Positions 1 through 64,000 of a stretch of 64,000 nt of DNA are shown in pieces (positions within the stretch are counted from its first letter, which is position 1; each line of letters begins with the position of its first letter). This DNA comes from Salegentibacter sediminis (GTDB lineage Bacteria > Bacteroidota > Bacteroidia > Flavobacteriales > Flavobacteriaceae). The stretch spans positions 62,001 through 126,000 of the forward strand of contig NZ_MSJR01000001.1 of assembly GCF_002078605.1 (NCBI RefSeq). The letters run 5' to 3'. A program made the translations under genes and the position numbers. The notes under the pieces are model-generated. The model saw only the letters and a program-made list of their open reading frames with translations. It did not search any database and was not told the origin of the DNA.

Positions 1-37
1 ATATTGCTGATACTTCAGCAGGATTTACTTCTGCCAT
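1..37 (-). CDS. atpA: ATP synthase F1 subunit alpha, N-terminal fragment
   Basis: Only the first 12 codons lie in the window. The minus strand reads MAEVNPAEVSAI from an ATG at position 37 and runs off the left edge. This matches the usual N-terminus of flavobacterial AtpA, the non-catalytic nucleotide-binding subunit of F1. It follows atpH in the order a-c-b-delta-alpha, so the assignment rests mainly on operon position. Gamma should follow outside the window; in Bacteroidetes beta and epsilon are usually encoded elsewhere. Confidence 0.85.
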   Translation of the reverse strand, partial: MAEVNPAEVSAI

Positions 38-55
38 AATTATTTAGGATAAAAT

Positions 56-74
56 GTCACACTAAAAGTGTGAC
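56..74 (-). other. Perfect 7-bp stem-loop between atpH and atpA
   Basis: GTCACAC and GTGTGAC form a perfect 7-bp inverted repeat around a 5-base loop in the short spacer between atpH and atpA. No long U-tract follows on the minus strand, so it looks more like an mRNA processing or stability hairpin than a terminator. The role is inferred. Confidence 0.5.
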
Positions 75-78
75 GGTT

Positions 79-636
79 TTAATTAAATTTTGAAACGTAT
101 GTGTTGTTTTTTAATTCTCTTTTAAGCCTGTTAAGGTTGCTAGCCACACTGGCATCATATTGCAAATCACCAACCCTCAATACAAAACCACCAATCATAT
201 CTTCATCAACTATATTTTTGATGCTGGCTTCATTTCCGGTTAGTTCTTTAATTTTAGCTTGAACCTTTTCTTCAAGCTCCCTGGTTAAAGGAACCGCGCT
301 TGTAACCACAGCCCGCTGAGTATTATTAATATTATAATACATAGCAATATACTGCCTGGCTACAATCTCTAAAAGATTAATACGGCCGTTCTCTACAAGG
401 ATATCAAAACTACTTAATGTTATAGGGTGAGCATTTTTAAATATCTCCCTAAGAGCACTTTTTTTAACTCCGGATTTAACTACCGGGCTACCAAGCATAC
501 TTTTTAGGTCTTTACTGTTAGCAATGGTTTGAGATATGCTTTGCATATCATCATATACCGCATCGGTGGCGTTTTTATCTTTTGCCAGACCGATTATTGC
601 CTTAGCGTAACGTTGTGCTGCCCTGGTTCCTTTCAT
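79..636 (-). CDS. atpH: ATP synthase F1 subunit delta (OSCP)
   Basis: This 185-residue protein has the length and layout of the delta subunit, which links the F1 head to the peripheral b-subunit stalk. The N-terminal part is a helical bundle starting MKGTRAAQRYAKAI. The C-terminal part carries the family pattern around GGFVLRVGDLQYDASV, close to the conserved GG(x)xxxxGxxxxDxS motif that ends most delta subunits. It lies 6 bp downstream of atpF and 41 bp upstream of atpA on the minus strand, so it belongs to the same transcript. The start ATG at 636 is the natural one, because upstream is the atpF stop. Confidence 0.96.
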   Translation of the reverse strand: MKGTRAAQRYAKAIIGLAKDKNATDAVYDDMQSISQTIANSKDLKSMLGSPVVKSGVKKSALREIFKNAHPITLSSFDILVENGRINLLEIVARQYIAMYYNINNTQRAVVTSAVPLTRELEEKVQAKIKELTGNEASIKNIVDEDMIGGFVLRVGDLQYDASVASNLNRLKRELKNNTYVSKFN

Positions 637-642
637 CTTAAA

Positions 643-1140
643 TTAGTTTAAAGTAGAAACATCGCCAAGCATCTTTTCAATCATTTGATGCTGTTTTTCA
701 TCACTTGAAAGTTCCTTACGAATTACTTTTTCTGCGATTTCAATAGAAAGTGTTGCAACATGATTTTTCAATTCAGTCATTGCTGCCTGCTTTTCCAATT
801 TAATGTTTTCCTGGGCCTGAGTTACAATCCTATCGGCTTTCTTCTGAGCATCTTCAGTGGCTTCGGCAATTATCTTTTCCTTAATTTCACGAGCTTCTTT
901 AAGGATGGCATCTCTCTCGGCACGAGCTTCTTTTAAAAGCTGCTCGTTATCGGCTTTAAGATTTTGCATTTCCTTACGGGCTTCTTCAGCAGAAGCAAGG
1001 GCATCGTTAATTGATTCTTCCCGCTTATTAACTGCGCCAAGGATTGGTCTCCAGGCAAACTTCGCCATAATGAAGATAAGCACCAGAAACACAATTGTTT
1101 GCCAGAAAAATAATCCAAATTCAGGAGTTATTAAATCCAT
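643..1140 (-). CDS. atpF: ATP synthase F0 subunit b
   Basis: This 165-residue protein has one N-terminal membrane helix (about residues 8-28) followed by a long, charged, Ala/Glu/Lys-rich helix. That is the layout of the b subunit, which forms the peripheral stalk as a dimer and holds F1 still against the rotating c-ring. The residues RPILGAVNKREE just after the membrane helix are typical of the family. Only 6 bp separate it from atpH. An 89-bp spacer with a strong hairpin separates it from atpE upstream, so its expression may be partly uncoupled from atpE. The plus-strand ORF at 857-1165 is an antisense shadow. Confidence 0.96.
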   Translation of the reverse strand: MDLITPEFGLFFWQTIVFLVLIFIMAKFAWRPILGAVNKREESINDALASAEEARKEMQNLKADNEQLLKEARAERDAILKEAREIKEKIIAEATEDAQKKADRIVTQAQENIKLEKQAAMTELKNHVATLSIEIAEKVIRKELSSDEKQHQMIEKMLGDVSTLN

Positions 1141-1176
1141 AATCTATATAATAAAAAAGTTTTAAAGCATCATTTG

Positions 1177-1220
1177 TAAAAAACCGCTTCGCAACCAACC
1201 GTTGCGAAGTGGCTTTTTTT
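1177..1220 (-). terminator. Strong hairpin with T-tract between atpE and atpF
   Basis: The arms CCGCTTCGCAAC and GTTGCGAAGTGG pair over 12 bp (one G-U) around a 5-base loop. The arms are flanked by A- and T-runs, so read on the minus strand the stem is followed by about six U residues. This is the structure of an intrinsic terminator inside the atp operon, just after atpE. It could act as a partial terminator or as a 3' stabilizer that raises the amount of c-subunit mRNA relative to the genes after it. The structure is directly visible; the role is inferred. Confidence 0.7.
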
Positions 1221-1229
1221 AAGGTTTGA

Positions 1230-1451
1230 TTATCTAAGTACACCAAGTAAAGCGGCAACCACCCCAAAAAGGGCAACACCTTCTACAAGTGCAGCGGCGA
1301 TAATCATAGCTGTTTGGATCTTTCCAGAAGCTTCTGGCTGACGGGCAATAGCGTCCATTGCTGAACCACCGATTTTACCAACACCAATAGCCGCTCCAAC
1401 TACTGCTAATCCAGCTCCTAGAGCTGCAAGACCTACATACAATAATTCCAT
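1230..1451 (-). CDS. atpE: ATP synthase F0 subunit c
   Basis: This 73-residue protein is a hairpin of two membrane helices. The first is rich in small residues (GLAALGAGLAVVGAAIGVG), the polar loop carries ARQPE (residues 36-40), and the second contains the proton-carrying carboxylate Glu57 in ALVEGVAL. It forms the rotating c-ring of F0. The glutamine/serine pattern of Na+-binding c subunits is not evident, so proton coupling is the better reading. It lies 23 bp after atpB and is followed by the hairpin at 1177-1220. Confidence 0.97.
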   Translation of the reverse strand: MELLYVGLAALGAGLAVVGAAIGVGKIGGSAMDAIARQPEASGKIQTAMIIAAALVEGVALFGVVAALLGVLR

Positions 1452-1474
1452 AATAGATAAATTAAAAATTAAAA

Positions 1475-2563
1475 TTAATGATGTTCATGTTCCGCAACCG
1501 CCATTCCGATAAACAGGGCAGACAGCATTGTAAAAATAAACGCTTGAAGGAATGCTACCAGCAATTCCAGTATTGTGATGAAAAGTGCAAACGGTACCGA
1601 AATTCCGGCTACACCGGCACTCTCCAGTATAAATATCAATCCTAATAAACTCAAAATAATAATATGACCCGCCGTAATATTAGCAAACAAACGAATCATA
1701 AGGGCGATTGGCTTAATAAAAACACCCAACACCTCCACTACAGCCAAAATAGGCTTTACAAACGTAGGAATACCCGGCATCCAGAACACGTGTTTCCAGT
1801 AGTCTTTATTTCCATTCATAACGATAAGTGCAAGGGTGAATAACCCAAGAGAAACCGTTACTGCAATATTACCTGTTACGTTAGCCGCCCCAGGCAAAAG
1901 ACCTAATAAGTTGGTGATCCAGATAAAGAAAAACACGGTAAGCAAAAAGGGCATAAACTTCATATACTTCTTTTCGCCAATTTGTGGTTTTGCGATCTCA
2001 TCGCGCACAAATAAAACCAGGGTTTCCAATACATTATTGAAACCTTTTGGAGCGTGTTCGTTCTTCTTATGAAAACCGGCCAATCCAAAGAAAAACCAGA
2101 TCATTAAAATCACGGTTAAAAACATGGCCGCAACATTCTTAGTAATAGAAAGATCCAGAGGTGCAGAAGCATTTTGTGGGTGATGCTCTTCATCAAAAAC
2201 CACAGTTTCAGCTCCATCTTCCAATTTATAGATGGTTTCGTGATAGTTTACAAAGCTCATCCCATCCTTTTCCACGATGTATTCCCCTTCGGTATCATGA
2301 TGGAACTCACTGGACATAAAAGTCACCAGGCCGTTCTCAGTCCATAGAATAACAGGTAACGGAAGTGTAAAAGAATTATCGCCTTTCCCGAAAAAATGCC
2401 ATCCATGGGAATCTCCAATATGATGCAGGATCATATCTGTAGGATTAAATTTTTCTTCAGTTTCATTTTCAACCGGATCGGCCGAGGCAAAAGCTAAAAA
2501 AGGAAGTAAGGCGAAGGCTAGTGTTAACGTCACTATAATCTTAAAAGATTTATGTGCTATCAT
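1475..2563 (-). CDS. atpB: ATP synthase F0 subunit a, with long N-terminal extension
   Basis: Subunit a forms the proton half-channels against the c-ring. The C-terminal two thirds carry the membrane helices with the essential arginine at R291 in LMIRLFANITAGH, and a late helix with LELLVAFLQAFIF. At 362 residues it is about 90 longer than the E. coli protein. The extra N-terminus holds a signal-like hydrophobic segment (residues 8-27) and about 110 polar residues before the first core helix near 143. This extension is usual in Bacteroidetes. The gene ends in a His-rich tail (EHEHH) and lies 23 bp before atpE. Confidence 0.96.
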   Translation of the reverse strand: MIAHKSFKIIVTLTLAFALLPFLAFASADPVENETEEKFNPTDMILHHIGDSHGWHFFGKGDNSFTLPLPVILWTENGLVTFMSSEFHHDTEGEYIVEKDGMSFVNYHETIYKLEDGAETVVFDEEHHPQNASAPLDLSITKNVAAMFLTVILMIWFFFGLAGFHKKNEHAPKGFNNVLETLVLFVRDEIAKPQIGEKKYMKFMPFLLTVFFFIWITNLLGLLPGAANVTGNIAVTVSLGLFTLALIVMNGNKDYWKHVFWMPGIPTFVKPILAVVEVLGVFIKPIALMIRLFANITAGHIIILSLLGLIFILESAGVAGISVPFALFITILELLVAFLQAFIFTMLSALFIGMAVAEHEHH

Positions 2564-2698
2564 AGTACCTGTTCTGCTTAAAAATTATGGGCTCTAAATT
2601 TCGCTGCAAAGGTATACTTTTAATTTTTATCTGAAAGCCCCACTTATAAATTTTTAAACCGAAACTTCATTTTAAGGATTTCGTTGAGAGACAATCAC

Positions 2699-3085
2699 TT
2701 ATTTTAAATTAATAAGCTTCACGACATAAAGGGTTTCAAAGATCAAAAACAAAAAATAAGGGATAAAAAAAGCAAGGATATTTAAAAAAACCGAGGAGAC
2801 TTCACTTAAAATGAGGGGTAAAAGGAATACAATCGCCGCCAGCATCTTTAAAAGACTAAGACCCATAAAAGCAAAACCGGTTTTGTCCTGAAAATTATGA
2901 TGCACCCAAATCAGAATGCTGTAAATGATGAAAGTAGCGAAAAAGTGAAAAAGATAAACCGCCCAAACAGGATAGAAGAGCTCACTTTCAAAAATAAAAT
3001 TCAACAGTAAATATTGTGTTACAAAAAGTAGGATGCTAAAAGGAAGAAAAACCTTTAAAAATCCTGATAATTTATTATTCTGCAT
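2699..3085 (-). CDS. Small four-helix membrane protein of the atp locus (DUF6168-like)
   Basis: This 128-residue protein has four predicted membrane helices and almost no soluble part. It sits 4 bp downstream of atpZ and 135 bp upstream of atpB, the place occupied by atpI in other bacteria. I recall proteins of this kind in flavobacteria being named DUF6168; that name is from memory. A role in c-ring or F0 assembly, or Mg2+ uptake as proposed for AtpI/AtpZ, is suggested only by position. No catalytic motif is visible. Confidence 0.7.
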   Translation of the reverse strand: MQNNKLSGFLKVFLPFSILLFVTQYLLLNFIFESELFYPVWAVYLFHFFATFIIYSILIWVHHNFQDKTGFAFMGLSLLKMLAAIVFLLPLILSEVSSVFLNILAFFIPYFLFLIFETLYVVKLINLK

Positions 3086-3089
3086 AATA

Positions 3090-3305
3090 TTAATCCTCGT
3101 CGCTTATATCCTTTAAACCTCTAAAAACCTGGTAAAGGGCCACAAACACCCCCAGCAGGGAGAGTGAAATGGTATAAGCTGAATATTTATTCGGAAATTT
3201 TTCGTCCAACCAAATCCCAGCAAAAACACCGGCTGCGATAATAATGCCCATCTGAAAGGCAATATTCACATAGGCCAAATACTTATTAGGCTGATCTTTT
3301 TTCAT
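3090..3305 (-). CDS. atpZ: AtpZ/AtpI-family protein
   Basis: This 71-residue protein has two membrane helices. It shows the family pattern of a first helix followed by GIWLDEKFPNK and a second helix ending at a positively charged loop (QVFRGLKDISDED). That is characteristic of AtpZ/ATPase_gene1 proteins encoded upstream of F0 genes, thought to aid ATP synthase assembly or divalent cation supply. Its start codon lies inside the end of the bactofilin gene (20-bp overlap), which suggests translational coupling. It is the first clearly ATP-synthase-related gene of the operon. Confidence 0.88.
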   Translation of the reverse strand: MKKDQPNKYLAYVNIAFQMGIIIAAGVFAGIWLDEKFPNKYSAYTISLSLLGVFVALYQVFRGLKDISDED

Positions 3306-3687
3306 CCTTTTGTTTAAGCGATTTCACATCGCCATTCATCTGGCAGGTGGCATTAAAAGTGGCTCCAGGCTCAATAGCAAGTTTCCCGGCACTAACTTCC
3401 CCTTCAATAACCGCCGAGGCCCTCAGGCTTAAAGTTCCTGTTACATGTAGATTTCCGTCTATTTTACCTTCAATATCGGCATGTTGGCATTCCAATTTAC
3501 CTTTTATTAGTCCGCCTTCGCTAATCACCACCTTCCCGGCGGTTGTAAGGTTGCCGTCTAAAGTGCCTTCAATCCTGAATCCTCCTTTCCCGCTAATGTC
3601 TCCGGTGATAGTGGTTCCGGCGGCAATTCGGTTTTGTTCATTGGTATTTCCTGGTAGGGACTTAGATTTTTTTTGATCTGAAAACAT
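3286..3687 (-). CDS. Bactofilin (polymer-forming cytoskeletal protein)
   Basis: This 133-residue protein has the bactofilin (DUF583) core: a run of short beta-helix repeats from about residue 25 to 110, visible as recurring ISGKGGFRIEGTLDGNL- and IEGKIDGNLHVTG-like units. Short polar tails flank it. Bactofilins self-assemble into membrane-associated filaments that scaffold envelope proteins, often peptidoglycan enzymes. It lies 10 bp after porW/sprE and overlaps atpZ by 20 bp, so it joins the PorW gene and the ATP synthase operon. The partner it scaffolds cannot be read from sequence. Confidence 0.9.
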   Translation of the reverse strand: MFSDQKKSKSLPGNTNEQNRIAAGTTITGDISGKGGFRIEGTLDGNLTTAGKVVISEGGLIKGKLECQHADIEGKIDGNLHVTGTLSLRASAVIEGEVSAGKLAIEPGATFNATCQMNGDVKSLKQKDEKRSA

Positions 3688-3697
3688 AAGTAGGGTT

Positions 3698-6223
3698 TTA
3701 ATTATTGGGGAGTGGGTAAGCGTCTAAATTTTTATGAATTTGTACAATTCTATAATTTTCTGTTGATATGGCAATGGCCTCATCATCAATTTTAAATTCC
3801 TTATTCTGAAGCAATTCTGTAAAGCCTAAAGCCCTTTTTCTGTTCTCTAATCCATGAACCACTACAAAAATAGTAGCGGGATCATAAATATCCACAGAAG
3901 TTTTAAGCCCGTAACCCAGCTTCGCAATGGCATTGTCTATTTTCGCTTTTAGGCTTGAAGCCGCTTCCTTTTCGGCAAAATCAAAGGTGTAGATCAACTT
4001 AAAATTAGTTTGAATACTGTCCCGGTTAAATTCCATTCCCGAAAGTGCTGGAATAGTCTTATTGATTAATTCCCGTGCTTTCTTCCCCTCTTCAGTTTGA
4101 GAATAGGTTAAAGCAACATGGTTAAGGGCATCCTTATAAGCCTCAAGTCCAAGTAATCTACCGGTGGCCATAGCTTTTAATAATTCAAATTTTGGCAGGA
4201 TCTCCTCTCCAGAAAATTCATTGATATACTTGTTGGTCTCCACGAGGACCTCATCATATTTTTCCTCTTCAAATCTTCTGTAAACTTCAGCATAAATCGC
4301 TTCAGGAGAATTCTCATCTTCTGTAATAGCCCGGGGATTTAAAATATAAGTAGCATAACGTGAATCGGGATAATTTTTGAGGATATCCTGCTTTATGCTT
4401 TCCTGATCAGCGAGACGGCCCATAGTCCCATATATTTGGTATAAATTATATTTAGCGGGAAGAATAAGGTCTTCGTTTGTACTGTCATTCAGCAAGGCTT
4501 CGAGATTTTCAGCAGCTCTTTGATATTGCTTATATTTTTCTTTGTAAATAATTCCCAATTGATAGCGGGCCATATTGCGATCACTGGCCAGGCTATCCAG
4601 GATTCGTTGATCTGTAGGGATCATATCTACGTAAGTCATAGGATCAAAACGCGGGTCATCCTCAAAATTTATTTCAGCAAGTTCAGATTCTTCGGTCGTA
4701 TCCCGCTCAACAAAACCAAGTTCACCCCATCGCCAATTATCTGCTAAAGGCCGGTTCCCCCAAATATTTTTAAAAGTCTGAAGTCCGTTTTGCAACCTGC
4801 TTTCGTTATAAAAATAGAAATTACGGGCGCCTCCGGGAGCTGGCATCCCCCCTGGACCCGGAAGTGAAGTCTGCGGAAGATCTTCCACAACGATTCCAGC
4901 GAGTCTATCAGACTCGGCTTTTGTTTTTAAGTCTTCAATATGAGCCGTAAAATACTCAAGTTGTTCATCAGGAAGCATACTGCTCAGTCTTAAAATACTG
5001 TCGTTTCTTGCCAGACTTTCTTCATATAAAATAACATCTTCCAGGTTATCGCGTTTCTTTTTGATAGTCCGGTATTCCCTTAGTCGGGGAGACATCACCG
5101 CCAGGGTACTGTCGTAATATTTACTGGCATCGCGATATTTTGCATCCTCAAAGTTCCTGTTGGCCAGGATCTCATAATTAATAGATTTTAAAAATTTATC
5201 GCTAATTGGGGCTCGCAATGATTTATTATAATATTCCACCGCAAGACGCGTGGAATCGATATTCCGGTAATATTCCCCTATTTGAAAATAGATCTTATCG
5301 AGATACGGCCGGTTTTCCCGGTCTTCTTCCAGTTCTGTAAGCAATTCTCTTAATTGGTAATTTTCTCCCTGGTTGTAATCGAAATTCCGGGCTTTTGCCA
5401 CATAGGCGTTAACCATATAAACCCTTGGAGATTTTCGGTTTAATTCTATAACCTTATCGAAAGCCTTATTCGCAGGACCGGGTTGTTCTATCCGGTTATA
5501 CAGCTGCCCCAGAATGTAATAATATCTCCCTTTTTGCTCATTTTTATCGGTAAGTTCTGCAGCTTTTTGGAGTGGTACCACGGCACTATCAAGCTGTTGA
5601 AGATTAACAAAGGCCTGGGCTAAAGTGGCATTGGCATCGGCGAAGGCCTGACTTTCCAGGTCTTCCTGCCTCAGGATATTTTTTAAATTTTTGATTGCAA
5701 GCCGATTATTGTCCAACCGCATATTCGTTTTTTCCCGCCAAATCTGGGCGGTATTTATATTATTGCTCGCCGGATATTTGTGCAGGATATAGTTGAAGGC
5801 TTCGAGCGCCGGGATAAACCGCTGCTCATAATATCTTGCCTTTCCCAGCAACAGATAAGCTTCATCTATTTGTGGGTTTCGCTCCTTCCCTTCAATTAGC
5901 ATGGAGTGTTTCTGAATGGCTTTTACTGCTTTTTCTTCGGCTACACCAAAATTCTTATTTCTAATGCTATCCGGAAGCAGGATTTGCTCATCAATTTGCA
6001 TACGCTCTATAGGAAGGATATCCCAGAAATTATCTTCGTAAGCCTGGATAAGTTCCTCCCGCCCTTGCTCCAGAGCGAGATTGCCGTTATAAAGGGTATT
6101 ATACTCTGTAGTTACCGCATGGTAGTTCCGGTTTAGAAATTTGTTTTTTTTGCGCGAACAGCCAAGAACACCGCCCACCAGGATAAGAAGCACAAAAATT
6201 TTAGTAAAAATATTCAAAATCAA
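3698..6223 (-). CDS. porW: Type IX secretion / gliding lipoprotein PorW (SprE)
   Basis: This 841-residue protein starts with a lipoprotein signal (LVGGVLGC, lipidated Cys22). It continues with SRKKNKFLNRNYHAVTTEYN, typical of the PorW/SprE family, and then many TPR-like helical repeats from about residue 110 to 750. In Flavobacterium johnsoniae SprE and in Porphyromonas PorW are needed for type IX secretion, and SprE also for gliding. The middle part (about 430-560) is Pro/Gly-rich and less repetitive. It sits 10 bp upstream of the bactofilin gene on the same strand. Other T9SS genes are not in the window, which is normal because they are scattered. Confidence 0.88.
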   Translation of the reverse strand: MILNIFTKIFVLLILVGGVLGCSRKKNKFLNRNYHAVTTEYNTLYNGNLALEQGREELIQAYEDNFWDILPIERMQIDEQILLPDSIRNKNFGVAEEKAVKAIQKHSMLIEGKERNPQIDEAYLLLGKARYYEQRFIPALEAFNYILHKYPASNNINTAQIWREKTNMRLDNNRLAIKNLKNILRQEDLESQAFADANATLAQAFVNLQQLDSAVVPLQKAAELTDKNEQKGRYYYILGQLYNRIEQPGPANKAFDKVIELNRKSPRVYMVNAYVAKARNFDYNQGENYQLRELLTELEEDRENRPYLDKIYFQIGEYYRNIDSTRLAVEYYNKSLRAPISDKFLKSINYEILANRNFEDAKYRDASKYYDSTLAVMSPRLREYRTIKKKRDNLEDVILYEESLARNDSILRLSSMLPDEQLEYFTAHIEDLKTKAESDRLAGIVVEDLPQTSLPGPGGMPAPGGARNFYFYNESRLQNGLQTFKNIWGNRPLADNWRWGELGFVERDTTEESELAEINFEDDPRFDPMTYVDMIPTDQRILDSLASDRNMARYQLGIIYKEKYKQYQRAAENLEALLNDSTNEDLILPAKYNLYQIYGTMGRLADQESIKQDILKNYPDSRYATYILNPRAITEDENSPEAIYAEVYRRFEEEKYDEVLVETNKYINEFSGEEILPKFELLKAMATGRLLGLEAYKDALNHVALTYSQTEEGKKARELINKTIPALSGMEFNRDSIQTNFKLIYTFDFAEKEAASSLKAKIDNAIAKLGYGLKTSVDIYDPATIFVVVHGLENRKRALGFTELLQNKEFKIDDEAIAISTENYRIVQIHKNLDAYPLPNN

Positions 6224-6307
6224 CCGGTTCTGGATAGTATAATTAACTCAACTACCACTGTTTTAGTATGTAAAAATACGCTTCTTTTTAGAAACAAAAA
6301 CCGGTTT

Positions 6308-7033
6308 TTAGATATTCTCGGGTTGGTGCAGCTTATGTTCTCCCGAAAAATAATCTTCCAGCTCCTTCAAGGTTGCTTCTGAAGTCTCTATGTCTTTCAC
6401 CACTTCCCCTTTATCCAACACCACTATACGTTCACAAACTTCGGTAACATGAATCAAATCGTGGCTGGAGATAAGAAAGCTGGTGGTATTAGTTGCGGCC
6501 CGTTCTCTAATGATCTTTTTTAACCGAATCTGGGTAGTTGGATCAAGGTTGGCAAAAGGTTCATCTAAGATCACTACCCGTGGATCCCCTATAAGAGCGG
6601 CTACAATGCCTACCTTTTTCTGATTTCCTTTGGAAAGGTCACGCAGGTACTTTTTACGGCCGAGAATCTCCCCATGGAAAAAGTCTTCAAATTCTGCTAA
6701 AAGCCCATCTACATCGGCTTTGTTGCGATTTCTTAACTCCCCCACGAAATAAAAATATTCTTCAGGGGTGAGATATCCAATCAGGAAGCTTTCATCAATA
6801 AAAGAAGAGGTAAAGCTTTTCCATTCTTCGTTTTGACTTACGGTAATTTCGTGATTGAATATATTCCCCGTGGTGGGTTGAATAAGATCCAGGAGAAGAC
6901 TGAAAAACGTGGTTTTTCCTGCCCCGTTATTTCCAACCAGGCCAAAATTCTGGCCAGCCGGGATATCGAGGTGCTCTATATCAAGAACCTTTATTCCATT
7001 GTAAACTTTGGTGATATTCGTTGCGGTAATCAT
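6308..7033 (-). CDS. ABC transporter ATP-binding protein
   Basis: This 241-residue ATPase subunit has a complete motif set: Walker A GNNGAGKT (34-41), signature LSKGNQ (133-138), Walker B VVILDEP (153-159) and switch His191 in SSHD. The signature resembles exporters of the bacteriocin/Na+/drug type (LSKGNxKK). It lies 11 bp after a DUF5687 membrane protein and should energize that protein as its permease. The substrate is unknown. Confidence 0.93.
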   Translation of the reverse strand: MITATNITKVYNGIKVLDIEHLDIPAGQNFGLVGNNGAGKTTFFSLLLDLIQPTTGNIFNHEITVSQNEEWKSFTSSFIDESFLIGYLTPEEYFYFVGELRNRNKADVDGLLAEFEDFFHGEILGRKKYLRDLSKGNQKKVGIVAALIGDPRVVILDEPFANLDPTTQIRLKKIIRERAATNTTSFLISSHDLIHVTEVCERIVVLDKGEVVKDIETSEATLKELEDYFSGEHKLHQPENI

Positions 7034-7044
7034 AAATTAGATAT

Positions 7045-8529
7045 TTATTCTGTGGTTTCTTTAAAACCATTAATCATTGCATATTTTCTTTCCTGGTAGC
7101 GTTTGGCGATGCCATTTAACAACAGCGGCCTTAAAAGCAGGCCGGCAACTCCCAGAGCCGACAAGAGTCCTAAGGCTGTTTCCATTCCTAAAAATTTGTC
7201 TGTAAGCCAATAAATCAGCACGGGTAACGCCATTAATGGCAAACTTACCAGCCATTGTGTGGCTCCGGTTCCCTGATAATTCATAAACGGACTTTTATCC
7301 AGGTCTATTCGCTTTTTATTAAATGATCCGGCATATAATAATATGGGTACGTTCACGCCTATATTATATAACGCACAAACCATATTTATTAATAAAATAT
7401 TCCACCCAAAGTAGATATAAGGTGTAGATAGGACCGCTAAAACCACTACGCTAAAACTTATAAGCCCGGCTTTAGAGGCCAGGTATTGTTTCATCGGTAT
7501 ATTCTGCGACATGATCATCGGGTAGTAGGAAGCATCCCAGGAAGGCACAAACTGGCCGAAATTGATCATAAAAATACCTGTGATGAAAATTCCGACGAAA
7601 ACATAAAACCAGGGCATCCCCTGATAAATGTCATTGGGATAAAAGAAAAGCCCGTATCCCAATAACAACAGAGACATATAAATGGTGGTCTTTGGCCTTT
7701 TATTTCTCCAAATAAGTTTGAGATCTAATTGTAGAAAAGGCGCTATACCCCCAAATTTTCGGGTCCACTCGAAATCACGGGTATCGTTGCTGGCCTTTTT
7801 TTGCTTCAAACCGGCATCCAGGTAGAATTCACCTTCCAGGTTATGTTGGTTCCATTTGTAAAGAATGACCAGTAAAATAACCGGAATCACAGCTAAATAA
7901 GGAGTGACCAAAACAAAATCCAAAAGCCTTCCGAAGTAAAAACTAATTTCAAAAACCTGAAAATATTCTAAGGCCGCTAAAACCACAATGAATAAGATCA
8001 CGGGGATAAGCGCCTTCAGGTTGTCGGTGAAGCGTTTTTTAATGATAAAATTACTGTAATTCACACATAGGCTTAAGGCAATCATTGCTACCATCCAGCC
8101 CAGTATTGATGACACAGAATATTCATTTTTATAGATATTGAAGAGTCCAAAGGGAATTATAATAAATAAAGGAAGGAAGTTATAGAAGGAATACAGGCTT
8201 TTTATAAGCACGAAATTCACCACTTTTCGCCTGGGAATAGGCAATAACATAAGCGGTTTTATATCCATCACAGGGAGGGTTTGCAGCATAAACCTCAACC
8301 CAAGCTCAAGGACCAACCAAAACAAAACAAAGCTATTTACAAGTTGAAGCGGATCTTCGCCGGGAAAAAATTCCTGTAAAAGTGGGTATAAGCCTACCCC
8401 GAAAAATAAAAATACAGCAGAGAAATAAAGAGCCAGGAAAAACATCAGAATTCTAAGGCCCAGACTTTTCCCCAGACTTGCCGACCTAAAAAAAGCTTTC
8501 CACTCCAGAGATAAAAAACGAGTAAACAT
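7045..8529 (-). CDS. DUF5687 family ABC exporter permease
   Basis: This large membrane protein has about twelve hydrophobic segments, a pattern I recognise as DUF5687, which in Bacteroidetes is paired with an ABC ATPase. The track starts it at 8568, but the first 13 codons look unlike the family. The ATG at 8529 (MFTRFLSLEWKAFFRSASLG) gives the usual start, so I place it there (494 residues). It is 11 bp upstream of the ATPase gene, and the two probably form one exporter. No extracellular substrate-binding partner is visible. Confidence 0.85.
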   Translation of the reverse strand: MFTRFLSLEWKAFFRSASLGKSLGLRILMFFLALYFSAVFLFFGVGLYPLLQEFFPGEDPLQLVNSFVLFWLVLELGLRFMLQTLPVMDIKPLMLLPIPRRKVVNFVLIKSLYSFYNFLPLFIIIPFGLFNIYKNEYSVSSILGWMVAMIALSLCVNYSNFIIKKRFTDNLKALIPVILFIVVLAALEYFQVFEISFYFGRLLDFVLVTPYLAVIPVILLVILYKWNQHNLEGEFYLDAGLKQKKASNDTRDFEWTRKFGGIAPFLQLDLKLIWRNKRPKTTIYMSLLLLGYGLFFYPNDIYQGMPWFYVFVGIFITGIFMINFGQFVPSWDASYYPMIMSQNIPMKQYLASKAGLISFSVVVLAVLSTPYIYFGWNILLINMVCALYNIGVNVPILLYAGSFNKKRIDLDKSPFMNYQGTGATQWLVSLPLMALPVLIYWLTDKFLGMETALGLLSALGVAGLLLRPLLLNGIAKRYQERKYAMINGFKETTE

Positions 8530-8568
8530 AATTGCTAATTTCCAATGTAAGTAATGAAAAATAGTCAA

Positions 8569-8598
8569 TTGTTACACTATAAAGTAGCACATACTTTG
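8569..8598 (+). promoter_or_regulatory. Candidate promoter for the FAD/2Fe-2S reductase
   Basis: TTG, a 20-base spacer and TACTTTG approximate the Bacteroidetes promoter pattern (TTTG near -33, TAnnTTTG near -7) about 28 bp before the reductase start. The fit is partial. Confidence 0.35.
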
Positions 8599-8626
8599 TA
8601 TTTTTGCACTCAAAATTATTTTTTGA

Positions 8627-9673
8627 ATGCAAAAGTTTCACAAACTAAAGATTAAAGAAGTAATAAGGGAAACCCCCCAAGCGGTAAGTTTATCCTTTAT
8701 AATTCCTGAAGATCTAAAGGAAGAATTCACTTATAAAGCCGGCCAGTATATCACCATTAAAACAGAGGTAGACGGCGAAGAGATACGCAGGGCTTATTCG
8801 CTATGTTCGGCTCCGGGCAGCGGAGATTTTAAAGTTACCGTAAAGGAGGTTGAAGGCGGAAAATTCTCTGTGATCGCAAATAATAAACTCCGGGCCGGGG
8901 ATGAGTTGGAAGTACATCCACCGGAGGGTAAATTTATCCTGGAACCTGGTACTGAACCTAAAAATTACGCGGCTTTTGCCGCCGGAAGCGGGATCACCCC
9001 GGTGCTTTCTATTCTAAAAACCGTGTTAGCCGAAGAGCCAAAAAGCCGTTTTATCCTTACCTACGGAAATAAATCTCCAGAGGAAACCATATTCTTCAAA
9101 GAATTATTGGAGCTTCAGGCAAAGTTTCCAGATAGGCTGTTCATCGAATTTGTATATAGTCGTACCAGAGAAGAGAAATCACATTTTGGCCGCATTGAGA
9201 CCAGCACGGTGAATTTTGTAGTGAAAAATAAATTCAAAGATCATCCTTTTGCTGGCTATTACCTATGCGGCCCGGAGGAAATGATCGATCAGGTAAAGGG
9301 AGTACTTAAAGAAAATGGAGTTTCTGATGATAAAATCCATTTTGAGCTTTTTACCACAGAAGGTACCGGAAGCATCGAAACTAATGTAGAAGGCCAGACA
9401 GAACTTACTGTTTTGGTTGATGATGAGGAAAGCACTTTCAGTATGGATTCTAAGGCAACTGTTCTTGATGCCGCATTAGAGCACGACCTTGATGTTCCCT
9501 ATTCCTGCCAGGGCGGGATTTGCAGTTCCTGCATCGCCCGAATAAAAGAAGGAAAAGCCGAAATGCGCAAAAATCAAATCCTTACCGAGGAAGAAATTGC
9601 TGAAGGGCTTATTCTTACCTGCCAGGCTCAACCTTTAACGTCAAAACTTATAGTCGATTACGACGATGTATAG
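8627..9673 (+). CDS. Ferredoxin-NAD(P)H reductase with C-terminal 2Fe-2S domain (PaaE/Hcr-like)
   Basis: This 348-residue protein has three parts: an FAD-binding barrel with RAYS (55-58), an NAD(P)-binding domain with GSGITP (120-125) and CGPEEMI (214-220), and a plant-type ferredoxin domain with Cys294, Cys299, Cys302 and Cys332. It moves electrons from NAD(P)H through FAD to the iron-sulfur cluster. PaaE of phenylacetyl-CoA epoxidase has this layout, but no paaABCD genes are nearby, so here it more likely supplies another oxygenase or desaturase. It stands alone on the plus strand and ends at a bidirectional terminator. Confidence 0.88.
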   Translation: MQKFHKLKIKEVIRETPQAVSLSFIIPEDLKEEFTYKAGQYITIKTEVDGEEIRRAYSLCSAPGSGDFKVTVKEVEGGKFSVIANNKLRAGDELEVHPPEGKFILEPGTEPKNYAAFAAGSGITPVLSILKTVLAEEPKSRFILTYGNKSPEETIFFKELLELQAKFPDRLFIEFVYSRTREEKSHFGRIETSTVNFVVKNKFKDHPFAGYYLCGPEEMIDQVKGVLKENGVSDDKIHFELFTTEGTGSIETNVEGQTELTVLVDDEESTFSMDSKATVLDAALEHDLDVPYSCQGGICSSCIARIKEGKAEMRKNQILTEEEIAEGLILTCQAQPLTSKLIVDYDDV

Positions 9674-9700
9674 TGCATGATTAAAGGAAAGATTAAAACT

Positions 9701-9727
9701 AAAAAGGCGGCAATTGCTGCCTTTTTT
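9701..9727. terminator. Bidirectional intrinsic terminator
   Basis: AAAAAGGC and GCCTTTTTT flank a self-complementary GCAATTGC core, giving a stem with A- and T-runs on both sides. It lies between the convergent reductase and GT9 genes and can serve both. Confidence 0.75.
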
Positions 9728-9730
9728 ATT

Positions 9731-10807
9731 TTAAAACAGGATCTCATAGATCTTTCCCAGGATTTGTTCGGGGGAAATTTCCCGAATGGCGTTCTCATAT
9801 CCTTCGGGATACTTATTTCCGTAGATTGAAGTAGGGATCTTAGGGTATTTTTCCAAATCAGGCAACAGGCTATTGCCTTCAGGCTGATTAAAAGGCCTGA
9901 ACCCGGCATAAGGATGGGTAACACCCCAAATACTTATAACTGGGATCCCATACATTGCAGCCATATGGCCATTACCACTGTCCATAGAGACCATAGCATC
10001 AAGGTTAGAGATCAGGGCCAGCTCTTCTTCAAAACTCAGCTTCCCGGCCACACTTAAAACACCATCAAATTGTCTTTCCCACAGTTCCAATTGTTCTTTT
10101 TCTTTGCTTCCGCCGCCAAAAAGCAACAGCTTTATTTTTTCATTTTTTGAAAGCTTTTTGAGTACTTGGTCCATTAAATCTATTGGATAAGCCTTGGAGT
10201 CGTGCTGTGCGAAAGGAGCGATACCCAGCCATTTTTTAGGTTCGGAGCCAAGGAGCTTCTTAATATTTTCTGAAAGTTGTTTTTTCTTCGGAAATTGGTG
10301 TGAACTTAAATCTATTGGATACCCCAGGGCTTCAAAAACATCGGCGTAACGCTGATGGGTGGATTTCAGGGGTTTAAAAACCTTGTCTTTTTCACGGGTT
10401 AAAGCTTTTTTCTCTTTCCGTCCTTTATTAATCTGTTCCACCGGAATCCCAAAAAGATAAAACACCGATTTCAATACATTGCTCCTTAAAACATTATGAA
10501 GATCAGCTACGGCATCAATACCTTCATTGCGTAAATCCTTAGCCAGCCGGGATAAGCCTAAAACCCCTTGATGAACACCATTCACATCGGCCTCGTAAAC
10601 CGAAACATTAGGAATATCCTGAAACATGGGTTTAAAGAAACCCCGGGTAAGCATGGTGATTTTTAATTGTGGATAGGTAGCAGTAAGGGTTTGCAAAACC
10701 GGAACAACCATAGCCACATCTCCCATTGCAGAGAGCCTTATTACCAGAATATGGACGCTCTTTTGGGGAGATGACCAAGCTTGGTTCTTTGTGTTCATTC
10801 TACTCAT
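9731..10807 (-). CDS. Glycosyltransferase family 9 (heptosyltransferase-like)
   Basis: This 358-residue protein has the GT9/GT-B layout. The N-terminal half opens with HILVIRLSAMGDVAMVVPVL, typical of ADP-heptose:LPS heptosyltransferases. The C-terminal half carries LFGGGSKEKEQ and MDSGNGHMAAMYGIPVISIWG, the donor-binding region. It probably adds a sugar to the LPS core at the inner membrane. The donor need not be heptose. The exact start is uncertain: ATG codons at residues 1 and 4 both precede the conserved part. A terminator of the upstream gene separates it from DUF4254. Confidence 0.88.
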   Translation of the reverse strand: MSRMNTKNQAWSSPQKSVHILVIRLSAMGDVAMVVPVLQTLTATYPQLKITMLTRGFFKPMFQDIPNVSVYEADVNGVHQGVLGLSRLAKDLRNEGIDAVADLHNVLRSNVLKSVFYLFGIPVEQINKGRKEKKALTREKDKVFKPLKSTHQRYADVFEALGYPIDLSSHQFPKKKQLSENIKKLLGSEPKKWLGIAPFAQHDSKAYPIDLMDQVLKKLSKNEKIKLLLFGGGSKEKEQLELWERQFDGVLSVAGKLSFEEELALISNLDAMVSMDSGNGHMAAMYGIPVISIWGVTHPYAGFRPFNQPEGNSLLPDLEKYPKIPTSIYGNKYPEGYENAIREISPEQILGKIYEILF

Positions 10808-10830
10808 AATTCCGGTGTCGTTTTCCGCAG

Positions 10831-10874
10831 AAAAAAAGCCATGATTTCACAACATTTTAAATGAAATATGGCTT
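10831..10874 (-). terminator. Intrinsic terminator after the DUF4254 gene
   Basis: Read on the minus strand, AAGCCATATTTCA pairs with TGAAATCATGGCTT (one bulged base) and is followed by a run of seven T residues. It lies 21 bp after the DUF4254 stop. Confidence 0.7.
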
Positions 10875-10894
10875 CCCTCAATTCTAAATGCTGA

Positions 10895-11500
10895 TTATTT
10901 CCCCCTTAAAACAGGGTTTAGTTCATCGTCATTATACATCTTCATTTGCTTATAAACTTTCATATATTTATCACCATTGGCAATATCTTCCAGCAACTGA
11001 TTGATCGCCGTAGAAAGATCTACTCTTTGTTCTAATAAAACCTTCAGTTTTGCATCACATTTTAACTGATGTTCCTGTGACGCATCTTCCCGGTTGGCTT
11101 CCTCGTTCATATGATAAATTTTCAAGGCAAGTATAGATAATCGATCTATCGCCCAGGCTAGGCTTTCAGAATTAATTGTGGCATCCTTCTTTGGTTCAAC
11201 ATCCTTAAATTTTTCAAGAAAATAACTATCTATATATTCTACGGTATCGGTGCGGTCCTGATTAGAAGCATCGATCTGGCGTTTAAGCTTAAGTGCCTCA
11301 ACCGGGTCTATATTTTTATCTCTTATAATGTCTTCATAATGCCATTGAACGGTGTCTATCCAGCATTTACGATACAACAAATGTTCGATAAGCTCACTAT
11401 CACTGTCGTAGGGATTTGAAAAGGCCTGATCTACCGTATCCTTTTCATGATATTTTTCGATTACTTCCTGAAATATTTTATTCGCTTTGTCTGAAAACAT
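10895..11500 (-). CDS. DUF4254 family protein
   Basis: This 201-residue, highly charged, predicted all-helical soluble protein resembles the DUF4254 family. It contains ENxx-like helices such as IEHLLYRKCWIDTVQWHYEDIIRD and AWAIDRLSILALKIYHM. It has no signal peptide or membrane segment. The family is commonly found next to GT9 heptosyltransferases in Bacteroidetes, as here, which hints at a link to LPS core synthesis. No catalytic function is known to me. The start ATG at 11500 fits the family. Confidence 0.82.
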   Translation of the reverse strand: MFSDKANKIFQEVIEKYHEKDTVDQAFSNPYDSDSELIEHLLYRKCWIDTVQWHYEDIIRDKNIDPVEALKLKRQIDASNQDRTDTVEYIDSYFLEKFKDVEPKKDATINSESLAWAIDRLSILALKIYHMNEEANREDASQEHQLKCDAKLKVLLEQRVDLSTAINQLLEDIANGDKYMKVYKQMKMYNDDELNPVLRGK

Positions 11501-11521
11501 ATTCTCTTATTTTCTGAAATG

Positions 11522-11592
11522 TATAACTATTTGATGCCTCTAAGGCAGTTCTTTTTGCTCAGGCAAAGGTACCATATTTTGAAATAGTTATA
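11522..11592. repeat. 11-bp inverted repeat upstream of DUF4254
   Basis: TATAACTATTT and AAATAGTTATA form a perfect inverted repeat with a 49-base interior in the 130-bp spacer between DUF6427 and DUF4254. It may be an operator pair or a long hairpin. The function is unknown. Confidence 0.35.
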
Positions 11593-11630
11593 AAGCATAA
11601 GCCCGGGCATCCCTTAGATCTTCTAAACCT

Positions 11631-12554
11631 CTAGTTAAGAAACGGGACGAGTAGGGGCATTAAAATGAGTAATCCCAGTAAGATTTCTTTAAAGAGCTTA
11701 TCTTTTTTCCGCTCAAACCAGGTTGAAGCGATAATGCTCAACGGAACAAAAAAGAAAATAAGTTCGCTTCCATCTTTGGTTGGTGAAAAAACTGCGATAG
11801 CAATTGAGGTAATAAGACTAATCAATACCAGGTTAAGCGACGGCCGTAGACTTATACTGGCTTTTTGGAGCAATCTCAGGTAATTGCCTAAGGTCCAGAT
11901 TAGCACTGCAAGGATTAGGCTTAACGGAATAAGCAAAGAAAGGTCCCTATAATTGCTGAAATCAAAATTCATCGGTTCATACCATTGGGAAAACCCGTAG
12001 ATATTTTCGTAGGCCACCAAATGGAAGCTTAGATTAAGCAGGTATACCCCCAGGAAAGCTACCAGGGGAATCAACCAGTTCTTAAATTTAGGCAGGTAAA
12101 AGAGAATTCCAGCAAAAACCACTACCAGAAAAAGGATAGACCAGAAATAAAAAATTGAAGCGATACAGATCCAAAAGGTAGCGTCGAAAACTTTTTTCTG
12201 CATAATCTTTTTAGAACGCAAACTCAGGATGCGCCTAAAGGCAAATAAAACACATAGATTTGCAAAAATCACCTGGGTATTATTGAGCAGGGCAAAAAAA
12301 GAAGTGGTAAAAACTGCGAATAACAGGATCTTATAGGCACTGCGCCGGGTGAGTTCATTTTTCTTGGCAATAAAATTAAGCACATATACACTTAGCAGAA
12401 AAGCAAGAAGAACCGCCAGGTTTTCCAAAAAGATAGCCAGGTTAAAAGCCAGGAAATTATCTCTGAAATTAGCGATCACAAAAATAAGCGTCATAAAAAG
12501 CGCTACCACTATTCCATTATGTGGTTTTGATTTACCAAAAAAGCTTGTTAGCAT
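11631..12554 (-). CDS. DUF6427 family integral membrane protein
   Basis: This 307-residue protein is almost entirely hydrophobic, with about nine or ten membrane helices and a short N-terminus (MLTSFFGKSKPHNG). It matches my recollection of the DUF6427 family of flavobacteria. The layout recalls polytopic glycan-processing membrane proteins, but no catalytic loop motif can be recognised. It is transcribed toward DUF4254, 130 bp away, and diverges from the small membrane protein at 12674. Confidence 0.75.
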   Translation of the reverse strand: MLTSFFGKSKPHNGIVVALFMTLIFVIANFRDNFLAFNLAIFLENLAVLLAFLLSVYVLNFIAKKNELTRRSAYKILLFAVFTTSFFALLNNTQVIFANLCVLFAFRRILSLRSKKIMQKKVFDATFWICIASIFYFWSILFLVVVFAGILFYLPKFKNWLIPLVAFLGVYLLNLSFHLVAYENIYGFSQWYEPMNFDFSNYRDLSLLIPLSLILAVLIWTLGNYLRLLQKASISLRPSLNLVLISLITSIAIAVFSPTKDGSELIFFFVPLSIIASTWFERKKDKLFKEILLGLLILMPLLVPFLN

Positions 12555-12673
12555 TCCCGTTTTTTATATTTTTGTAATCTAAATTATAACAAAGTTATCA
12601 TTTGAAGGCCTTTTAGGCCAGTTATCAATTGGCCACGCTTTATAAACAGCAAAGAGCCATAAAAATTATTAAA

Positions 12674-12904
12674 ATGAAAGATTTTTTTGAAGGAATCGCA
12701 TGGCTTTTTGAAGAGGTGTTGTTTATCCCATTAGATGCGCTTCGTAAATTGGAATTAGACTCCTGGTGGGCAGCCAACGCCATTAATTTTATTTTTATCC
12801 TTATTGGATTTGCTGCTTTTTTCTACTGGATGAAACAGCTTAAAAAATTTAACGATAACAACGAAGAAAACCGGGATCCTTCTGCTCATTCATTTTTAGG
12901 ATAA
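12674..12904 (+). CDS. Small membrane protein (DUF6341-like)
   Basis: This 76-residue protein has one clear membrane helix (WAANAINFIFILIGFAAFFYWM) after an amphipathic start (MKDFFEGIAWLFEEVLFIPLDALRKL). The track starts it at a TTG at 12629, but the ATG at 12674 gives the family-like N-terminus, so I use that. I recall such proteins next to purD in flavobacteria under the name DUF6341, some wrongly labelled uracil phosphoribosyltransferase. Nothing here supports that enzyme. Its end overlaps the purD end by 9 bp on opposite strands. Confidence 0.7.
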   Translation: MKDFFEGIAWLFEEVLFIPLDALRKLELDSWWAANAINFIFILIGFAAFFYWMKQLKKFNDNNEENRDPSAHSFLG

Positions 12905-14170
12905 GTCGAAACCAAGGTCCTTTCTATAATACATCTTATCAAAATGTAATTTCTCTGCATTTTGATAAGATTTTTTTAGCGCTTCTTTGTAATCTGTTCC
13001 GAACGAAGTTATTGCTATAACTCGTCCTCCACTGGTCACGATTTTTTCTTCCTCTATTTTAGTGCCAGCATGAAATACAATGCTATCCTGAACAGCATCA
13101 AACCCAGTGATTTCTTTCCCTTTTTCATAAGCCTCAGGATAACCACCTGAAACCAACATTACAGTAGTAGCCGCCTGCTCATCTATCTCAAGGCTTGCCT
13201 CATTCAGCTTTACCTCAGAGACCTTTTCCAACAATTCAACAAGATCAGATTTTATCCTGGGTAGTACAACCTCCGTCTCGGGATCGCCCATTCTAACATT
13301 GTATTCTATTACAAAAGGCTCCTCCCCCACTTTTATTAAGCCTATAAAAATAAATCCTTTATAATCTATTGCTTCTTTTTGTAAACCCTTTACGGTAGGT
13401 TTTACAATTCGTTCTTCAATTTTCTCCATCAAGTCCTTATCGGCAAATGGCACTGGGGAAATAGCCCCCATTCCTCCGGTATTAAGCCCGGTGTCTCCTT
13501 CTCCTATTCGTTTATAATCTTTTGCGGTGGGAAGAATCTTATAATTTTTACCATCGGTAAGCACAAAAACGCTGAGCTCTATTCCATCTAGGAATTCTTC
13601 TATCACCACTTTAGCACTCGCTGCTCCAAATTTCTTATCAGAAAGCATACTTTCGAGTTCAGCTTTCGCCTCATCAAGGCTGTCAAGGATCAAAACCCCT
13701 TTCCCGGCGGCAAGACCATCAGCTTTTAAAACATAAGGAGGTGTTAGCGTTTCCAGGAATTTTTTCCCCGCCTCCAGGCTTTCTACAGTAAAACTTTCAT
13801 AAGCCGCGGTAGGGATGTTGTGCATGGCCATAAATTCCTTGGCACGCTCTTTACTGCCCTCAAGCAAAGCCCCGCGTTTGGAAGGTCCAATTACTTTTAC
13901 CGACTTCAATTCCGGGTCTTCAGCAAAAAAATCGGTTATTCCCTGTACCAAGGGATCTTCTGGACCTACAATGAGCATTTCTATTTCTTGCTCTAACACG
14001 AAATTTCTAATACTTTCAAAATCGCTGAGCTTTAGGTCTACATTTTCAGCAATTTGAGCGGTTCCAGCATTGCCGGGCGCCACAAAAAGTTTAGTGCATT
14101 TTTTGCTTTGGGCAACTTTCCATGCAAAGCTGTGTTCACGGCCTCCGGAGCCAAGTATTAAAATTTTCAT
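12896..14170 (-). CDS. purD: Phosphoribosylamine-glycine ligase (GARS)
   Basis: This 424-residue ATP-grasp enzyme joins glycine to phosphoribosylamine in the second step of purine synthesis. It starts KILILGSGGREHSFAWK and shows the family stretch LKADGLAAGKGV (ATP lid), GGMGAISPVPF and VIEYNVRMGDPETEVVLP (metal-binding). The length is normal. It is a single gene with its own promoter at 14196-14227, and no other pur genes are nearby. Its last 75 bp encode, on the other strand, the terminator of the convergent small gene. Confidence 0.97.
   Translation of the reverse strand: MKILILGSGGREHSFAWKVAQSKKCTKLFVAPGNAGTAQIAENVDLKLSDFESIRNFVLEQEIEMLIVGPEDPLVQGITDFFAEDPELKSVKVIGPSKRGALLEGSKERAKEFMAMHNIPTAAYESFTVESLEAGKKFLETLTPPYVLKADGLAAGKGVLILDSLDEAKAELESMLSDKKFGAASAKVVIEEFLDGIELSVFVLTDGKNYKILPTAKDYKRIGEGDTGLNTGGMGAISPVPFADKDLMEKIEERIVKPTVKGLQKEAIDYKGFIFIGLIKVGEEPFVIEYNVRMGDPETEVVLPRIKSDLVELLEKVSEVKLNEASLEIDEQAATTVMLVSGGYPEAYEKGKEITGFDAVQDSIVFHAGTKIEEEKIVTSGGRVIAITSFGTDYKEALKKSYQNAEKLHFDKMYYRKDLGFDLS
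12933..12977 (+). terminator. Plus-strand terminator embedded in the 3' end of purD
   Basis: A perfect 14-bp inverted repeat (ATCTTATCAAAATG / CATTTTGATAAGAT) with an 11-base loop is followed on the plus strand by a T-run. It lies just after the stop of the small plus-strand gene but inside the purD coding region. Confidence 0.7.
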
Positions 14171-14195
14171 TCTGAAAGTCTTTTAAATGTTGTCC

Positions 14196-14227
14196 CAAAA
14201 ATAATTGTTTGTAAATTGAAGCACCAA
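14196..14227 (-). promoter_or_regulatory. Promoter of purD
   Basis: On the minus strand TTG, 21 bases, then TATTTTTG matches the Bacteroidetes TTG/TAnnTTTG pattern and lies 26 bp before the purD ATG. Confidence 0.6.
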
Positions 14228-14250
14228 TTTATTTCGAATAAAAACGCAAT

Positions 14251-15564
14251 TTGCCCTTGAACTGGTTTAAGCTGTCCCTACAACTCAATAAATTTCCCAT
14301 AAACCGGGCACAAAGACTTTTAGGTAAAATCCGGGAGATTCCTGAAGATTATTATGGGGATTACCTGGAGAGCAAAAAATTCGAAATCCTTGATTATCAT
14401 TTAAAAAATAATCCGTTCTACCGGGAATTTAGTGGAAAAGATAAGTTTGAAAAATGGGAAGAGGTGCCGGTACTTCATAAAGCTCAACTTCAACAGAAAC
14501 TAAAACACAGGCTCAGCAAGAATTTCAAAAAACGCAATATTTATGTGGGGAAAACCTCGGGCAGTAGCGGAGAGCCGTTTATTTTCGCCAAGGACCGGTT
14601 TTGTCATGCCTTAAGTTGGGCCGGATTTCAGGATCGATACCAATGGCACGGCATAGACCTCAACAAGAGTTTACAAGCCCGTTTTTACGGGATACCCCTG
14701 GATCTTTACGGCAATCTTCAGGAACGATTTAAAGATAGAATCAGCCTACGAAGACGCTTCAATATATTTGATCTCAGCGACAGGAAGATGGAGATTTTTC
14801 TTGATCGGTTTCAAAAATCAAAATTCGACTACATAAACGGATATACCAGTGCAATCCTTCTTTTCGCTAAATACCTTAAAAGCAGAGATATTATTTTAAA
14901 AGAGGTTTGCCCCTCCTTAAAACTTTGTATTGTGACTTCAGAGCGACTTTTTAAAGAGGATAAGGAGCTTATTGAAAGTGCAACGGGTGTTCCGGTGATT
15001 AACGAGTATGGAGCCAGTGAGGTTGGTTTAATCGCCTTTGAAGACGAGCATAAAAACTGGATCGTGAATTCGGAAGATCTTTATGTGGAAATCCTGGATG
15101 AAAACAACCTCCCGGTGCCCAATGGGCAGGAAGGCCGGGTGGTAATCACCTCCCTTTATAACCTTGCTCATCCTATGATAAGATACGATATAGGTGACAC
15201 CGGGATACTTTCTGAAAGAAGTACCCCAAAAACCCCTATTCTTCAAAAACTCATTGGCCGAACCAACGATGTGGCAAGGCTGGCAAACGGTAAACTGGTA
15301 CCCGGACTAACATTTTATTATGTAACTAAAACCATTATTGAAGATAACGGGAACATCAAGGAGTTTGTGGTGGCCCAAACCGCACCCGATAAATTTAAAA
15401 TTGATTATATAAGCGAAAAAGCTTTTACCGAAACTCAAATTGAACGAATTCTTAGGGCAATTGAGAAGTATGTTGGGGAAGATCTAAAGGTCTTTTTTGA
15501 AAGAAAAGAGGTTTTAGATCGGGACAAGAGTGGTAAACTTAAGCAGTTTACTTCCCGAATCTAA
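14251..15564 (+). CDS. PaaK/CapK-like adenylate-forming enzyme
   Basis: This 437-residue protein belongs to the adenylate-forming (ANL) superfamily near phenylacetate-CoA ligase and CapK. It has the phosphate-loop KTSGSSGEPF (101-110), the adenine region NEYGASEVG and the hinge area MIRYDIGDTG. CapK-like members occur in polysaccharide loci and may activate an acyl group for sugar decoration. The start is a TTG: an in-frame stop lies 12 bp upstream and the first internal Met is far inside. It diverges from purD, and its stop overlaps the stop of the convergent GT2 gene by 4 bp. Confidence 0.83.
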   Translation: MPLNWFKLSLQLNKFPINRAQRLLGKIREIPEDYYGDYLESKKFEILDYHLKNNPFYREFSGKDKFEKWEEVPVLHKAQLQQKLKHRLSKNFKKRNIYVGKTSGSSGEPFIFAKDRFCHALSWAGFQDRYQWHGIDLNKSLQARFYGIPLDLYGNLQERFKDRISLRRRFNIFDLSDRKMEIFLDRFQKSKFDYINGYTSAILLFAKYLKSRDIILKEVCPSLKLCIVTSERLFKEDKELIESATGVPVINEYGASEVGLIAFEDEHKNWIVNSEDLYVEILDENNLPVPNGQEGRVVITSLYNLAHPMIRYDIGDTGILSERSTPKTPILQKLIGRTNDVARLANGKLVPGLTFYYVTKTIIEDNGNIKEFVVAQTAPDKFKIDYISEKAFTETQIERILRAIEKYVGEDLKVFFERKEVLDRDKSGKLKQFTSRI

Positions 15565-16337
15565 GTAGTCTTAAGTTGTTTTCTCTTCACGAAAAAATGT
15601 TCTTTCAGAAACATTAGCATACAACGCAGGCTTTTGAAGAAACCAAAGCCAAGAACTTTATTATAAATATTAAAATTGTAGCGCAGCATTTCGAATTTAT
15701 TTCCTGAAACAGAATTTCTTCTAAGCCGGTAAATCGCCAGAGGTTCCTTTATGCTTTTTGCAGTCTCCGCCCTTTTTACCGCTGCCAGCCATAACCCCCA
15801 ATCCTGTCTTTTTCTAATTTCAGGGCCATAGATTTTACCGAGTTCTGCAGCATTATAGATTCCGGTAAGATTTCCGATATAATTTGATTTTAATAGTTTC
15901 TGGTAAGTTACATAAGGTAAAGCTTGCACGACTTCCCTTCGTTTCTTCCCGTTTTCTGTGATATGTTCATAGCTGGAAAAACAAACCGAGACTTCATTTT
16001 CACACATAAAATCCAGCTGAGTGCTGAGTTTATGTGGTTTCCAAAGGTCATCGGCGTCCAGAAATGCAATGTATTTACCATTTGCAGCGCTTATTCCTTT
16101 GTTTCTCGAAATTCCTGGCCCTTGATTTTCTTTATTCTGAATTAATTTGATACGCTGGTCTGCAATTGCGAACTCTTGGATTATTACTGAAGTATTATCT
16201 GCTGAGGCATCATCAATCACGAGTAATTCCCAATGGGAATAAGTTTGCTCCTGCACAGATTTAATGGAAGCTTCAATAAAGCGTTCGGCATTATAAGCCG
16301 GCATGATAACTGAAACCAACGCATTCTGATTCATCAC
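15561..16337 (-). CDS. Glycosyltransferase family 2
   Basis: This 258-residue GT-A enzyme has the GT2 start [14 protein letters not shown], the nucleotide-binding [10 protein letters not shown], and the DxD-type metal site in FLDADDLW. It transfers a sugar from a nucleotide-sugar donor, probably onto a lipid-linked surface glycan. The C-terminus has a short basic tail but no membrane helix. It is the last gene of the M23-GH3-DUF6909-rfbC-rfbD-UXS operon and overlaps the UXS gene by 4 bp (ATGA type), showing translational coupling. Acceptor and linkage cannot be read. Confidence 0.9.
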
Positions 16338-17323
16338 CTTCTTATATGTTTGGAAAAATCTTTATGTTCACTCTTTTTCAGGTCCTCAGGACTTAGATTT
16401 TTAAAGTATTCGTAAGTAATTTTCATTCCCTGATCCCGGGGAACCTTAGGCTCCCAGTCTAAGATTTCTTTTGCCCTGGTAATATCGGGTTGGCGTTTAA
16501 GGGGATCATCTTGTGGAAGTTCTTTATAAACGATTTTTTGTTGTGTGCCGGTAAGTTTAATGATCTCTTCAGCAAAATCTTTAATGGTGATTTCATCTGG
16601 ATTACCAATATTCACCGGATCGGTATAATCGCTCAAAAGAAGTCTGTAAATCCCTTCAATCTGGTCGTCTACAAAGCAAAAGGAACGCGTTTGTAGTCCA
16701 TCTCCAAAAACGGTTAAATCTTCCCCTCTTAATGCCTGGCCAATAAACGCCGGAATTACCCGACCGTCATTGAGTCGCATTCTTGGACCGTAGGTATTAA
16801 ATATTCGGGCAATCCTGGTTTCCAGCCCGTGAAAACGATGATAAGCCATGGTAATAGATTCCATAAAGCGTTTTGCCTCATCATAAACCCCGCGCGGGCC
16901 AATGGAATTTACATTTCCGTAGTATTCTTCGTTTTGAGGATGTACAAGGGGATCTCCATAAACCTCGGAAGTTGAAGCGATAAGAATCCTTGCATTTTTC
17001 TCCTTGGCCAGACCAAGACAATGTAAAGTTCCCACCGAACCCACCTTAAGGGTTTGTATTGGAATTTTAAGATAATCTATAGGGCTGGCAGGTGAGGCAA
17101 AATGAAGGATGTAATCAAGCTTACCGGGAACATGTACAAATCTTGTTACATCATGATGCAGGAACTCAAAATTCTCATTACCGAAAAGGTGCTCAATATT
17201 TTTAAGATCTCCGGTAATGAGGTTATCCATTCCAATCACTCGAAAACCTTCTTTAATAAACCTGTCGCAAAGATGGGATCCCAGAAATCCGGCTGCGCCG
17301 GTAATAAGTATTCGTTTTGCCAT
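16334..17323 (-). CDS. UDP-glucuronate decarboxylase-like epimerase (UXS family)
   Basis: This 329-residue extended short-chain dehydrogenase has the NAD motif GAAGFLGS (9-16), STSEVYGDP around 117-125, and the catalytic YDEAK (Tyr147, Lys151). The family features FNTYGPRM and [14 protein letters not shown] point to UDP-xylose synthase, which makes UDP-xylose from UDP-glucuronate. A related 4,6-dehydratase or epimerase cannot be excluded. It sits between rfbD (28 bp upstream) and GT2 (4-bp overlap), so its product probably feeds the same glycan. Confidence 0.88.
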
Positions 17324-17351
17324 GTAAAAATCGTTTCTTCCCGTAAATTAA

Positions 17352-18215
17352 TTAAATTTCACGAGAACTGTTGGTGATTAAATTTTCCAGACTTTTCTTC
17401 CATTCAGGCACCAGATAATTAAAATTCTCCTGTAATTTTCTTTTATTTAAAACGCTAAAAACCGGGCGTTCTGCCAGGGTTTTATAAAATCCGCTTTTGT
17501 TTAGTTCTACCTCATTGCTTTTTCCTGATAGCTCCAGGATTGCCCGGGCAAAATCATACCATGTAGCCTCACCCTCATTACTGAAATGATAAAGCCCAAA
17601 CTGCGCGTTTTCTTCGCTGATGAGCTGAAGCACAAACTGCGCAAGATCTTTAGCGTTAGTTGGGGTTCCTGTTTGAGCGGTGGTGATATTGAGTCTTGCC
17701 CCCTCTTCTGCTTTCTTCAGAATGGTATTGAAAAAATTATGACCGAATTCTGAATATAACCAGGAGGTTCTAAAGATAAAATACTTTTCCATGCCCTGCA
17801 TGATATATTTCTCCCCTTTCAACTTGGAAGCGCCATACACATTGATGGGATTAACCTTATCGGTTTCCTGGTAAGCTTTGGTTGTTTTCCCGTCAAAAAC
17901 ATAATCGGTCGAAAAATGTATTAAAACCGTCCCGTTATTTTCACAAACCTCAGCCAGGTTCTTCACTCCTTCAGCATTGATTTTAAAAGCCGTTTCTTTA
18001 TCACTCTCGGCCTTTTCAACATTGGTATAAGCGGCGCAATTAATACAGTAATCGGATTTTTCTTCTGAAAATATTTTCTGTATTTGGTTTTGATCGGTAA
18101 TATCAAGTTGAGAGGAGTCGAGAAATATAAATTTCAACTCGGGATGTCCCAAAGCGATCTTTTTAAAACACTTTCCCAGTTGTCCCGAAGCACCTGTAAC
18201 TAAAACCTTTTTCAT
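17352..18215 (-). CDS. rfbD: dTDP-4-dehydrorhamnose reductase
   Basis: This 287-residue SDR protein has the NAD(P)-binding GASGQLGKCF near the N-terminus, FSTDYVFDG, and the catalytic YGASKLKGE. It performs the last step of dTDP-L-rhamnose synthesis. It overlaps rfbC by 4 bp, a coupled pair. RfbA and RfbB, the first two enzymes, are not in the window, so they must be encoded elsewhere. Confidence 0.95.
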   Translation of the reverse strand: MKKVLVTGASGQLGKCFKKIALGHPELKFIFLDSSQLDITDQNQIQKIFSEEKSDYCINCAAYTNVEKAESDKETAFKINAEGVKNLAEVCENNGTVLIHFSTDYVFDGKTTKAYQETDKVNPINVYGASKLKGEKYIMQGMEKYFIFRTSWLYSEFGHNFFNTILKKAEEGARLNITTAQTGTPTNAKDLAQFVLQLISEENAQFGLYHFSNEGEATWYDFARAILELSGKSNEVELNKSGFYKTLAERPVFSVLNKRKLQENFNYLVPEWKKSLENLITNSSREI

Positions 18216-18757
18216 CCAAAAACCTCCTTTAATTTCGGCTGCGCGAGATCTTTATCTGAGATAATCATCTTTTCCTCCGGAAACTCCCAATCAATGGCGA
18301 GATCGGGATCGTTATAGATAATCCCAGCTTCGGCATCGGGATGATAATATTCGTCGCACTTATATGCAAAAACAGACGTTTCAGAAAGGGTTACAAAACC
18401 ATGCCCGAAGCCTTTGGGAATATACAGCTGATGCAGGTTAACATCATCAAGAATAGTTTTAAACACCTGTTTAAAAGTAGGGGATTCAGGCCTAAGATCA
18501 ACAACCACATCCAGCACCTTTCCATAGATAGCACGCACTAACTTGGTTTGACCAAACTCACCACGCTGGTAATGCATCCCGCGCAAAACCCCGTGGGTGG
18601 AAATAGATTGATTATCCTGCACGAACTCCTTGGTGATTCCCGTGAGATCGATGAATTTTTTCTTATGATAACTCTCCAAGAATAGTCCTCTTTTATCTCT
18701 AAAAATATCGGGCTTGATGATAAAACAATCTTTCAGCGGTGTCTCTTTTACCTGCAT
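18212..18757 (-). CDS. rfbC: dTDP-4-dehydrorhamnose 3,5-epimerase
   Basis: This 181-residue cupin enzyme inverts C3 and C5 of dTDP-4-keto-6-deoxyglucose. It shows GVLRGMHYQ (catalytic His), KLVRAIYGKVLDVVVDLR and the later VFAYKCDEYYHP containing the catalytic Tyr region. Length is normal. It follows DUF6909 by 10 bp and overlaps rfbD by 4 bp. The two rhamnose genes lie in the middle of an operon whose first three genes are not obviously sugar enzymes. Confidence 0.96.
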   Translation of the reverse strand: MQVKETPLKDCFIIKPDIFRDKRGLFLESYHKKKFIDLTGITKEFVQDNQSISTHGVLRGMHYQRGEFGQTKLVRAIYGKVLDVVVDLRPESPTFKQVFKTILDDVNLHQLYIPKGFGHGFVTLSETSVFAYKCDEYYHPDAEAGIIYNDPDLAIDWEFPEEKMIISDKDLAQPKLKEVFG

Positions 18758-18767
18758 TTATCCTGGT

Positions 18768-20453
18768 TTAATTTTCAAAGATCTGGTCAAGGATCTTTTC
18801 GGTTATCAAATATGTAGGTTTTACGCCGGTAGTCCCCAATCCCCCTGAGGCAAGAGTGCTTCCGGTTTCCAGAGGATTATCTGAGGCATAATAGGCATAT
18901 CTCACTTTCACATCTTCTTTGATACTACCCCGCAGCTTGGAGGCTGCCTGGATGGCTTTTTGATAGTGGGCCCCTTCCATTTCGAGGCCGCTTACATTCC
19001 AGGTAGAATCATGGAAAAATTTTAAAATATCTTTATTCTGAAGTGAGGTTCCTAAAACCGTGATCATCGCCCCGTCTACAATCTTGATCCCATGGTTTTC
19101 AAGATCCTCTTTTTTCAATTCATTTCTGAAAGGATAGTTGTCGGCTGTACCTTCAAAAACGTGAGCGGTAGGGACCATAATATCACCTTTGCCTCCATCA
19201 AGAATCCCGGCTTTTCCCATAATGGAAATGGAGGATACGTTCATTTTAATTTCGTTGCCTTCAAAATTAAATGGTTTCAAAAGCTCATCCATAGTTTCGT
19301 AAGCCTGCTCTCCAAAGGCGTAATCCATAACCACAATAACAGGTTTTTCGTCCTTCTTAACACCAGCTTTCTTTCCATTATAAGCGTTTTTGAGCTTTGC
19401 CGTATCAAAAACCTGCACATCTATATTGGTGCCGCTTTTATCTTCTATGAAATGCATCCCGTTATCCAGAGCTGCTTTCATAACTTTATTCCTGAGTTTC
19501 CCATTCCCGCTATCGCTAAGGGCCTCATAAATCTCAAGAACTTTTTTCTTCTTTAGTTCTTCCTTTAAAGCAACCGGCGAATAAAGGGTATTCATAACGC
19601 TATGCATATTCGCACTAATAATATGTACCGGGCGATGCATAAGATTTTCCTTTAGGAGAAATTGTTTGATATTATCGGCCCAGATCTCTCCGTGGATATG
19701 GTGACCTAATCTTTCCCGCAATACCGGACTAAAAGTTATTATGCGTTTTTCATTTTTTACCGTTTCTGCAATTGCCAGCTTTCCGAGGCTATAGATGATA
19801 TTAAGAAAACGTTCGGGTTGCCCGGTAGAAGCAAATTTTGGATACAGTGTACACACTTCATTAAAGGTACGTCCAAGAATATTCGCGGTATGTGTTAAAG
19901 CAACCTCTCTTTCTTCCCTGCTGAGTTCCGTATCCTGAAGCACCGCTTTTTCCAGTTTTTCCCAATCTCTGGTTACACTGCCTTCTTCATCAATAAGCAC
20001 ACGTCTCATTATTTTATGGGATTCCACAAAGAGAAAAGTAAGATGCGTAAGAATATCGTAGATCTCCGATCTCCCCCGAGTTATCTCAATATTCATCTGC
20101 TCTTCGTCAATTCTGTAACAGTTTCTACGACGTTTTGGAGGAACGATAGGTTTAAAATGTGAGTTTCCGTAGCCCTCATCGCTGGTTAAATTGATATAGG
20201 TACACTCCTCAATACCAATTGGGAGTCGGTCTACTACATAGAGGAGACCGTTTAGCTCAACTTTATCTTCAGCGATAGATCCATAGATCTCAGGCCTTAG
20301 CGTAAGCAAGGCTTCTCTTAAGGTTTCACCAGAAACCCCCATAGGTTTATAGAAACCCCGGTTAAAAAGGTGCCGCATAGTAATGTACATTCGCTCAATG
20401 GCATGTGTACTTTCCTGTGCCCGGGTACGGCCTTGTAGTTTTAAATTCACCAT
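18768..20453 (-). CDS. DUF6909-like protein with nucleoside-phosphorylase-like C-terminal half
   Basis: This 561-residue soluble protein has no signal peptide. The N-terminal half (1-280) is charged and mainly helical, with no motif I recognise. The C-terminal half shows features of the nucleoside phosphorylase/nucleosidase fold: ISIMGKAGILDGGKGDI (409-425, like the phosphate/nucleoside strand followed by GDI), LEMEGAHY (490-497, like the ribose-binding ME motif), and ASDNPL (523-528, like the catalytic SD). AMP nucleosidase also has an extra N-terminal domain. I recall the family label DUF6909 from memory. It lies 3 bp after GH3 and 10 bp before rfbC. The enzymatic activity is inferred, not known. 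Confidence 0.7.
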   Translation of the reverse strand: MVNLKLQGRTRAQESTHAIERMYITMRHLFNRGFYKPMGVSGETLREALLTLRPEIYGSIAEDKVELNGLLYVVDRLPIGIEECTYINLTSDEGYGNSHFKPIVPPKRRRNCYRIDEEQMNIEITRGRSEIYDILTHLTFLFVESHKIMRRVLIDEEGSVTRDWEKLEKAVLQDTELSREEREVALTHTANILGRTFNEVCTLYPKFASTGQPERFLNIIYSLGKLAIAETVKNEKRIITFSPVLRERLGHHIHGEIWADNIKQFLLKENLMHRPVHIISANMHSVMNTLYSPVALKEELKKKKVLEIYEALSDSGNGKLRNKVMKAALDNGMHFIEDKSGTNIDVQVFDTAKLKNAYNGKKAGVKKDEKPVIVVMDYAFGEQAYETMDELLKPFNFEGNEIKMNVSSISIMGKAGILDGGKGDIMVPTAHVFEGTADNYPFRNELKKEDLENHGIKIVDGAMITVLGTSLQNKDILKFFHDSTWNVSGLEMEGAHYQKAIQAASKLRGSIKEDVKVRYAYYASDNPLETGSTLASGGLGTTGVKPTYLITEKILDQIFEN

Positions 20454-20456
20454 ATA

Positions 20457-21956
20457 TTATACTTTTATAATTTCTTCCAAAACAGCAGCAATTTTCCTGT
20501 CGTTAGCAAGTCGTGGAAGCTTATTCTGTCCTCCAAGTTTTCCAATGGATTTCATATACTTCTGAAATCCGTTCGAGGGAACCCGGGTGATTTTTAGGGG
20601 TTGAAGTATTTTTCCTTCAATAAGATCAAAATAATAAGAATTTTGCTCCTGAAGAGATTTATCAAGAATTTTTCTGAAGGCATCTACATCCTCAGGTTCT
20701 TTTTCAAATTCTATAAACCATTCGTGGTAGGGCAATTCATCATTTCCTGGAGTGATCTGCGGGGCGACTGTAAATTCACTAATACGTGCCTTTGTTTGTG
20801 TGGTAGCGAGCTGCATAGCTTCTTCTACCTCTTTGGCAATAACGTGCTCTCCAAAAGCCGATATAAAATGCTTAATCCTTCCCGAAACGATTAGCCGGTA
20901 GGGTCTGGTGGAAGTAAATTGAACCGTATCGCCGAGATTATAGGCCCAAAGGCCGGCATTACTGGAGATAAGCATCACATAGTTAACGCCGGTTTCAACT
21001 TCACCAATCGTGAGTCGTTTGGGATTTTCATCGAAAAATTCATTGGTCTTAATGAATTCGTAGAACATCCCTGAATCCAGCTGCAATAGCATTCCTTTCT
21101 CGTTTTGTTTATCCTGAAAGGCGAAAAATCCTTCCGAAGCCGGGTAAAGCTCGATACTATCTACCTTCCTCCCGATTAGATTTTCAAATTTTGCACGGTA
21201 AGGCTCATAGTTTACCCCGCCATAAATAAAAAGTTCGAAGTTTTTAAAGAGGTCTCCCACCTTTTGCCCGGTTTTCTGCTGAAGTCGCTCAAAATACATC
21301 TGCACCCAGGATGGAATCCCGCTAATAACGGTCATATCCTCGCCCCGGGTTTCTTCAACTATAGCGTCTACCTTGGTTTCCCAATCTTCGATACAATTGG
21401 TTTCCCAACTTGGCAACCTGTTCTTCTGAAGGTATGAAGGCACATAATGTGCAACAATCCCCGAAAGGCGCCCTAATTTCACTCCGTTTTTTTCATCAAG
21501 CTCCGGACTTCCCTGTAAAAAGATCATTTTTCCATCTACAAAAGATGCATTACCTGTCTCGGCGATATAACATAATATCGCATTCCGGGCAGCATTAATA
21601 TGCGTTGGCATAGATTCTTTTGTAAGAGGAATGTATTTCGCTCCACTGGTAGTACCGGAGGTTTTTGCATAATACAGCGGTTTTCCCGGCCATAGAACAT
21701 CAGCTTCCCCGGCAACCATTTTATCTACCCAGGATTTTAATTCTTCATAGTCCCTAACAGGAACTTTTTCTGCAAAATCGCCATATGTTTTTATGCTTTG
21801 GAAATCGTGATCTCTCCCAAAGCTGGTGTTCCCTGCCTGGCTAATAAGTTTTTCGAAGACCTTTTGCTGAGTAGCTTCAGGTTTTGAAGCCCAGGCATCA
21901 ATTTTTTTGCGTATGTATCGGGCAAATAATTTTGCTCCTATGGATTTTAAAGACAT
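20457..21956 (-). CDS. GH3 family acyl-adenylate-forming protein
   Basis: This 499-residue protein matches the bacterial branch of the GH3 auxin-responsive family. It has the ATP phosphate-loop TSGTTSGAKYIPLT (99-112), the adenine-binding area YPASEGFFAFQD and the hinge-containing YNLGDTVQFTSTRPYR. Plant GH3 enzymes conjugate amino acids to carboxylic hormones through an acyl-AMP. The bacterial substrates are unknown. It is 6 bp after the M23 peptidase and 3 bp before DUF6909, the second gene of the operon. This is the second ANL-type enzyme in 8 kb, from a different subfamily than the one at 14251. Confidence 0.9.
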   Translation of the reverse strand: MSLKSIGAKLFARYIRKKIDAWASKPEATQQKVFEKLISQAGNTSFGRDHDFQSIKTYGDFAEKVPVRDYEELKSWVDKMVAGEADVLWPGKPLYYAKTSGTTSGAKYIPLTKESMPTHINAARNAILCYIAETGNASFVDGKMIFLQGSPELDEKNGVKLGRLSGIVAHYVPSYLQKNRLPSWETNCIEDWETKVDAIVEETRGEDMTVISGIPSWVQMYFERLQQKTGQKVGDLFKNFELFIYGGVNYEPYRAKFENLIGRKVDSIELYPASEGFFAFQDKQNEKGMLLQLDSGMFYEFIKTNEFFDENPKRLTIGEVETGVNYVMLISSNAGLWAYNLGDTVQFTSTRPYRLIVSGRIKHFISAFGEHVIAKEVEEAMQLATTQTKARISEFTVAPQITPGNDELPYHEWFIEFEKEPEDVDAFRKILDKSLQEQNSYYFDLIEGKILQPLKITRVPSNGFQKYMKSIGKLGGQNKLPRLANDRKIAAVLEEIIKV

Positions 21957-21962
21957 ATAGTT

Positions 21963-22832
21963 TTAATCAAAATCAATATAATCGGTTGGGTTTACCGGTA
22001 CTCCTTCGTTCCAGAGTTCAAAATGCAAATGAGGGCCGCTGGTATATTCTCCGGTAGATCCTGCTGTGGCTATCACTTCCCCGGTTTTTACAATATCTCC
22101 CTGTTCTTTAGTTAAGGAGGCATTATGTTTATATACCGAAAGGAGGCCATAGTTATGCCGTACAATAATAACATAACCGGTTTGTGTAGTCCATTCTGAA
22201 AAAATCACTCTTCCTTCAGCCACCGATTTTACTGCAGAATTTTTTGGCACTACAATATCTATGGCATAATGCCTGTCTTTAAGATTAAAACCTTCAGAAA
22301 TAGATCCTTTTACCGGCGGAAATAAAGAAAAATCAACATTATCTACTGCAGAGGCCAGGATATTATATTTATCTTCCTGTGCTACTTCTTCCCGTAAAAG
22401 GGAATCTGCCCGGGAAGGTTCTATTTGTTCTATTTCTCCAGGTGGTTGTGGGCTTTCCATAAGCGAATCCCTGTTAAGCGATCTGGTTTCAGCTTCTCCT
22501 GTTAAAACACTTTTTATAGAATTGAGATATTGGTCATTAAGCTTCAAAACCCGCTGCAATGAGTCTGATTTATAAGCGAGATCTACTGCCCTGCTCTTTA
22601 ATTCAGGAGAAGAATATCCGGGAATATATTCCCGTAAAGGCGTAAAGGCAATAATAACCGTGGTGGCTGCCACCAGGAGTATAGCACTAAGAGTGACCGT
22701 TACGAAAACGTTCAGGCGGGTAAGTTTAAATGAAAGTCGCTCCTCAAAAGTATCTTCATTTAATATTACCAGGCGGTACTTATGAAGTAGTTTTTTGGCG
22801 AATTTCTTTTTATGTTTCTTATTGGCTGCCAT
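21963..22832 (-). CDS. M23 family metallopeptidase, inner-membrane anchored
   Basis: This 289-residue protein has a basic cytoplasmic start (1-40), one membrane helix (about 41-63), a linker with a coiled-coil stretch (75-160), and a C-terminal LytM/M23 domain. The zinc ligands are visible: His188 and Asp192 in RHYAID, and the HLH at 268-270 in GPHLHFELW. It should cut peptidoglycan cross-links in the periplasm. It is the first gene of the seven-gene operon continuing with GH3 and DUF6909. The 239-bp spacer to tatA, on the other strand, holds the promoters for both directions, but none matches the consensus well. Confidence 0.93.
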   Translation of the reverse strand: MAANKKHKKKFAKKLLHKYRLVILNEDTFEERLSFKLTRLNVFVTVTLSAILLVAATTVIIAFTPLREYIPGYSSPELKSRAVDLAYKSDSLQRVLKLNDQYLNSIKSVLTGEAETRSLNRDSLMESPQPPGEIEQIEPSRADSLLREEVAQEDKYNILASAVDNVDFSLFPPVKGSISEGFNLKDRHYAIDIVVPKNSAVKSVAEGRVIFSEWTTQTGYVIIVRHNYGLLSVYKHNASLTKEQGDIVKTGEVIATAGSTGEYTSGPHLHFELWNEGVPVNPTDYIDFD

Positions 22833-23071
22833 AGATTACAAAGCTTTCGCAAAGATAAATTAAAATTATTCGGTGCAATTGTGATTTGAATATCAAAATA
22901 GATTCCAAAACTTATACTATAATGCTCAAATAGGTATTTTATTTAGTAATGGCTTTAAATTTAGAGCGACTTATAATGAAGCAATTAAAAGAACCTAATG
23001 AAATTAATTTGTGTTAATAAAGGGATATTTTAATGAATTCTTGTTAAGTTTGTGAAATCTAAATTAAAGTT

Positions 23072-23263
23072 ATGAATACATTTATTTTACCATTGGCGAT
23101 AGGAGCACCGCAAATCATTTTAATTGTAATTGTGGTTCTACTGTTATTTGGAGGTCGAAAAATTCCTGAATTAATGAGAGGATTGGGTAGTGGAATTAAA
23201 GAATTCAAGGACGCTTCCAAAGATGATAATGACGAGAATAAAGTTCCCGAAGAGAAGAAATAA
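23072..23263 (+). CDS. tatA: Sec-independent protein translocase TatA
   Basis: This 63-residue protein has one membrane helix (about 13-27), then the signature [20 protein letters not shown], an amphipathic helix, and an acidic tail. It is a TatA/TatE family pore-forming subunit of the twin-arginine pathway. No tatB or tatC is adjacent. Bacteroidetes often lack a distinct TatB and keep tatC elsewhere. A single-gene transcript is likely, ending at the terminator at 23281. Confidence 0.95.
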
Positions 23264-23280
23264 CTACCTTATTTTTATAA

Positions 23281-23319
23281 AAGAAAAAGCCCAACTTTCC
23301 AGTTGGGCTTTTTCTTTTT
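23281..23319. terminator. Bidirectional terminator between tatA and DUF4837
   Basis: AAAAAGCCCAACT and AGTTGGGCTTTTT form a long perfect stem with a TTCC loop, flanked by A- and T-runs. It serves the convergent tatA and DUF4837 genes. Confidence 0.85.
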
Positions 23320-24295
23320 ATTTAATCTTCGCAGATTGTAGGATAGCATCCAACTCGAAGATATTGTCACGTTTTCCTCTTGCTGGTGAAAAAACAAAAC
23401 CTTCAACAACCAAATAACGGTTGTTGGCTTCATCTCTAATTGCATAGTTTACAAAGGGTCCGGCCATAAAGGCATTCTTAACCTCCCAGGTTCCCCGGGT
23501 TTCATAGGCAAACTTTCCGTCTATCTCGGTTTCAAAAAGATAAGGCGCATAGGCTTCTTCGGTAATCATATAACTACCTTCCACCGGGCCGGGAATATAA
23601 GCTTCTCCAATAGAATCTCTCATCTTAATGATATTGCCAATTATATTAGTGTCTTTTTCAATTTGATTGAGAGGAACCTCGTAAATGAGTAATTCCATAT
23701 TTCCCTTCGTGATCTCTTTTCTAAGCCAAATAAAACCATCTTCTTCAACTGCATAACGATAAATTGAGGGAAATTTAAGAGACAGGCCAAACTCCTCTTC
23801 CAGTTTCTGATCTTTCCCGAGAGATTTTTGCATTCTGCGTTGTTTCTCCTTCATTTCAGTCTCTTTGAAGACAGCAATAGCCTTATCTGCACCCTCATTA
23901 ATGGCTCGAATAATTTCTTCTTCATTAGGCCCGGAAATAATTATTCCGGTTTGCGGACGTGCATATACATTGTTTAGCACCTTAACTCCTGCTTCATTAG
24001 CTTTTTCAACCTTTATAAAGGAACGGTTTCTTCTTACAAAGCCGGTAAAGGTTTCCGGTGGGATTTGCTTAAGAGAAAAGGTAGGTTCCTCCTGGGGCAA
24101 ACCATCTACGGTTGCGGCAAAATTATTGCGAAGTGCCTCTCCCACGGGGCCTTCCCAGAGATTGTTTTCAATTATTAAAGTTACCTGATTGATATTCCCC
24201 GAAGAATCTACTAAAATACGTTCCTTTTTCTCGTTTTGGTCATCGCAGGAAATAAAAAGAAATAAGGATAAAAGAAGAACTAAAGATTTTTTCAT
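23318..24295 (-). CDS. DUF4837 family lipoprotein
   Basis: This 325-residue protein begins with a lipoprotein signal (LFLFISC, Cys17) and resembles the Bacteroidetes family DUF4837. It is a mixed alpha/beta protein with no catalytic motif I recognise. Typical stretches are NNLWEGPVGEALR and GTWEVKNAFMAGPFVNY. It should be anchored in an envelope membrane and is the third gene in the pgk-mltD-DUF4837 order (25 bp after mltD). Function is unknown; the neighbouring transglycosylase suggests a cell-wall or envelope role. Confidence 0.85.
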   Translation of the reverse strand: MKKSLVLLLSLFLFISCDDQNEKKERILVDSSGNINQVTLIIENNLWEGPVGEALRNNFAATVDGLPQEEPTFSLKQIPPETFTGFVRRNRSFIKVEKANEAGVKVLNNVYARPQTGIIISGPNEEEIIRAINEGADKAIAVFKETEMKEKQRRMQKSLGKDQKLEEEFGLSLKFPSIYRYAVEEDGFIWLRKEITKGNMELLIYEVPLNQIEKDTNIIGNIIKMRDSIGEAYIPGPVEGSYMITEEAYAPYLFETEIDGKFAYETRGTWEVKNAFMAGPFVNYAIRDEANNRYLVVEGFVFSPARGKRDNIFELDAILQSAKIK

Positions 24296-24320
24296 TTTTG
24301 GCTTAATTTGATTTACAAAT

Positions 24321-25901
24321 TTACCCTTTGGAAACTTTAAGTTTCATCCCGGGTTTCAGGCTGGAAGAGCCCACATCATTCCAAGCCCTCAAATTCTGTA
24401 CCGTAACTCCCGGAAACTTACGGGAAATACTCCACAAGGAGTCTCCTTTTTTTACCGTATAGATTTTTGTAGCCTTTGGGTTAGTATTATTTTGAGAAGA
24501 TGATGATTGGGAAACAGCAGGTTTTCTGGGATAAATAGTAAGGTATTGCCCTATTCGTAAATTATTGGACCTCAAATTATTCCATCGTTTAATACTACTT
24601 ATTCCCACGCCGTAGCGGGCGGCTATCTTCCCGAGATAATCTCCACTTTTCACCTTATACCGAATCCTGTCTTCAGTTTCAATATATTTTGGTAGCTTTT
24701 TTTCTTTTACGGCAAGATCTTCAGTTACATACTCATAGATCTCGTCTTCATTAGTCACAAAAGCCCCAGATACCGATCTTGGTAATCTAAGGCTATATTT
24801 TTTTTCTTCTACAAAGGGAATAATATCCAGTTTGTAGCTTGGGTTTAAAAATTGAAGCATTTCCTTTTCAACACCAGTAATCGCCGAAATATGATCAAAA
24901 GTAAGCATCTTCTTTACCCTGATAGTATCGGTTTCAAAGAAAGCTACGTCCGGCTTTTTAGGCTGAAAATCATGCTCCTCGGCATATTCAAATATATATA
25001 AGGTAGCAAGGAAAGCTGGTACATAACCCGCTGTTTCACGAGGGAGATATCTTCTTAAATGCCAGTAATTGGTAGAGCCGCCGCTTCTTCTTATCGCCTT
25101 TGAAACATTACCCGGCCCGGAATTATAAGAAGCCAGGACCATATCCCAATCCCCAAAAGATTTATAGAGGCTCGCCAGGTATTTGGCTGCGGCTTCAGTA
25201 GATCTTTCAGGATCCATTCGTTCATCCACATAAGAACTAACATCCAGATCCAGCATTTTTCCGGTAGGAAACATAAACTGCCATAAACCAGTGGCTCCCA
25301 CCCGGGAGCGCGCCCGTGGATTCAATGCCGATTCTACAATCGCCAGGTATTTAATCTCCAGGGGAATATCAAACCTATCCAGTTCTTTTTCGAACATCGG
25401 GAAATAGTAATCGCTTAAAGCCATTAGGTTTTCCATGGCTCTTTTATTGCGCTTTAAATATGATTTTATTACGCTTTCCAGGATTGGATTATACTCTATA
25501 TTAAAAGGGGTTCTGGAATTAAGTTTCTCCAAACGGGCTTTTAAGGTGTCTGTTGGCAGGTCCTTATAAACAACTTCTGAATAATCCTGTTCGTGAATAC
25601 TTTTCTGAATAGTATCGAATAAGCTGGTATTAAGAAGCTGTAATTTCCACAGCGAATCTATTTCTGCAGCTTTGGGAAGATCCTGCAGGTTTACCGCTGC
25701 AGAATCTTTTATCAAAGCTGAAATTGGAAGTTTATTTTTAAATTCGGGATCAGGCTCAGTAAGGATGATCTCTGAAGTGCTGGGTTTTTCAAAGATCTGA
25801 ACTCTGAAATTTGCTTTTTCAAGCCTCTTTTCTTGCTCTACCTGCGCTAATATGCCCAGGCTAAAAAACAACAGCGATAGGGAGAAAATATACTTCATCA
25901 A
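24321..25901 (-). CDS. mltD: Membrane-associated lytic transglycosylase D-like, two LysM domains
   Basis: This 526-residue protein has a signal peptide (1-19), a helical region, and a family-1 lytic transglycosylase domain whose catalytic Glu190 lies in AIVESALNP, followed by GATGLWQFM. Two C-terminal LysM repeats follow (about 413-456 and 480-523), seen as YKVKSGDYLGKIAARYGV and YTVKKGDSLWSISRKFP. It cleaves peptidoglycan glycan strands. Unlike E. coli MltD no lipobox Cys is visible, so it may be periplasmic or secreted rather than lipidated. It lies 51 bp after pgk and 25 bp before DUF4837. Confidence 0.93.
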   Translation of the reverse strand: MMKYIFSLSLLFFSLGILAQVEQEKRLEKANFRVQIFEKPSTSEIILTEPDPEFKNKLPISALIKDSAAVNLQDLPKAAEIDSLWKLQLLNTSLFDTIQKSIHEQDYSEVVYKDLPTDTLKARLEKLNSRTPFNIEYNPILESVIKSYLKRNKRAMENLMALSDYYFPMFEKELDRFDIPLEIKYLAIVESALNPRARSRVGATGLWQFMFPTGKMLDLDVSSYVDERMDPERSTEAAAKYLASLYKSFGDWDMVLASYNSGPGNVSKAIRRSGGSTNYWHLRRYLPRETAGYVPAFLATLYIFEYAEEHDFQPKKPDVAFFETDTIRVKKMLTFDHISAITGVEKEMLQFLNPSYKLDIIPFVEEKKYSLRLPRSVSGAFVTNEDEIYEYVTEDLAVKEKKLPKYIETEDRIRYKVKSGDYLGKIAARYGVGISSIKRWNNLRSNNLRIGQYLTIYPRKPAVSQSSSSQNNTNPKATKIYTVKKGDSLWSISRKFPGVTVQNLRAWNDVGSSSLKPGMKLKVSKG

Positions 25902-25952
25902 ATAGATTCTAAAATTTTATAAGGAAAACGAAATTTTCTCAATTTTCGTACC

Positions 25953-27134
25953 TTATTTTTCAATAGCCTCAATCCCAGGCAGGGATTTTCCTTCAAGCAT
26001 TTCCAGCATAGCTCCACCCCCGGTAGAAACATAACTCACCTTATCTTCAAACCCAAATTTCTTCACGGCGGCAACCGAGTCTCCGCCACCTACCAGACTA
26101 AACGCTCCTTTTGCAGTGGCATCAGCGATAAATTCACCTAATTTGATGGTTCCTTTAGCGAATTTGTCCATTTCAAAAACTCCAAGCGGGCCATTCCAAA
26201 GGATAATTTTGGATTTTTTGATCACCGCCTCAAAATTCTTAAGCGATTCAGGTCCGGCATCAAGTCCCATCCAGCCATCAGGAATATTATCAATACGTTC
26301 CACCTGTGTGCTGGCTTCTTCAGAAAAACTATCTGCGATAACCGAATCAACCGGCAAGTGAATTTCTACTCCTTTATCCTTAGCTTTTTTCAGGATTTCA
26401 AGAGCAAGCTCCTTTTTATCTTCTTCGACCAGGGAATTTCCAATTTCTCCCCCCTGGGCCAGAATAAAGGTGTAGGCCATACCGCCACCTATAATTAGAT
26501 GATCTATTTTGTCAAGAATATTTTCAATTACTGTAATTTTGGAAGATACCTTTGCACCGCCAAGAACAGCGGTAACCGGTTTTTCTTTACTGTTTAAGAC
26601 CTTATCCAGGCTTTTAATCTCTTTTTCCAGTAAATACCCAAAGCATTTCTCTTCAAAGAATTTAGCAACAATAGTTGTTGAGGCGTGCGCGCGATGGGCT
26701 GTTCCAAATGCATCGTTTACATAAATATCACCTAATTCAGAAAGCTGTTTGGCGAAATCTTCATCTCCTTCTGTTTCCTCATCATAAAACCTAAGATTCT
26801 CCAATAAAAGAACTTCGCCGGGTTGTAGATTATCTGCGGCGGCTTGCACCTTATTTCCAACACAATCATCTACAAATTTGGTTTCAACTCCTAAGACCTC
26901 TGATACTTTATAAACTATATTCTTAAGTGAATATTTTTCTTCTTTTCCTTTTGGCCTACCCAGGTGAGACATAAGCACCACACTACCACCATCTTCAAGT
27001 ATTTTTATTATTGTAGGTTTGGCAGCTTCTATCCGGTTGGCATCTGTTACTTTCGAATCTTTCAATGGCACGTTAAAATCTACTCTAATAAGTGCCTTTT
27101 TATTTTTAAAATTGTAATCGTCTAATGTTTTCAT
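25953..27134 (-). CDS. pgk: Phosphoglycerate kinase
   Basis: This 393-residue enzyme makes ATP from 1,3-bisphosphoglycerate in glycolysis and works in reverse in gluconeogenesis. It has [10 protein letters not shown] near the start, SHLGRPKG, and the C-terminal nucleotide-binding GGGDSVAAV and STGGGAMLE. Length and motifs are normal. It diverges from holB across a 70-bp spacer and is likely cotranscribed with mltD. Confidence 0.97.
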
Positions 27135-27204
27135 AGTCTTGCTTTAATTACAAATATAATTTTTTCCGAAGATATAAAAGTGCATATAAGTTTTATATTT
27201 GCTT

Positions 27205-28359
27205 ATGCTTTTTGAAGATATAATAGGCTTAGCCCACATAAAAAACCATCTTTCCACAACCGCAGATAACAACAGGATTCCACATGCGCAACTCTTTGTT
27301 GGAAATTCTGGAAGCGGCACTTTACCTATGGCAATTGCCTATGCACAATACGTTTTATGCAAAAATAAGGGTGGGGAAAATAATTCGGGCCTCGAAACCT
27401 GTAATCTCAGGTTTGAAAACCTTGCTCATCCCGACCTGCATTTTGCCTTTCCTGTTGCAAACAATGAAAAAATTAAAAGCCATGCAGTTTCAGGTCACTT
27501 TATGGAGGAATGGCGCAATTTTGTAAAGTCTAATCCCTACGGAAGTTTATTCGATTGGTACCAGGAGCTTGGCATTGAGAACAAACAGGGAAAGATAGGA
27601 GTTGATGAGGCTCAGGATATTGTAAAATCGCTTTCATTAAAAGCTTATGAAGGCGGTTTTAAAGTAATGCTTATCTGGATGGCGGAAAAGATGAATCGCG
27701 AAGCCGCTAATAAGTTGCTAAAGCTCATTGAGGAACCGCCAAATAAAACGCTATTTATTCTAATAGCTGAAGAAGAGGAGCAGATTATTCAAACCATAAG
27801 ATCCAGGTGCCAGACGCTGCATTTCCCTCCTCTACCCGAAGCTGAAATTGCAGAATTTCTCATTAAAAAGGAAAACTGCAACCAGGAGGAAGCATTAAAA
27901 ATAGCACATCAGGCCAATGGTAGTTTCACCAGGGCTTTGCATCTTTTACAAAAAAATGCAGGAGATGAACAATTTGAAATGTGGTTTATTAATTGGGTAA
28001 GAAGTGCCTTCAAGGCAAAAGGGAATAAATCTACCGTTTTAGAACTAATTGCCTGGAGCGAAGAAATCGCAGGACTGGGAAGAGAAAGTCAAAAAAGTTT
28101 TCTTCTGTATTGTATGGATTTTTTCCGGCAGGCACTTATGTATAATTATAAAGCTAATAATTTGGTATATCTGGAACCCAGGACAAAAGGTTTCCAAATA
28201 AAAAAATTCGCCCCCTACGTGCATGGAGGAAATATCCTGGAAATTAACCAGGCCCTGGAAGAGGCCATCTACCACATTGGCCGTAACGCAAATTCAAAGA
28301 TCGTTCTTACTAACCTTTCAATTAAACTAACGCGATATCTGCATAAAAAAACCGCATAA
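27205..28359 (+). CDS. holB: DNA polymerase III subunit delta'
   Basis: This AAA+ clamp-loader subunit has the typical start MLFEDIIGLAHIKNHL and a degenerate P-loop (VGNSGSGTL, lacking GKT), as usual for delta', which does not hydrolyse ATP. It also has the region IEEPPNKTLFILIAEEEEQIIQTIRSRCQ with the SRC motif. The C-terminus is a helical collar domain. The track begins at a TTG at 27199, but the ATG two codons in is the better start (384 residues). A TATATTTG -7-like box ends only 3 bp before the ATG, so if it is used the mRNA would be leaderless. Confidence 0.92.
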   Translation: MLFEDIIGLAHIKNHLSTTADNNRIPHAQLFVGNSGSGTLPMAIAYAQYVLCKNKGGENNSGLETCNLRFENLAHPDLHFAFPVANNEKIKSHAVSGHFMEEWRNFVKSNPYGSLFDWYQELGIENKQGKIGVDEAQDIVKSLSLKAYEGGFKVMLIWMAEKMNREAANKLLKLIEEPPNKTLFILIAEEEEQIIQTIRSRCQTLHFPPLPEAEIAEFLIKKENCNQEEALKIAHQANGSFTRALHLLQKNAGDEQFEMWFINWVRSAFKAKGNKSTVLELIAWSEEIAGLGRESQKSFLLYCMDFFRQALMYNYKANNLVYLEPRTKGFQIKKFAPYVHGGNILEINQALEEAIYHIGRNANSKIVLTNLSIKLTRYLHKKTA

Positions 28360-28361
28360 TT

Positions 28362-28757
28362 ATGACCAATCTTTACAACTTTATCACCGAAATTCTTATT
28401 CTCTTATTTATTCTAATCACTTTTTTTCAATCGGGTATTGACAAAGCGACCGACTGGAAAGGAAATACAGGCTGGCTAAAAGAACATTTTAAGGGTACAT
28501 TTATGGGGGGAATGGTTCCCCTTATGGTTGGGATTATAATGATATTAGAAATACTGGTGGGTATTCTGAGCTTATTAGGAATAGCCTGGATCCTATTATA
28601 TAATAGTTCGGCCTGGGCATTTTATGCATGTCTTTTGGCTGCTATCACTCTTTTAATGCTCTTATTCGGGCAAAGAGTAGCTAAAGATTATGCCGGGGCC
28701 TTTACTCTTACAGGTTATTTTTTAATCGTGATCTTCGGAGTTTTTCTCCTATCTTAA
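28362..28757 (+). CDS. DoxX-like four-helix membrane protein
   Basis: This 131-residue protein has four membrane helices and the DoxX-type pattern QSGIDKATDWKGN after the first helix, then GQRVAKDYAGA before the last. DoxX-family proteins act in membrane redox or quinone-linked processes, but the role here is unknown. It begins 2 bp after holB and is surely cotranscribed with it. A terminator follows 23 bp after its stop. Confidence 0.8.
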   Translation: MTNLYNFITEILILLFILITFFQSGIDKATDWKGNTGWLKEHFKGTFMGGMVPLMVGIIMILEILVGILSLLGIAWILLYNSSAWAFYACLLAAITLLMLLFGQRVAKDYAGAFTLTGYFLIVIFGVFLLS

Positions 28758-28780
28758 TTTCACTACTCCTTCTAAAAATA

Positions 28781-28806
28781 AGAAAGCCCCAACTTGGGGC
28801 TTTTCT
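28781..28806. terminator. Bidirectional terminator after doxX-like gene
   Basis: AGAAAGCCCCAA and TTGGGGCTTTTCT pair almost perfectly around a single central base, flanked by A/T-rich runs. It sits between the convergent DoxX-like and OmpH-like genes. Confidence 0.75.
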
Positions 28807-28826
28807 ATTTTTTAATCCGAAAAGAA

Positions 28827-29339
28827 TTAGTTCTTTTTATAAGAAGCATTTAATTCTTCCAATATTTCTTCTGTGATATCCAACCCATCTTTTGCATACA
28901 TAATATTTGCAGATTCATTGGAACCGAAAATATAAGTATAGCCATTTTCTTCTCCGTATCCTTCTACGTAATTTTTAACCTTCTCTACAATAGAGTCTAT
29001 TGCAGCATCACTTTCCTGGCGCAATAAACCACCTCTTTGCTGTTGCTGCTGCTGTAGCTGTTGCTGTTTTTGCATTAGCTGCTGTTCTCTTTCCTGGCGC
29101 TGCGCCTGAGACATAGAGTTCATCTTAGACTGGTAAGCCTGCACTTCTGCCTGAAAAGCAGACGCAACAGAATCCAACTCCCCTTTAACAGCATCAGATT
29201 TTTTACTGAACTCGGCTTCAACATCCTTCATTTCCTGATACTCCTGAATAAGTTTTGTGGTATCAACATAAGCTGTCTTGTCCTCATTACAGGAAACAAA
29301 AAATACCGAGAGAACCGCGATTAAAAATACTTTCTTCAT
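28827..29339 (-). CDS. OmpH/Skp-like lipoprotein with glutamine-rich coiled coil
   Basis: This 170-residue protein has a lipoprotein signal (VFFVSC, Cys17), then the Skp/OmpH layout: AYVDTTKLIQEYQEM, a long charged coiled coil (about 35-115), and a C-terminal IDSIVEKVKNYVEGYGEENGYTYIF. Skp-family chaperones carry outer-membrane proteins through the periplasm and are normally soluble. The coiled coil contains a glutamine-rich run (QQQLQQQQQQ) encoded by CAG/CAA triplets, which could vary in length. It stands alone with terminators nearby. Confidence 0.85.
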   Translation of the reverse strand: MKKVFLIAVLSVFFVSCNEDKTAYVDTTKLIQEYQEMKDVEAEFSKKSDAVKGELDSVASAFQAEVQAYQSKMNSMSQAQRQEREQQLMQKQQQLQQQQQQRGGLLRQESDAAIDSIVEKVKNYVEGYGEENGYTYIFGSNESANIMYAKDGLDITEEILEELNASYKKN

Positions 29340-29572
29340 TTTACTAATTTTTGTTTGGACAAATGTATAAAACTCTAATCTTTAAATTTTGCATTTGCAA
29401 ACCATATTTGGTCCGATATCTAAAAAAGCTATGGATGATAGAGGTTGAATAAATATCCTTTATTAAAAATGAAGCATTCTCATCGATTCTGTAAAGGAAA
29501 AAGGAAGAAGCATAGTGTGTTCCCCTCCCGAAGCTTAAAAAGCTTTTAAATGAGCTTAAAATGAGAATTCAG

Positions 29573-30421
29573 CTATTTTTGAAAGAAATATACCAAAGAA
29601 GAATACTCAGAATCATATTTTGCCTGTCGGTTTGATTTCCACCCCCGATAAAAAGCATTTACCAAATTTGAGGAACCAGTCTTATTTTTTTCAGAAAGCA
29701 GGCTCACATAATAGGCATCAAAAATTAGAGCTCGGGTATCGATTAAATCAAAATCAAATTTGGAGAATAATTTTTTAATTCCGTTTTGAGAAAAATGCCA
29801 AATATGTCGGGGCACATCATAAGCTGCCCAAAATTCCCGGTAATATTTCGCATCATAACTTTTAAAATTGGGTACGGCAATTACCAGGATCCCATTTTTC
29901 TTAAGCATTGCTTTTAATCTGGAAATTTCTTTTTCAAGATCAGGAATGTGTTCCAGGACATGCCAAAGACAAATAACATCAAATTTTTCCCCGTCAAATT
30001 TTGAAAGCCCTTCCTTAAGTTCAAGATTTTTGTGAATCGCCAATTCCCTGGCAGATTTATTTGGCTCAACCCCGCTCACCTGCCAACCTCTTTTTTTTGC
30101 ACTTAAAATAAAATCCCCGGTTCCTGCACCTACATCCAATAATTTTCCCGGCGATTTTAATGCTTCTATCCAATTTAATTTTTGATCAAGCATATAGTTT
30201 TTTACAAGCTGATAAACTTTATTGGTTATTCCTTTAGAAGAATCTGTATGCGAAATATAATTTTCACTTTCATAATAAGGCGCTAAATTTTGAGGAACAG
30301 GAGATGTTTTTAAAATCTCAAAATCGACAACAGGAAGAAGCTGAAATTTTTCTTTCGAAACCAAAAAATCCCTGCATTCCATAAAAGCTTTTTTTTCTTT
30401 TTCTATTTGCGTATCTGCCAA
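29573..30421 (-). CDS. Class I SAM-dependent methyltransferase
   Basis: This 282-residue protein has the class I methyltransferase core with motif I LLDVGAGTGDFIL, VIcLWHVLEHI in the middle and VPNFKSYDAKYYREFWAAYDVPRHIWHFS downstream. The last of these is typical of the UbiG-like/Methyltransf_23 type near surface-glycan or lipid genes. The N-terminal 80 residues contain no zinc-binding cysteines. Substrate is unknown. It lies 82 bp downstream of mnmG, with a parS-like site in between. The 233-bp spacer after its end shows no further gene. Confidence 0.88.
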   Translation of the reverse strand: MADTQIEKEKKAFMECRDFLVSKEKFQLLPVVDFEILKTSPVPQNLAPYYESENYISHTDSSKGITNKVYQLVKNYMLDQKLNWIEALKSPGKLLDVGAGTGDFILSAKKRGWQVSGVEPNKSARELAIHKNLELKEGLSKFDGEKFDVICLWHVLEHIPDLEKEISRLKAMLKKNGILVIAVPNFKSYDAKYYREFWAAYDVPRHIWHFSQNGIKKLFSKFDFDLIDTRALIFDAYYVSLLSEKNKTGSSNLVNAFYRGWKSNRQAKYDSEYSSLVYFFQK

Positions 30422-30478
30422 GGATATAAATTAAATCTTGGTATTAGGCCTTAAAAAAATCACTCAAATTATTAGAAT

Positions 30479-30494
30479 TGTTCCACGTGGAACT
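30479..30494. promoter_or_regulatory. parS-like palindrome 1
   Basis: The sequence TGTTCCACGTGGAACT contains a perfect 14-bp palindrome GTTCCACGTGGAAC and matches the parS-like consensus TGTTNCACGTGNAACA at all but the last base. It lies in the spacer after mnmG. ParB binding is inferred from sequence only. Confidence 0.6.
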
Positions 30495-30503
30495 AACCGG
30501 ATC

Positions 30504-32375
30504 CTATCTCCCCATATATACCAATAATACCGAAACATCATTGGGGCTCACTCCGCTAATACGGGAAGCCTGAGACACACTTGTTGGTTGAACCTTATTC
30601 AACTTTTCCCTGGCCTCAAAAGACATTGATTTAATCCTCGAGTAATCAAAATCCTTCGGAATTTTCACATCCTCCAACCTGTTGAGCTTATCGGCATTGT
30701 TTTTTTCTTTTGCGATATAGCCCGAATACTTCACCTGGATTTCGGTTTGTTCCAGCATTTCTGAATTTAAATTATTCTCCTGAATGTATTCCTCGACACC
30801 CGGGAAATTCCGAATATCTTTCATGTCGATATTCGGCCTCGAAAAAACCTTAAATATCTTATCACTTTGTTTCATTGGAGAGGAATTATATTTCTCCAAA
30901 ACAGGATTTGCATCTTCAGGGGAAACACTTTTATCTTTCAGATAATTTACAAAAGCAAAAGACTTGTCCTTCTTCTCTTCCATTTTCCGCATCCTTTTTT
31001 CTGATGCCAGGCCTAATTTATAAGCACGCTCAGTTAACCTGAAATCGGCATTATCCTGTCTTAAAAGAGTTCGGTATTCAGCCCGGGAAGTAAACATTCT
31101 ATATGGCTCTTCTGTACCTTTTGTAATAAGATCATCAATCAAAACTCCGATGTAAGCCTCGTTTCTTTTAAGGAGAAATTCCTCTTTTCCCTGAATTTTC
31201 AGGGCGGCATTTAACCCGGCCATTAATCCTTGTGAGGCCGCTTCCTCGTAACCTGTAGTACCGTTTATTTGCCCGGCGAAATATAGATTTTCAACCAGTT
31301 TGGTTTCCAGACTGTGCTTTAATTGAGTTGGAGGAAAATAGTCATATTCTATGGCATATCCAGGACGAAAAAATTTCACGTTTTCAAAACCAGCAACAGA
31401 TCGTAAAGCTTTAAATTGAACATCTTCCGGCAGCGAAGTTGAAAAGCCATTTACATAAACTTCTACGGTATTCCAACCTTCAGGTTCCACAAAAAGCTGG
31501 TGCCTGTCTTTATCAGCAAAACGATTAATTTTATCTTCGATAGAAGGACAATATCTCGGGCCAATGCTTTGAATTCTTCCATTAAACATAGGCGATCTTT
31601 CAAAGCCTTCTTTTAGAATCTCATGAACCTCATTTGAGGTATAGGTCATATAACAGGATCGTTGTTTACTTAAAGGTTTTGTTTCATCAAGAAATGAAAA
31701 TTTAGAAGGAACTTCATCACCCGGCTGTTCGGTCATTTTGGAATAATCCAAAGATCGACCATCAACCCTTGGAGGGGTTCCTGTTTTCATTCTGCCAGTT
31801 TCAAATCCTACATCTACAAGATCTTTTGTGATTCCTGTTGCAGCTCTTTCCCCTGCTCTACCTCCACCAAAATTTTTATCTCCTATATGAATAAGGCCAT
31901 TTAAAAAAGTACCATTAGTAAGAACCACAGATTTCCCTTTTATCTCCAGACCCAGGGAAGTTTTCACACCTATTACCTTATGATTCTTTATAATTAATCC
32001 GGCCACCATTTCCTGGTAGAAATCAAGGTTTGGGGTTTGCTCCAGGCGTATCCTCCAATCTTCTGCAAAACGCATTCTATCACTCTGCACTCTCGGGCTC
32101 CACATTGCAGGGCCCTTGGATTTATTAAGCATCTTAAACTGAATAGCGCTGGTGTCGCTCACCAATCCGCTATAGCCTCCCATCGCATCAATTTCGCGAA
32201 CAATCTGCCCTTTGGCGATTCCGCCCATAGCGGGATTGCAGCTCATCTGTGCGATGTTTTGTAAATTCATTGTAACCAGAAGGGTTTTACTACCCATATT
32301 CGCAGCTGCTGCAGCGGCCTCACTTCCTGCGTGGCCAGCACCAACTACTATAACATCATATTCCTTTTCAAACAT
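30504..32375 (-). CDS. mnmG: tRNA uridine-5-carboxymethylaminomethyl modification enzyme MnmG (GidA)
   Basis: This 623-residue flavoprotein works with MnmE to modify the wobble uridine (U34) of several tRNAs. It starts with the FAD-binding GAGHAGSEAAAAAANMG, and shows CNPAMGGIAKGQIVREIDAMGG, GTPPRVDGRS, and the C-terminal tRNA-binding domain ending DVSVLLVYMGR. Length is normal. It follows ybeY by 10 bp on the minus strand. Two parS-like palindromes flank it. In many bacteria mnmG lies near oriC. Confidence 0.97.
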   Translation of the reverse strand: MFEKEYDVIVVGAGHAGSEAAAAAANMGSKTLLVTMNLQNIAQMSCNPAMGGIAKGQIVREIDAMGGYSGLVSDTSAIQFKMLNKSKGPAMWSPRVQSDRMRFAEDWRIRLEQTPNLDFYQEMVAGLIIKNHKVIGVKTSLGLEIKGKSVVLTNGTFLNGLIHIGDKNFGGGRAGERAATGITKDLVDVGFETGRMKTGTPPRVDGRSLDYSKMTEQPGDEVPSKFSFLDETKPLSKQRSCYMTYTSNEVHEILKEGFERSPMFNGRIQSIGPRYCPSIEDKINRFADKDRHQLFVEPEGWNTVEVYVNGFSTSLPEDVQFKALRSVAGFENVKFFRPGYAIEYDYFPPTQLKHSLETKLVENLYFAGQINGTTGYEEAASQGLMAGLNAALKIQGKEEFLLKRNEAYIGVLIDDLITKGTEEPYRMFTSRAEYRTLLRQDNADFRLTERAYKLGLASEKRMRKMEEKKDKSFAFVNYLKDKSVSPEDANPVLEKYNSSPMKQSDKIFKVFSRPNIDMKDIRNFPGVEEYIQENNLNSEMLEQTEIQVKYSGYIAKEKNNADKLNRLEDVKIPKDFDYSRIKSMSFEAREKLNKVQPTSVSQASRISGVSPNDVSVLLVYMGR

Positions 32376-32385
32376 AAATTTCTCT

Positions 32386-32823
32386 TTATTGTTCCACGTG
32401 GAACATTGAAATCTTTTCGTCTTCTTTCTGTCGCATCAAGATGCTTTCACTTTCAGTTTTATCTTTGTATCCGCAAAAATGAAGTATTCCATGAACGAGC
32501 ACTCTTTTTAATTCCTCTTCAAAGTTCACATTAAATTCCAGTGCATTTTCTTTCACTCTTTCTATGCTGATAAAAATATCTCCAGCTAAATGATCGCCTA
32601 CGGAATTGTCGAAACTAATAATATCGGTATAGGTGTCGTGATCCAGATATTGAAGATTTATCTTATGCAAATACTCATCATCGCAAAAAATAAAATTGAT
32701 TTCATCAATCCCTTTTTTTTCCGATGCAATCACCCGGTTTAAACCTTGACGGTAGGCATCTTCACTTTTCAAAATGAAATCCGTTTCTGAAAAAAAGTTA
32801 ATTTGTCCCTGATTCGCGTTCAA
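32386..32823 (-). CDS. ybeY: Endoribonuclease YbeY (rRNA maturation)
   Basis: This 145-residue protein has the YbeY signature as HGILHFCGYKD: His111, His115 and an Asp at 121 where most family members have a third His two residues after the Gly-Tyr. I recall the GYKDK form from Bacteroidetes, so this is a clade variant rather than a broken site. YbeY helps process 16S rRNA and quality-control ribosomes. Its start lies inside the DUF4175 gene (26-bp overlap) and its last codons contain parS-like site 2, so the DNA is used twice. Confidence 0.93.
   Translation of the reverse strand: MNANQGQINFFSETDFILKSEDAYRQGLNRVIASEKKGIDEINFIFCDDEYLHKINLQYLDHDTYTDIISFDNSVGDHLAGDIFISIERVKENALEFNVNFEEELKRVLVHGILHFCGYKDKTESESILMRQKEDEKISMFHVEQ
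32390..32405. promoter_or_regulatory. parS-like palindrome 2, inside the 3' end of ybeY
   Basis: TGTTCCACGTGGAACA is a perfect 16-bp palindrome that fits the parS consensus at every fixed position. It overlaps the last codons of ybeY (FHVEQ) and lies 15 bp upstream of the mnmG start codon. The role in chromosome segregation is inferred. Confidence 0.65.
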
Positions 32824-35800
32824 AATAATTCTTTACTTTTTGTTTGTAAATTTCGCGCAAAGGTAAGATTTGTCTTTTTAAAATTTCAGTTTGATTAAAA
32901 TATTCTTTGGCCTTAAGATTTTGATCTTTAGCAGGATTAGCAAATTCTTTTGTATTGGTTTCACTTTTTCTGGTATTCTCTTCCCCTTGTTGCATCCTGG
33001 CCTTATCAAATTTTAATAATTCATGCATCAAGTTACTCATTCGTTCCAGGTTTTGCGGACTAAACCCCTTATCCAACAAACCTTCTTCCAATTTCTGCAT
33101 ATTATTTCTCAAATTATCCCCATCATTGCCCTGGCCCTCTTCCTTCAATAATTTTTCCAATTCCATCCTTAGTTCTTGCTGCTGCTTATATATTTCAAAC
33201 AGCTCTCCATTTTCCTGCTCCTGTTTATTTCCTATCCGCTTCCCACTGCCTTCTCCTCCTTGCTTTTTTTCAAGACCCTCTTCAAGTTTCTCTTGCAATT
33301 CCCCCTGTTTTTTAATAATGTCTGGTAACTGAAATTCCTCTCCTTCTCCTCCGCCTTTTCCAAGTTGCGGATTAGCCTGCTGTTGCATAGAAGACAAAAT
33401 ATTACTCAGCAAATAGGCAAGATCATTGGCGCCAGTTACAATATATTGTTGGCTGGCAGTACCCTGCGGAAGTTCATTCTCTGCAAGTCTTTCCAGGGCT
33501 TTATTAATATCAAATTCTATATCAGATAATTTTCCTGTTATCTCCTCGCTCAGCATCGGATTCCTTAGCGCAAGGCTATATAAACTATCATCTATATGCC
33601 TGAAGTTTTCTCTAAGATCATTCTGAATATTTAATTTTACAGCATAAGTAGGATCATCTCTGTTCATCGATTTAAATGATTCCAACAAGTCTTCCTGTTG
33701 AAAGGAAAATCTTACAAGATTATCCAGAATTTGGCGCAGACTTTCAATATCTGCTTTTAATTGTTCACCGGATTCTGACTTCATATTTTTCTTCATTTTA
33801 GAACTCATCTCCCGCATTTTCTTCGCAGCATTCTTTTGCTTTTCTTTTGCTGAGGCAGGTTGATTCTCTCCTAAGTTCTTTTCGGCATCACGCTGATCCT
33901 TTTTTATACTTTCTTCATCCACTTTATCCCGATCCAGGTCTACAGGTTCCTTAAGTCGTTCATTATCTTTTTCAAGATCATCCATCTCTTCCCTGAATTG
34001 ATCAAAGTCCCCGGAAATCTGCTGTTGCGATTCAGTATTATTTTTTTCCTTAGCTTCAGAAAGCTGTTCCTGGCGTTTAGCCAATTCCTCCAAATCTCTG
34101 GCTAATTTTTGATTTTTTTCTTCTACATAATACCGTTTGGTTAACTCAAGCAACTGTTCCATATTTCGTTGCTGAGATTGGTTTCTCTTGGAAAGTTCTT
34201 CAAGTTTTTCACCCAGCTCCTCCCTGCTTATCTTTTCAGAAAATTCTTTTAATTCTTCCATTAAAGCTTCATTTTCTTCCAGGCGTTCTTCGTTGTTGCC
34301 AAGCCTTTTTTTCAATTCCTCTTTATAGGAATTATCTTCTATAGAATCATTTTCTTCCTCTAAACTTTGCTTAAGTTCCTTAGAATAATTCTTCATCATT
34401 TCATTCTGCTGTTTCTGCCTTTCAAGAAAATCCTTAAGCTTTCTTCGGTCATTATAATCCAATGATTTATTTTCCTTTTGTTTACGGGAAAGTTCATTTA
34501 ATTCTTCTTTGGAATACTCCATTTCTTTCAGAGATCTATTAAGGTTCTGGATAGATTCTCCCTGTTGCAGCAATTTTTCCTGTTCTATTTCTTCGAAACT
34601 TTTTTTTCTGAAGCCAAAAACCTCACTCCTACTACTCTTGGTCCCATTCACAGCGTCATTATCGAAAACCTGAAAATAATAAAGGTAATTTACCCCTCTT
34701 TTCAAATCCAGATCCCCCGGAAAAGTAAAGAGAAAATTAGCAAAGGCTTCCTTTGCCACCGGTATTGAAACCTTCTGCAGGCTGTCCTTAGAATCTTCAG
34801 GATAATAAACCAGTTGCAGTTTATTCACGGCATAATCATCAGAAACTTTTCCGAAGAAATAATTAATCTGTTCATCAATACTATCAGATTTTCTAAGGAC
34901 TTCTATTTCAGGAAAACGGTCTTTGACAACCTCAATTTTGTAAGAAACCGGTTCAAAATTGCTGATTTTAGCATTGGAGGTACTTATTGAATAATTAAAG
35001 CTAGAAAACACGCGGGACTCGTGGGATACCTTACCGGAATCTGTTTTGAGATTAAGCCTGGTATCGGGCAGAGTAAAATGAAGTTCATCCGTTTCCCGGG
35101 TATCGATTCTCCAGCTAACCTCTGTGCCCTCCGGAATACGCGCATTTCCAGTTCCTGAAATCGCCTCATCCTTCTTCCCGGTATAGCCAGGATAATCAAA
35201 ATTCATTTCAAGATTAATGAGGCCAGGCACTTTTATAACCTCAAGCTTATAAAAAGAGGAAGAAACTCCATTGGAGCTAAGCCTGAATTCCAAATCCTCC
35301 TGAAGCCGCTTAAAAGTATATTCAAAAACTGCGGGCTCAACCTGCCTTAAAAGATAAGTCTGATTATTATAAGATACATTCATCTCTTCAGGTCTCACTT
35401 CACCAATTGTTTGAACTCTTAAAGTGAAATCCCGATTTTCACGCACTTCCAGGTTTTTATTTTCCAGGTGAAAAGAAAAAGGTGCAGGGGGCTCAAATTC
35501 CGAATTGTAATTCACCACCCTCCCATAAGATTCAGAAAAAAAGGAAGAGTTTCCAGTAAAAAGAATAGTTAAAAATATGATAACTGGAAAAGCTGCCCAT
35601 TTTAAATATTTGAGACTGCTCTTAAAATTAATGGCCGAATTAAAAGGAATTGGATGTAGCTCCCTGGCTTTTTGATCTATTCCGGCAAGTAAAAGATCCG
35701 ACCTTTTTTCTGAATTCTTAAGCTGAAGAAGGTTAAGTAGTTTGTCCTTCACCTCAGGAAAATGCTCTCCAATGATCCTGGAGGCATCTTCTTCAGATAA

Positions 35801-36061
35801 TACCCCGGATAACCTGAACAATTTGCTTAAGGGAATAAAGATGAAATAGATTAAAAGACCGGTTTCGAGAATTAGAAAAAGCCAGAAAAGCACTTGCCGC
35901 CCTGTGGTATTAAGCCAGAAAAAATACTCTATAGAAAGGATCAGTAAAAAATACAGCAAGCCAACTGCCGTAAAAAGAATAGCTCCTTTAAGCAGTTTGT
36001 TTTTGTAGTATTTTGATATAAAAGCACTTAGCTTATTTTTTACCCTGGTGTAATTTTCCAT
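32798..36061 (-). CDS. DUF4175 family large envelope protein
   Basis: This protein of about 1087 residues has two or three membrane helices near the N-terminus (about 25-75 and 165-185), a beta-rich middle region, and then a very long, highly charged coiled coil rich in Glu, Lys and Gln (about 510-1060). It matches DUF4175 of Bacteroidetes. The track starts at 36079, but ATG 36061 (MENYTRVKNKLSAF) is the more natural start. Its end overlaps ybeY by 26 bp. The coiled coil probably lies in the periplasm and may span it. The function is unknown. Confidence 0.85.
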   Translation of the reverse strand: MENYTRVKNKLSAFISKYYKNKLLKGAILFTAVGLLYFLLILSIEYFFWLNTTGRQVLFWLFLILETGLLIYFIFIPLSKLFRLSGVLSEEDASRIIGEHFPEVKDKLLNLLQLKNSEKRSDLLLAGIDQKARELHPIPFNSAINFKSSLKYLKWAAFPVIIFLTILFTGNSSFFSESYGRVVNYNSEFEPPAPFSFHLENKNLEVRENRDFTLRVQTIGEVRPEEMNVSYNNQTYLLRQVEPAVFEYTFKRLQEDLEFRLSSNGVSSSFYKLEVIKVPGLINLEMNFDYPGYTGKKDEAISGTGNARIPEGTEVSWRIDTRETDELHFTLPDTRLNLKTDSGKVSHESRVFSSFNYSISTSNAKISNFEPVSYKIEVVKDRFPEIEVLRKSDSIDEQINYFFGKVSDDYAVNKLQLVYYPEDSKDSLQKVSIPVAKEAFANFLFTFPGDLDLKRGVNYLYYFQVFDNDAVNGTKSSRSEVFGFRKKSFEEIEQEKLLQQGESIQNLNRSLKEMEYSKEELNELSRKQKENKSLDYNDRRKLKDFLERQKQQNEMMKNYSKELKQSLEEENDSIEDNSYKEELKKRLGNNEERLEENEALMEELKEFSEKISREELGEKLEELSKRNQSQQRNMEQLLELTKRYYVEEKNQKLARDLEELAKRQEQLSEAKEKNNTESQQQISGDFDQFREEMDDLEKDNERLKEPVDLDRDKVDEESIKKDQRDAEKNLGENQPASAKEKQKNAAKKMREMSSKMKKNMKSESGEQLKADIESLRQILDNLVRFSFQQEDLLESFKSMNRDDPTYAVKLNIQNDLRENFRHIDDSLYSLALRNPMLSEEITGKLSDIEFDINKALERLAENELPQGTASQQYIVTGANDLAYLLSNILSSMQQQANPQLGKGGGEGEEFQLPDIIKKQGELQEKLEEGLEKKQGGEGSGKRIGNKQEQENGELFEIYKQQQELRMELEKLLKEEGQGNDGDNLRNNMQKLEEGLLDKGFSPQNLERMSNLMHELLKFDKARMQQGEENTRKSETNTKEFANPAKDQNLKAKEYFNQTEILKRQILPLREIYKQKVKNYFERESGTN

Positions 36062-36167
36062 CGACAACTTCACTTTCAAGCTTAAAAATACAATTTTTAT
36101 CCTTCTGAAACAGCAAGGATTACAGCTATGTCCATTTTAAAAATTATTAAACCTCCAGGGAATAGTG

Positions 36168-36199
36168 TTTAGGAATGCTGCCTAAAGCTTGTATCTTTG
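36168..36199 (+). promoter_or_regulatory. Promoter of gltX
   Basis: TTTA, 20 bases, then a perfect TATCTTTG (TAnnTTTG) box lies 18 bp before the gltX ATG. The -33 element is one base off the consensus. Confidence 0.5.
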
Positions 36200-36217
36200 C
36201 TTTTTAAAATTAAAACT

Positions 36218-37735
36218 ATGAGTGCTAAAGTAAGGGTGCGTTTTGCACCAAGTCCTACGGGACCCCTGCATATTGGCGGAGTTAGAACTGCTTTATACAA
36301 CTATTTGTTCGCTAAAAAAAATGATGGGGTTTTTGTGCTTCGTATTGAAGATACAGATCAGAACCGTTTTGTAGAAGGAGCAGAACAATATATTATTGAT
36401 GCACTTAACTGGTGCAATATTCCATTTGATGAAGGCCCGGGAAAAGAAGGAGATTTTGGCCCTTATCGCCAAAGTGAGCGAAAAGATATTTACCGGGACT
36501 ATGCCAAAAAGCTGGTAGACAACGGCCATGCATATTATGCTTTTGATAAAGCCGAAACCCTGGACAATCACAGAAAAGAACATGAAGCTAAAGGCAAAAC
36601 CTTTATTTATAACTGGCATAACCGCCAGAAACTGGATAATTCTTTATCCCTTTCAGAAGAAGAAGTTAAGCTAAGGCTTGCTGAGGGTGAAGATTACGTG
36701 ATCCGTTTTAAGTCTCCTGAAAGTGATATTCTGCATCTCCAGGATGAGATTAGGGGTGATATGGAGATCAACACTGAAATTCTTGACGATAAAGTGCTCT
36801 TTAAAAGTGACGGAATGCCCACCTATCACCTCGCGAATATTGTAGATGATCATTTAATGAAAATTACCCACGTTATCCGTGGGGAAGAATGGTTGCCTTC
36901 TTTAGCGCTACACGTTATGCTATACCGTGCTTTTGGTTGGGAAGCACCTAAATTTGCCCATCTTCCTTTAATTCTTAAACCACAAGGCAAAGGTAAACTC
37001 AGCAAGCGTGATGGTGACAAACTTGGTTTTCCGGTCTTTCCTTTAGAATGGAAAGATCCAAAAACCGGCGAAATATCTGCCGGATACCGGGAAGATGGAT
37101 ATTTTCCTGAAGCAGTTACCAATATGTTGGCCTTTTTGGGATGGAATCCCGGTACCGAAGAGGAATTTTTCGATATAAATGAATTAACCAGGGCCTTTGA
37201 ACTCGGTCGCGTTCATAAGGGAGGTGCAAAATTTGATCCCGAAAAAACAAAATGGTTTCAGCAACATTATTTTCAAGAAGCAGATGATAATTTTTTGGCG
37301 CAGGAATTTCATAAATTACTTAAGGAAAAAGAAATCGATGCCGATTTAGATTACGTTCAAAAAGTTGTTGAGATTGTTAAGGAGAGAGCAACTTTTGTCA
37401 AAGATCTTTGGGAACAAGGGGATTATTTTTTCATCTCCCCTACTTCCTACGATCCTAAAAATACTAAAAAGGCCTGGAAAAACGATACTTCAGAAATAAT
37501 GCAGGAGTTAAGCGAACTCCTAAAAAAACAGGATGATTTTTCAGCCTCTAACCTGCAGGAAAATGTAAAGGCCTGGATAGGCGCCAAGGAAATAGGCTTT
37601 GGAAAAGTTATGCAACCTTTACGCCTGGCCCTGGTAGGTGCAATGCAGGGAGCCGATCTTTTTGTTATTGCCGAAAGTATCGGCAAAGAAGAAACGCTTA
37701 AAAGAATTGAAAAAGCGATCTCGACCCTGGGCTAA
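36218..37735 (+). CDS. gltX: Glutamate-tRNA ligase
   Basis: This class I aminoacyl-tRNA synthetase attaches Glu to tRNA-Glu. It has VRFAPSPTGPLHIGGVRTAL (HIGH-type motif) and KGKLSKRDGDK (KMSKS-type motif). The track begins at a TTG, but the ATG at 36218 (MSAKVRVRFAPSP) is the standard start, giving 505 residues. A large C-terminal anticodon-binding domain follows. It is a single gene bounded by its own promoter and terminator. GlnS is also present in the window (40026-41702), so Gln-tRNA is probably made directly. Confidence 0.97.
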   Translation: MSAKVRVRFAPSPTGPLHIGGVRTALYNYLFAKKNDGVFVLRIEDTDQNRFVEGAEQYIIDALNWCNIPFDEGPGKEGDFGPYRQSERKDIYRDYAKKLVDNGHAYYAFDKAETLDNHRKEHEAKGKTFIYNWHNRQKLDNSLSLSEEEVKLRLAEGEDYVIRFKSPESDILHLQDEIRGDMEINTEILDDKVLFKSDGMPTYHLANIVDDHLMKITHVIRGEEWLPSLALHVMLYRAFGWEAPKFAHLPLILKPQGKGKLSKRDGDKLGFPVFPLEWKDPKTGEISAGYREDGYFPEAVTNMLAFLGWNPGTEEEFFDINELTRAFELGRVHKGGAKFDPEKTKWFQQHYFQEADDNFLAQEFHKLLKEKEIDADLDYVQKVVEIVKERATFVKDLWEQGDYFFISPTSYDPKNTKKAWKNDTSEIMQELSELLKKQDDFSASNLQENVKAWIGAKEIGFGKVMQPLRLALVGAMQGADLFVIAESIGKEETLKRIEKAISTLG

Positions 37736-37753
37736 AATTTTTCCAACCAATTT

Positions 37754-37790
37754 AAAAACCGGAAGAAAATTTATTTCTTCCGGTTTTTTT
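37754..37790 (+). terminator. Intrinsic terminator of gltX
   Basis: AAAAACCGGAAGAAA and TTTCTTCCGGTTTTTTT form a long stem with a short AT loop and a T-run, 19 bp after the gltX stop. Confidence 0.85.
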
Positions 37791-37845
37791 GTTTCCGAAG
37801 TGAAGCAGATTATTTGCTATCTTGAGACAAATATAAAAACGCACT

Positions 37846-38832
37846 ATGAGCTATATTTTCTTACCCGTTATCCTGGTTTTAGGCTTACTAATTTTATTTT
37901 CAGGCGTATTTATAGTCAGGCAACAATCAGCTGCTATTGTTGAACGCTTCGGAAGATTTCAAAGCATCCGTAATTCCGGACTGCATTTAAAAATTCCCAT
38001 TATTGATAATATTGCCGGCAGGATCAATTTAAAAGTTCAGCAACTCGATGTACTTATAGAAACCAAGACAAAGGACAATGTATTCGTTAAACTAAAAATT
38101 TCTGTACAGTTCCAGGTGGTAAAGTCCAATGTCTACGATGCTTTTTATAAACTTGAAAGTCCGTCAGATCAAATTACTTCCTATGTTTTTGACGTAGTTA
38201 GGGCCGAAGTACCAAAAATGAGACTCGATGATGTTTTTGAAAGAAAAGATGATATTGCTATTGCCGTAAATAGAGAACTAAACCAGGCTATGCAAGATTA
38301 CGGCTACGACATCATTAAAACGCTTGTAACAGACATTGATCCCGATGTGGAGGTGAAGGCTGCCATGAACCGTATAAATGCCGCAGAACGCGATAAAGTG
38401 GCTGCAGAATACGTTGCAGAAGCCGATAGAATTAAAATAGTAGCCAAGGCTCGTGCCGAGGCCGAGAGTAAACGCTTGCAAGGCCAGGGAATCGCCGATC
38501 AAAGAAGGGAAATAGCACGCGGACTTGAAGAAAGTGTTGATGTCTTAAATAATGTAGGGATAAATTCACAGGAAGCTTCAGCATTAATTGTGGTTACCCA
38601 ACACTATGATACTCTCCAGGCTATTGGGGAAGAGACCAACAGCAATCTTATTCTTTTACCTAATTCTCCTCAGGCAGGCAGTGATATGCTCAATAATATG
38701 GTCGCTTCATTTACTGCTTCCAATCAAATTGGGGAGGCGATGAAGAAACAAAATGAGCAACAAGAAAGAGAAAAGAAAAAGGAGAGCGCAGCAAGAAAAA
38801 ATAAAAGAGATAATAGCAATCCCGAAGAATAA
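37846..38832 (+). CDS. SPFH/Band 7 (stomatin-like) protein
   Basis: This 328-residue protein has an N-terminal membrane helix (2-22), then the SPFH domain (about 30-200) starting QQSAAIVERFGRFQSIRNSGLH, and a helical, charged C-terminus with AERDKVAAEYVAEADRIKIVAKARAEAES. It ends in a Lys/Glu-rich tail. Such proteins form membrane scaffolds that organize other proteins. A NfeD partner gene often lies next to this family but is absent here. It has its own upstream region after the gltX terminator and ends before a 26-bp imperfect inverted repeat. Confidence 0.92.
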   Translation: MSYIFLPVILVLGLLILFSGVFIVRQQSAAIVERFGRFQSIRNSGLHLKIPIIDNIAGRINLKVQQLDVLIETKTKDNVFVKLKISVQFQVVKSNVYDAFYKLESPSDQITSYVFDVVRAEVPKMRLDDVFERKDDIAIAVNRELNQAMQDYGYDIIKTLVTDIDPDVEVKAAMNRINAAERDKVAAEYVAEADRIKIVAKARAEAESKRLQGQGIADQRREIARGLEESVDVLNNVGINSQEASALIVVTQHYDTLQAIGEETNSNLILLPNSPQAGSDMLNNMVASFTASNQIGEAMKKQNEQQEREKKKESAARKNKRDNSNPEE

Positions 38833-38849
38833 ATAATTTTTTAAAAGTA

Positions 38850-38917
38850 AACAGCTGTGTAAAATAAAGAGAAATGAGCGAAAACGCATCTAATTTCATC
38901 TTATTCACACAGCTGCT
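38850..38917. repeat. Long imperfect inverted repeat between convergent genes
   Basis: CAGCTGTGT and ACACAGCTG pair perfectly, and the similarity continues inward over about 26 bases (AAAATAAAGAGAAATGAG versus GAATAAGATGAAATTAG). The result is a large hairpin between the SPFH and DUF6327-like genes. It may act as a bidirectional terminator, but no strong T-run is attached. Confidence 0.5.
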
Positions 38918-38927
38918 AAGCCAAATT

Positions 38928-39161
38928 TTAATCTTTTACCGTGGCGGTTACTCTTTTAAGGCCGGTTAGTTTAGTTACGGCTTTCAAGACAAGGGCTTTT
39001 TCCAGAATTGAACCTACAATACTTCCCGCAATCGACAGTGGGGAAATACCTTTTTTAGCTTGTTCTATGCTAAGTTTAATCTCCTCCTTATCTATTTCGG
39101 TTTGAAGTTTTAATATCTTCAAATCTCTATCAATATCTTCAAAAGAACTGTATTCTCTCAT
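38928..39161 (-). CDS. Small DUF6327-like protein
   Basis: This 77-residue protein has a charged helical start (MREYSSFEDIDRDLKILKLQ) and a Gly/Ala-rich hydrophobic segment (about 41-60) that may insert in or lie along the membrane. I recall it as DUF6327. It is the third gene of a triad after YtxH and the YqjE-like protein, with 3 bp between it and the previous gene. E. coli YqjD-YqjE-YqjK is an analogous set of small stress-related membrane proteins; the likeness is one of layout, not shown homology. Confidence 0.7.
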   Translation of the reverse strand: MREYSSFEDIDRDLKILKLQTEIDKEEIKLSIEQAKKGISPLSIAGSIVGSILEKALVLKAVTKLTGLKRVTATVKD

Positions 39162-39164
39162 AAG

Positions 39165-39515
39165 TTAATCGTTAAAGAAAATTTTGGAGAATTTCTGTAA
39201 CATAAATTTTTCTATAGGTTTCTTTCCAAAGACCAAGATCAGAATAAATAAAATAATATAGAATCCTGCCATAATAAAATATCCTGCGCTTGGTTGGCCT
39301 ATGGCTTCACTAATAGCAATAGCCACAGCAAACGAAAGCAGGAAAAAGGCAATGACCGTTATAGCACCCAAAATAAGGAAGCGCACCAAAGAGGTGGCTC
39401 CACTCATCGCCTGCTTAAAGAATTTAAGCTTATAATATTCGGCATTTGTATGAGCAAATGCCTGAAGATTCTGGTTTAATTCATTAAGACTGTTGGATAA
39501 TTTTTCGAATGCCAT
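39165..39515 (-). CDS. YqjE-like / phage-holin-superfamily membrane protein
   Basis: This 116-residue protein has an amphipathic N-terminus (MAFEKLSNSLNELNQNLQAFA) and two close membrane helices (about 44-66 and 76-97), the layout of the YqjE/Holin_X family. Databases may call it phage holin, but no phage gene lies near and it sits in a YtxH operon, so a chromosomal membrane-stress role is more likely. It lies 7 bp after YtxH and 3 bp before the DUF6327-like gene. Confidence 0.82.
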   Translation of the reverse strand: MAFEKLSNSLNELNQNLQAFAHTNAEYYKLKFFKQAMSGATSLVRFLILGAITVIAFFLLSFAVAIAISEAIGQPSAGYFIMAGFYIILFILILVFGKKPIEKFMLQKFSKIFFND

Positions 39516-39522
39516 AAATATC

Positions 39523-39897
39523 TTATACTACAGCTTTTTTTGTTTTAGATTCACCTTCCTGGCTCTTGGCATCCTTCTGAAGTTTAGAATTTTGCTTTCT
39601 CAATTCCTCAAGTTTTGATTCCATAGCAGAAAGTATATCATCGGCTTTATGGCTTGCAGAAGAAAGGGTTTCACCCAGACGTTCTTCAAAATCTAATCGA
39701 GCCTTTTTAGCTTTTTCACTTAAATTGGAAGAAGTTTCATTGTATTTTTTATTAAAACGTTCCTGAGCTTTTTCAGACTCACTTTTAAGTTTTTTTCGGG
39801 TTTTCTCCCCACTATCGGGAGCATACAATAAACCGATACCTGCACCAATAGCAGCTCCAGTAACAAGTGCTAAAAGTGTATTTCCTGTATTTGCCAT
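39523..39897 (-). CDS. YtxH domain-containing protein
   Basis: This 124-residue protein starts with a Gly/Ala-rich membrane helix and the YtxH signature TGAAIGAGIGLLYAPDSGEKTRKKL, followed by a long Lys/Glu/Ser-rich helix. YtxH-type proteins are general-stress proteins in other bacteria. It is the first gene of the three-gene set with the YqjE-like and DUF6327-like proteins. Confidence 0.9.
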   Translation of the reverse strand: MANTGNTLLALVTGAAIGAGIGLLYAPDSGEKTRKKLKSESEKAQERFNKKYNETSSNLSEKAKKARLDFEERLGETLSSASHKADDILSAMESKLEELRKQNSKLQKDAKSQEGESKTKKAVV

Positions 39898-40025
39898 AAT
39901 AATTTTTAGTTTAAATTAATTATACTTCTTCTCAAAGATACAAGATGACTTGTAGCGCTGCTGTTAATAACCGGTTAATATGTTAATTTTCTTTACTAAA
40001 ATATTCTTAAAGACAACCTCCTGGC

Positions 40026-41702
40026 TTATTTCTTCTTAGCCCAGGAATCACGAAGACTTACGGTACGATTAAACACAGGTTTCTCTTCTGTAGACTCTTT
40101 ATCTACACAAAAATATCCAATACGCTGAAACTGAAACTTATCCTGAACTCCGGCATTTTTTAAACTTGGTTCCAGATAGCCTGTAATAATCTTCAGGGAA
40201 TCCGGATTAATAAATTCGGTAAAGTCCTTTTCCTTATCAGCATCCGGAACTTCTACTGAAAACAACCTGTCATAAAGCCTTACTTCGGCCTCCAGGGCGT
40301 GTTTTACAGAAACCCAGTGCAAGGTACCTTTTACTTTTCTAAGCGATTCTTCGGTGCCGCTACCACTTTTACTTTTGGGATCATAGGTGCAGTGAATTTC
40401 GGTAATATTCCCTTCATCATCTTTTATAACTTCTTCCCCTTTGATGATATAAGCATTTTTAAGCCTCACCTCTTTTCCAAGTGTTAGCCTGAAAAACTTG
40501 CGGTTGGCACTTTCTTTAAAATCTTCTCTTTCAATAAAGATTTCCCGGGAAAACGGCACTTCTCTCGTTCCGGCGTTTTCATCTTCAGGATTGTTTTCGG
40601 CGCTTAGCCATTCTTCTTTTCCTTCAGGATAATTGGTGATCACAAGCTTTACCGGGTCGAGTACGCCCATAACTCTTGGAGCGGTTTTATTAAGATCTTC
40701 CCTGGCGTGAAATTCCAAATGGGCTACATCTATCATATTCTCACGCTTTCCAACCCCTATGGAATCGGCAAACCTCCTAATGGAGTTTGGAGTATAGCCC
40801 CGGCGTCTCAATCCAGAAATCGTAGGCATTCTTGGATCGTCCCAGGAATTCACAATTCCCTTATCCACCAGTTGCATTAATTTTCTTTTACTAACTACGG
40901 TATGACTTAAATTACGACGGGCAAATTCCCGCTGTTTGGGCTGCATTTCTCCGGGCTTGCTTACTTTTTCAACGAACCAGTTATAAAGTTCGCGATGAGG
41001 TAAAAATTCTAAGGTACAGAATGAATGGGAAACCCGTTCAATAAAATCACTTTCCCCGTGGGCCCAGTCATACAGAGGGTAAATCATCCAGTCATTCCCG
41101 GTACGATGGTGACTTTTATGCAAACACCTGTACATTACCGGATCTCTCATAATCATATTAGGAGAAGCCATATCTATTTTAGCCCTTAAAACATGGCCCT
41201 TTTCAGGGGTTTCGCCATTTTTCATTTGCTCGAACAACTGCAGGTTTTCTTCTACGGAACGATCTCTGTAAGGACTGTTTTTACCAGGCTCGGTAGGCGT
41301 TCCTTTTTGGGAAGCTATTTCTTCCGAAGTCTGGCTATCAACATAGGCATATCCATTCTTGATTAAGTCTACCGCCCAGTCATACAACTGCTGAAAATAA
41401 TCTGAAGCATAACATTCTTCGGCCCATTTAAAACCTAACCAAAGAACATCTTCCTTTATGGCATCTACATATTCCTGTTCTTCTTTAATGGGATTGGTGT
41501 CATCAAACCTAAGGTTTACAGGAGCATTGTACTTCTCCCCCAATCCGAAGTTTAAACAAATTGAAGAGGCGTGACCTATATGTAAATAACCATTAGGCTC
41601 GGGAGGAAACCTGAATTTTAAATCTTCTCTTGAATGTGTAGATCTAAGATCTTCTTCTATAATTTGCTCAATGAAATTGAGTGATTTTTTTGTTTCTGAC
41701 AT
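40026..41702 (-). CDS. glnS: Glutamine-tRNA ligase
   Basis: This 558-residue class I synthetase has FPPEPNGYLHIGHASS (HIGH motif), the strand VNLRFDDTNP, and VVSKRKLM (KMSKS-type). A two-part anticodon-binding beta-barrel domain follows. Bacteria with GlnS do not need the indirect GatCAB route for Gln-tRNA, though Bacteroidetes may keep gatB for Asn-tRNA. A TAATTTTG -7-like box lies about 20 bp before the start on the minus strand. It diverges from folB. Confidence 0.97.
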   Translation of the reverse strand: MSETKKSLNFIEQIIEEDLRSTHSREDLKFRFPPEPNGYLHIGHASSICLNFGLGEKYNAPVNLRFDDTNPIKEEQEYVDAIKEDVLWLGFKWAEECYASDYFQQLYDWAVDLIKNGYAYVDSQTSEEIASQKGTPTEPGKNSPYRDRSVEENLQLFEQMKNGETPEKGHVLRAKIDMASPNMIMRDPVMYRCLHKSHHRTGNDWMIYPLYDWAHGESDFIERVSHSFCTLEFLPHRELYNWFVEKVSKPGEMQPKQREFARRNLSHTVVSKRKLMQLVDKGIVNSWDDPRMPTISGLRRRGYTPNSIRRFADSIGVGKRENMIDVAHLEFHAREDLNKTAPRVMGVLDPVKLVITNYPEGKEEWLSAENNPEDENAGTREVPFSREIFIEREDFKESANRKFFRLTLGKEVRLKNAYIIKGEEVIKDDEGNITEIHCTYDPKSKSGSGTEESLRKVKGTLHWVSVKHALEAEVRLYDRLFSVEVPDADKEKDFTEFINPDSLKIITGYLEPSLKNAGVQDKFQFQRIGYFCVDKESTEEKPVFNRTVSLRDSWAKKK

Positions 41703-41816
41703 ATCGAACTCTTTAAAGGCTCAAAATTACTTAAAATTAAGCTGAATATAAGCTGCAATGTTTATTTTGATTCTTTCCACTTCTTCAGGACTTCTTATCT
41801 TTGTTAAAAATTTCAA

Positions 41817-42173
41817 GTGGGAAAGATTAAACTGAAAAATATAAGGATTTTTGCCTATCACGGATGTCTGGATGAAGAGGGTAAAATTGGCAGCGACTAC
41901 CGGGTAGATCTTAGCGTGAAAGGAGATCTGTCTAATTCGGCTAAAACAGATTCTTTGAGCGATACCATAGATTATGTACATTTAAACCGAATTGTAAAGG
42001 AAGAGATGGCCAAACGGGCAAAACTTCTGGAAACAGTAGCGGAAAAAATTATAAACCGAATTCTTGACGAAATTATAATGGTTCAGGAAGTTAAGGTGGA
42101 TGTTTCTAAAATAAATCCACCAATTGGCGGAAATGTAGCCATGGTTACCGTTAGCAGAAGCAAATCACGTTAA
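41817..42173 (+). CDS. folB: Dihydroneopterin aldolase
   Basis: This 118-residue enzyme of folate synthesis cleaves dihydroneopterin to hydroxymethyl-dihydropterin. It has the typical start KIKLKNIRIFAYHGCLDEEGKIGSDY (with catalytic-region Glu), a middle SDTIDYVHLN, and VDVSKINPPIGGNV with the conserved Lys near the C-terminus. The start codon is GTG at 41817; no in-frame ATG near it fits the family. A TATCTTTG -7 box ends 13 bp before it, so the leader is very short. Confidence 0.92.
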   Translation: MGKIKLKNIRIFAYHGCLDEEGKIGSDYRVDLSVKGDLSNSAKTDSLSDTIDYVHLNRIVKEEMAKRAKLLETVAEKIINRILDEIIMVQEVKVDVSKINPPIGGNVAMVTVSRSKSR

Positions 42174-42176
42174 TTA

Positions 42177-42210
42177 TTGGTTTTATAACCTAAAAATTTT
42201 ATTACATTTG
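42177..42210 (+). promoter_or_regulatory. Promoter of tRNA-Cys
   Basis: TTG, 23 bases, then TACATTTG (TAnnTTTG) ends 15 bp before the tRNA start. The spacer is slightly long for the consensus. Confidence 0.5.
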
Positions 42211-42225
42211 CCAACCGAATAAAAC

Positions 42226-42296
42226 GGCATCGTGGCCGAGTGGCTAGGCAGAGGTCTGCAAAACCTTGTACAGCGGTTCGAATCCGCTCGATGCCT
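42226..42296 (+). tRNA. tRNA-Cys (anticodon GCA)
   Basis: The 71-base sequence folds into a cloverleaf. The acceptor stem is GGCATCG with CGATGCC. A D-arm follows (GCCG...). The anticodon stem is GAGGT/ACCTT with loop CTGCAAA, and the T-arm is GCGGTTCGAATCCGC. The discriminator base is T, as expected for tRNA-Cys, and CCA is not encoded. It stands alone, with its own promoter and a terminator just after it. Confidence 0.95.
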
Positions 42297-42297
42297 C

Positions 42298-42327
42298 AAA
42301 AAGCTCCTTTTTTAAGGGGCTTTTTTT
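42298..42327. terminator. Terminator after tRNA-Cys, shared with LysE gene
   Basis: AAAAAGCTCC and GGGGCTTTTT pair (one G-U) around a TTTTTTAA loop and are flanked by A- and T-runs, two bases after the tRNA. It can also end the convergent LysE-family transcript. Confidence 0.75.
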
Positions 42328-42354
42328 ATTTCTGAAATTGAAGTTTTAAATAAT

Positions 42355-43053
42355 TTATTCTGAAAGACTATCCGCCGGGCTAATAGTTTCTATCTGGTCG
42401 GTAATATTATTCACCTGACTGGGAAAAAGCCCCTGGCTAATTAGTATTCCCCCAAAAATAATAAGCAGCACACTTATTCCTTTTTTCATAACATATATGC
42501 GATTAGGAGTAAGTTTCCTATTTAGCTTTTTAGCCAGTAAGATCTTAAAAATATCCAGGATAAGATAGGTAGCCAGCACACTTCCGAAGAAAACCATAAT
42601 ACGATCCCCCTCCATCTCAAGTTTGGGACCGAATACAATAATTAGCCCCAGCCAGAATCCTAAAACCCCAATATTTATAAAATTAAGCAGGAAACCTTTT
42701 ACGGCCAGGCCCATATAGTCACTTTTTTTAAGCTTTCGTATCTCCGGGGTTTCATCTTCCTGCTGCAAGACTTTCCTGGTTTGTACAAAGCTCATTACCC
42801 CATAGGTCGCCAGAATAACGCCACCAAAAATAAATAATGCAGGGTCATCCTTGATACTGGCAAGCAGTTTTGTGGTACTCAAATAGGCGATGAAAAGAAA
42901 AACAACATCGGCGATTATCACGCCAAGGTCAAAGGAAAAAGCTGCCCTAAAACCTTTTATAGCAGCGGTTTCCAGTAATACAAAAAATACTGGTCCCAGA
43001 AGAAAAGCCAGAAAAAAACCCAGTGGAATTGCTGCTAAAACGTCTTGATACAT
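42355..43053 (-). CDS. LysE family translocator
   Basis: This 232-residue protein has six membrane helices and the LysE/RhtB pattern, with the opening LGFFLAFLLGPVFFVLLETAAIKGFRAAFSFDLGVIIADVVF. Such proteins export amino acids or related small molecules. The substrate is unknown. It lies 30 bp downstream of the head-GIN protein gene and may share its transcript, ending at the tRNA-side terminator. Confidence 0.88.
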   Translation of the reverse strand: MYQDVLAAIPLGFFLAFLLGPVFFVLLETAAIKGFRAAFSFDLGVIIADVVFLFIAYLSTTKLLASIKDDPALFIFGGVILATYGVMSFVQTRKVLQQEDETPEIRKLKKSDYMGLAVKGFLLNFINIGVLGFWLGLIIVFGPKLEMEGDRIMVFFGSVLATYLILDIFKILLAKKLNRKLTPNRIYVMKKGISVLLIIFGGILISQGLFPSQVNNITDQIETISPADSLSE

Positions 43054-43083
43054 ACACCCGTAATATAGTACAAATGTAGGATT

Positions 43084-43761
43084 TTAGTTTTTTCTATTCA
43101 CTTTGCCTCCAAAAAGGGTGTCTTTATCTATTACTTCAGGATCTCCATAAACATTCACAGTGCCTCCAGCTCTAACCTTTGCATCTACCTGTCCTGAAGC
43201 ATTTATATCGGCAACGCCGCCGGCACTAATACTTATGTAAATATTCTGGGATTCGAGATAGCGCGCATAATACTGGCCTCCAGCCCTTATCTTAATATCC
43301 TGGGCAAGGGCCTTGCCTTTCACTTCAATTTCTCCACCTGTAAGACTTTTTACATTAAGTTTTTTTACCTCAAAATTAGCATAAATCTCAGCTCCTTCCG
43401 AGGCTTCCAGGTTTAGTTCTTCAGTTTTATAAGGCCCTGAAAATTCTACTGATGAATTTTGCTTGGCATCTATATTTTTAAGAAATGTAAAATATAGATC
43501 AACTTTGGTATTATCCTCTTTCCAGATGTTATCCAGATTCATCTTTACTTTTAAGATCCCATTTTCAACCTCAAATTGAACGTCTTCGCGACTTTGGCCG
43601 GTTACTACAGCCTTATTCTCATCGGCATAATGCAAGTTAAGCTTCAGGCCATTGTAGACTTTTACTTCTGAAAAACTTTCAAGTTGATGGCTAATTCCTT
43701 CCTGGCCCAACAAAGAACCGGAAAAGAGAATCGTGAAAACCACTATTAAATTCCTCATCAT
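43084..43761 (-). CDS. Head-GIN domain (DUF2807) exported protein
   Basis: This 225-residue protein has a signal peptide (about 1-20) and then an auto-transporter-like beta-helix of repeated short strands, such as KVYNGLKLNLHYAD, VEFSGPYKTEELNLEASEGAEIYANFEV and NASGQVDAKVRAGGTVNVYG, the head-GIN pattern. The role is probably as an adhesive or structural envelope protein; no catalytic motif is visible. It follows rnr by 13 bp, so it may be cotranscribed with it. Confidence 0.85.
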   Translation of the reverse strand: MMRNLIVVFTILFSGSLLGQEGISHQLESFSEVKVYNGLKLNLHYADENKAVVTGQSREDVQFEVENGILKVKMNLDNIWKEDNTKVDLYFTFLKNIDAKQNSSVEFSGPYKTEELNLEASEGAEIYANFEVKKLNVKSLTGGEIEVKGKALAQDIKIRAGGQYYARYLESQNIYISISAGGVADINASGQVDAKVRAGGTVNVYGDPEVIDKDTLFGGKVNRKN

Positions 43762-43774
43762 TAAAAAATTTAAA

Positions 43775-45973
43775 TTAAGCTTCTTCTACCTCTTCTTTAG
43801 CTCCTATTAGTTTAAAATCGAGGTGTCTTTTTACTAAATCGGCATTTTTAACGCCTACATAAACCTCATCCCCTAACTGATAGGTTTTTTTGGTTTTTCG
43901 GCCTACAACTGCATAATTTTCCTCATCAAATTCATAGTGATCGTCTCTCAGGTCGCGAAGTCTTATCATTCCTTCACATTTATTCTGAATGATTTCCACA
44001 AAAATACCCCAATCTGTCACTCCCGAAATAACTCCCAGAAATTCTTCATCCTGGTGATCCTGCATAAATTTAACCTGCATGTATTTAATAGAATCACGTT
44101 CGGCATTGGTTGCCAGATTTTCCATCTCGCTGCTATGATGACATTTTTCGTCGTATTCATCCTCTTTTGCAGAGGGTTGCTGGTCAAGATATCTCTGCAA
44201 TAAGCGGTGTACCATTACATCGGGATACCTACGAATAGGTGAGGTAAAATGAGTGTAGTGTGAAAATGCGAGCCCGTAATGCCCAATATTTTCGGTGCCG
44301 TAATAGGCCTTGCTCATAGTACGAATAGTAAGGGTATCTACCAGGTTTTGTTCTTTGGTTCCCTGTACACTTTCCAATAAATTATTAAGGGAAGAACTAA
44401 CAGATTTTTTATCCTTAAGATTTAGTTTATGACCGAATTTAGCCACCAAATTGCTTAAGGATGCAAGTTTAGAATCATCTGGTTCGTCGTGACAACGATA
44501 AACAAATGTTTTCTTTTCCTTCTGTTTTCCAATAAATTCGGCAACCTTTCTGTTAGCCAGTAACATAAACTCCTCGATGAGCTTATTGGCATCTTTTGAA
44601 GTTTTAAAGAAAACTCCTACCGGTTCATTCTCTTTATCCAATTCAAATTTCACTTCCACTTTATCAAAAGAAATGGCCCCTTCCCGCATACGTTCTGAAC
44701 GCATTTTTTTGGCAAGACTATTCAAAGCCTTAACTGCTTCAACGATTTCTTCTTTAACCGAATAGGCTTTATCTTGAATAGAAATCTCTTGAGGAATATC
44801 GCCCGAACCGGTTTCTATAATATGTTGTGCTTCTTCATAGGCAAAACGGGCATCAGAATAAGTTACGGTTCTCCCGAACCATTCCTTTTTGATTTTTGAA
44901 TTTTTATCGATTTCAAATACCGCTGAAAAAGTATATTTTTCTTCGTTAGGTCTCAGGGAACAGGCATTATTAGAAAGTACCTCCGGCAACATGGGAACAA
45001 CGCGATCAACCAGATAAACCGATGTTGCTCTTTCATAAGCCTCTTCATCTAAAATAGTTCCGGGTTGTACGTAATGGGCTACATCGGCAATGTGAATCCC
45101 AATTTCATAATTCCCATTTTCAAGTTTTTGGAAACTCAGGGCATCATCAAAATCCTTGGCATCTTCAGGATCTATCGTAAAGGTTAAGACATCCCGCATA
45201 TCCCGGCGGTTTTTGATCTCTTCCTCTTTAATAAAAGTGTCGATCTTATCGGCGAATTCCTCTACTTCCGGCGGAAAATCGTGTGGTAAACCATATTGGG
45301 CTAAAATAGAGTGAATTTCGGTATGGTGTTCCCCCGGGGTTCCGAGGACTTTTTTAATTTTTCCAAAGGGAGAATCGGCTTTTTCAGGCCATTCTTCAAT
45401 TTCAACTACAACTTTATCCCCATTTTGAGCATCTCCGATTTTATTCTTCTGAACAAAAACATCGGTATACATCTTTGGATCGTCTATTACCACAAAGCCA
45501 AAGTCTTTTTTAAGCTGAAGCACCCCAACAAACTCGGTGCGTTTACGGTTAATAATTTTAGTTACTTCGCCCTCAGATTTTTTATTTCTTCTGCGGTTAT
45601 AAATATAAATTTCAACTTCGTCTCCGTTAAAGGCGGTATTTAAATGGTTTGGTGAAATAAAAACGTCCTCATCCAGTTCTTCTACAATAACATAGGCGTA
45701 GCCTTTAGTTGTCATATCGATGATTCCACGGTAATAATCACGATGATCGTTAATCTTAAATTTACCGCGTTCTACCTCTTCAATTTGTTTTTTAGCCGCT
45801 AATTGAGAAAGTTTTTTTATGATTTGATTCCGGCTATTAGCATCATTAACCTCTAGTTTGGATGCAATTTGTTTATAATTAAAGGCTTGGCCCCCATTTT
45901 TTCGTAATATATCAATTATGCTCTTGGCCAGATTTCCCGGCACTTTAGACGTATTTTTCTTCTTTTTACTCAT
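43775..45973 (-). CDS. rnr: Ribonuclease R
   Basis: This 732-residue 3'-5' exoribonuclease degrades structured RNA. It has a winged-helix-like start (about 15-75), cold-shock domains, the RNB catalytic domain with TIDPEDAKDFDDALSF (metal-binding aspartates) and a C-terminal S1 domain. The normal Lys-rich tail is short (EEVEEA). It borders the gene-poor region 45974-46424 upstream, which contains a small plus-strand ORF and holds its promoter. Confidence 0.96.
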   Translation of the reverse strand: MSKKKKNTSKVPGNLAKSIIDILRKNGGQAFNYKQIASKLEVNDANSRNQIIKKLSQLAAKKQIEEVERGKFKINDHRDYYRGIIDMTTKGYAYVIVEELDEDVFISPNHLNTAFNGDEVEIYIYNRRRNKKSEGEVTKIINRKRTEFVGVLQLKKDFGFVVIDDPKMYTDVFVQKNKIGDAQNGDKVVVEIEEWPEKADSPFGKIKKVLGTPGEHHTEIHSILAQYGLPHDFPPEVEEFADKIDTFIKEEEIKNRRDMRDVLTFTIDPEDAKDFDDALSFQKLENGNYEIGIHIADVAHYVQPGTILDEEAYERATSVYLVDRVVPMLPEVLSNNACSLRPNEEKYTFSAVFEIDKNSKIKKEWFGRTVTYSDARFAYEEAQHIIETGSGDIPQEISIQDKAYSVKEEIVEAVKALNSLAKKMRSERMREGAISFDKVEVKFELDKENEPVGVFFKTSKDANKLIEEFMLLANRKVAEFIGKQKEKKTFVYRCHDEPDDSKLASLSNLVAKFGHKLNLKDKKSVSSSLNNLLESVQGTKEQNLVDTLTIRTMSKAYYGTENIGHYGLAFSHYTHFTSPIRRYPDVMVHRLLQRYLDQQPSAKEDEYDEKCHHSSEMENLATNAERDSIKYMQVKFMQDHQDEEFLGVISGVTDWGIFVEIIQNKCEGMIRLRDLRDDHYEFDEENYAVVGRKTKKTYQLGDEVYVGVKNADLVKRHLDFKLIGAKEEVEEA

Positions 45974-46221
45974 GTGTCTTATTAAAAATATAAAATTACA
46001 GCTTATAACTCACATGCATATATTTTGAATGTAAAGTTTTGTTAACGCAAATTCCAGCCAGTAATTTTAGATATATTTAACTGATAATCAAGACTAGGGA
46101 AAACCCTTATTTTTTGGATTTACAAAGTATTTTGTTATAAATATCTTAAAAGTTCCTTAAATTTGATTTAACCTCCACAGAGCTTTAAAGACCTAAATTT
46201 GATTTTATAGAATGTTTCTAA

Positions 46222-46392
46222 ATGAACAATCCAACGAAAATATCTCTATTGTTTTTTCTGATATTTATTATCGGGGTGTTGTTCTATGTAAGCATTATTA
46301 ATCATTCTCTGAATAAAAAAACAGAGATCGAAATTTATAATTTTACTATTTCTCACGAAGAGACCTTCACCAGTCTTACCTTTCAGGAATAA
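46222..46392 (+). CDS. Small membrane protein, 56 residues (not in ORF track)
   Basis: An ATG at 46222 opens a frame of 56 codons ending at TAA 46390-46392. The product starts MNNPTKISLLFFLIFIIGVL, with one clear membrane helix (about 8-26) and a polar, acidic tail. It is too short for the ORF track. It lies 32 bp upstream of the DUF2007 gene on the same strand and may share its transcript. No homologue is known to me. A second ATG at 46212 opens another frame and looks less plausible. Confidence 0.55.
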   Translation: MNNPTKISLLFFLIFIIGVLFYVSIINHSLNKKTEIEIYNFTISHEETFTSLTFQE

Positions 46393-46424
46393 CATTTTTA
46401 ATTTAATAATAATCGGGTAAGGTT

Positions 46425-46667
46425 ATGAAAGCTTATTTGCATTTAGCTACTTTCACTTATCAATACGAATACCTCGTAATACAAGGGCTTCTGGAAGAAG
46501 AAGGCATTCGTTATTTTAAAAAAAACGAAACACTTGCAGGTCTTTTACCTTTTTATTCGAATGCTTTGGGAGGCATACATCTTTTAGTTCACTCCGAAGA
46601 TTTTAACCAGGCAAAAAAGATCATTGAAGACTTTCAAAATACCAATCCTCATTTAAAAGTAGTTTAG
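46425..46667 (+). CDS. DUF2007-like small protein
   Basis: This 80-residue protein resembles the DUF2007 (putative signal-transducing) family: a ferredoxin-like beta-alpha-beta start MKAYLHLATFTYQYEYLVIQGLLEEEGIRYF and then GGIHLLVHSEDFNQAKKIIEDF. Its function is unknown. It lies between a small membrane ORF and the candidate origin spacer. Confidence 0.78.
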   Translation: MKAYLHLATFTYQYEYLVIQGLLEEEGIRYFKKNETLAGLLPFYSNALGGIHLLVHSEDFNQAKKIIEDFQNTNPHLKVV

Positions 46668-47058
46668 TTATTAACTATTCAAATTATTATTATTTCTTTT
46701 TTCTTTTCTAAAAATTAAAAATGAATGTTATTATAGTGTGTTAACTTGTAGAACAATTTTTCTTCTTAAAATTTGATTTTTCAGTTAAGGCTATTTGATA
46801 ACATCTTGTTAACAGGTTTAAAAATATATAAGTATCTGTAAATCTTATGATTTTATGATTTAGTTAACAAATGTTAAAAAGAAAATCTTAATTAAAAATG
46901 ATGATATTTAGAGTATTCAACTTTGTTCACAACCTGTTTTTGAATGCTCATAACTTGAGAAAAAATAACCGGCTTATAATTTGAATTATCCATCTTAAAA
47001 TTCCTATTGAAATAATAATTATAATCTCCAAATAAGGTTCTCAGATTCTCATCATAGG

Positions 47059-47067
47059 TTATCCACA
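47059..47067 (+). promoter_or_regulatory. Perfect DnaA box TTATCCACA
   Basis: This is the strongest DnaA-binding 9-mer of E. coli, found in the gene-free spacer upstream of rpiB. About 0.5 such matches are expected by chance in 64 kb of both strands at equal base use. I found no other perfect copy, although one-mismatch copies exist inside genes. Confidence 0.5.
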
Positions 47068-47130
47068 TCAACTTGTAAATATTAAAGGCTTGAAAATAAA
47101 GACATTTTAAAAAGTAATTAACAATCCATT

Positions 47131-47164
47131 TTAGAGGGGTTAATAAGCGCTTTTTTTATCTTTG
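47131..47164 (+). promoter_or_regulatory. Candidate promoter of rpiB
   Basis: TTAG, 22 bases, then a perfect TATCTTTG (TAnnTTTG) ends 20 bp before the rpiB ATG. The upstream element is weak. Confidence 0.4.
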
Positions 47165-47184
47165 TTTTCTCTAAACACATAACT

Positions 47185-47619
47185 ATGAAAATTGCAATTG
47201 GAAACGATCACGCTGGAACTCAGTATAAGAAAAAGGTAGTAAGCCTTCTTAAACAAAAGGGAATTGAAGTTATTAACTACGGTACCGATTCTGATGATAG
47301 CGTAGATTATCCCGATTTTATACATCCCGTTGCCGACGATGTTGAAAACAATAAGGTAGACTGGGGAATTATTATTTGTGGTAGCGGTAACGGTGCTAAT
47401 ATGACCGCTAATAAACATCAGGGAATAAGATCTGCTCTATGTTGGACGGGAGAAATAGCAAAACTTGCACGCGAACATAACAATGCCAATATCTTAAGTA
47501 TTCCTGCCCGATTTGTTTCAGAAAATCAGGCTTTGGATATGGTAAAGATATTCCTTGAAACTGATTTTGAGGGAGGACGTCATCAAAAAAGAATTGATAA
47601 AATTCCCGTTCAGAAGTAA
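47185..47619 (+). CDS. rpiB: Ribose-5-phosphate isomerase B
   Basis: This 144-residue RpiB/LacA/LacB family protein interconverts ribose-5-phosphate and ribulose-5-phosphate. It starts KIAIGNDHAGTQYK and has the catalytic Cys65 in GIIICGSGNGANMTANK, with YPDFIHPVA before it. Length is normal. The gene has a TATCTTTG promoter box and follows the candidate origin spacer. It is separated by 145 bp from the next gene. Confidence 0.95.
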   Translation: MKIAIGNDHAGTQYKKKVVSLLKQKGIEVINYGTDSDDSVDYPDFIHPVADDVENNKVDWGIIICGSGNGANMTANKHQGIRSALCWTGEIAKLAREHNNANILSIPARFVSENQALDMVKIFLETDFEGGRHQKRIDKIPVQK

Positions 47620-47764
47620 TAAGTTTTTATACCCGTTTACTTTAAGCTAAAAATTTTCCTCGGCAATGTGGTTTAAAATCCTGCTGTAAGAAACTTCAAT
47701 ATAAGCCGGCATCTATTTTCATGCCTTCTGTTTTTATTAACCCCAATAAATATTTGACTTAATC

Positions 47765-48205
47765 TTGGAAATTCTAATCAAAACCTTTGAAGAATTCAGT
47801 TTAAATGAACTATACCAGGTCCTGCAGCTGCGCTCTGAAGTCTTTGTGGTAGAACAGGACTGCGTTTACCAGGATATTGACGGAAAAGATCAAAGAGCAT
47901 TACATATATTGGGATATAAAGACGATGTTCTTGTTGCCTATACCCGGTGTTTTGATAAAGGAATTTATTTCGAAGAAGCCGCAATAGGCCGGGTGATTGT
48001 TAAAGAAAATTACAGAAAATTTGGTTACGGTCATGAAATTATAGAGGCTTCTATTAAAGCAATTCAAGAGCGTTTTAAAACCAACAAAATAAAACTTTCG
48101 GCCCAACGATATCTTATAGATTTCTATGAGTCACACGGTTTTAAAAGCATTGGGGAAGGATACCTGGAAGATGGAATTCCCCATATCGCGATGGTAAAAA
48201 ATTAA
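47765..48205 (+). CDS. GNAT family acetyltransferase (ElaA-like)
   Basis: This 146-residue protein has the ElaA-type start LYQVLQLRSEVFVVEQDCVYQDIDGKD and the acetyl-CoA-binding region IGRVIVKENYRKFGYGHEII. The acceptor is unknown. The start is a TTG at 47765, since no in-frame ATG is close and the conserved part begins almost at once. Its stop abuts the stop of the convergent ctp gene, with no spacer and no terminator visible. Confidence 0.85.
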   Translation: MEILIKTFEEFSLNELYQVLQLRSEVFVVEQDCVYQDIDGKDQRALHILGYKDDVLVAYTRCFDKGIYFEEAAIGRVIVKENYRKFGYGHEIIEASIKAIQERFKTNKIKLSAQRYLIDFYESHGFKSIGEGYLEDGIPHIAMVKN

Positions 48206-49834
48206 TTATTTTAAAATTCCTGAATACCGCTCAGAATTATTAAGAATTGCCAAAGATTCCATTATTTCGGGATTATGTTCAACATAATGTTCATATAGCC
48301 CTTCTTTATAGAAATACCGCTTTATAATTTCATCGGTGAGCAAACTAACTATTTCCGGTTTTTTATCCTGTAATTCCTGGTTTTTCAATTGGTTAAGTTC
48401 CTGGGTGATATCTTTATAATTACTTATTATTTGCTTTTCATAACCTTCTTCCTTTGCAGCAATTAAGACCTGTTCCAGTTCTTTTTCTGTTTTGGTTTGA
48501 TAGTTGAAATCTATTTTTTCTAGATAATTACTAAAGTTTTTAAAATCATTATCAGTAAACCTAAAATCTTCAGGATTTTCAAGCTTGTGCTTGTAATAAT
48601 ATTCGGTCGCAAAATCAAAAATTGCATCCTTCATCAATAAGGCATTGGTAATAGCACTATACTCTGATGTTTCCAATTTCACATCAGGAAGAATTCCTCC
48701 TCCGTCAAAAACTTTTCTTCCGTTTCGGGTTTTAAACTCATTATAATCCTGAAATTTTACAGCTTCCCCCTGGTCATCCCTACTCCTATAATCTAAAGCC
48801 TGAATACATCTTCCGCTGGGCGTATAATACCTGGAGATTGTTATTTTAAGTTGGGTGCCGTAAGCTAATTCTTTTGGACGTTGCACCAGACCTTTTCCAA
48901 AGCTCCTGGCGCCCACAACTACCCCCCTGTCGAGATCCTGGATCGCACCCGCTACAATTTCACTTGCTGAGGCACTTCTACCATTTACTATAACTACTAA
49001 AGGAATTTGAGTATCCAGAGGTTCCTTTTGGGTAAAATATTGCTTGTTGTATTTTTCAATTACAGATTTTGTTGTGGTAATCAACTCCCCTTTCTGTAAA
49101 AAAATGTTACTAACGTTAATCGCTTCGCTTAAAAGTCCGCCAGGATTTCCTCTTAGATCCAGGATCATCTTTTCTGCACCCTGGTTCTTTAAATCTTTTA
49201 AGGCCCTTGCAGTTTCGGCCGAGGCTCTTGCATTGAAGCGCGATAAAACAATATATCCGGTATTATCTTCCAGGAGTTTATAGAAGGGAACCGCTTTAAG
49301 ATCTACAGCACCTCTTACCAAACTTGTGGTTTTTGTTTCTCCCCTCCGGTTATAGGTTATTTTTAGACTGGAATTTGCAGCGCCATTTAAAAGTTCTCTG
49401 GCGTCTTCTTTAAAATCTGAAACCTTGATATCCCCAATCTGAATAATTTCATCTCCGGCCTTTAAACCTGCTTTATCGGCAGGGTAATCCTTATAGGGTT
49501 CTATTACCTTGATAAATTCGGGAGTGGCTTTCACCAAAGCTCCAATCCCGGTATATTCTCCCGAATTATTAATCTTAGCGGCCTCAACATCCTGCTCGTT
49601 CCAATAGTTGGTATATGGATCAAGATCTGTCAACATAGCTTTAATCGCGGTATCCATAAGTTCTGCAGGATTCGTCTCATCTACATAATTCATATTGATC
49701 TCCTTGAAAAGCGTGGTGAAGATTTCTATTTGCTTGGCTATTTCAAAAAAATCTGATTTAAACCCAAGCGTGCTGAAAATAAGGCCGGCTCCTAAAACCA
49801 GGATTCCTGCTTTTTTTATAAGATTCTTTTTCAT
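48206..49834 (-). CDS. ctp: S41 family C-terminal processing peptidase
   Basis: This 542-residue protein has an N-terminal membrane or signal helix (7-24), a PDZ domain (about 85-170, with GIGALV and the ligand loop KAGLKAGDEI), and the S41 catalytic region with the Ser in GRSASASEI (286-293) and Lys314 in SFGKGLVQ. It trims the C-termini of exported proteins in the periplasm. It lies 35 bp after rnpA. A longer C-terminal helical segment (about 430-540) follows the usual catalytic domain. Confidence 0.93.
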   Translation of the reverse strand: MKKNLIKKAGILVLGAGLIFSTLGFKSDFFEIAKQIEIFTTLFKEINMNYVDETNPAELMDTAIKAMLTDLDPYTNYWNEQDVEAAKINNSGEYTGIGALVKATPEFIKVIEPYKDYPADKAGLKAGDEIIQIGDIKVSDFKEDARELLNGAANSSLKITYNRRGETKTTSLVRGAVDLKAVPFYKLLEDNTGYIVLSRFNARASAETARALKDLKNQGAEKMILDLRGNPGGLLSEAINVSNIFLQKGELITTTKSVIEKYNKQYFTQKEPLDTQIPLVVIVNGRSASASEIVAGAIQDLDRGVVVGARSFGKGLVQRPKELAYGTQLKITISRYYTPSGRCIQALDYRSRDDQGEAVKFQDYNEFKTRNGRKVFDGGGILPDVKLETSEYSAITNALLMKDAIFDFATEYYYKHKLENPEDFRFTDNDFKNFSNYLEKIDFNYQTKTEKELEQVLIAAKEEGYEKQIISNYKDITQELNQLKNQELQDKKPEIVSLLTDEIIKRYFYKEGLYEHYVEHNPEIMESLAILNNSERYSGILK

Positions 49835-49869
49835 TTTAATATAATTTAAGCGAGCCGGGGAGTTTCCTT

Positions 49870-50247
49870 TTATTCCTGTTTTTCCCTGTCAATAAAGTTT
49901 TGAAGAAGTTTTATCATCGTCCTGTTCAAACTATCATAATCTGCCTTATCCCTGGAAATATAGATAATCATAAAGGCATAAGAACCCGGTATGTTGTTGG
50001 TTACAAGATACTTATTTTTTCTGAAAGCTTCACGCATCAGCCTTTTAATCCTGTTTCGCCTAACTGCGGTTTTAACCAGTTTTTTAGGTACAGAAATTCC
50101 TGTTTTTAATAGTGGTCCTTCTGAGACGTTTATTGGAAGATATACCAGTTTTAAAGGAAATTTCTTAACCGATTTTCCTTCAATAAAAAGCTTTTCTATC
50201 AGCTTCTCGCTTTTTAATTTATCCTGTTTTCCAAAACGCTCGTCCAT
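49870..50247 (-). CDS. rnpA: Ribonuclease P protein component
   Basis: This 125-residue protein helps the RNase P RNA remove tRNA 5' leaders. It has the RNR motif as KTAVRRNRIKRLMREAFR, and the start FGKQDKLKSEKLIEKLFIEGK. The usual neighbour rpmH is not in the spacer upstream, so the rpmH-rnpA pair is split. It precedes ctp, an arrangement I recall from flavobacteria, on one transcript. Confidence 0.95.
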   Translation of the reverse strand: MDERFGKQDKLKSEKLIEKLFIEGKSVKKFPLKLVYLPINVSEGPLLKTGISVPKKLVKTAVRRNRIKRLMREAFRKNKYLVTNNIPGSYAFMIIYISRDKADYDSLNRTMIKLLQNFIDREKQE

Positions 50248-50408
50248 AGCCCAAAAGTAAGGATAGGTTTTAATCCTGCTTACATGAACTAAAAATTATT
50301 TTCATCTGTTTATATTTTAACCAGGATTTGGAAATAGGCACAGGCTTATAATTCTCCTCCTATGTGTTGTTATTTTGGGTCCAGCAGCATGCTGGTTTCA
50401 TATAAAAA

Positions 50409-50436
50409 GAAAGCCCTTCCAAACGGAAGGGCTTTC
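50409..50436 (-). terminator. Intrinsic terminator of the peptidase operon
   Basis: GAAAGCCCTTCC and GGAAGGGCTTTC form a perfect 12-bp stem with a 4-base loop. On the minus strand it is followed by a T-run, 21 bp after the M1 peptidase stop. Confidence 0.85.
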
Positions 50437-50457
50437 GGGTTAAATTTTAAAAGGAAT

Positions 50458-52296
50458 CTATTCTTTTTCAGAAGTTTCTTGAGGATAAAGATTATTGTTT
50501 CTATTAACATCGGCCATGAGATGAGTATCATCAATTTCTATACTTTCAATCTCACTAAAAGGGCTATCTATACTAAGTTCATAGGTAGGATATGCCCATG
50601 CCCAGTCTTTTTCCTGAATCCAGTTATTTGTTTCAGCATCCTTTTCCCATCGCATTAGTTGCAGCGGGATGTAATGTATCTGGTGATCGCCATTGGCAAA
50701 TCTTATGCTTAGCTCCACTGGCATAGGCATTTCTCCAAGTCGCTCTAAGGTGATCTTTGTTGAATTTCCCTCTGTTTCTTCAACATTTTTAATAGCATAA
50801 TCTATTTGATTCGTGGTTTGGGTCCAGTCCATTAAATACCAGTCAAGTTCGGCCCCGGAAACCTTTTCAGCAACACGGATAAAATCGTTTGGCGTTGGAT
50901 GTTTAAATTTCCAATCTTCATAGTACCTTCTAAGCGTTTTATCCAAATTTTCCCTTCCAATCACATAGCCAAGTTGGGCAAGAAAGACAGCACCTTTAGA
51001 ATAGGCTGAAGCACCGTAGGCTGCATTGAGGGAGTAACGGTCTGCATGGGTGGTTTGAGGCTGTTCTACCCCTGAATTTGCAAGCTGAAGATATCCACGG
51101 TACGACCCGGTATGGGGATTCTCTGCATCGGTTTGCATAACACGATTCATCGCTTCGCTGGAAATGTATGAGGTAAAACCTTCATCCATCCATTCATGTT
51201 TGCTTTCGTTAGTCGCCATTAAATGCTGAAACCAGGCATGAGCCATCTCATGCGTTGTAACCCCTACAAGGCTTTGAAAGCTTCTTTCCCCGGTAATTAA
51301 GGTAAGCATGGCATATTCCATCCCTCCATCTCCCCCCTGGGCAACAGTGTATTGATCCCATGGGTAAGGTCCAATCTTTTCGTTAAAAAACAGTAATAAT
51401 TCTTCTGTTTTAGACTGAAGGTTTTTCCAGTTTTCTTTGATCTCTTCGTTATCCTTATAGAAAAAGTGAAGTTTGGTACCATCTTCGGCAATTCTTGTAT
51501 CGTGAATATATTCAGGATCTGCAGCCCAGGTAAAATCGTGAACTTTTGGAGCTACAAAATGCCAGGTATGTTTATCGCCTTCGGCTTCAATTGCTTCTTC
51601 AGTGTACCCGTGACCAATTTCATCGGCATTCTGAAGATATCCGGTGGCAGCTACAGTGTAGTTTTTATCTATGCTTAATTTTACGTCAAAATCACCCCAA
51701 ACGCCGTGAAATTCCCGACCAATATATGGATCGGCGTGCCAGCCCTGAAAATCGTATTCGGCTAATTTAGGATACCATTGAGACATGGAAAGTGCTATTC
51801 CCTCTGAACTGTTTCTTCCAGATCTTCTAATCTGTTCAGGCACCTGCCCATTAAATTCCATTTTAAAAACGCTTTTCTCTCCAGGAAGAATAGGTTTCTG
51901 GAGTTCTACCTCCAGTACGGTTCCTACCTCTTCGTAGTTAAGCTTTGCTCCATCCTGGGTTAAGCTTGAAACCTTTAAAAAGCCTTGTTGATCAGGTGTT
52001 AATTTCGAAATTCGGTCTCCTACCCTTCTATCCGGATCCTGGATGGTTCTGGAACGCACATCCATTTCGCTTCCTGGTTGGAAAGCATTGAAAAAAAGAT
52101 GATAAAATACCCTGTCTAAGGTATCTGGTGAATTGTTGGTATACTCGAGTTCCTGGGTTCCTGTATACTGGAAGTTTTCAACATTCATATCTACTTCCAT
52201 CTTGTAGTCTACGTGTTGCTGCCAGTAAGCGGTATTGTTTTGGGCTAGCATGAAAGAGCTTGCCAGCAAACTAAGACTTAAAAATATTTTCTTCAT
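50458..52296 (-). CDS. M1 family metallopeptidase, exported
   Basis: This 612-residue protein has a signal peptide (1-18), a beta-rich N-terminal domain, then GGMEYAM (324-330; the exopeptidase GAMEN-type motif) and the zinc site HEMAH (349-353) with Glu372 in WMDEGFTSY. It probably removes N-terminal residues from peptides in the periplasm or outside. It is the last gene of an operon with a subtilase (8 bp upstream) and an MBL hydrolase, which suggests extracellular protein or peptide use. Confidence 0.93.
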   Translation of the reverse strand: MKKIFLSLSLLASSFMLAQNNTAYWQQHVDYKMEVDMNVENFQYTGTQELEYTNNSPDTLDRVFYHLFFNAFQPGSEMDVRSRTIQDPDRRVGDRISKLTPDQQGFLKVSSLTQDGAKLNYEEVGTVLEVELQKPILPGEKSVFKMEFNGQVPEQIRRSGRNSSEGIALSMSQWYPKLAEYDFQGWHADPYIGREFHGVWGDFDVKLSIDKNYTVAATGYLQNADEIGHGYTEEAIEAEGDKHTWHFVAPKVHDFTWAADPEYIHDTRIAEDGTKLHFFYKDNEEIKENWKNLQSKTEELLLFFNEKIGPYPWDQYTVAQGGDGGMEYAMLTLITGERSFQSLVGVTTHEMAHAWFQHLMATNESKHEWMDEGFTSYISSEAMNRVMQTDAENPHTGSYRGYLQLANSGVEQPQTTHADRYSLNAAYGASAYSKGAVFLAQLGYVIGRENLDKTLRRYYEDWKFKHPTPNDFIRVAEKVSGAELDWYLMDWTQTTNQIDYAIKNVEETEGNSTKITLERLGEMPMPVELSIRFANGDHQIHYIPLQLMRWEKDAETNNWIQEKDWAWAYPTYELSIDSPFSEIESIEIDDTHLMADVNRNNNLYPQETSEKE

Positions 52297-52304
52297 AAAT
52301 TTTA

Positions 52305-53981
52305 TTATTTTGTTTGTGATGCTAATATTAAGGCGTTGTAAAGATTTACCATTTTTCCTGAAACAGAGAGTTCATTGAATTTTCGAGTGTTTTGACCTTC
52401 TTCTCCTACTAAAACGGAAGTCCGGGTGCTTATCCCGCTATCCATAATAATTTGTTTTACCTGTTCGGCAGATAGTTTAGGATAAAATGACCGAATTATT
52501 GCCGCTACTCCTGAAACTGCTGGAGCCGCCATAGAAGTGCCTTGCATATATTCATATTCATTGTTTGGGGTAGTGGACCATATCTTTGTTCCCGGCGCAA
52601 AAACATCGACATTAAGCTTTCCGTAGTTTGAAAAACCGGCAACCAATCTGGAGCCATATTCGAAATTAAGAGCTCCCACATTTAAGACATTATTTGAAAT
52701 CTCCGTTGGATTCTCAGGGGTTTGATCGTTGGGATAAACCCTTTTTTCATCAAGATTAATTCCTTCATTTCCGGAAGCATTAACGATTAGCACATCGTTT
52801 TTAGCAGCATATTTTATGGCTTCTTCCACCCACTCCGGATTTGGAGAAAAGTATTTACCAAAACTGGTATTGATAATTTTAGCTCCGTTATTTACGGCAT
52901 AACGAATCCCAAGGGCAATATCCTTATCATATTCGTCACCATCTGGTACGGCTCTAATTACCATTATTTCCACATTATTGGCCACACCTTTTATCCCGCG
53001 ATCATTTTCCCGGTTTGCAGCAATAATTCCAGCTACGTGAGTCCCGTGCTTGGCGTCCTCTTTTTTAGGATCGGGACCAGAAACTTCATTATTTCCGTAA
53101 TTGGTATCCTTAATATCGTAGGGATCGTCACCTACGGGTGCTCTTCCATCCAGATCAAGGTTAAAGTGAGTGTCGATTCTTCCGGCATAGTACTCAATGG
53201 CTTCATCGAGTTCTTCCAGTGCTTCCGGAATGTTTTCATTAACATTCTCCTGTATTTGAAGCAACATCCCCTTGTACTGTGCTAATTGCTGATTGGTAGT
53301 TTCCAAGGCTCTCAACTCCTCATTGATGTAATCTTCTTTTCCTAATTGGGAAGATACAGCTGCGTGGGCGGCAACCAGTTGTTTTTTAATCGCTTCATAC
53401 TGATTTTTATTCTGAAGAGTTTCGTTGTACTCCTTTTCGTATTCAGCCTTTGCCTCCTGGTAGTAGATATATTCTGCGCGATCTGCAGTGCTAATGGAAC
53501 TTGCTGGTTTTCCTTCATATTTAGGTTGAAGCCTTTTCATAATACGGGTATATTCCATATTTTCTTCAACAGCATCTCCCAGGAAGTTCCAACCGTGAAT
53601 ATCGTCTACATAACCATTGTTATCGTCATCTTTTCCATTGTTGGGAATTTCATCCCGATTTATCCAAATTACACTGCGCAAGTCTTCGTGGGCTATATCT
53701 ACCCCGCTATCTAATACCGCTACAATAACTTTTTTACCTTTATTATTTTTAATGATTTCCTGGTAAGCACGGTTTACACTCATCCCCGGGATAGTATCGG
53801 CCATAAGATCTGCGCCGCCCCAACCTTTTAATTCGGTTTCAGAAAGATCTGTAATTTTTAATGGGATAGAATCAATATTGGCAATTGGTGTAGAGACTAT
53901 TTTTGGTGCCGTACTGCTGCAAGCTGTAATAATTACAGTACCGGCCATTACAAGTACCTGTTTTAAAAAAGGTATTTTCAT
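52305..53981 (-). CDS. S8 subtilisin-family serine protease, lipoprotein
   Basis: This 558-residue protein has a lipoprotein signal (VIITAC, Cys21) and the subtilase catalytic triad: Asp91 (VLDSGVDIAH), His312 (HGTHVAG) and Ser483 (GTSMAAP). Asp and His are about 220 residues apart, far more than the usual 35-40. The insertion (about 135-300) is rich in Glu/Gln/Lys/Tyr and predicted helical (coiled coil, residues 165-265). No clear propeptide or T9SS C-terminal domain is seen. It lies 8 bp before the M1 gene and 9 bp after the MBL gene. Confidence 0.9.
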   Translation of the reverse strand: MKIPFLKQVLVMAGTVIITACSSTAPKIVSTPIANIDSIPLKITDLSETELKGWGGADLMADTIPGMSVNRAYQEIIKNNKGKKVIVAVLDSGVDIAHEDLRSVIWINRDEIPNNGKDDDNNGYVDDIHGWNFLGDAVEENMEYTRIMKRLQPKYEGKPASSISTADRAEYIYYQEAKAEYEKEYNETLQNKNQYEAIKKQLVAAHAAVSSQLGKEDYINEELRALETTNQQLAQYKGMLLQIQENVNENIPEALEELDEAIEYYAGRIDTHFNLDLDGRAPVGDDPYDIKDTNYGNNEVSGPDPKKEDAKHGTHVAGIIAANRENDRGIKGVANNVEIMVIRAVPDGDEYDKDIALGIRYAVNNGAKIINTSFGKYFSPNPEWVEEAIKYAAKNDVLIVNASGNEGINLDEKRVYPNDQTPENPTEISNNVLNVGALNFEYGSRLVAGFSNYGKLNVDVFAPGTKIWSTTPNNEYEYMQGTSMAAPAVSGVAAIIRSFYPKLSAEQVKQIIMDSGISTRTSVLVGEEGQNTRKFNELSVSGKMVNLYNALILASQTK

Positions 53982-53990
53982 AGTTTTTTC

Positions 53991-54854
53991 TTAATTAAAA
54001 AGTTCGTTAAAAGTAAAAGTTTGATCCAGTCTTACACCTTTCTCGGTGTTTTTAAGACTTATGATTTCGTTGTGGGCATCGTGTTCCAGGAAAAGATAGA
54101 AATTTTCATCGGCAGCCTGCTTCAGGAATTTATTCTTTTCGAGTAGGGTGAGTAAAGGCCTGGTATCGTAGCCCATTACATAAGGCAGCGGAATATGCCC
54201 CACGGTAGGGAGCAGATCTGCCATAAAAACCAGGGTTTTATCTTTATAAGTAATATGAGGTATCATTTGCTTATCGGTATGACCGTCTACAAATAAAACG
54301 CCAAAAGGCAAATTGTCTGACTCTTTGAAGGTTTCAGTTTCTTTTCTTTCCAGGAAATGAAGTTGCCCGCTTTGTTCCATGGGGATAATATTTTCCTTTA
54401 AGAAAGAGGCTTTTTCCCGGGCATTTGGCTGGGTGGCCCACAACCAATGTTCTTTATTACTCCAGAATCGGGCATTCTTGAATGCCGGTTCGTAACCTGT
54501 CCTGTCTTTATTCCACTGTATACTTCCCCCACAATGGTCAAAATGGAGGTGGGTCATAAAAACATCGGTAATATCATCCCGGTGAAAACCGTGTTGTTTA
54601 AGAGATTTATCAATAGAATGATTTCCCCAGCGATAATAATAGCTAAAAAACTTTTCGCTTTGCTTATCACCCATTCCCGTATCGATAAGTATAAGTTTGT
54701 CACCATCTTCAATTAAAAGGCAACGGGCAGCGATATCTATCATATTATTTTCATCGGCAGGATTTGTGCGATTCCAAAGGGTCTTGGGAACCACCCCAAA
54801 CATGGCCCCGCCATCCAGTTTAAAATTTCCGGCTTCTATAGGATATAATTTCAT
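53991..54854 (-). CDS. MBL fold metallo-hydrolase
   Basis: This 287-residue protein has the metallo-beta-lactamase motif HLHFDH (102-107) after LILIDTGMGDKQ, a metal-binding His in FVDGHTDKQ, and a final His-Asp pair in FLEHDAH. It probably hydrolyses a small ester, lactone or phosphodiester in the cytoplasm, since no signal peptide is evident. It starts the MBL-S8-M1 operon. The substrate is unknown. Confidence 0.88.
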   Translation of the reverse strand: MKLYPIEAGNFKLDGGAMFGVVPKTLWNRTNPADENNMIDIAARCLLIEDGDKLILIDTGMGDKQSEKFFSYYYRWGNHSIDKSLKQHGFHRDDITDVFMTHLHFDHCGGSIQWNKDRTGYEPAFKNARFWSNKEHWLWATQPNAREKASFLKENIIPMEQSGQLHFLERKETETFKESDNLPFGVLFVDGHTDKQMIPHITYKDKTLVFMADLLPTVGHIPLPYVMGYDTRPLLTLLEKNKFLKQAADENFYLFLEHDAHNEIISLKNTEKGVRLDQTFTFNELFN

Positions 54855-54948
54855 ACAAGTTGATTTTTCCCCTGCAAATTACTAAAAGCATAATACATGT
54901 TTAAACATTCGGGGGAAGAGGGAAAATTTTTAACAGGAAATTCAGAAA

Positions 54949-56733
54949 TCAGGATAGGTATAGCACCTGTTCTCCCGGTAGAATATCATCATTATAATGA
55001 AATGGTCGCTTCTGGCCTTCAGGATTAATAATAATCACAGGAAGAAAATCGGCGTTTTTCTTCTGATGTTCCTTCACCCATTCCCGGGTTGTGATTTCTT
55101 CTTCTATCTTTTGTTTATTTTCCTTAAAGTTGCCTGCGGCTATTCTCCTGGACCAGGGTTCCAGCTCGGTCTTATCGGCGAACATGGAGGTAGCATTCAC
55201 CTTATCCAGCAGTTCCACATCGGCCCCGTTTTCATTTGGAGAAACCAGGACAATCTTTTTTGGAATAAAAAAAGCATCATCGGCAAGTTGAGCAGCCAGA
55301 AGATTTATTTCAGTGTTTCCTGTAAGAGCTATAAAGCTGCCTTTTTCTATCGCCCCGGCATCTTCCATTGTTTCTTCTTTAAGTATATTCCCGTGAATGG
55401 TATTAAATCCTTGCTGCTTGGCTTCGGCAACAAGTTCCCGGTTTCCATCGATGATAACTATCTCCTGCTCTCCTTTTAACTTATTGGCGATAAAAAGACC
55501 AAGCGGATTTGCCCCTAGAATAATATATCCCGACCGGGATTCCTGGGTAATAAGTTCTCCTCTACTCCTTAGCCATTTGGTGGTCCAGGTTAACATAACC
55601 GGCACACTTAAAGTGGTAAATATCGCCATGAATACAAGAATAGAAAAGATCTCTGAGGTTATAATTCCCATTTGCAAACCTATTCCCGCGATAATAATCT
55701 CTACCGCCCCTCGCCCATTCATCCCGGTTCCTACCGTAATTCCCTCGCGCCAGCCATTTCCGCTTGGGAGGTAAAATACAGCAGTACCAATAATTTTACC
55801 AACCATAGCTACGGCAGTAACCACAATAAGCATCCAGAGATCGGTCTGGAAAACTTCTAAAGTCACGTTGAATCCTGCAGAAACAAAAAATATAGGAGCA
55901 AGGAATCCAACCGAAACATCGTGGAAGATATGATTGATATCTTTTGAAATCTGCCGCTGAAAAACCCCATCTCTTATGAATAAACCTGCCATAAAAGCAC
56001 CCAGAATGCTATGAAGCCCGGCAATTTCGGCGAGTTCAGAAAAACCTAATACAATTATCAAAATAAGCGTAAAATGCAGGGTACGGCTGGTGATATTGGC
56101 TTTATAGAGGTATTTTCCCAAAAGCGGCAAAAGATAAATACCGGCAAGAGCGGTAAAAATAAAAAATAAGATAGCTTTTGCTGCAACCCAGGTCAAGCCC
56201 AAACTGTCTATGCTTCCGGCATCTACATAACTTATTATACCGGCAAAGATTACCAGGGCAAGGGTATCTGAAATTAGGGCGCCGGCCATTAAAACATAAG
56301 CTATCCGGGTGTTAAGCAATTTAAGATCAACAAGAATTCTACTTTTGGTCGCCAAAGAGGTTACCCCCACTGCGATTGCAACGAAGATCGCAGCCATTTG
56401 TGTTCCGCCGAAGAAAAGAATGGTGTAGTAACCCAGGACAAAGGGGACAATAAAGCCTCCAATCGCGGCCAGTAACCCTGCCCAGGAAGCTTTTCCCAGA
56501 TCCCTGAAATTGATTTCCATCCCGATGTATACCATAAGAAGAATGATTCCTACTTCAGCTAAAACATTAATCATTTCTGAAGTTTCCAGAAGTCCAAAAA
56601 GAGCGGGCCCAAGAAGAATACCTATTAAAAGTTCACCAAGAATAGCGGGATAACCAACTTTTTTAGCCAGGGAACCACCAATCCATGCGCTCGAAAGAAT
56701 GATTAACAGGTTGAGGATATTTAATTCTTCCAT
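54949..56733 (-). CDS. Cation:proton antiporter (CPA2) with TrkA-N domain
   Basis: This 594-residue protein has about 12 membrane helices with the CPA2 pattern (LLIGILLGPALFG; GMEINFRDLG; HSILGAFMAGLFI) and a C-terminal Rossmann-type TrkA-N/RCK domain (about 400-520) with YIILGANPLGLFIANKL. It probably exchanges Na+ or K+ for H+, gated by NAD(H) or another ligand. It diverges from a second antiporter 185 bp away. The final 60 residues carry no motif I recognise. Confidence 0.9.
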   Translation of the reverse strand: MEELNILNLLIILSSAWIGGSLAKKVGYPAILGELLIGILLGPALFGLLETSEMINVLAEVGIILLMVYIGMEINFRDLGKASWAGLLAAIGGFIVPFVLGYYTILFFGGTQMAAIFVAIAVGVTSLATKSRILVDLKLLNTRIAYVLMAGALISDTLALVIFAGIISYVDAGSIDSLGLTWVAAKAILFFIFTALAGIYLLPLLGKYLYKANITSRTLHFTLILIIVLGFSELAEIAGLHSILGAFMAGLFIRDGVFQRQISKDINHIFHDVSVGFLAPIFFVSAGFNVTLEVFQTDLWMLIVVTAVAMVGKIIGTAVFYLPSGNGWREGITVGTGMNGRGAVEIIIAGIGLQMGIITSEIFSILVFMAIFTTLSVPVMLTWTTKWLRSRGELITQESRSGYIILGANPLGLFIANKLKGEQEIVIIDGNRELVAEAKQQGFNTIHGNILKEETMEDAGAIEKGSFIALTGNTEINLLAAQLADDAFFIPKKIVLVSPNENGADVELLDKVNATSMFADKTELEPWSRRIAAGNFKENKQKIEEEITTREWVKEHQKKNADFLPVIIINPEGQKRPFHYNDDILPGEQVLYLS

Positions 56734-56918
56734 AGGTTTGGTTCTTTATAGTTTAAATTGCATACAAAATATTAATATTTTTCGAACTAAAGTTCAATAA
56801 TTCAACCTGATAGTGATAAAAGGCAGTTTTTTGTTTAATAAATGAGAAATATCCTTAAATACATTTTTAAATCGGGTTATTTTTGTAAATAGCAATATTC
56901 CGCTTAAATAAAAAAAGC

Positions 56919-58781
56919 ATGTTAGAACTTGCAAGTCTTGTTATACTTGGAATCCTGGCCCAATGGTTGGCCTGGAAAATAAAAACCCCCGCAATTCTCC
57001 CTTTAATTCTTATAGGGCTTTTGGTAGGACCTGTTTCTACCTTTTTTACCGAGGATGGGACTAAATGGCTGGAACCCATCTGGAATGGCAGTGAAGGTGT
57101 TTTTCCAGGGGAAAGTTTGTTTTATTTTGTATCCCTGGCAATATCAATAATACTTTTCGAAGGTGGATTAACCCTCCGCAAAAGTGAAATTGGAAATATA
57201 GGTCCCGTTATTGTAAAGCTAATTAGTGTGGGAACCCTGGTAACCTTTGTAGGAGCCGGCCTGGCAGCTCATTTTATCTTTGGCCTGACCTGGCAGATTT
57301 CCTTCCTTTTTTCGGCATTGATAATTGTTACTGGCCCCACGGTAATCTCCCCTATTTTAAGGAATATTCCGCTTAGGAAACACGTTTCTTCCATCCTGAA
57401 ATGGGAAGGAATTCTCATAGATCCCATCGGGGCCCTTATATCAGTATTGATGTTTGAATTTATAAGGGTAGAAGGAGGGCAGGATTTTACCTTAACCGCT
57501 TTAACGGAATTTGGTAAGATCCTGCTTTTCGGACTCACTTTTGGATTTACTTTCGCTAATATCCTGGCTTTTCTCATCAAGAAAAATATAATCCCGCATT
57601 ATCTATTAAACGTATTTATTCTGGCCACCGTGCTTGGAGTCTTTGTTCTGGCAGATATTTTCGCTCATGAAAGTGGATTGCTTGCCGTGGTTATTATGGG
57701 AATGGTAATGGGTAACAAAAAACTCCCAAATATCAAAGAGCTTCTTTATTTTAAAGAATCTTTAAGCGTATTGCTTATTTCAATTCTATTTATCCTCCTT
57801 GCCGCCAATATAGAAGTGGAGGAAATGTTATTGGTTTTCAACTGGCAATCGCTTATTCTCTTCGGAATAGTGGTGTTGGTCGTTAGACCTTTAGGCGTAG
57901 TTCTTAGCTCCTTAGGCTCGGGCCTTAAAGTAAACGAGATTTCCTTTATTAGTTGGGTTGGTCCTCGGGGAATTGTGGCTGCAGGTATCGCTTCCCTCTT
58001 CGGACTGCGCCTGGTACGTGAAGGCATAGAAGATGCTGAATATATCACTCCCCTGGTGTTTATGATTGTGCTCTTCTCGGTGCTTTTAAATGCGGCTACC
58101 GCCAGGTTTTTTGCTAAAATAGTAGGGGTATTCATTAAGGAATCTGAAGGAATTTTAATTATCGGGGCTTCCTCTATAGCAAGGTTAATAGGAAAATACT
58201 TACAAGACAATAATCGGCATGTCGTCCTGCTGGACAGTAACAGGGATAACGTAAAAAAGGCCAAAAGTCTTGGAATTGATGCCATTGAAGGTAGTGTTTA
58301 TGAAGATAACCTTCTTAACAATATCGAATTAAACGATATTGGATATTTAATGGCTATGACGGGGAATAGCGATATTAACAAGACAGCTATTAATAAATTC
58401 AAGAAGCAGTTTGGGGAAAATGGTTCTTTTAGGGTGATTACATCAGATGAAATGACCAACCCTGAACTTAATCCTGAAGAAGGGCTGTTCTCTCATACCG
58501 ATGATTATATAAAGCTTACGGAATTAGCCAGAAAATATCCTGAAATTCACGAAAAAGAGCTGAATAGCAAAGAGCATTATGAAGGGCTTATCGAAATTAC
58601 CAAAAGCAGTCCTGATATACTTCCCGTTTTTGTAAAGAACAGGGAAGGAAAATTCACCATTATTCCTTCCAATAGTTCACAGGTGGAAATCGAGGAAGGT
58701 TTTAAACTTGTATACCTCGGACAATTGTTGGAAACTGAACAAAATCGAGGGAAAAATGCCAATGAGTCGGTAAACACTTAG
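56919..58781 (+). CDS. Cation:proton antiporter (CPA1/NhaP-like) with TrkA-N domain
   Basis: This 620-residue protein has about 12 membrane helices with the CPA1 pattern (FEGGLTLRKSEIG; SALIIVTGPTVISPIL; DPIGALIS) and GWVGPRGIVAAGIASLFGL-like segments. A C-terminal TrkA-N-like domain follows (about 410-540, ILIIGASSIARLIGKYL). It probably exports Na+ or Li+ in return for H+. A TATTTTTG -7-like box ends 33 bp before the start. It is divergent to the CPA2 gene, so the two may be regulated together by salt or pH. Confidence 0.9.
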   Translation: MLELASLVILGILAQWLAWKIKTPAILPLILIGLLVGPVSTFFTEDGTKWLEPIWNGSEGVFPGESLFYFVSLAISIILFEGGLTLRKSEIGNIGPVIVKLISVGTLVTFVGAGLAAHFIFGLTWQISFLFSALIIVTGPTVISPILRNIPLRKHVSSILKWEGILIDPIGALISVLMFEFIRVEGGQDFTLTALTEFGKILLFGLTFGFTFANILAFLIKKNIIPHYLLNVFILATVLGVFVLADIFAHESGLLAVVIMGMVMGNKKLPNIKELLYFKESLSVLLISILFILLAANIEVEEMLLVFNWQSLILFGIVVLVVRPLGVVLSSLGSGLKVNEISFISWVGPRGIVAAGIASLFGLRLVREGIEDAEYITPLVFMIVLFSVLLNAATARFFAKIVGVFIKESEGILIIGASSIARLIGKYLQDNNRHVVLLDSNRDNVKKAKSLGIDAIEGSVYEDNLLNNIELNDIGYLMAMTGNSDINKTAINKFKKQFGENGSFRVITSDEMTNPELNPEEGLFSHTDDYIKLTELARKYPEIHEKELNSKEHYEGLIEITKSSPDILPVFVKNREGKFTIIPSNSSQVEIEEGFKLVYLGQLLETEQNRGKNANESVNT

Positions 58782-58907
58782 AATTTAATCTTACTGGTGT
58801 AGGAATTTTTTCAACAGAATAATTATCTGGTTATAAGTCTATAATGATAAAACCATAAAAATATTTTGCAGGGGACATCAGGATAAATTTGTTTATACCC
58901 TAAAGGA

Positions 58908-59663
58908 TTATTCCTCCATTGCGTTAATCAGTTCATCGGTGATCTCCAGGTTGTGATACACATTCTGAACATCATCATCATCCTCAAATTTTTCAACCAG
59001 GTCTAATATTTTTTTAGCATCCTCAATAGGAAGTTCCAGAGTATTCATAGGAATGCGGTGAATTTCTGAAGCTTTTGGCTCTATCTCCAGTTCTTCCAGT
59101 TTTGAAGACATTAATCCAAAATCGGTAAAATCAGTATAAACACTTAGAAGATCCTCTTCTTTTTCAATTTTGGTGGCGCCCCCTTCAATAAGTTCCAGTT
59201 CAAACTCCTCAAACTCAATTTCAATTTTATCCCGTTCAATAACGAAAACCCCCTTTTTGTCAAAAAGGAATTCAAGCGAACCATTAGTACCCAGGCTTCC
59301 ACCATTTTTTGAAAAAATCGACCTGACCGATGCTACGGTGCGGTTGGTATTATCGGTGGTACACTCAATAAAAAACGCGATCCCATGTGGTCCATAGCCT
59401 TCAAAAGTGACGAGTTCATAATTATCGGCATCGGCCCCGCTGGCTTTTTTTATGGCTCGCTCAATAGTATCTTTGGGCATATTCACCCCTTTGGCATTGG
59501 AAATAGCATTTCTTAAGGCCGGGTTTGCTTCAGGATCGGGGCCACCTCCCTCTTTTACAGCAACACTAATCTCTTTTATGGCCCGGGTAAATTCCTTAGC
59601 CCTTTTTTTATCCTGCGCACCCTTGCGATGCTTAATATTCGCCCATTTACTATGTCCTGCCAT
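58908..59663 (-). CDS. yebC: YebC/PmpR family regulatory protein
   Basis: This 251-residue protein has the YebC signature MAGHSKWANIKHRKGAQDKKRAKEF and later GYGPHGIAFFIECTTDNTNRT. YebC-family proteins were first seen as transcription regulators; newer work shows ribosome-related help in translating difficult (polyproline) stretches. It is a single gene ended by the terminator at 59741. Confidence 0.95.
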   Translation of the reverse strand: MAGHSKWANIKHRKGAQDKKRAKEFTRAIKEISVAVKEGGGPDPEANPALRNAISNAKGVNMPKDTIERAIKKASGADADNYELVTFEGYGPHGIAFFIECTTDNTNRTVASVRSIFSKNGGSLGTNGSLEFLFDKKGVFVIERDKIEIEFEEFELELIEGGATKIEKEEDLLSVYTDFTDFGLMSSKLEELEIEPKASEIHRIPMNTLELPIEDAKKILDLVEKFEDDDDVQNVYHNLEITDELINAMEE

Positions 59664-59740
59664 TTCCTTATTGTTTTTGAAGAATTACAAAAATAAAAAA
59701 ATGAGTAAAGAGAAAAAACCGGAAAACTTTGGCGCATAAA

Positions 59741-59766
59741 AAACCCCACATCTTAATGCGGGGTTT
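59741..59766 (-). terminator. Intrinsic terminator between lepA and yebC
   Basis: AAACCCCACAT and ATGCGGGGTTT form an 11-bp stem (one G-U) around a 4-base loop. Both strands carry A/T-rich flanks. It lies about 20 bp downstream of the lepA stop and upstream of the yebC start on the same strand, so it most likely ends lepA mRNA. Confidence 0.7.
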
Positions 59767-59789
59767 AGGTTATATCGTTGGATTTAAAA

Positions 59790-61586
59790 CTAATCGTTAA
59801 GTTTTAAAACAGCCATAAATGCTTCCTGCGGAATTTCTACATTCCCTACCTGTCGCATACGTTTTTTACCCTTTTTCTGCTTTTCAAGAAGTTTTCGCTT
59901 TCGGGAAATATCTCCACCATAACATTTAGCGGTAACATCTTTTCTAAGCGCTTTTACCGTTTCACGGGCAATGATCTTGGCGCCAATTGCCGCCTGAATT
60001 GGAATATCAAACTGTTGACGCGGAATAAGCTCTTTAAGTTTTTCACACATCTTTTTTCCAATATCATAAGCATTATCCACGTGAAGTAATGCGGAAAGCG
60101 CATCCACCTTGTTGGCATTTAGCAAAATATCAACCTTTACAAGTTTAGACTGGCGCAAACCAATAGGAGAATAATCAAAAGAAGCATATCCCCGGGATAC
60201 GGTTTTAAGCCTGTCGTAAAAATCGAAAACTATTTCTGCCAGGGGCATATCAAAAGTAAGTTCGACTCTTTCAGGAGTTAAATAGGTTTGATTGGTAATC
60301 TCGCCGCGTTTTTCAATACACAAATTCATTACCGGCCCTACATAGTCAGCTTTGGTAATTATACTTGCTTTTATATAGGGTTCTTCCACCCGGTTAAGAG
60401 AGGAAGGTTCGGGCAGGTCTGATGGGTTATTCACCAGAATAACCTCATCTGGATTCTTATTGGTGTAGGCGTGGTAAGACACGTTGGGAACCGTGGTAAT
60501 AACCGTCATATCAAATTCCCGCTCAAGACGCTCCTGGATAATCTCCAGGTGTAACATCCCAAGGAAACCACAACGGAAACCAAAACCAAGGGCGGCAGAA
60601 CTTTCAGGAGTGAAAACCAGCGATGCATCATTAAGCTGAAGTTTTTCCATAGATGCTCTCAACTCTTCGTAATCTTCGGTATCTACAGGATAGATTCCGG
60701 CGAAAACCATGGGTTTCACATCTTCAAAACCGGCAACGGCTTCGGTGGTTGGATTTTTTGCATCGGTAATGGTATCCCCCACCTTTACCTCGCGGGCATC
60801 CTTAATTCCCGTGATGAGATAACCTACATCTCCGGTTTTAATTTCATTTTTAGGTTGCTGTTTCAGTTTAAGGGTACCAACCTCATCAGCGTAATAATCT
60901 TTGCCTGTTGCTACAAATTTTATATGCTGACCTTTTTTGATACTTCCATTAATAACCCTGAAGAAGGTCTCTACCCCACGAAAGGGATTATAAACCGAAT
61001 CGAAAACAAGCGCTCTTAAAGGAGCATCTACCTTTCCACTCGGGGGAGGTATACGGGTGATGATGGCGTGGAGAATCTCCTCTATTCCTAGACCTGTTTT
61101 AGCACTGGCTGGAATAACATCTGAAGGGTCACATCCTAAAAGGTCTACGATATCATCGGTTACTTCTTCGGGATTAGCGCTAGGGAGATCAACCTTATTA
61201 AGAACCGGGATGATTTCCAGATCGTTTTCCAGAGCGAGATAAAGATTAGAGATGGTTTGTGCCTGAATGCTTTGGGCGGCATCAACTATAAGAAGGGCTC
61301 CTTCACAGGCTGCAATAGATCGGGAAACTTCATAGGAAAAATCTACGTGACCCGGAGTGTCGATGAGGTTGAGAATATAATTTTCCCCCTCATGTATATA
61401 ATCCATCTGGATAGCGTGACTTTTAATGGTAATTCCACGCTCGCGTTCCAGATCCATACTGTCCAGCAACTGCTCCTGTTTTTCGCGTTCGGTAACCGAA
61501 CCCGTAAAATCCAGCAGCCTGTCGGCCAGTGTACTTTTTCCGTGATCAATGTGTGCAATTATGCAGAAGTTTCTAATATGCTTCAT
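59790..61586 (-). CDS. lepA: Elongation factor 4 (LepA)
   Basis: This 598-residue translational GTPase has G1 [15 protein letters not shown]3 DTPGHVDF, G4 NKVD, and the C-terminal LepA-specific tail with [28 protein letters not shown]. It acts on stalled or misplaced ribosomes, also in ribosome assembly. It has a good promoter at 61711-61739, giving a leader of about 120 bases. Downstream is the terminator at 59741. Confidence 0.97.
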
Positions 61587-61956
61587 AAAAAATATTGAAT
61601 GAGCCTGTTCAAAAAGATTTGTTCCGTAACCTTATATACCTTAAAAACAGTAGTATGAGATTTAATTCAACACTTTATTTCTCTTTTCGACAGTCCCGAT
61701 TTTAAGGCTACAAATATAGGTTATTTAAGCCGTTTCCAATATAGATAGAAAACAAGTTTCTATTTACAGTAAAAACTTTATGACTTCATTTATAAAATAA
61801 AAAAATAAGAAATCTATCAACCTTTCTTAAAAAAACTTAGCTAAGTGTCTATTCGTTCTAAAAAAGTTTCTTTTTTTTGTAAGAAGGATTTTTGTTATAA
61901 GTTTATTAACACTTAAACTACTTTCTAAAACCTCAACTAACTAATAAAAATATAAT
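61587..61956. other. 370-bp intergenic region, lepA/MFS divergent promoters
   Basis: No gene is supported here. The minus strand carries a good lepA promoter (61711-61739). The stretch 61740-61900 is very AT-rich with T-runs (CTTTTTTTTG). For the plus-strand transporter a TATAAGTTTATT box lies at about 61897, but the upstream element is not clear. No riboswitch or repeat of known type was recognised. Confidence 0.5.
61711..61739 (-). promoter_or_regulatory. Promoter of lepA
   Basis: On the minus strand TTG, 18 bases, then a perfect TATATTTG (TAnnTTTG) lies about 125 bp before the lepA start. It is one of the best matches to the Bacteroidetes pattern in the window. Confidence 0.6.
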
Positions 61957-63222
61957 ATGGGAGTACAGGATCATTCGGGTAGACAAAATACCAACAGGTC
62001 GATAATCATTATTGGTGCATTATTCTTTATTTTCGGGTTTGTTACCTGGTTAAATTCAGTACTTATTCCCTTTTTAAAAACTGCCAGCCAGTTAAACAAT
62101 TTTGAATCTTATCTGGTTGCTTTTGCATCTTACATTTCTTATTTTGTAATGGCTATTCCTTCTGCCTGGGTATTGAAAAAAACAGGTTTTAAAAACGGAA
62201 TGTCTCTTGGTCTCGTGGTAATGGCAATTGGGGCTTTAATTTTTATACCCGCAGCTATGTCAAGAACCTATGCGCTGTTTCTTTTTGGTCTGTTCATTCA
62301 GGGTACGGGACTTGCTTTGCTACAGTCTGCAGCAAATCCATATATCACCATTCTTGGACCTATTGAGAGTGCGGCGAAGCGAATTAGTATAATGGGTATT
62401 TGTAATAAGGTGGCCGGGGCTTTAGCACCAATTATTTTTGGTGCAATTCTGCTGAAGAATATGGATGCAGTAGAAGCGAGACTGGAAGGTATGGGTGCAG
62501 CAGCCAAAGCGGCCGAGTTAGATGAGCTCGCTTCCCTGGTGATTACACCTTATTTGGTAATGGCGGCTATTTTGGTGGGACTTTCGGTTCTTATTTATTA
62601 TTCAGCATTGCCTGAAATTGAAACCGATAGCGAGGATGAAACGGTAGCTGCAGCCAATAAAAATAAAACCAGCGTACTTCAGTTTCCTAATCTATTATTG
62701 GGAACCCTGGCGATGTTTCTATACGTTGGGGTGGAAGTAATTGCTGGTGATACCGTAATTAGTTACGCCCGCGATGGGCAGGGTATTTCTACAGATATCG
62801 CTAAATATTTCACCACTTATACCCTAATCGCAATGATTGTGGGTTACTTAATTGGTACGGTAACCATTCCGAAATATATCAGTCAGCAAAAAGCGCTGCA
62901 AATTTCAGGTATTCTTGGGATTATCCTTGGGCTTAGTGCAATTTTTACTGATGGGTATATTTCAGTGCTTTTTATATCGCTATTAGGTTTGGCAAACGCC
63001 TTGGTTTTTCCGGCTATATGGCCTTTGGCTCTTAACGGATTAGGAAGATTTACTAAAATAGGCTCTTCATTTTTGATTATGGCGCTGGCCGGAGGAGCTA
63101 TTCTGCCCCTTGTTTATGGTTATTTAGCCGATACTTTTGATACGCAATCGGCCTACTGGATCGTTATACCTAGTTACTTATATATTTGGTTCTTTGCAGC
63201 CAAAGGACATAAAATTAAATAA
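61957..63222 (+). CDS. Sugar MFS transporter (FucP/NagP-like)
   Basis: This 421-residue protein has 12 membrane helices and the FucP-type pattern FIFGFVTWLNSVLIPFLKTA in the first helix, then LLQSAANPYITILGP around residue 125. Members carry fucose, glucose/galactose or N-acetylglucosamine with H+ or Na+. It lies 10 bp before a GH20 hexosaminidase gene, so N-acetylglucosamine is the best guess. Confidence 0.9.
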   Translation: MGVQDHSGRQNTNRSIIIIGALFFIFGFVTWLNSVLIPFLKTASQLNNFESYLVAFASYISYFVMAIPSAWVLKKTGFKNGMSLGLVVMAIGALIFIPAAMSRTYALFLFGLFIQGTGLALLQSAANPYITILGPIESAAKRISIMGICNKVAGALAPIIFGAILLKNMDAVEARLEGMGAAAKAAELDELASLVITPYLVMAAILVGLSVLIYYSALPEIETDSEDETVAAANKNKTSVLQFPNLLLGTLAMFLYVGVEVIAGDTVISYARDGQGISTDIAKYFTTYTLIAMIVGYLIGTVTIPKYISQQKALQISGILGIILGLSAIFTDGYISVLFISLLGLANALVFPAIWPLALNGLGRFTKIGSSFLIMALAGGAILPLVYGYLADTFDTQSAYWIVIPSYLYIWFFAAKGHKIK

Positions 63223-63232
63223 AGCTTTTATT

Positions 63233-64000
63233 ATGAAAAAAACTATAATTTACTTCTTGTTTACACTGATGTTAGCGCTTCCATTTGGTAGCATAGCTCA
63301 GGAAGTTACTGCAGAAAATCCGGCAATTATTCCGCAGCCGGCAGAAATTGAATGGAAAGAGGGTGTTTTTACTCTTCCGGAAAGAACAGTGGTTTGTTAC
63401 AATTCCGAAGCGAAAGCTTCGGCTGCCTGGCTGCAACAATTGCTCAAAAATACCAATAGTCAAAGTTTCCCGATGCAGGGAGAGGATTGTCTTGGATTTT
63501 CACTTAAAATAAAGGAAAACCTGAAGGATAACCTGGGAGACGAAGGTTACAAACTTGATATCACCCATAATAAGGTAAGTCTTTTGGCGGCGACCGAAGC
63601 CGGGTTGTTTTATGCGATCCAGACCCTTAGGCAAATGTTTCCTGCCGAAATAGAAACCGGAAAGATTTCCGAAGAGATTAAATTAAAACAGGTAAGCATT
63701 ACCGATGTTCCAAAGTATGAATGGCGTGGTACTATGATCGATATTTCCAGGAGTTTCTTCGGCCCCGAATACATCAAAAAACACATAGACCGAATGGCTT
63801 TTTATAAGCTTAATCGCCTTCACCTTCATCTTACCGACGATCAGGGGTGGAGAATAGAGATCAAACAACTTCCTAAGCTTACTGAAGTAGGTAGTAAAGG
63901 AGCCGTAAAAGGTGGAAGATCCGGATTTTTAACTCAGGAAGAATATAAAGAGATCCAGGAATATGCTGCTGCCAGAAATATTATAATAATTCCCGAAATA
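63233..64000 (+). CDS. GH20 beta-N-acetylhexosaminidase, partial (truncated by window end)
   Basis: The frame starts at ATG 63233 and stays open to the right edge (256 codons); it is not in the ORF track. It has a signal peptide (MKKTIIYFLFTLMLALPFGSIAQ), a GH20b-type N-terminal domain (about 25-150), and the start of the GH20 barrel with RGTMIDISRSFF and the substrate-binding HLHLTDDQGWRIEI. The catalytic Asp-Glu pair lies beyond the edge. It removes terminal GlcNAc/GalNAc from chito-oligomers or glycans in the periplasm. Confidence 0.92.
   Translation, partial: MKKTIIYFLFTLMLALPFGSIAQEVTAENPAIIPQPAEIEWKEGVFTLPERTVVCYNSEAKASAAWLQQLLKNTNSQSFPMQGEDCLGFSLKIKENLKDNLGDEGYKLDITHNKVSLLAATEAGLFYAIQTLRQMFPAEIETGKISEEIKLKQVSITDVPKYEWRGTMIDISRSFFGPEYIKKHIDRMAFYKLNRLHLHLTDDQGWRIEIKQLPKLTEVGSKGAVKGGRSGFLTQEEYKEIQEYAAARNIIIIPEI

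Follow-up and report, generated by a model that had tools for sequence, protein, structure and literature searches.

A DUF6909 protein of Salegentibacter sediminis with a predicted nucleosidase fold, and its candidate role as an AMP nucleosidase in Bacteroidota

The locus and its genes

The window, that is, the whole stretch of DNA that we analysed, comprises 64,000 nucleotides of the Salegentibacter sediminis genome. Positions 18768-20453 of the window are filled by a single open reading frame of 561 amino acids plus stop, taken from the ORF list. An earlier reading based on the letters alone (the sequence-only reading) had given this interval exactly, but had not mentioned that the gene lies on the minus strand. 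In a Pfam search, the protein is a full-length member of DUF6909 (PF21850; E 1.1e-63, 215.9 bits against a curated cut-off of 27). The family entry records no function, and we found no paper naming DUF6909 or PF21850 in the literature that we searched. The family is common among marine and soil Bacteroidota, and is frequent, though not universal, in Flavobacteriaceae. The gene, its two domains and its immediate neighbours are as follows.

21963-22832, minus strand: M23 peptidase (PF01551, E 1.6e-28), by gene order the first gene of a probable M23-GH3-DUF6909 unit
20457-21956, minus strand: GH3-family acyl-adenylating enzyme (PF03321/PF23571/PF23572), 3 bp upstream of the DUF6909 gene
18768-20453, minus strand: DUF6909 protein, 561 amino acids plus stop (ORF, translation and PF21850 match)
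19749-20453, minus strand: N-terminal domain, residues 1-235, largely helical, in which residues 112-123 form a beta hairpin (AlphaFold2 model)
18771-19748, minus strand: C-terminal domain of predicted nucleosidase/phosphorylase fold, residues 236-561 (AlphaFold2 model, Foldseek, and a weak PF01048 match at 405-496)

The M23, GH3-type and DUF6909 genes are consecutive on the minus strand, separated by 6 and 3 bp, and the GH3-type gene is probably co-transcribed with DUF6909. The idea of the sequence-only reading that a nucleosidase in a glycan/peptidase operon would be a new combination is weak, because the arrangement is kept only in Flavobacteriaceae. There, the M23-GH3-DUF6909 order is found at nearly all loci with enough flanking sequence. 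Outside that family the flanking genes differ, and no neighbour was recurrent among the loci we looked at. We therefore set the neighbourhood aside as a clue to function and regard the order as a trait of the Flavobacteriaceae lineage. The best NCBIfam match of the GH3-family enzyme is OlsH, a lyso-ornithine lipid synthetase (E 1.1e-118; the score of 397 bits lies below the cut-off of 620), almost 90% of whose homologues are found in Bacteroidota (PMC12493201). GH3 enzymes release AMP (PMC12493201), and a link to an AMP-consuming enzyme is conceivable; this is speculation, since the linkage is bound to one lineage.

Other genes of the window were recorded as well. A DUF4837 protein (23318-24295, minus strand) stands beside the three genes in most Flavobacteriaceae loci, and between it and the M23 gene, on the opposite strand, lies a 63-amino-acid ORF similar to a TatA/E translocase subunit (23072-23263, plus strand). 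Positions 12896-18757 hold rfbC, rfbD, a UXS-type epimerase, a GT2 glycosyltransferase, a PaaK-like adenylating enzyme and purD; the longer gene order through purD is kept in the closest genera only. A DUF6427 protein is encoded at 11631-12554 (minus strand). A defence or phage role for DUF6909 was also considered and found no support: neither PADLOC nor PHROGs yielded anything noteworthy, and the viral contigs searched contained no relative.

Motifs, active-site positions and predicted fold

The sequence-only reading had likened the C-terminal half of the protein to nucleoside phosphorylases and AMP nucleosidases on the strength of three motifs, GKAGILDGGKGDI, LEMEGAHY and ASDNPL, which the translation does contain in that order. 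Among 29 diverse DUF6909 relatives, whose identity to the query of 53-85% across the whole length corresponds to very slow evolution, the blocks GKAGI (413-417), EMEG (491-494) and SDNPL (524-528) are invariant, as they also are in 78 closer DUF6909 sequences. The EME and SDN residues, on whose conservation that reading had staked its claim, are therefore invariant in both sets, so the motifs are not due to chance. The positions of interest are listed below, at window coordinates obtained by re-translation; AMN denotes the AMP nucleosidase residues to which they are compared.

19698-19703, minus strand: H251-H252, proposed residues by which the adjacent subunit would bind the 5′-phosphate (AMN H188-Y189; alignment by eye)
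19608-19610, minus strand: N282, invariant, at the end of the first core strand (AMN N205; HIISAN against AMN VLFTN by eye)
19203-19217, minus strand: GKAGI, core strand and turn, with K414 as in short AMP nucleosidases (GKCGG); invariant (hhalign register and consensus)
18972-18983, minus strand: E491-M492-E493-G494, putative ribose-binding ME motif (AMN M404-E405); invariant (hhalign register)
18870-18884, minus strand: S524-D525-N526-P527-L528, with the putative catalytic aspartate (AMN D428, SDKPL); invariant (hhalign register)
18834-18866, minus strand: TGSTLASGGLG, a conserved loop at the site of the AMN phosphate lysine K436, with a putative role

By sequence alone, the homology of DUF6909 to the AMN and PNP families is weak. 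The score of the ORF against PF01048 is 15.2 bits, below the Pfam threshold of 25.1, and 14 of the 29 members match this profile weakly (best E 0.0015). An NCBIfam search of the ORF gave no AMN family match, with none to TIGR01721 at E<=10; HMMs of short and long AMN scored DUF6909 close to shuffled decoys, and searches of PDB sequences, with the single sequence or a profile, returned chance matches only. When profiles of the C-terminal domain were compared, the scores (23.9 against short AMN and 23.4 against long AMN) exceeded those of all 60 column-shuffled decoys, and also of the reversed ones, in each case. The hhalign alignments of DUF6909 with the AMN profiles also fall in the register of the motifs, at a probability of only about 1-2%, which is not significant alone. 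Since the family fails their score and domain tests, DUF6909 should not be filed under TIGR01717 or TIGR01721.

An AlphaFold2 model built from 78 homologues has a mean pLDDT of 77.7, with good values over the greater part of the C-terminal domain and poor ones at residues 1-45 and 249-253. A Foldseek search against the PDB gave 266 matches at E<=0.001, and the best 50 of these all belong to the PNP superfamily. Among them are an MTA/SAH nucleosidase, which is the best match (4g89, E 1.6e-6), AMP nucleosidases (2guw, E 1.9e-6; 7uwq, E 1.1e-5; 1t8s, E 1.5e-5) and a futalosine hydrolase (4bn0, E 3.2e-6); in a viral library, nucleoside phosphorylases were likewise the top matches. The matches of this model thus support the inference that residues of about 236-561 adopt the PNP/UDP-phosphorylase/nucleosidase fold, as the motifs had led the sequence-only reading to propose.

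The N-terminal part is without assignment, as had been claimed: it has no Pfam domain besides DUF6909, and a model of residues 1-255 (pLDDT 80.9) found no match in the PDB by Foldseek (best E 0.49). The N-terminal domain of long AMN, PF10423, was not detected in DUF6909 by Pfam, hhalign or Foldseek. The segments IEITRGRSEIYDILTHLTFLF and TTITRPTLFRSYLNEQLTLLY look alike by eye, which had made a relationship of the two N-terminal domains a candidate; as hhalign and Foldseek were negative, this likeness is kept only as a lead.

For the active site, a comparison with KpAmn is possible, in which N205, W383, M404, E405, D428, R381 and K436, together with H188 and Y189 of the other chain, line the site; of these, distant AMN homologues share only M404, E405 and D428 (PMC9584410). 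By hhalign register and consensus comparison, these three correspond to M492, E493 and D525 of DUF6909, all invariant. The positions of R381, W383 and K436, in an alignment made partly by eye, are occupied by T469, L471 and T533. Thus, the substrate of DUF6909 may differ from AMP, and a nucleosidase of the same fold could act, for instance, on some other 5′-nucleotide (IMP, GMP, or one that is modified or cyclic) or on a nucleoside, with MTA, SAH and futalosine as candidates. In place of the lost residues, DUF6909 has an invariant T469-S470-L471-Q472-N473 and the conserved T530-G540 loop, and Foldseek does not separate MTAN, uridine phosphorylase and AMN. On the other hand, H251-H252 seem to retain the pattern of the AMN 5′-phosphate ligands (R-L-x-H-[HY] against R185-L186-x-H188-Y189, aligned by eye and at low model confidence). 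That the model is weakest at 249-253, the proposed phosphate site, counts against an AMP nucleosidase.

As the fold is common to phosphorylases and hydrolases, DUF6909 might instead release the base and ribose 1-phosphate. The residues with which phosphorylases bind free phosphate are, however, not apparent at the matching DUF6909 positions, which makes a hydrolase, i.e. a nucleosidase, likelier. The phosphate serine of phosphorylases is S90 in E. coli PNP; its position is that of K414, and the position of R87 is that of I411. The lysine (GKAG) occurs also in the short AMP nucleosidases (GKCG), at a position where phosphorylases have the serine. This again favours a hydrolase, and we consider a phosphorylase very improbable.

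Distribution in relation to the short AMP nucleosidase

The PF01048 proteins of the Salegentibacter genome other than DUF6909 are two purine nucleoside phosphorylases and one uridine-phosphorylase-like protein, and none is TIGR01721, the family annotated as the short AMP nucleosidase (its identity as such is that annotation). The Salegentibacter genome also carries apt, whose product would salvage adenine. Among 396 Bacteroidota genomes, DUF6909 is present in 57 and a strong TIGR01721 match in 106, with no overlap. In a single family (f8, 129 genomes), 67 have DUF6909, 54 have TIGR01721, nine have neither and one has both; this sole overlap is doubtful, being an 82%-complete assembly with an 88-amino-acid DUF6909 fragment. 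A third set, of 60 relatives of the Salegentibacter genome, contains five genomes with a strong AMN-type match, all five without DUF6909, and one of these belongs to the same family as Salegentibacter. Some complete genomes carry neither protein, and the long AMN domain PF10423 was absent from the 148 Bacteroidota searched for it.

Fisher tests gave p-values of 5.9e-9 (396 genomes) and 1.6e-25 (family f8), which overstate the evidence because kinship is ignored, and the exclusion pattern is in part a matter of shared ancestry. Swaps within families and within genera are a stronger argument than these p-values. Three genera (g177, g207 and g222) include both types. Only g207, where each kind is represented by one single-contig genome (loci L182 and L183), is a clean case, since g222 is that of the overlap genome and g177 rests on a 113-amino-acid fragment.

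Two further observations concern related proteins. A third AMP-nucleosidase-like protein, of about 395 amino acids and with a shorter N-terminal part, occurs at locus L177 (genome G054) and in families f22, f24 and f43; it scores about 150 bits to TIGR01721, and DUF6909 is found in none of its sampled genomes. In Bacteroides and Parabacteroides (L149 and L150), the short AMP nucleosidase lies between a gene with an HsdR N-terminal domain and holA.

The near-perfect exclusion in three genome sets suggests that DUF6909 and the short AMP nucleosidase perform the same task, and together with the apparent histidine pattern it leads us to regard a different substrate as unlikely. A bolder variant, to which we give a low probability, is that DUF6909 combines a new N-terminal domain with a nucleosidase whose base and phosphate pocket has been rebuilt, that it cleaves a nucleotide other than AMP or responds to a new controlling signal, and that it has repeatedly displaced short AMN in Bacteroidota. 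The large, unassigned N-terminal domain and the slow evolution of the whole protein would also suit a catalytically dead nucleotide sensor or regulator of PNP fold. However, invariance of D525 and M492-E493 is typical of enzymes, and the exclusion is what one would expect if one enzyme had taken over from another; we consider such a sensor very improbable.

Candidate activity and known relatives

Our preferred reading, to which we assign a probability of about 0.68, is that DUF6909 acts as a diverged nucleotide N-ribosidase, with AMP as the most likely substrate, and takes the place of the short TIGR01721 enzyme. The analysis itself shows the motifs and that they are invariant, a predicted fold, and the exclusion of TIGR01721; the residue roles, the substrate and the oligomer belong to the proposed mechanism. 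In the mechanism that we infer, a two-domain cytoplasmic enzyme would convert AMP and water to adenine and ribose 5-phosphate. Water would attack C1′ of a ribose whose hydroxyls are bound by M492-E493, and the base would leave with its N7 protonated by D525. The 5′-phosphate would be held by H251/H252 of the neighbouring subunit, and possibly also by the T530-G540 loop, and the N-terminal domain may serve regulation or assembly. DUF6909 would thereby stand in for TIGR01721 in Flavobacteriaceae and in parts of other Bacteroidota families.

Under this reading, a conserved DUF found in most Flavobacteriaceae sampled has a candidate function that can be put to the test, and there may be an explanation of how these bacteria manage without the usual AMP nucleosidase, an enzyme at which adenylate levels are controlled. 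It would also provide a natural example of families, and even a genus, in which one form of an enzyme has given way to another.

With regard to known systems, the MTA/SAH nucleosidase (4g89) has the best Foldseek E-value against DUF6909 and carries ME and SD motifs, but it has no N-terminal domain, and its substrates are 5′-thio-nucleosides without a 5′-phosphate. The long AMN (TIGR01717; E. coli 1t8s, Klebsiella 7uwq) has, like DUF6909, an N-terminal and a PNP-type domain, and is matched by Foldseek. Its M404, E405 and D428 are kept in DUF6909, as by eye are N205 and H188-Y189, whereas R381, W383 and K436 are not and the PF10423 domain was undetected. The short AMP nucleosidase (TIGR01721/PRK07115; PDB 1ybf) is about 258 amino acids long and without an N-terminal domain, as against 561 amino acids in DUF6909, and there is no significant profile match between the two. 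They share, in order, GK[CA]G, GD[IL]xxP, EGT..xY, ME and SDxP[LM], and they have the same PNP fold by prediction, occur in the same phylum and are complementary in distribution.
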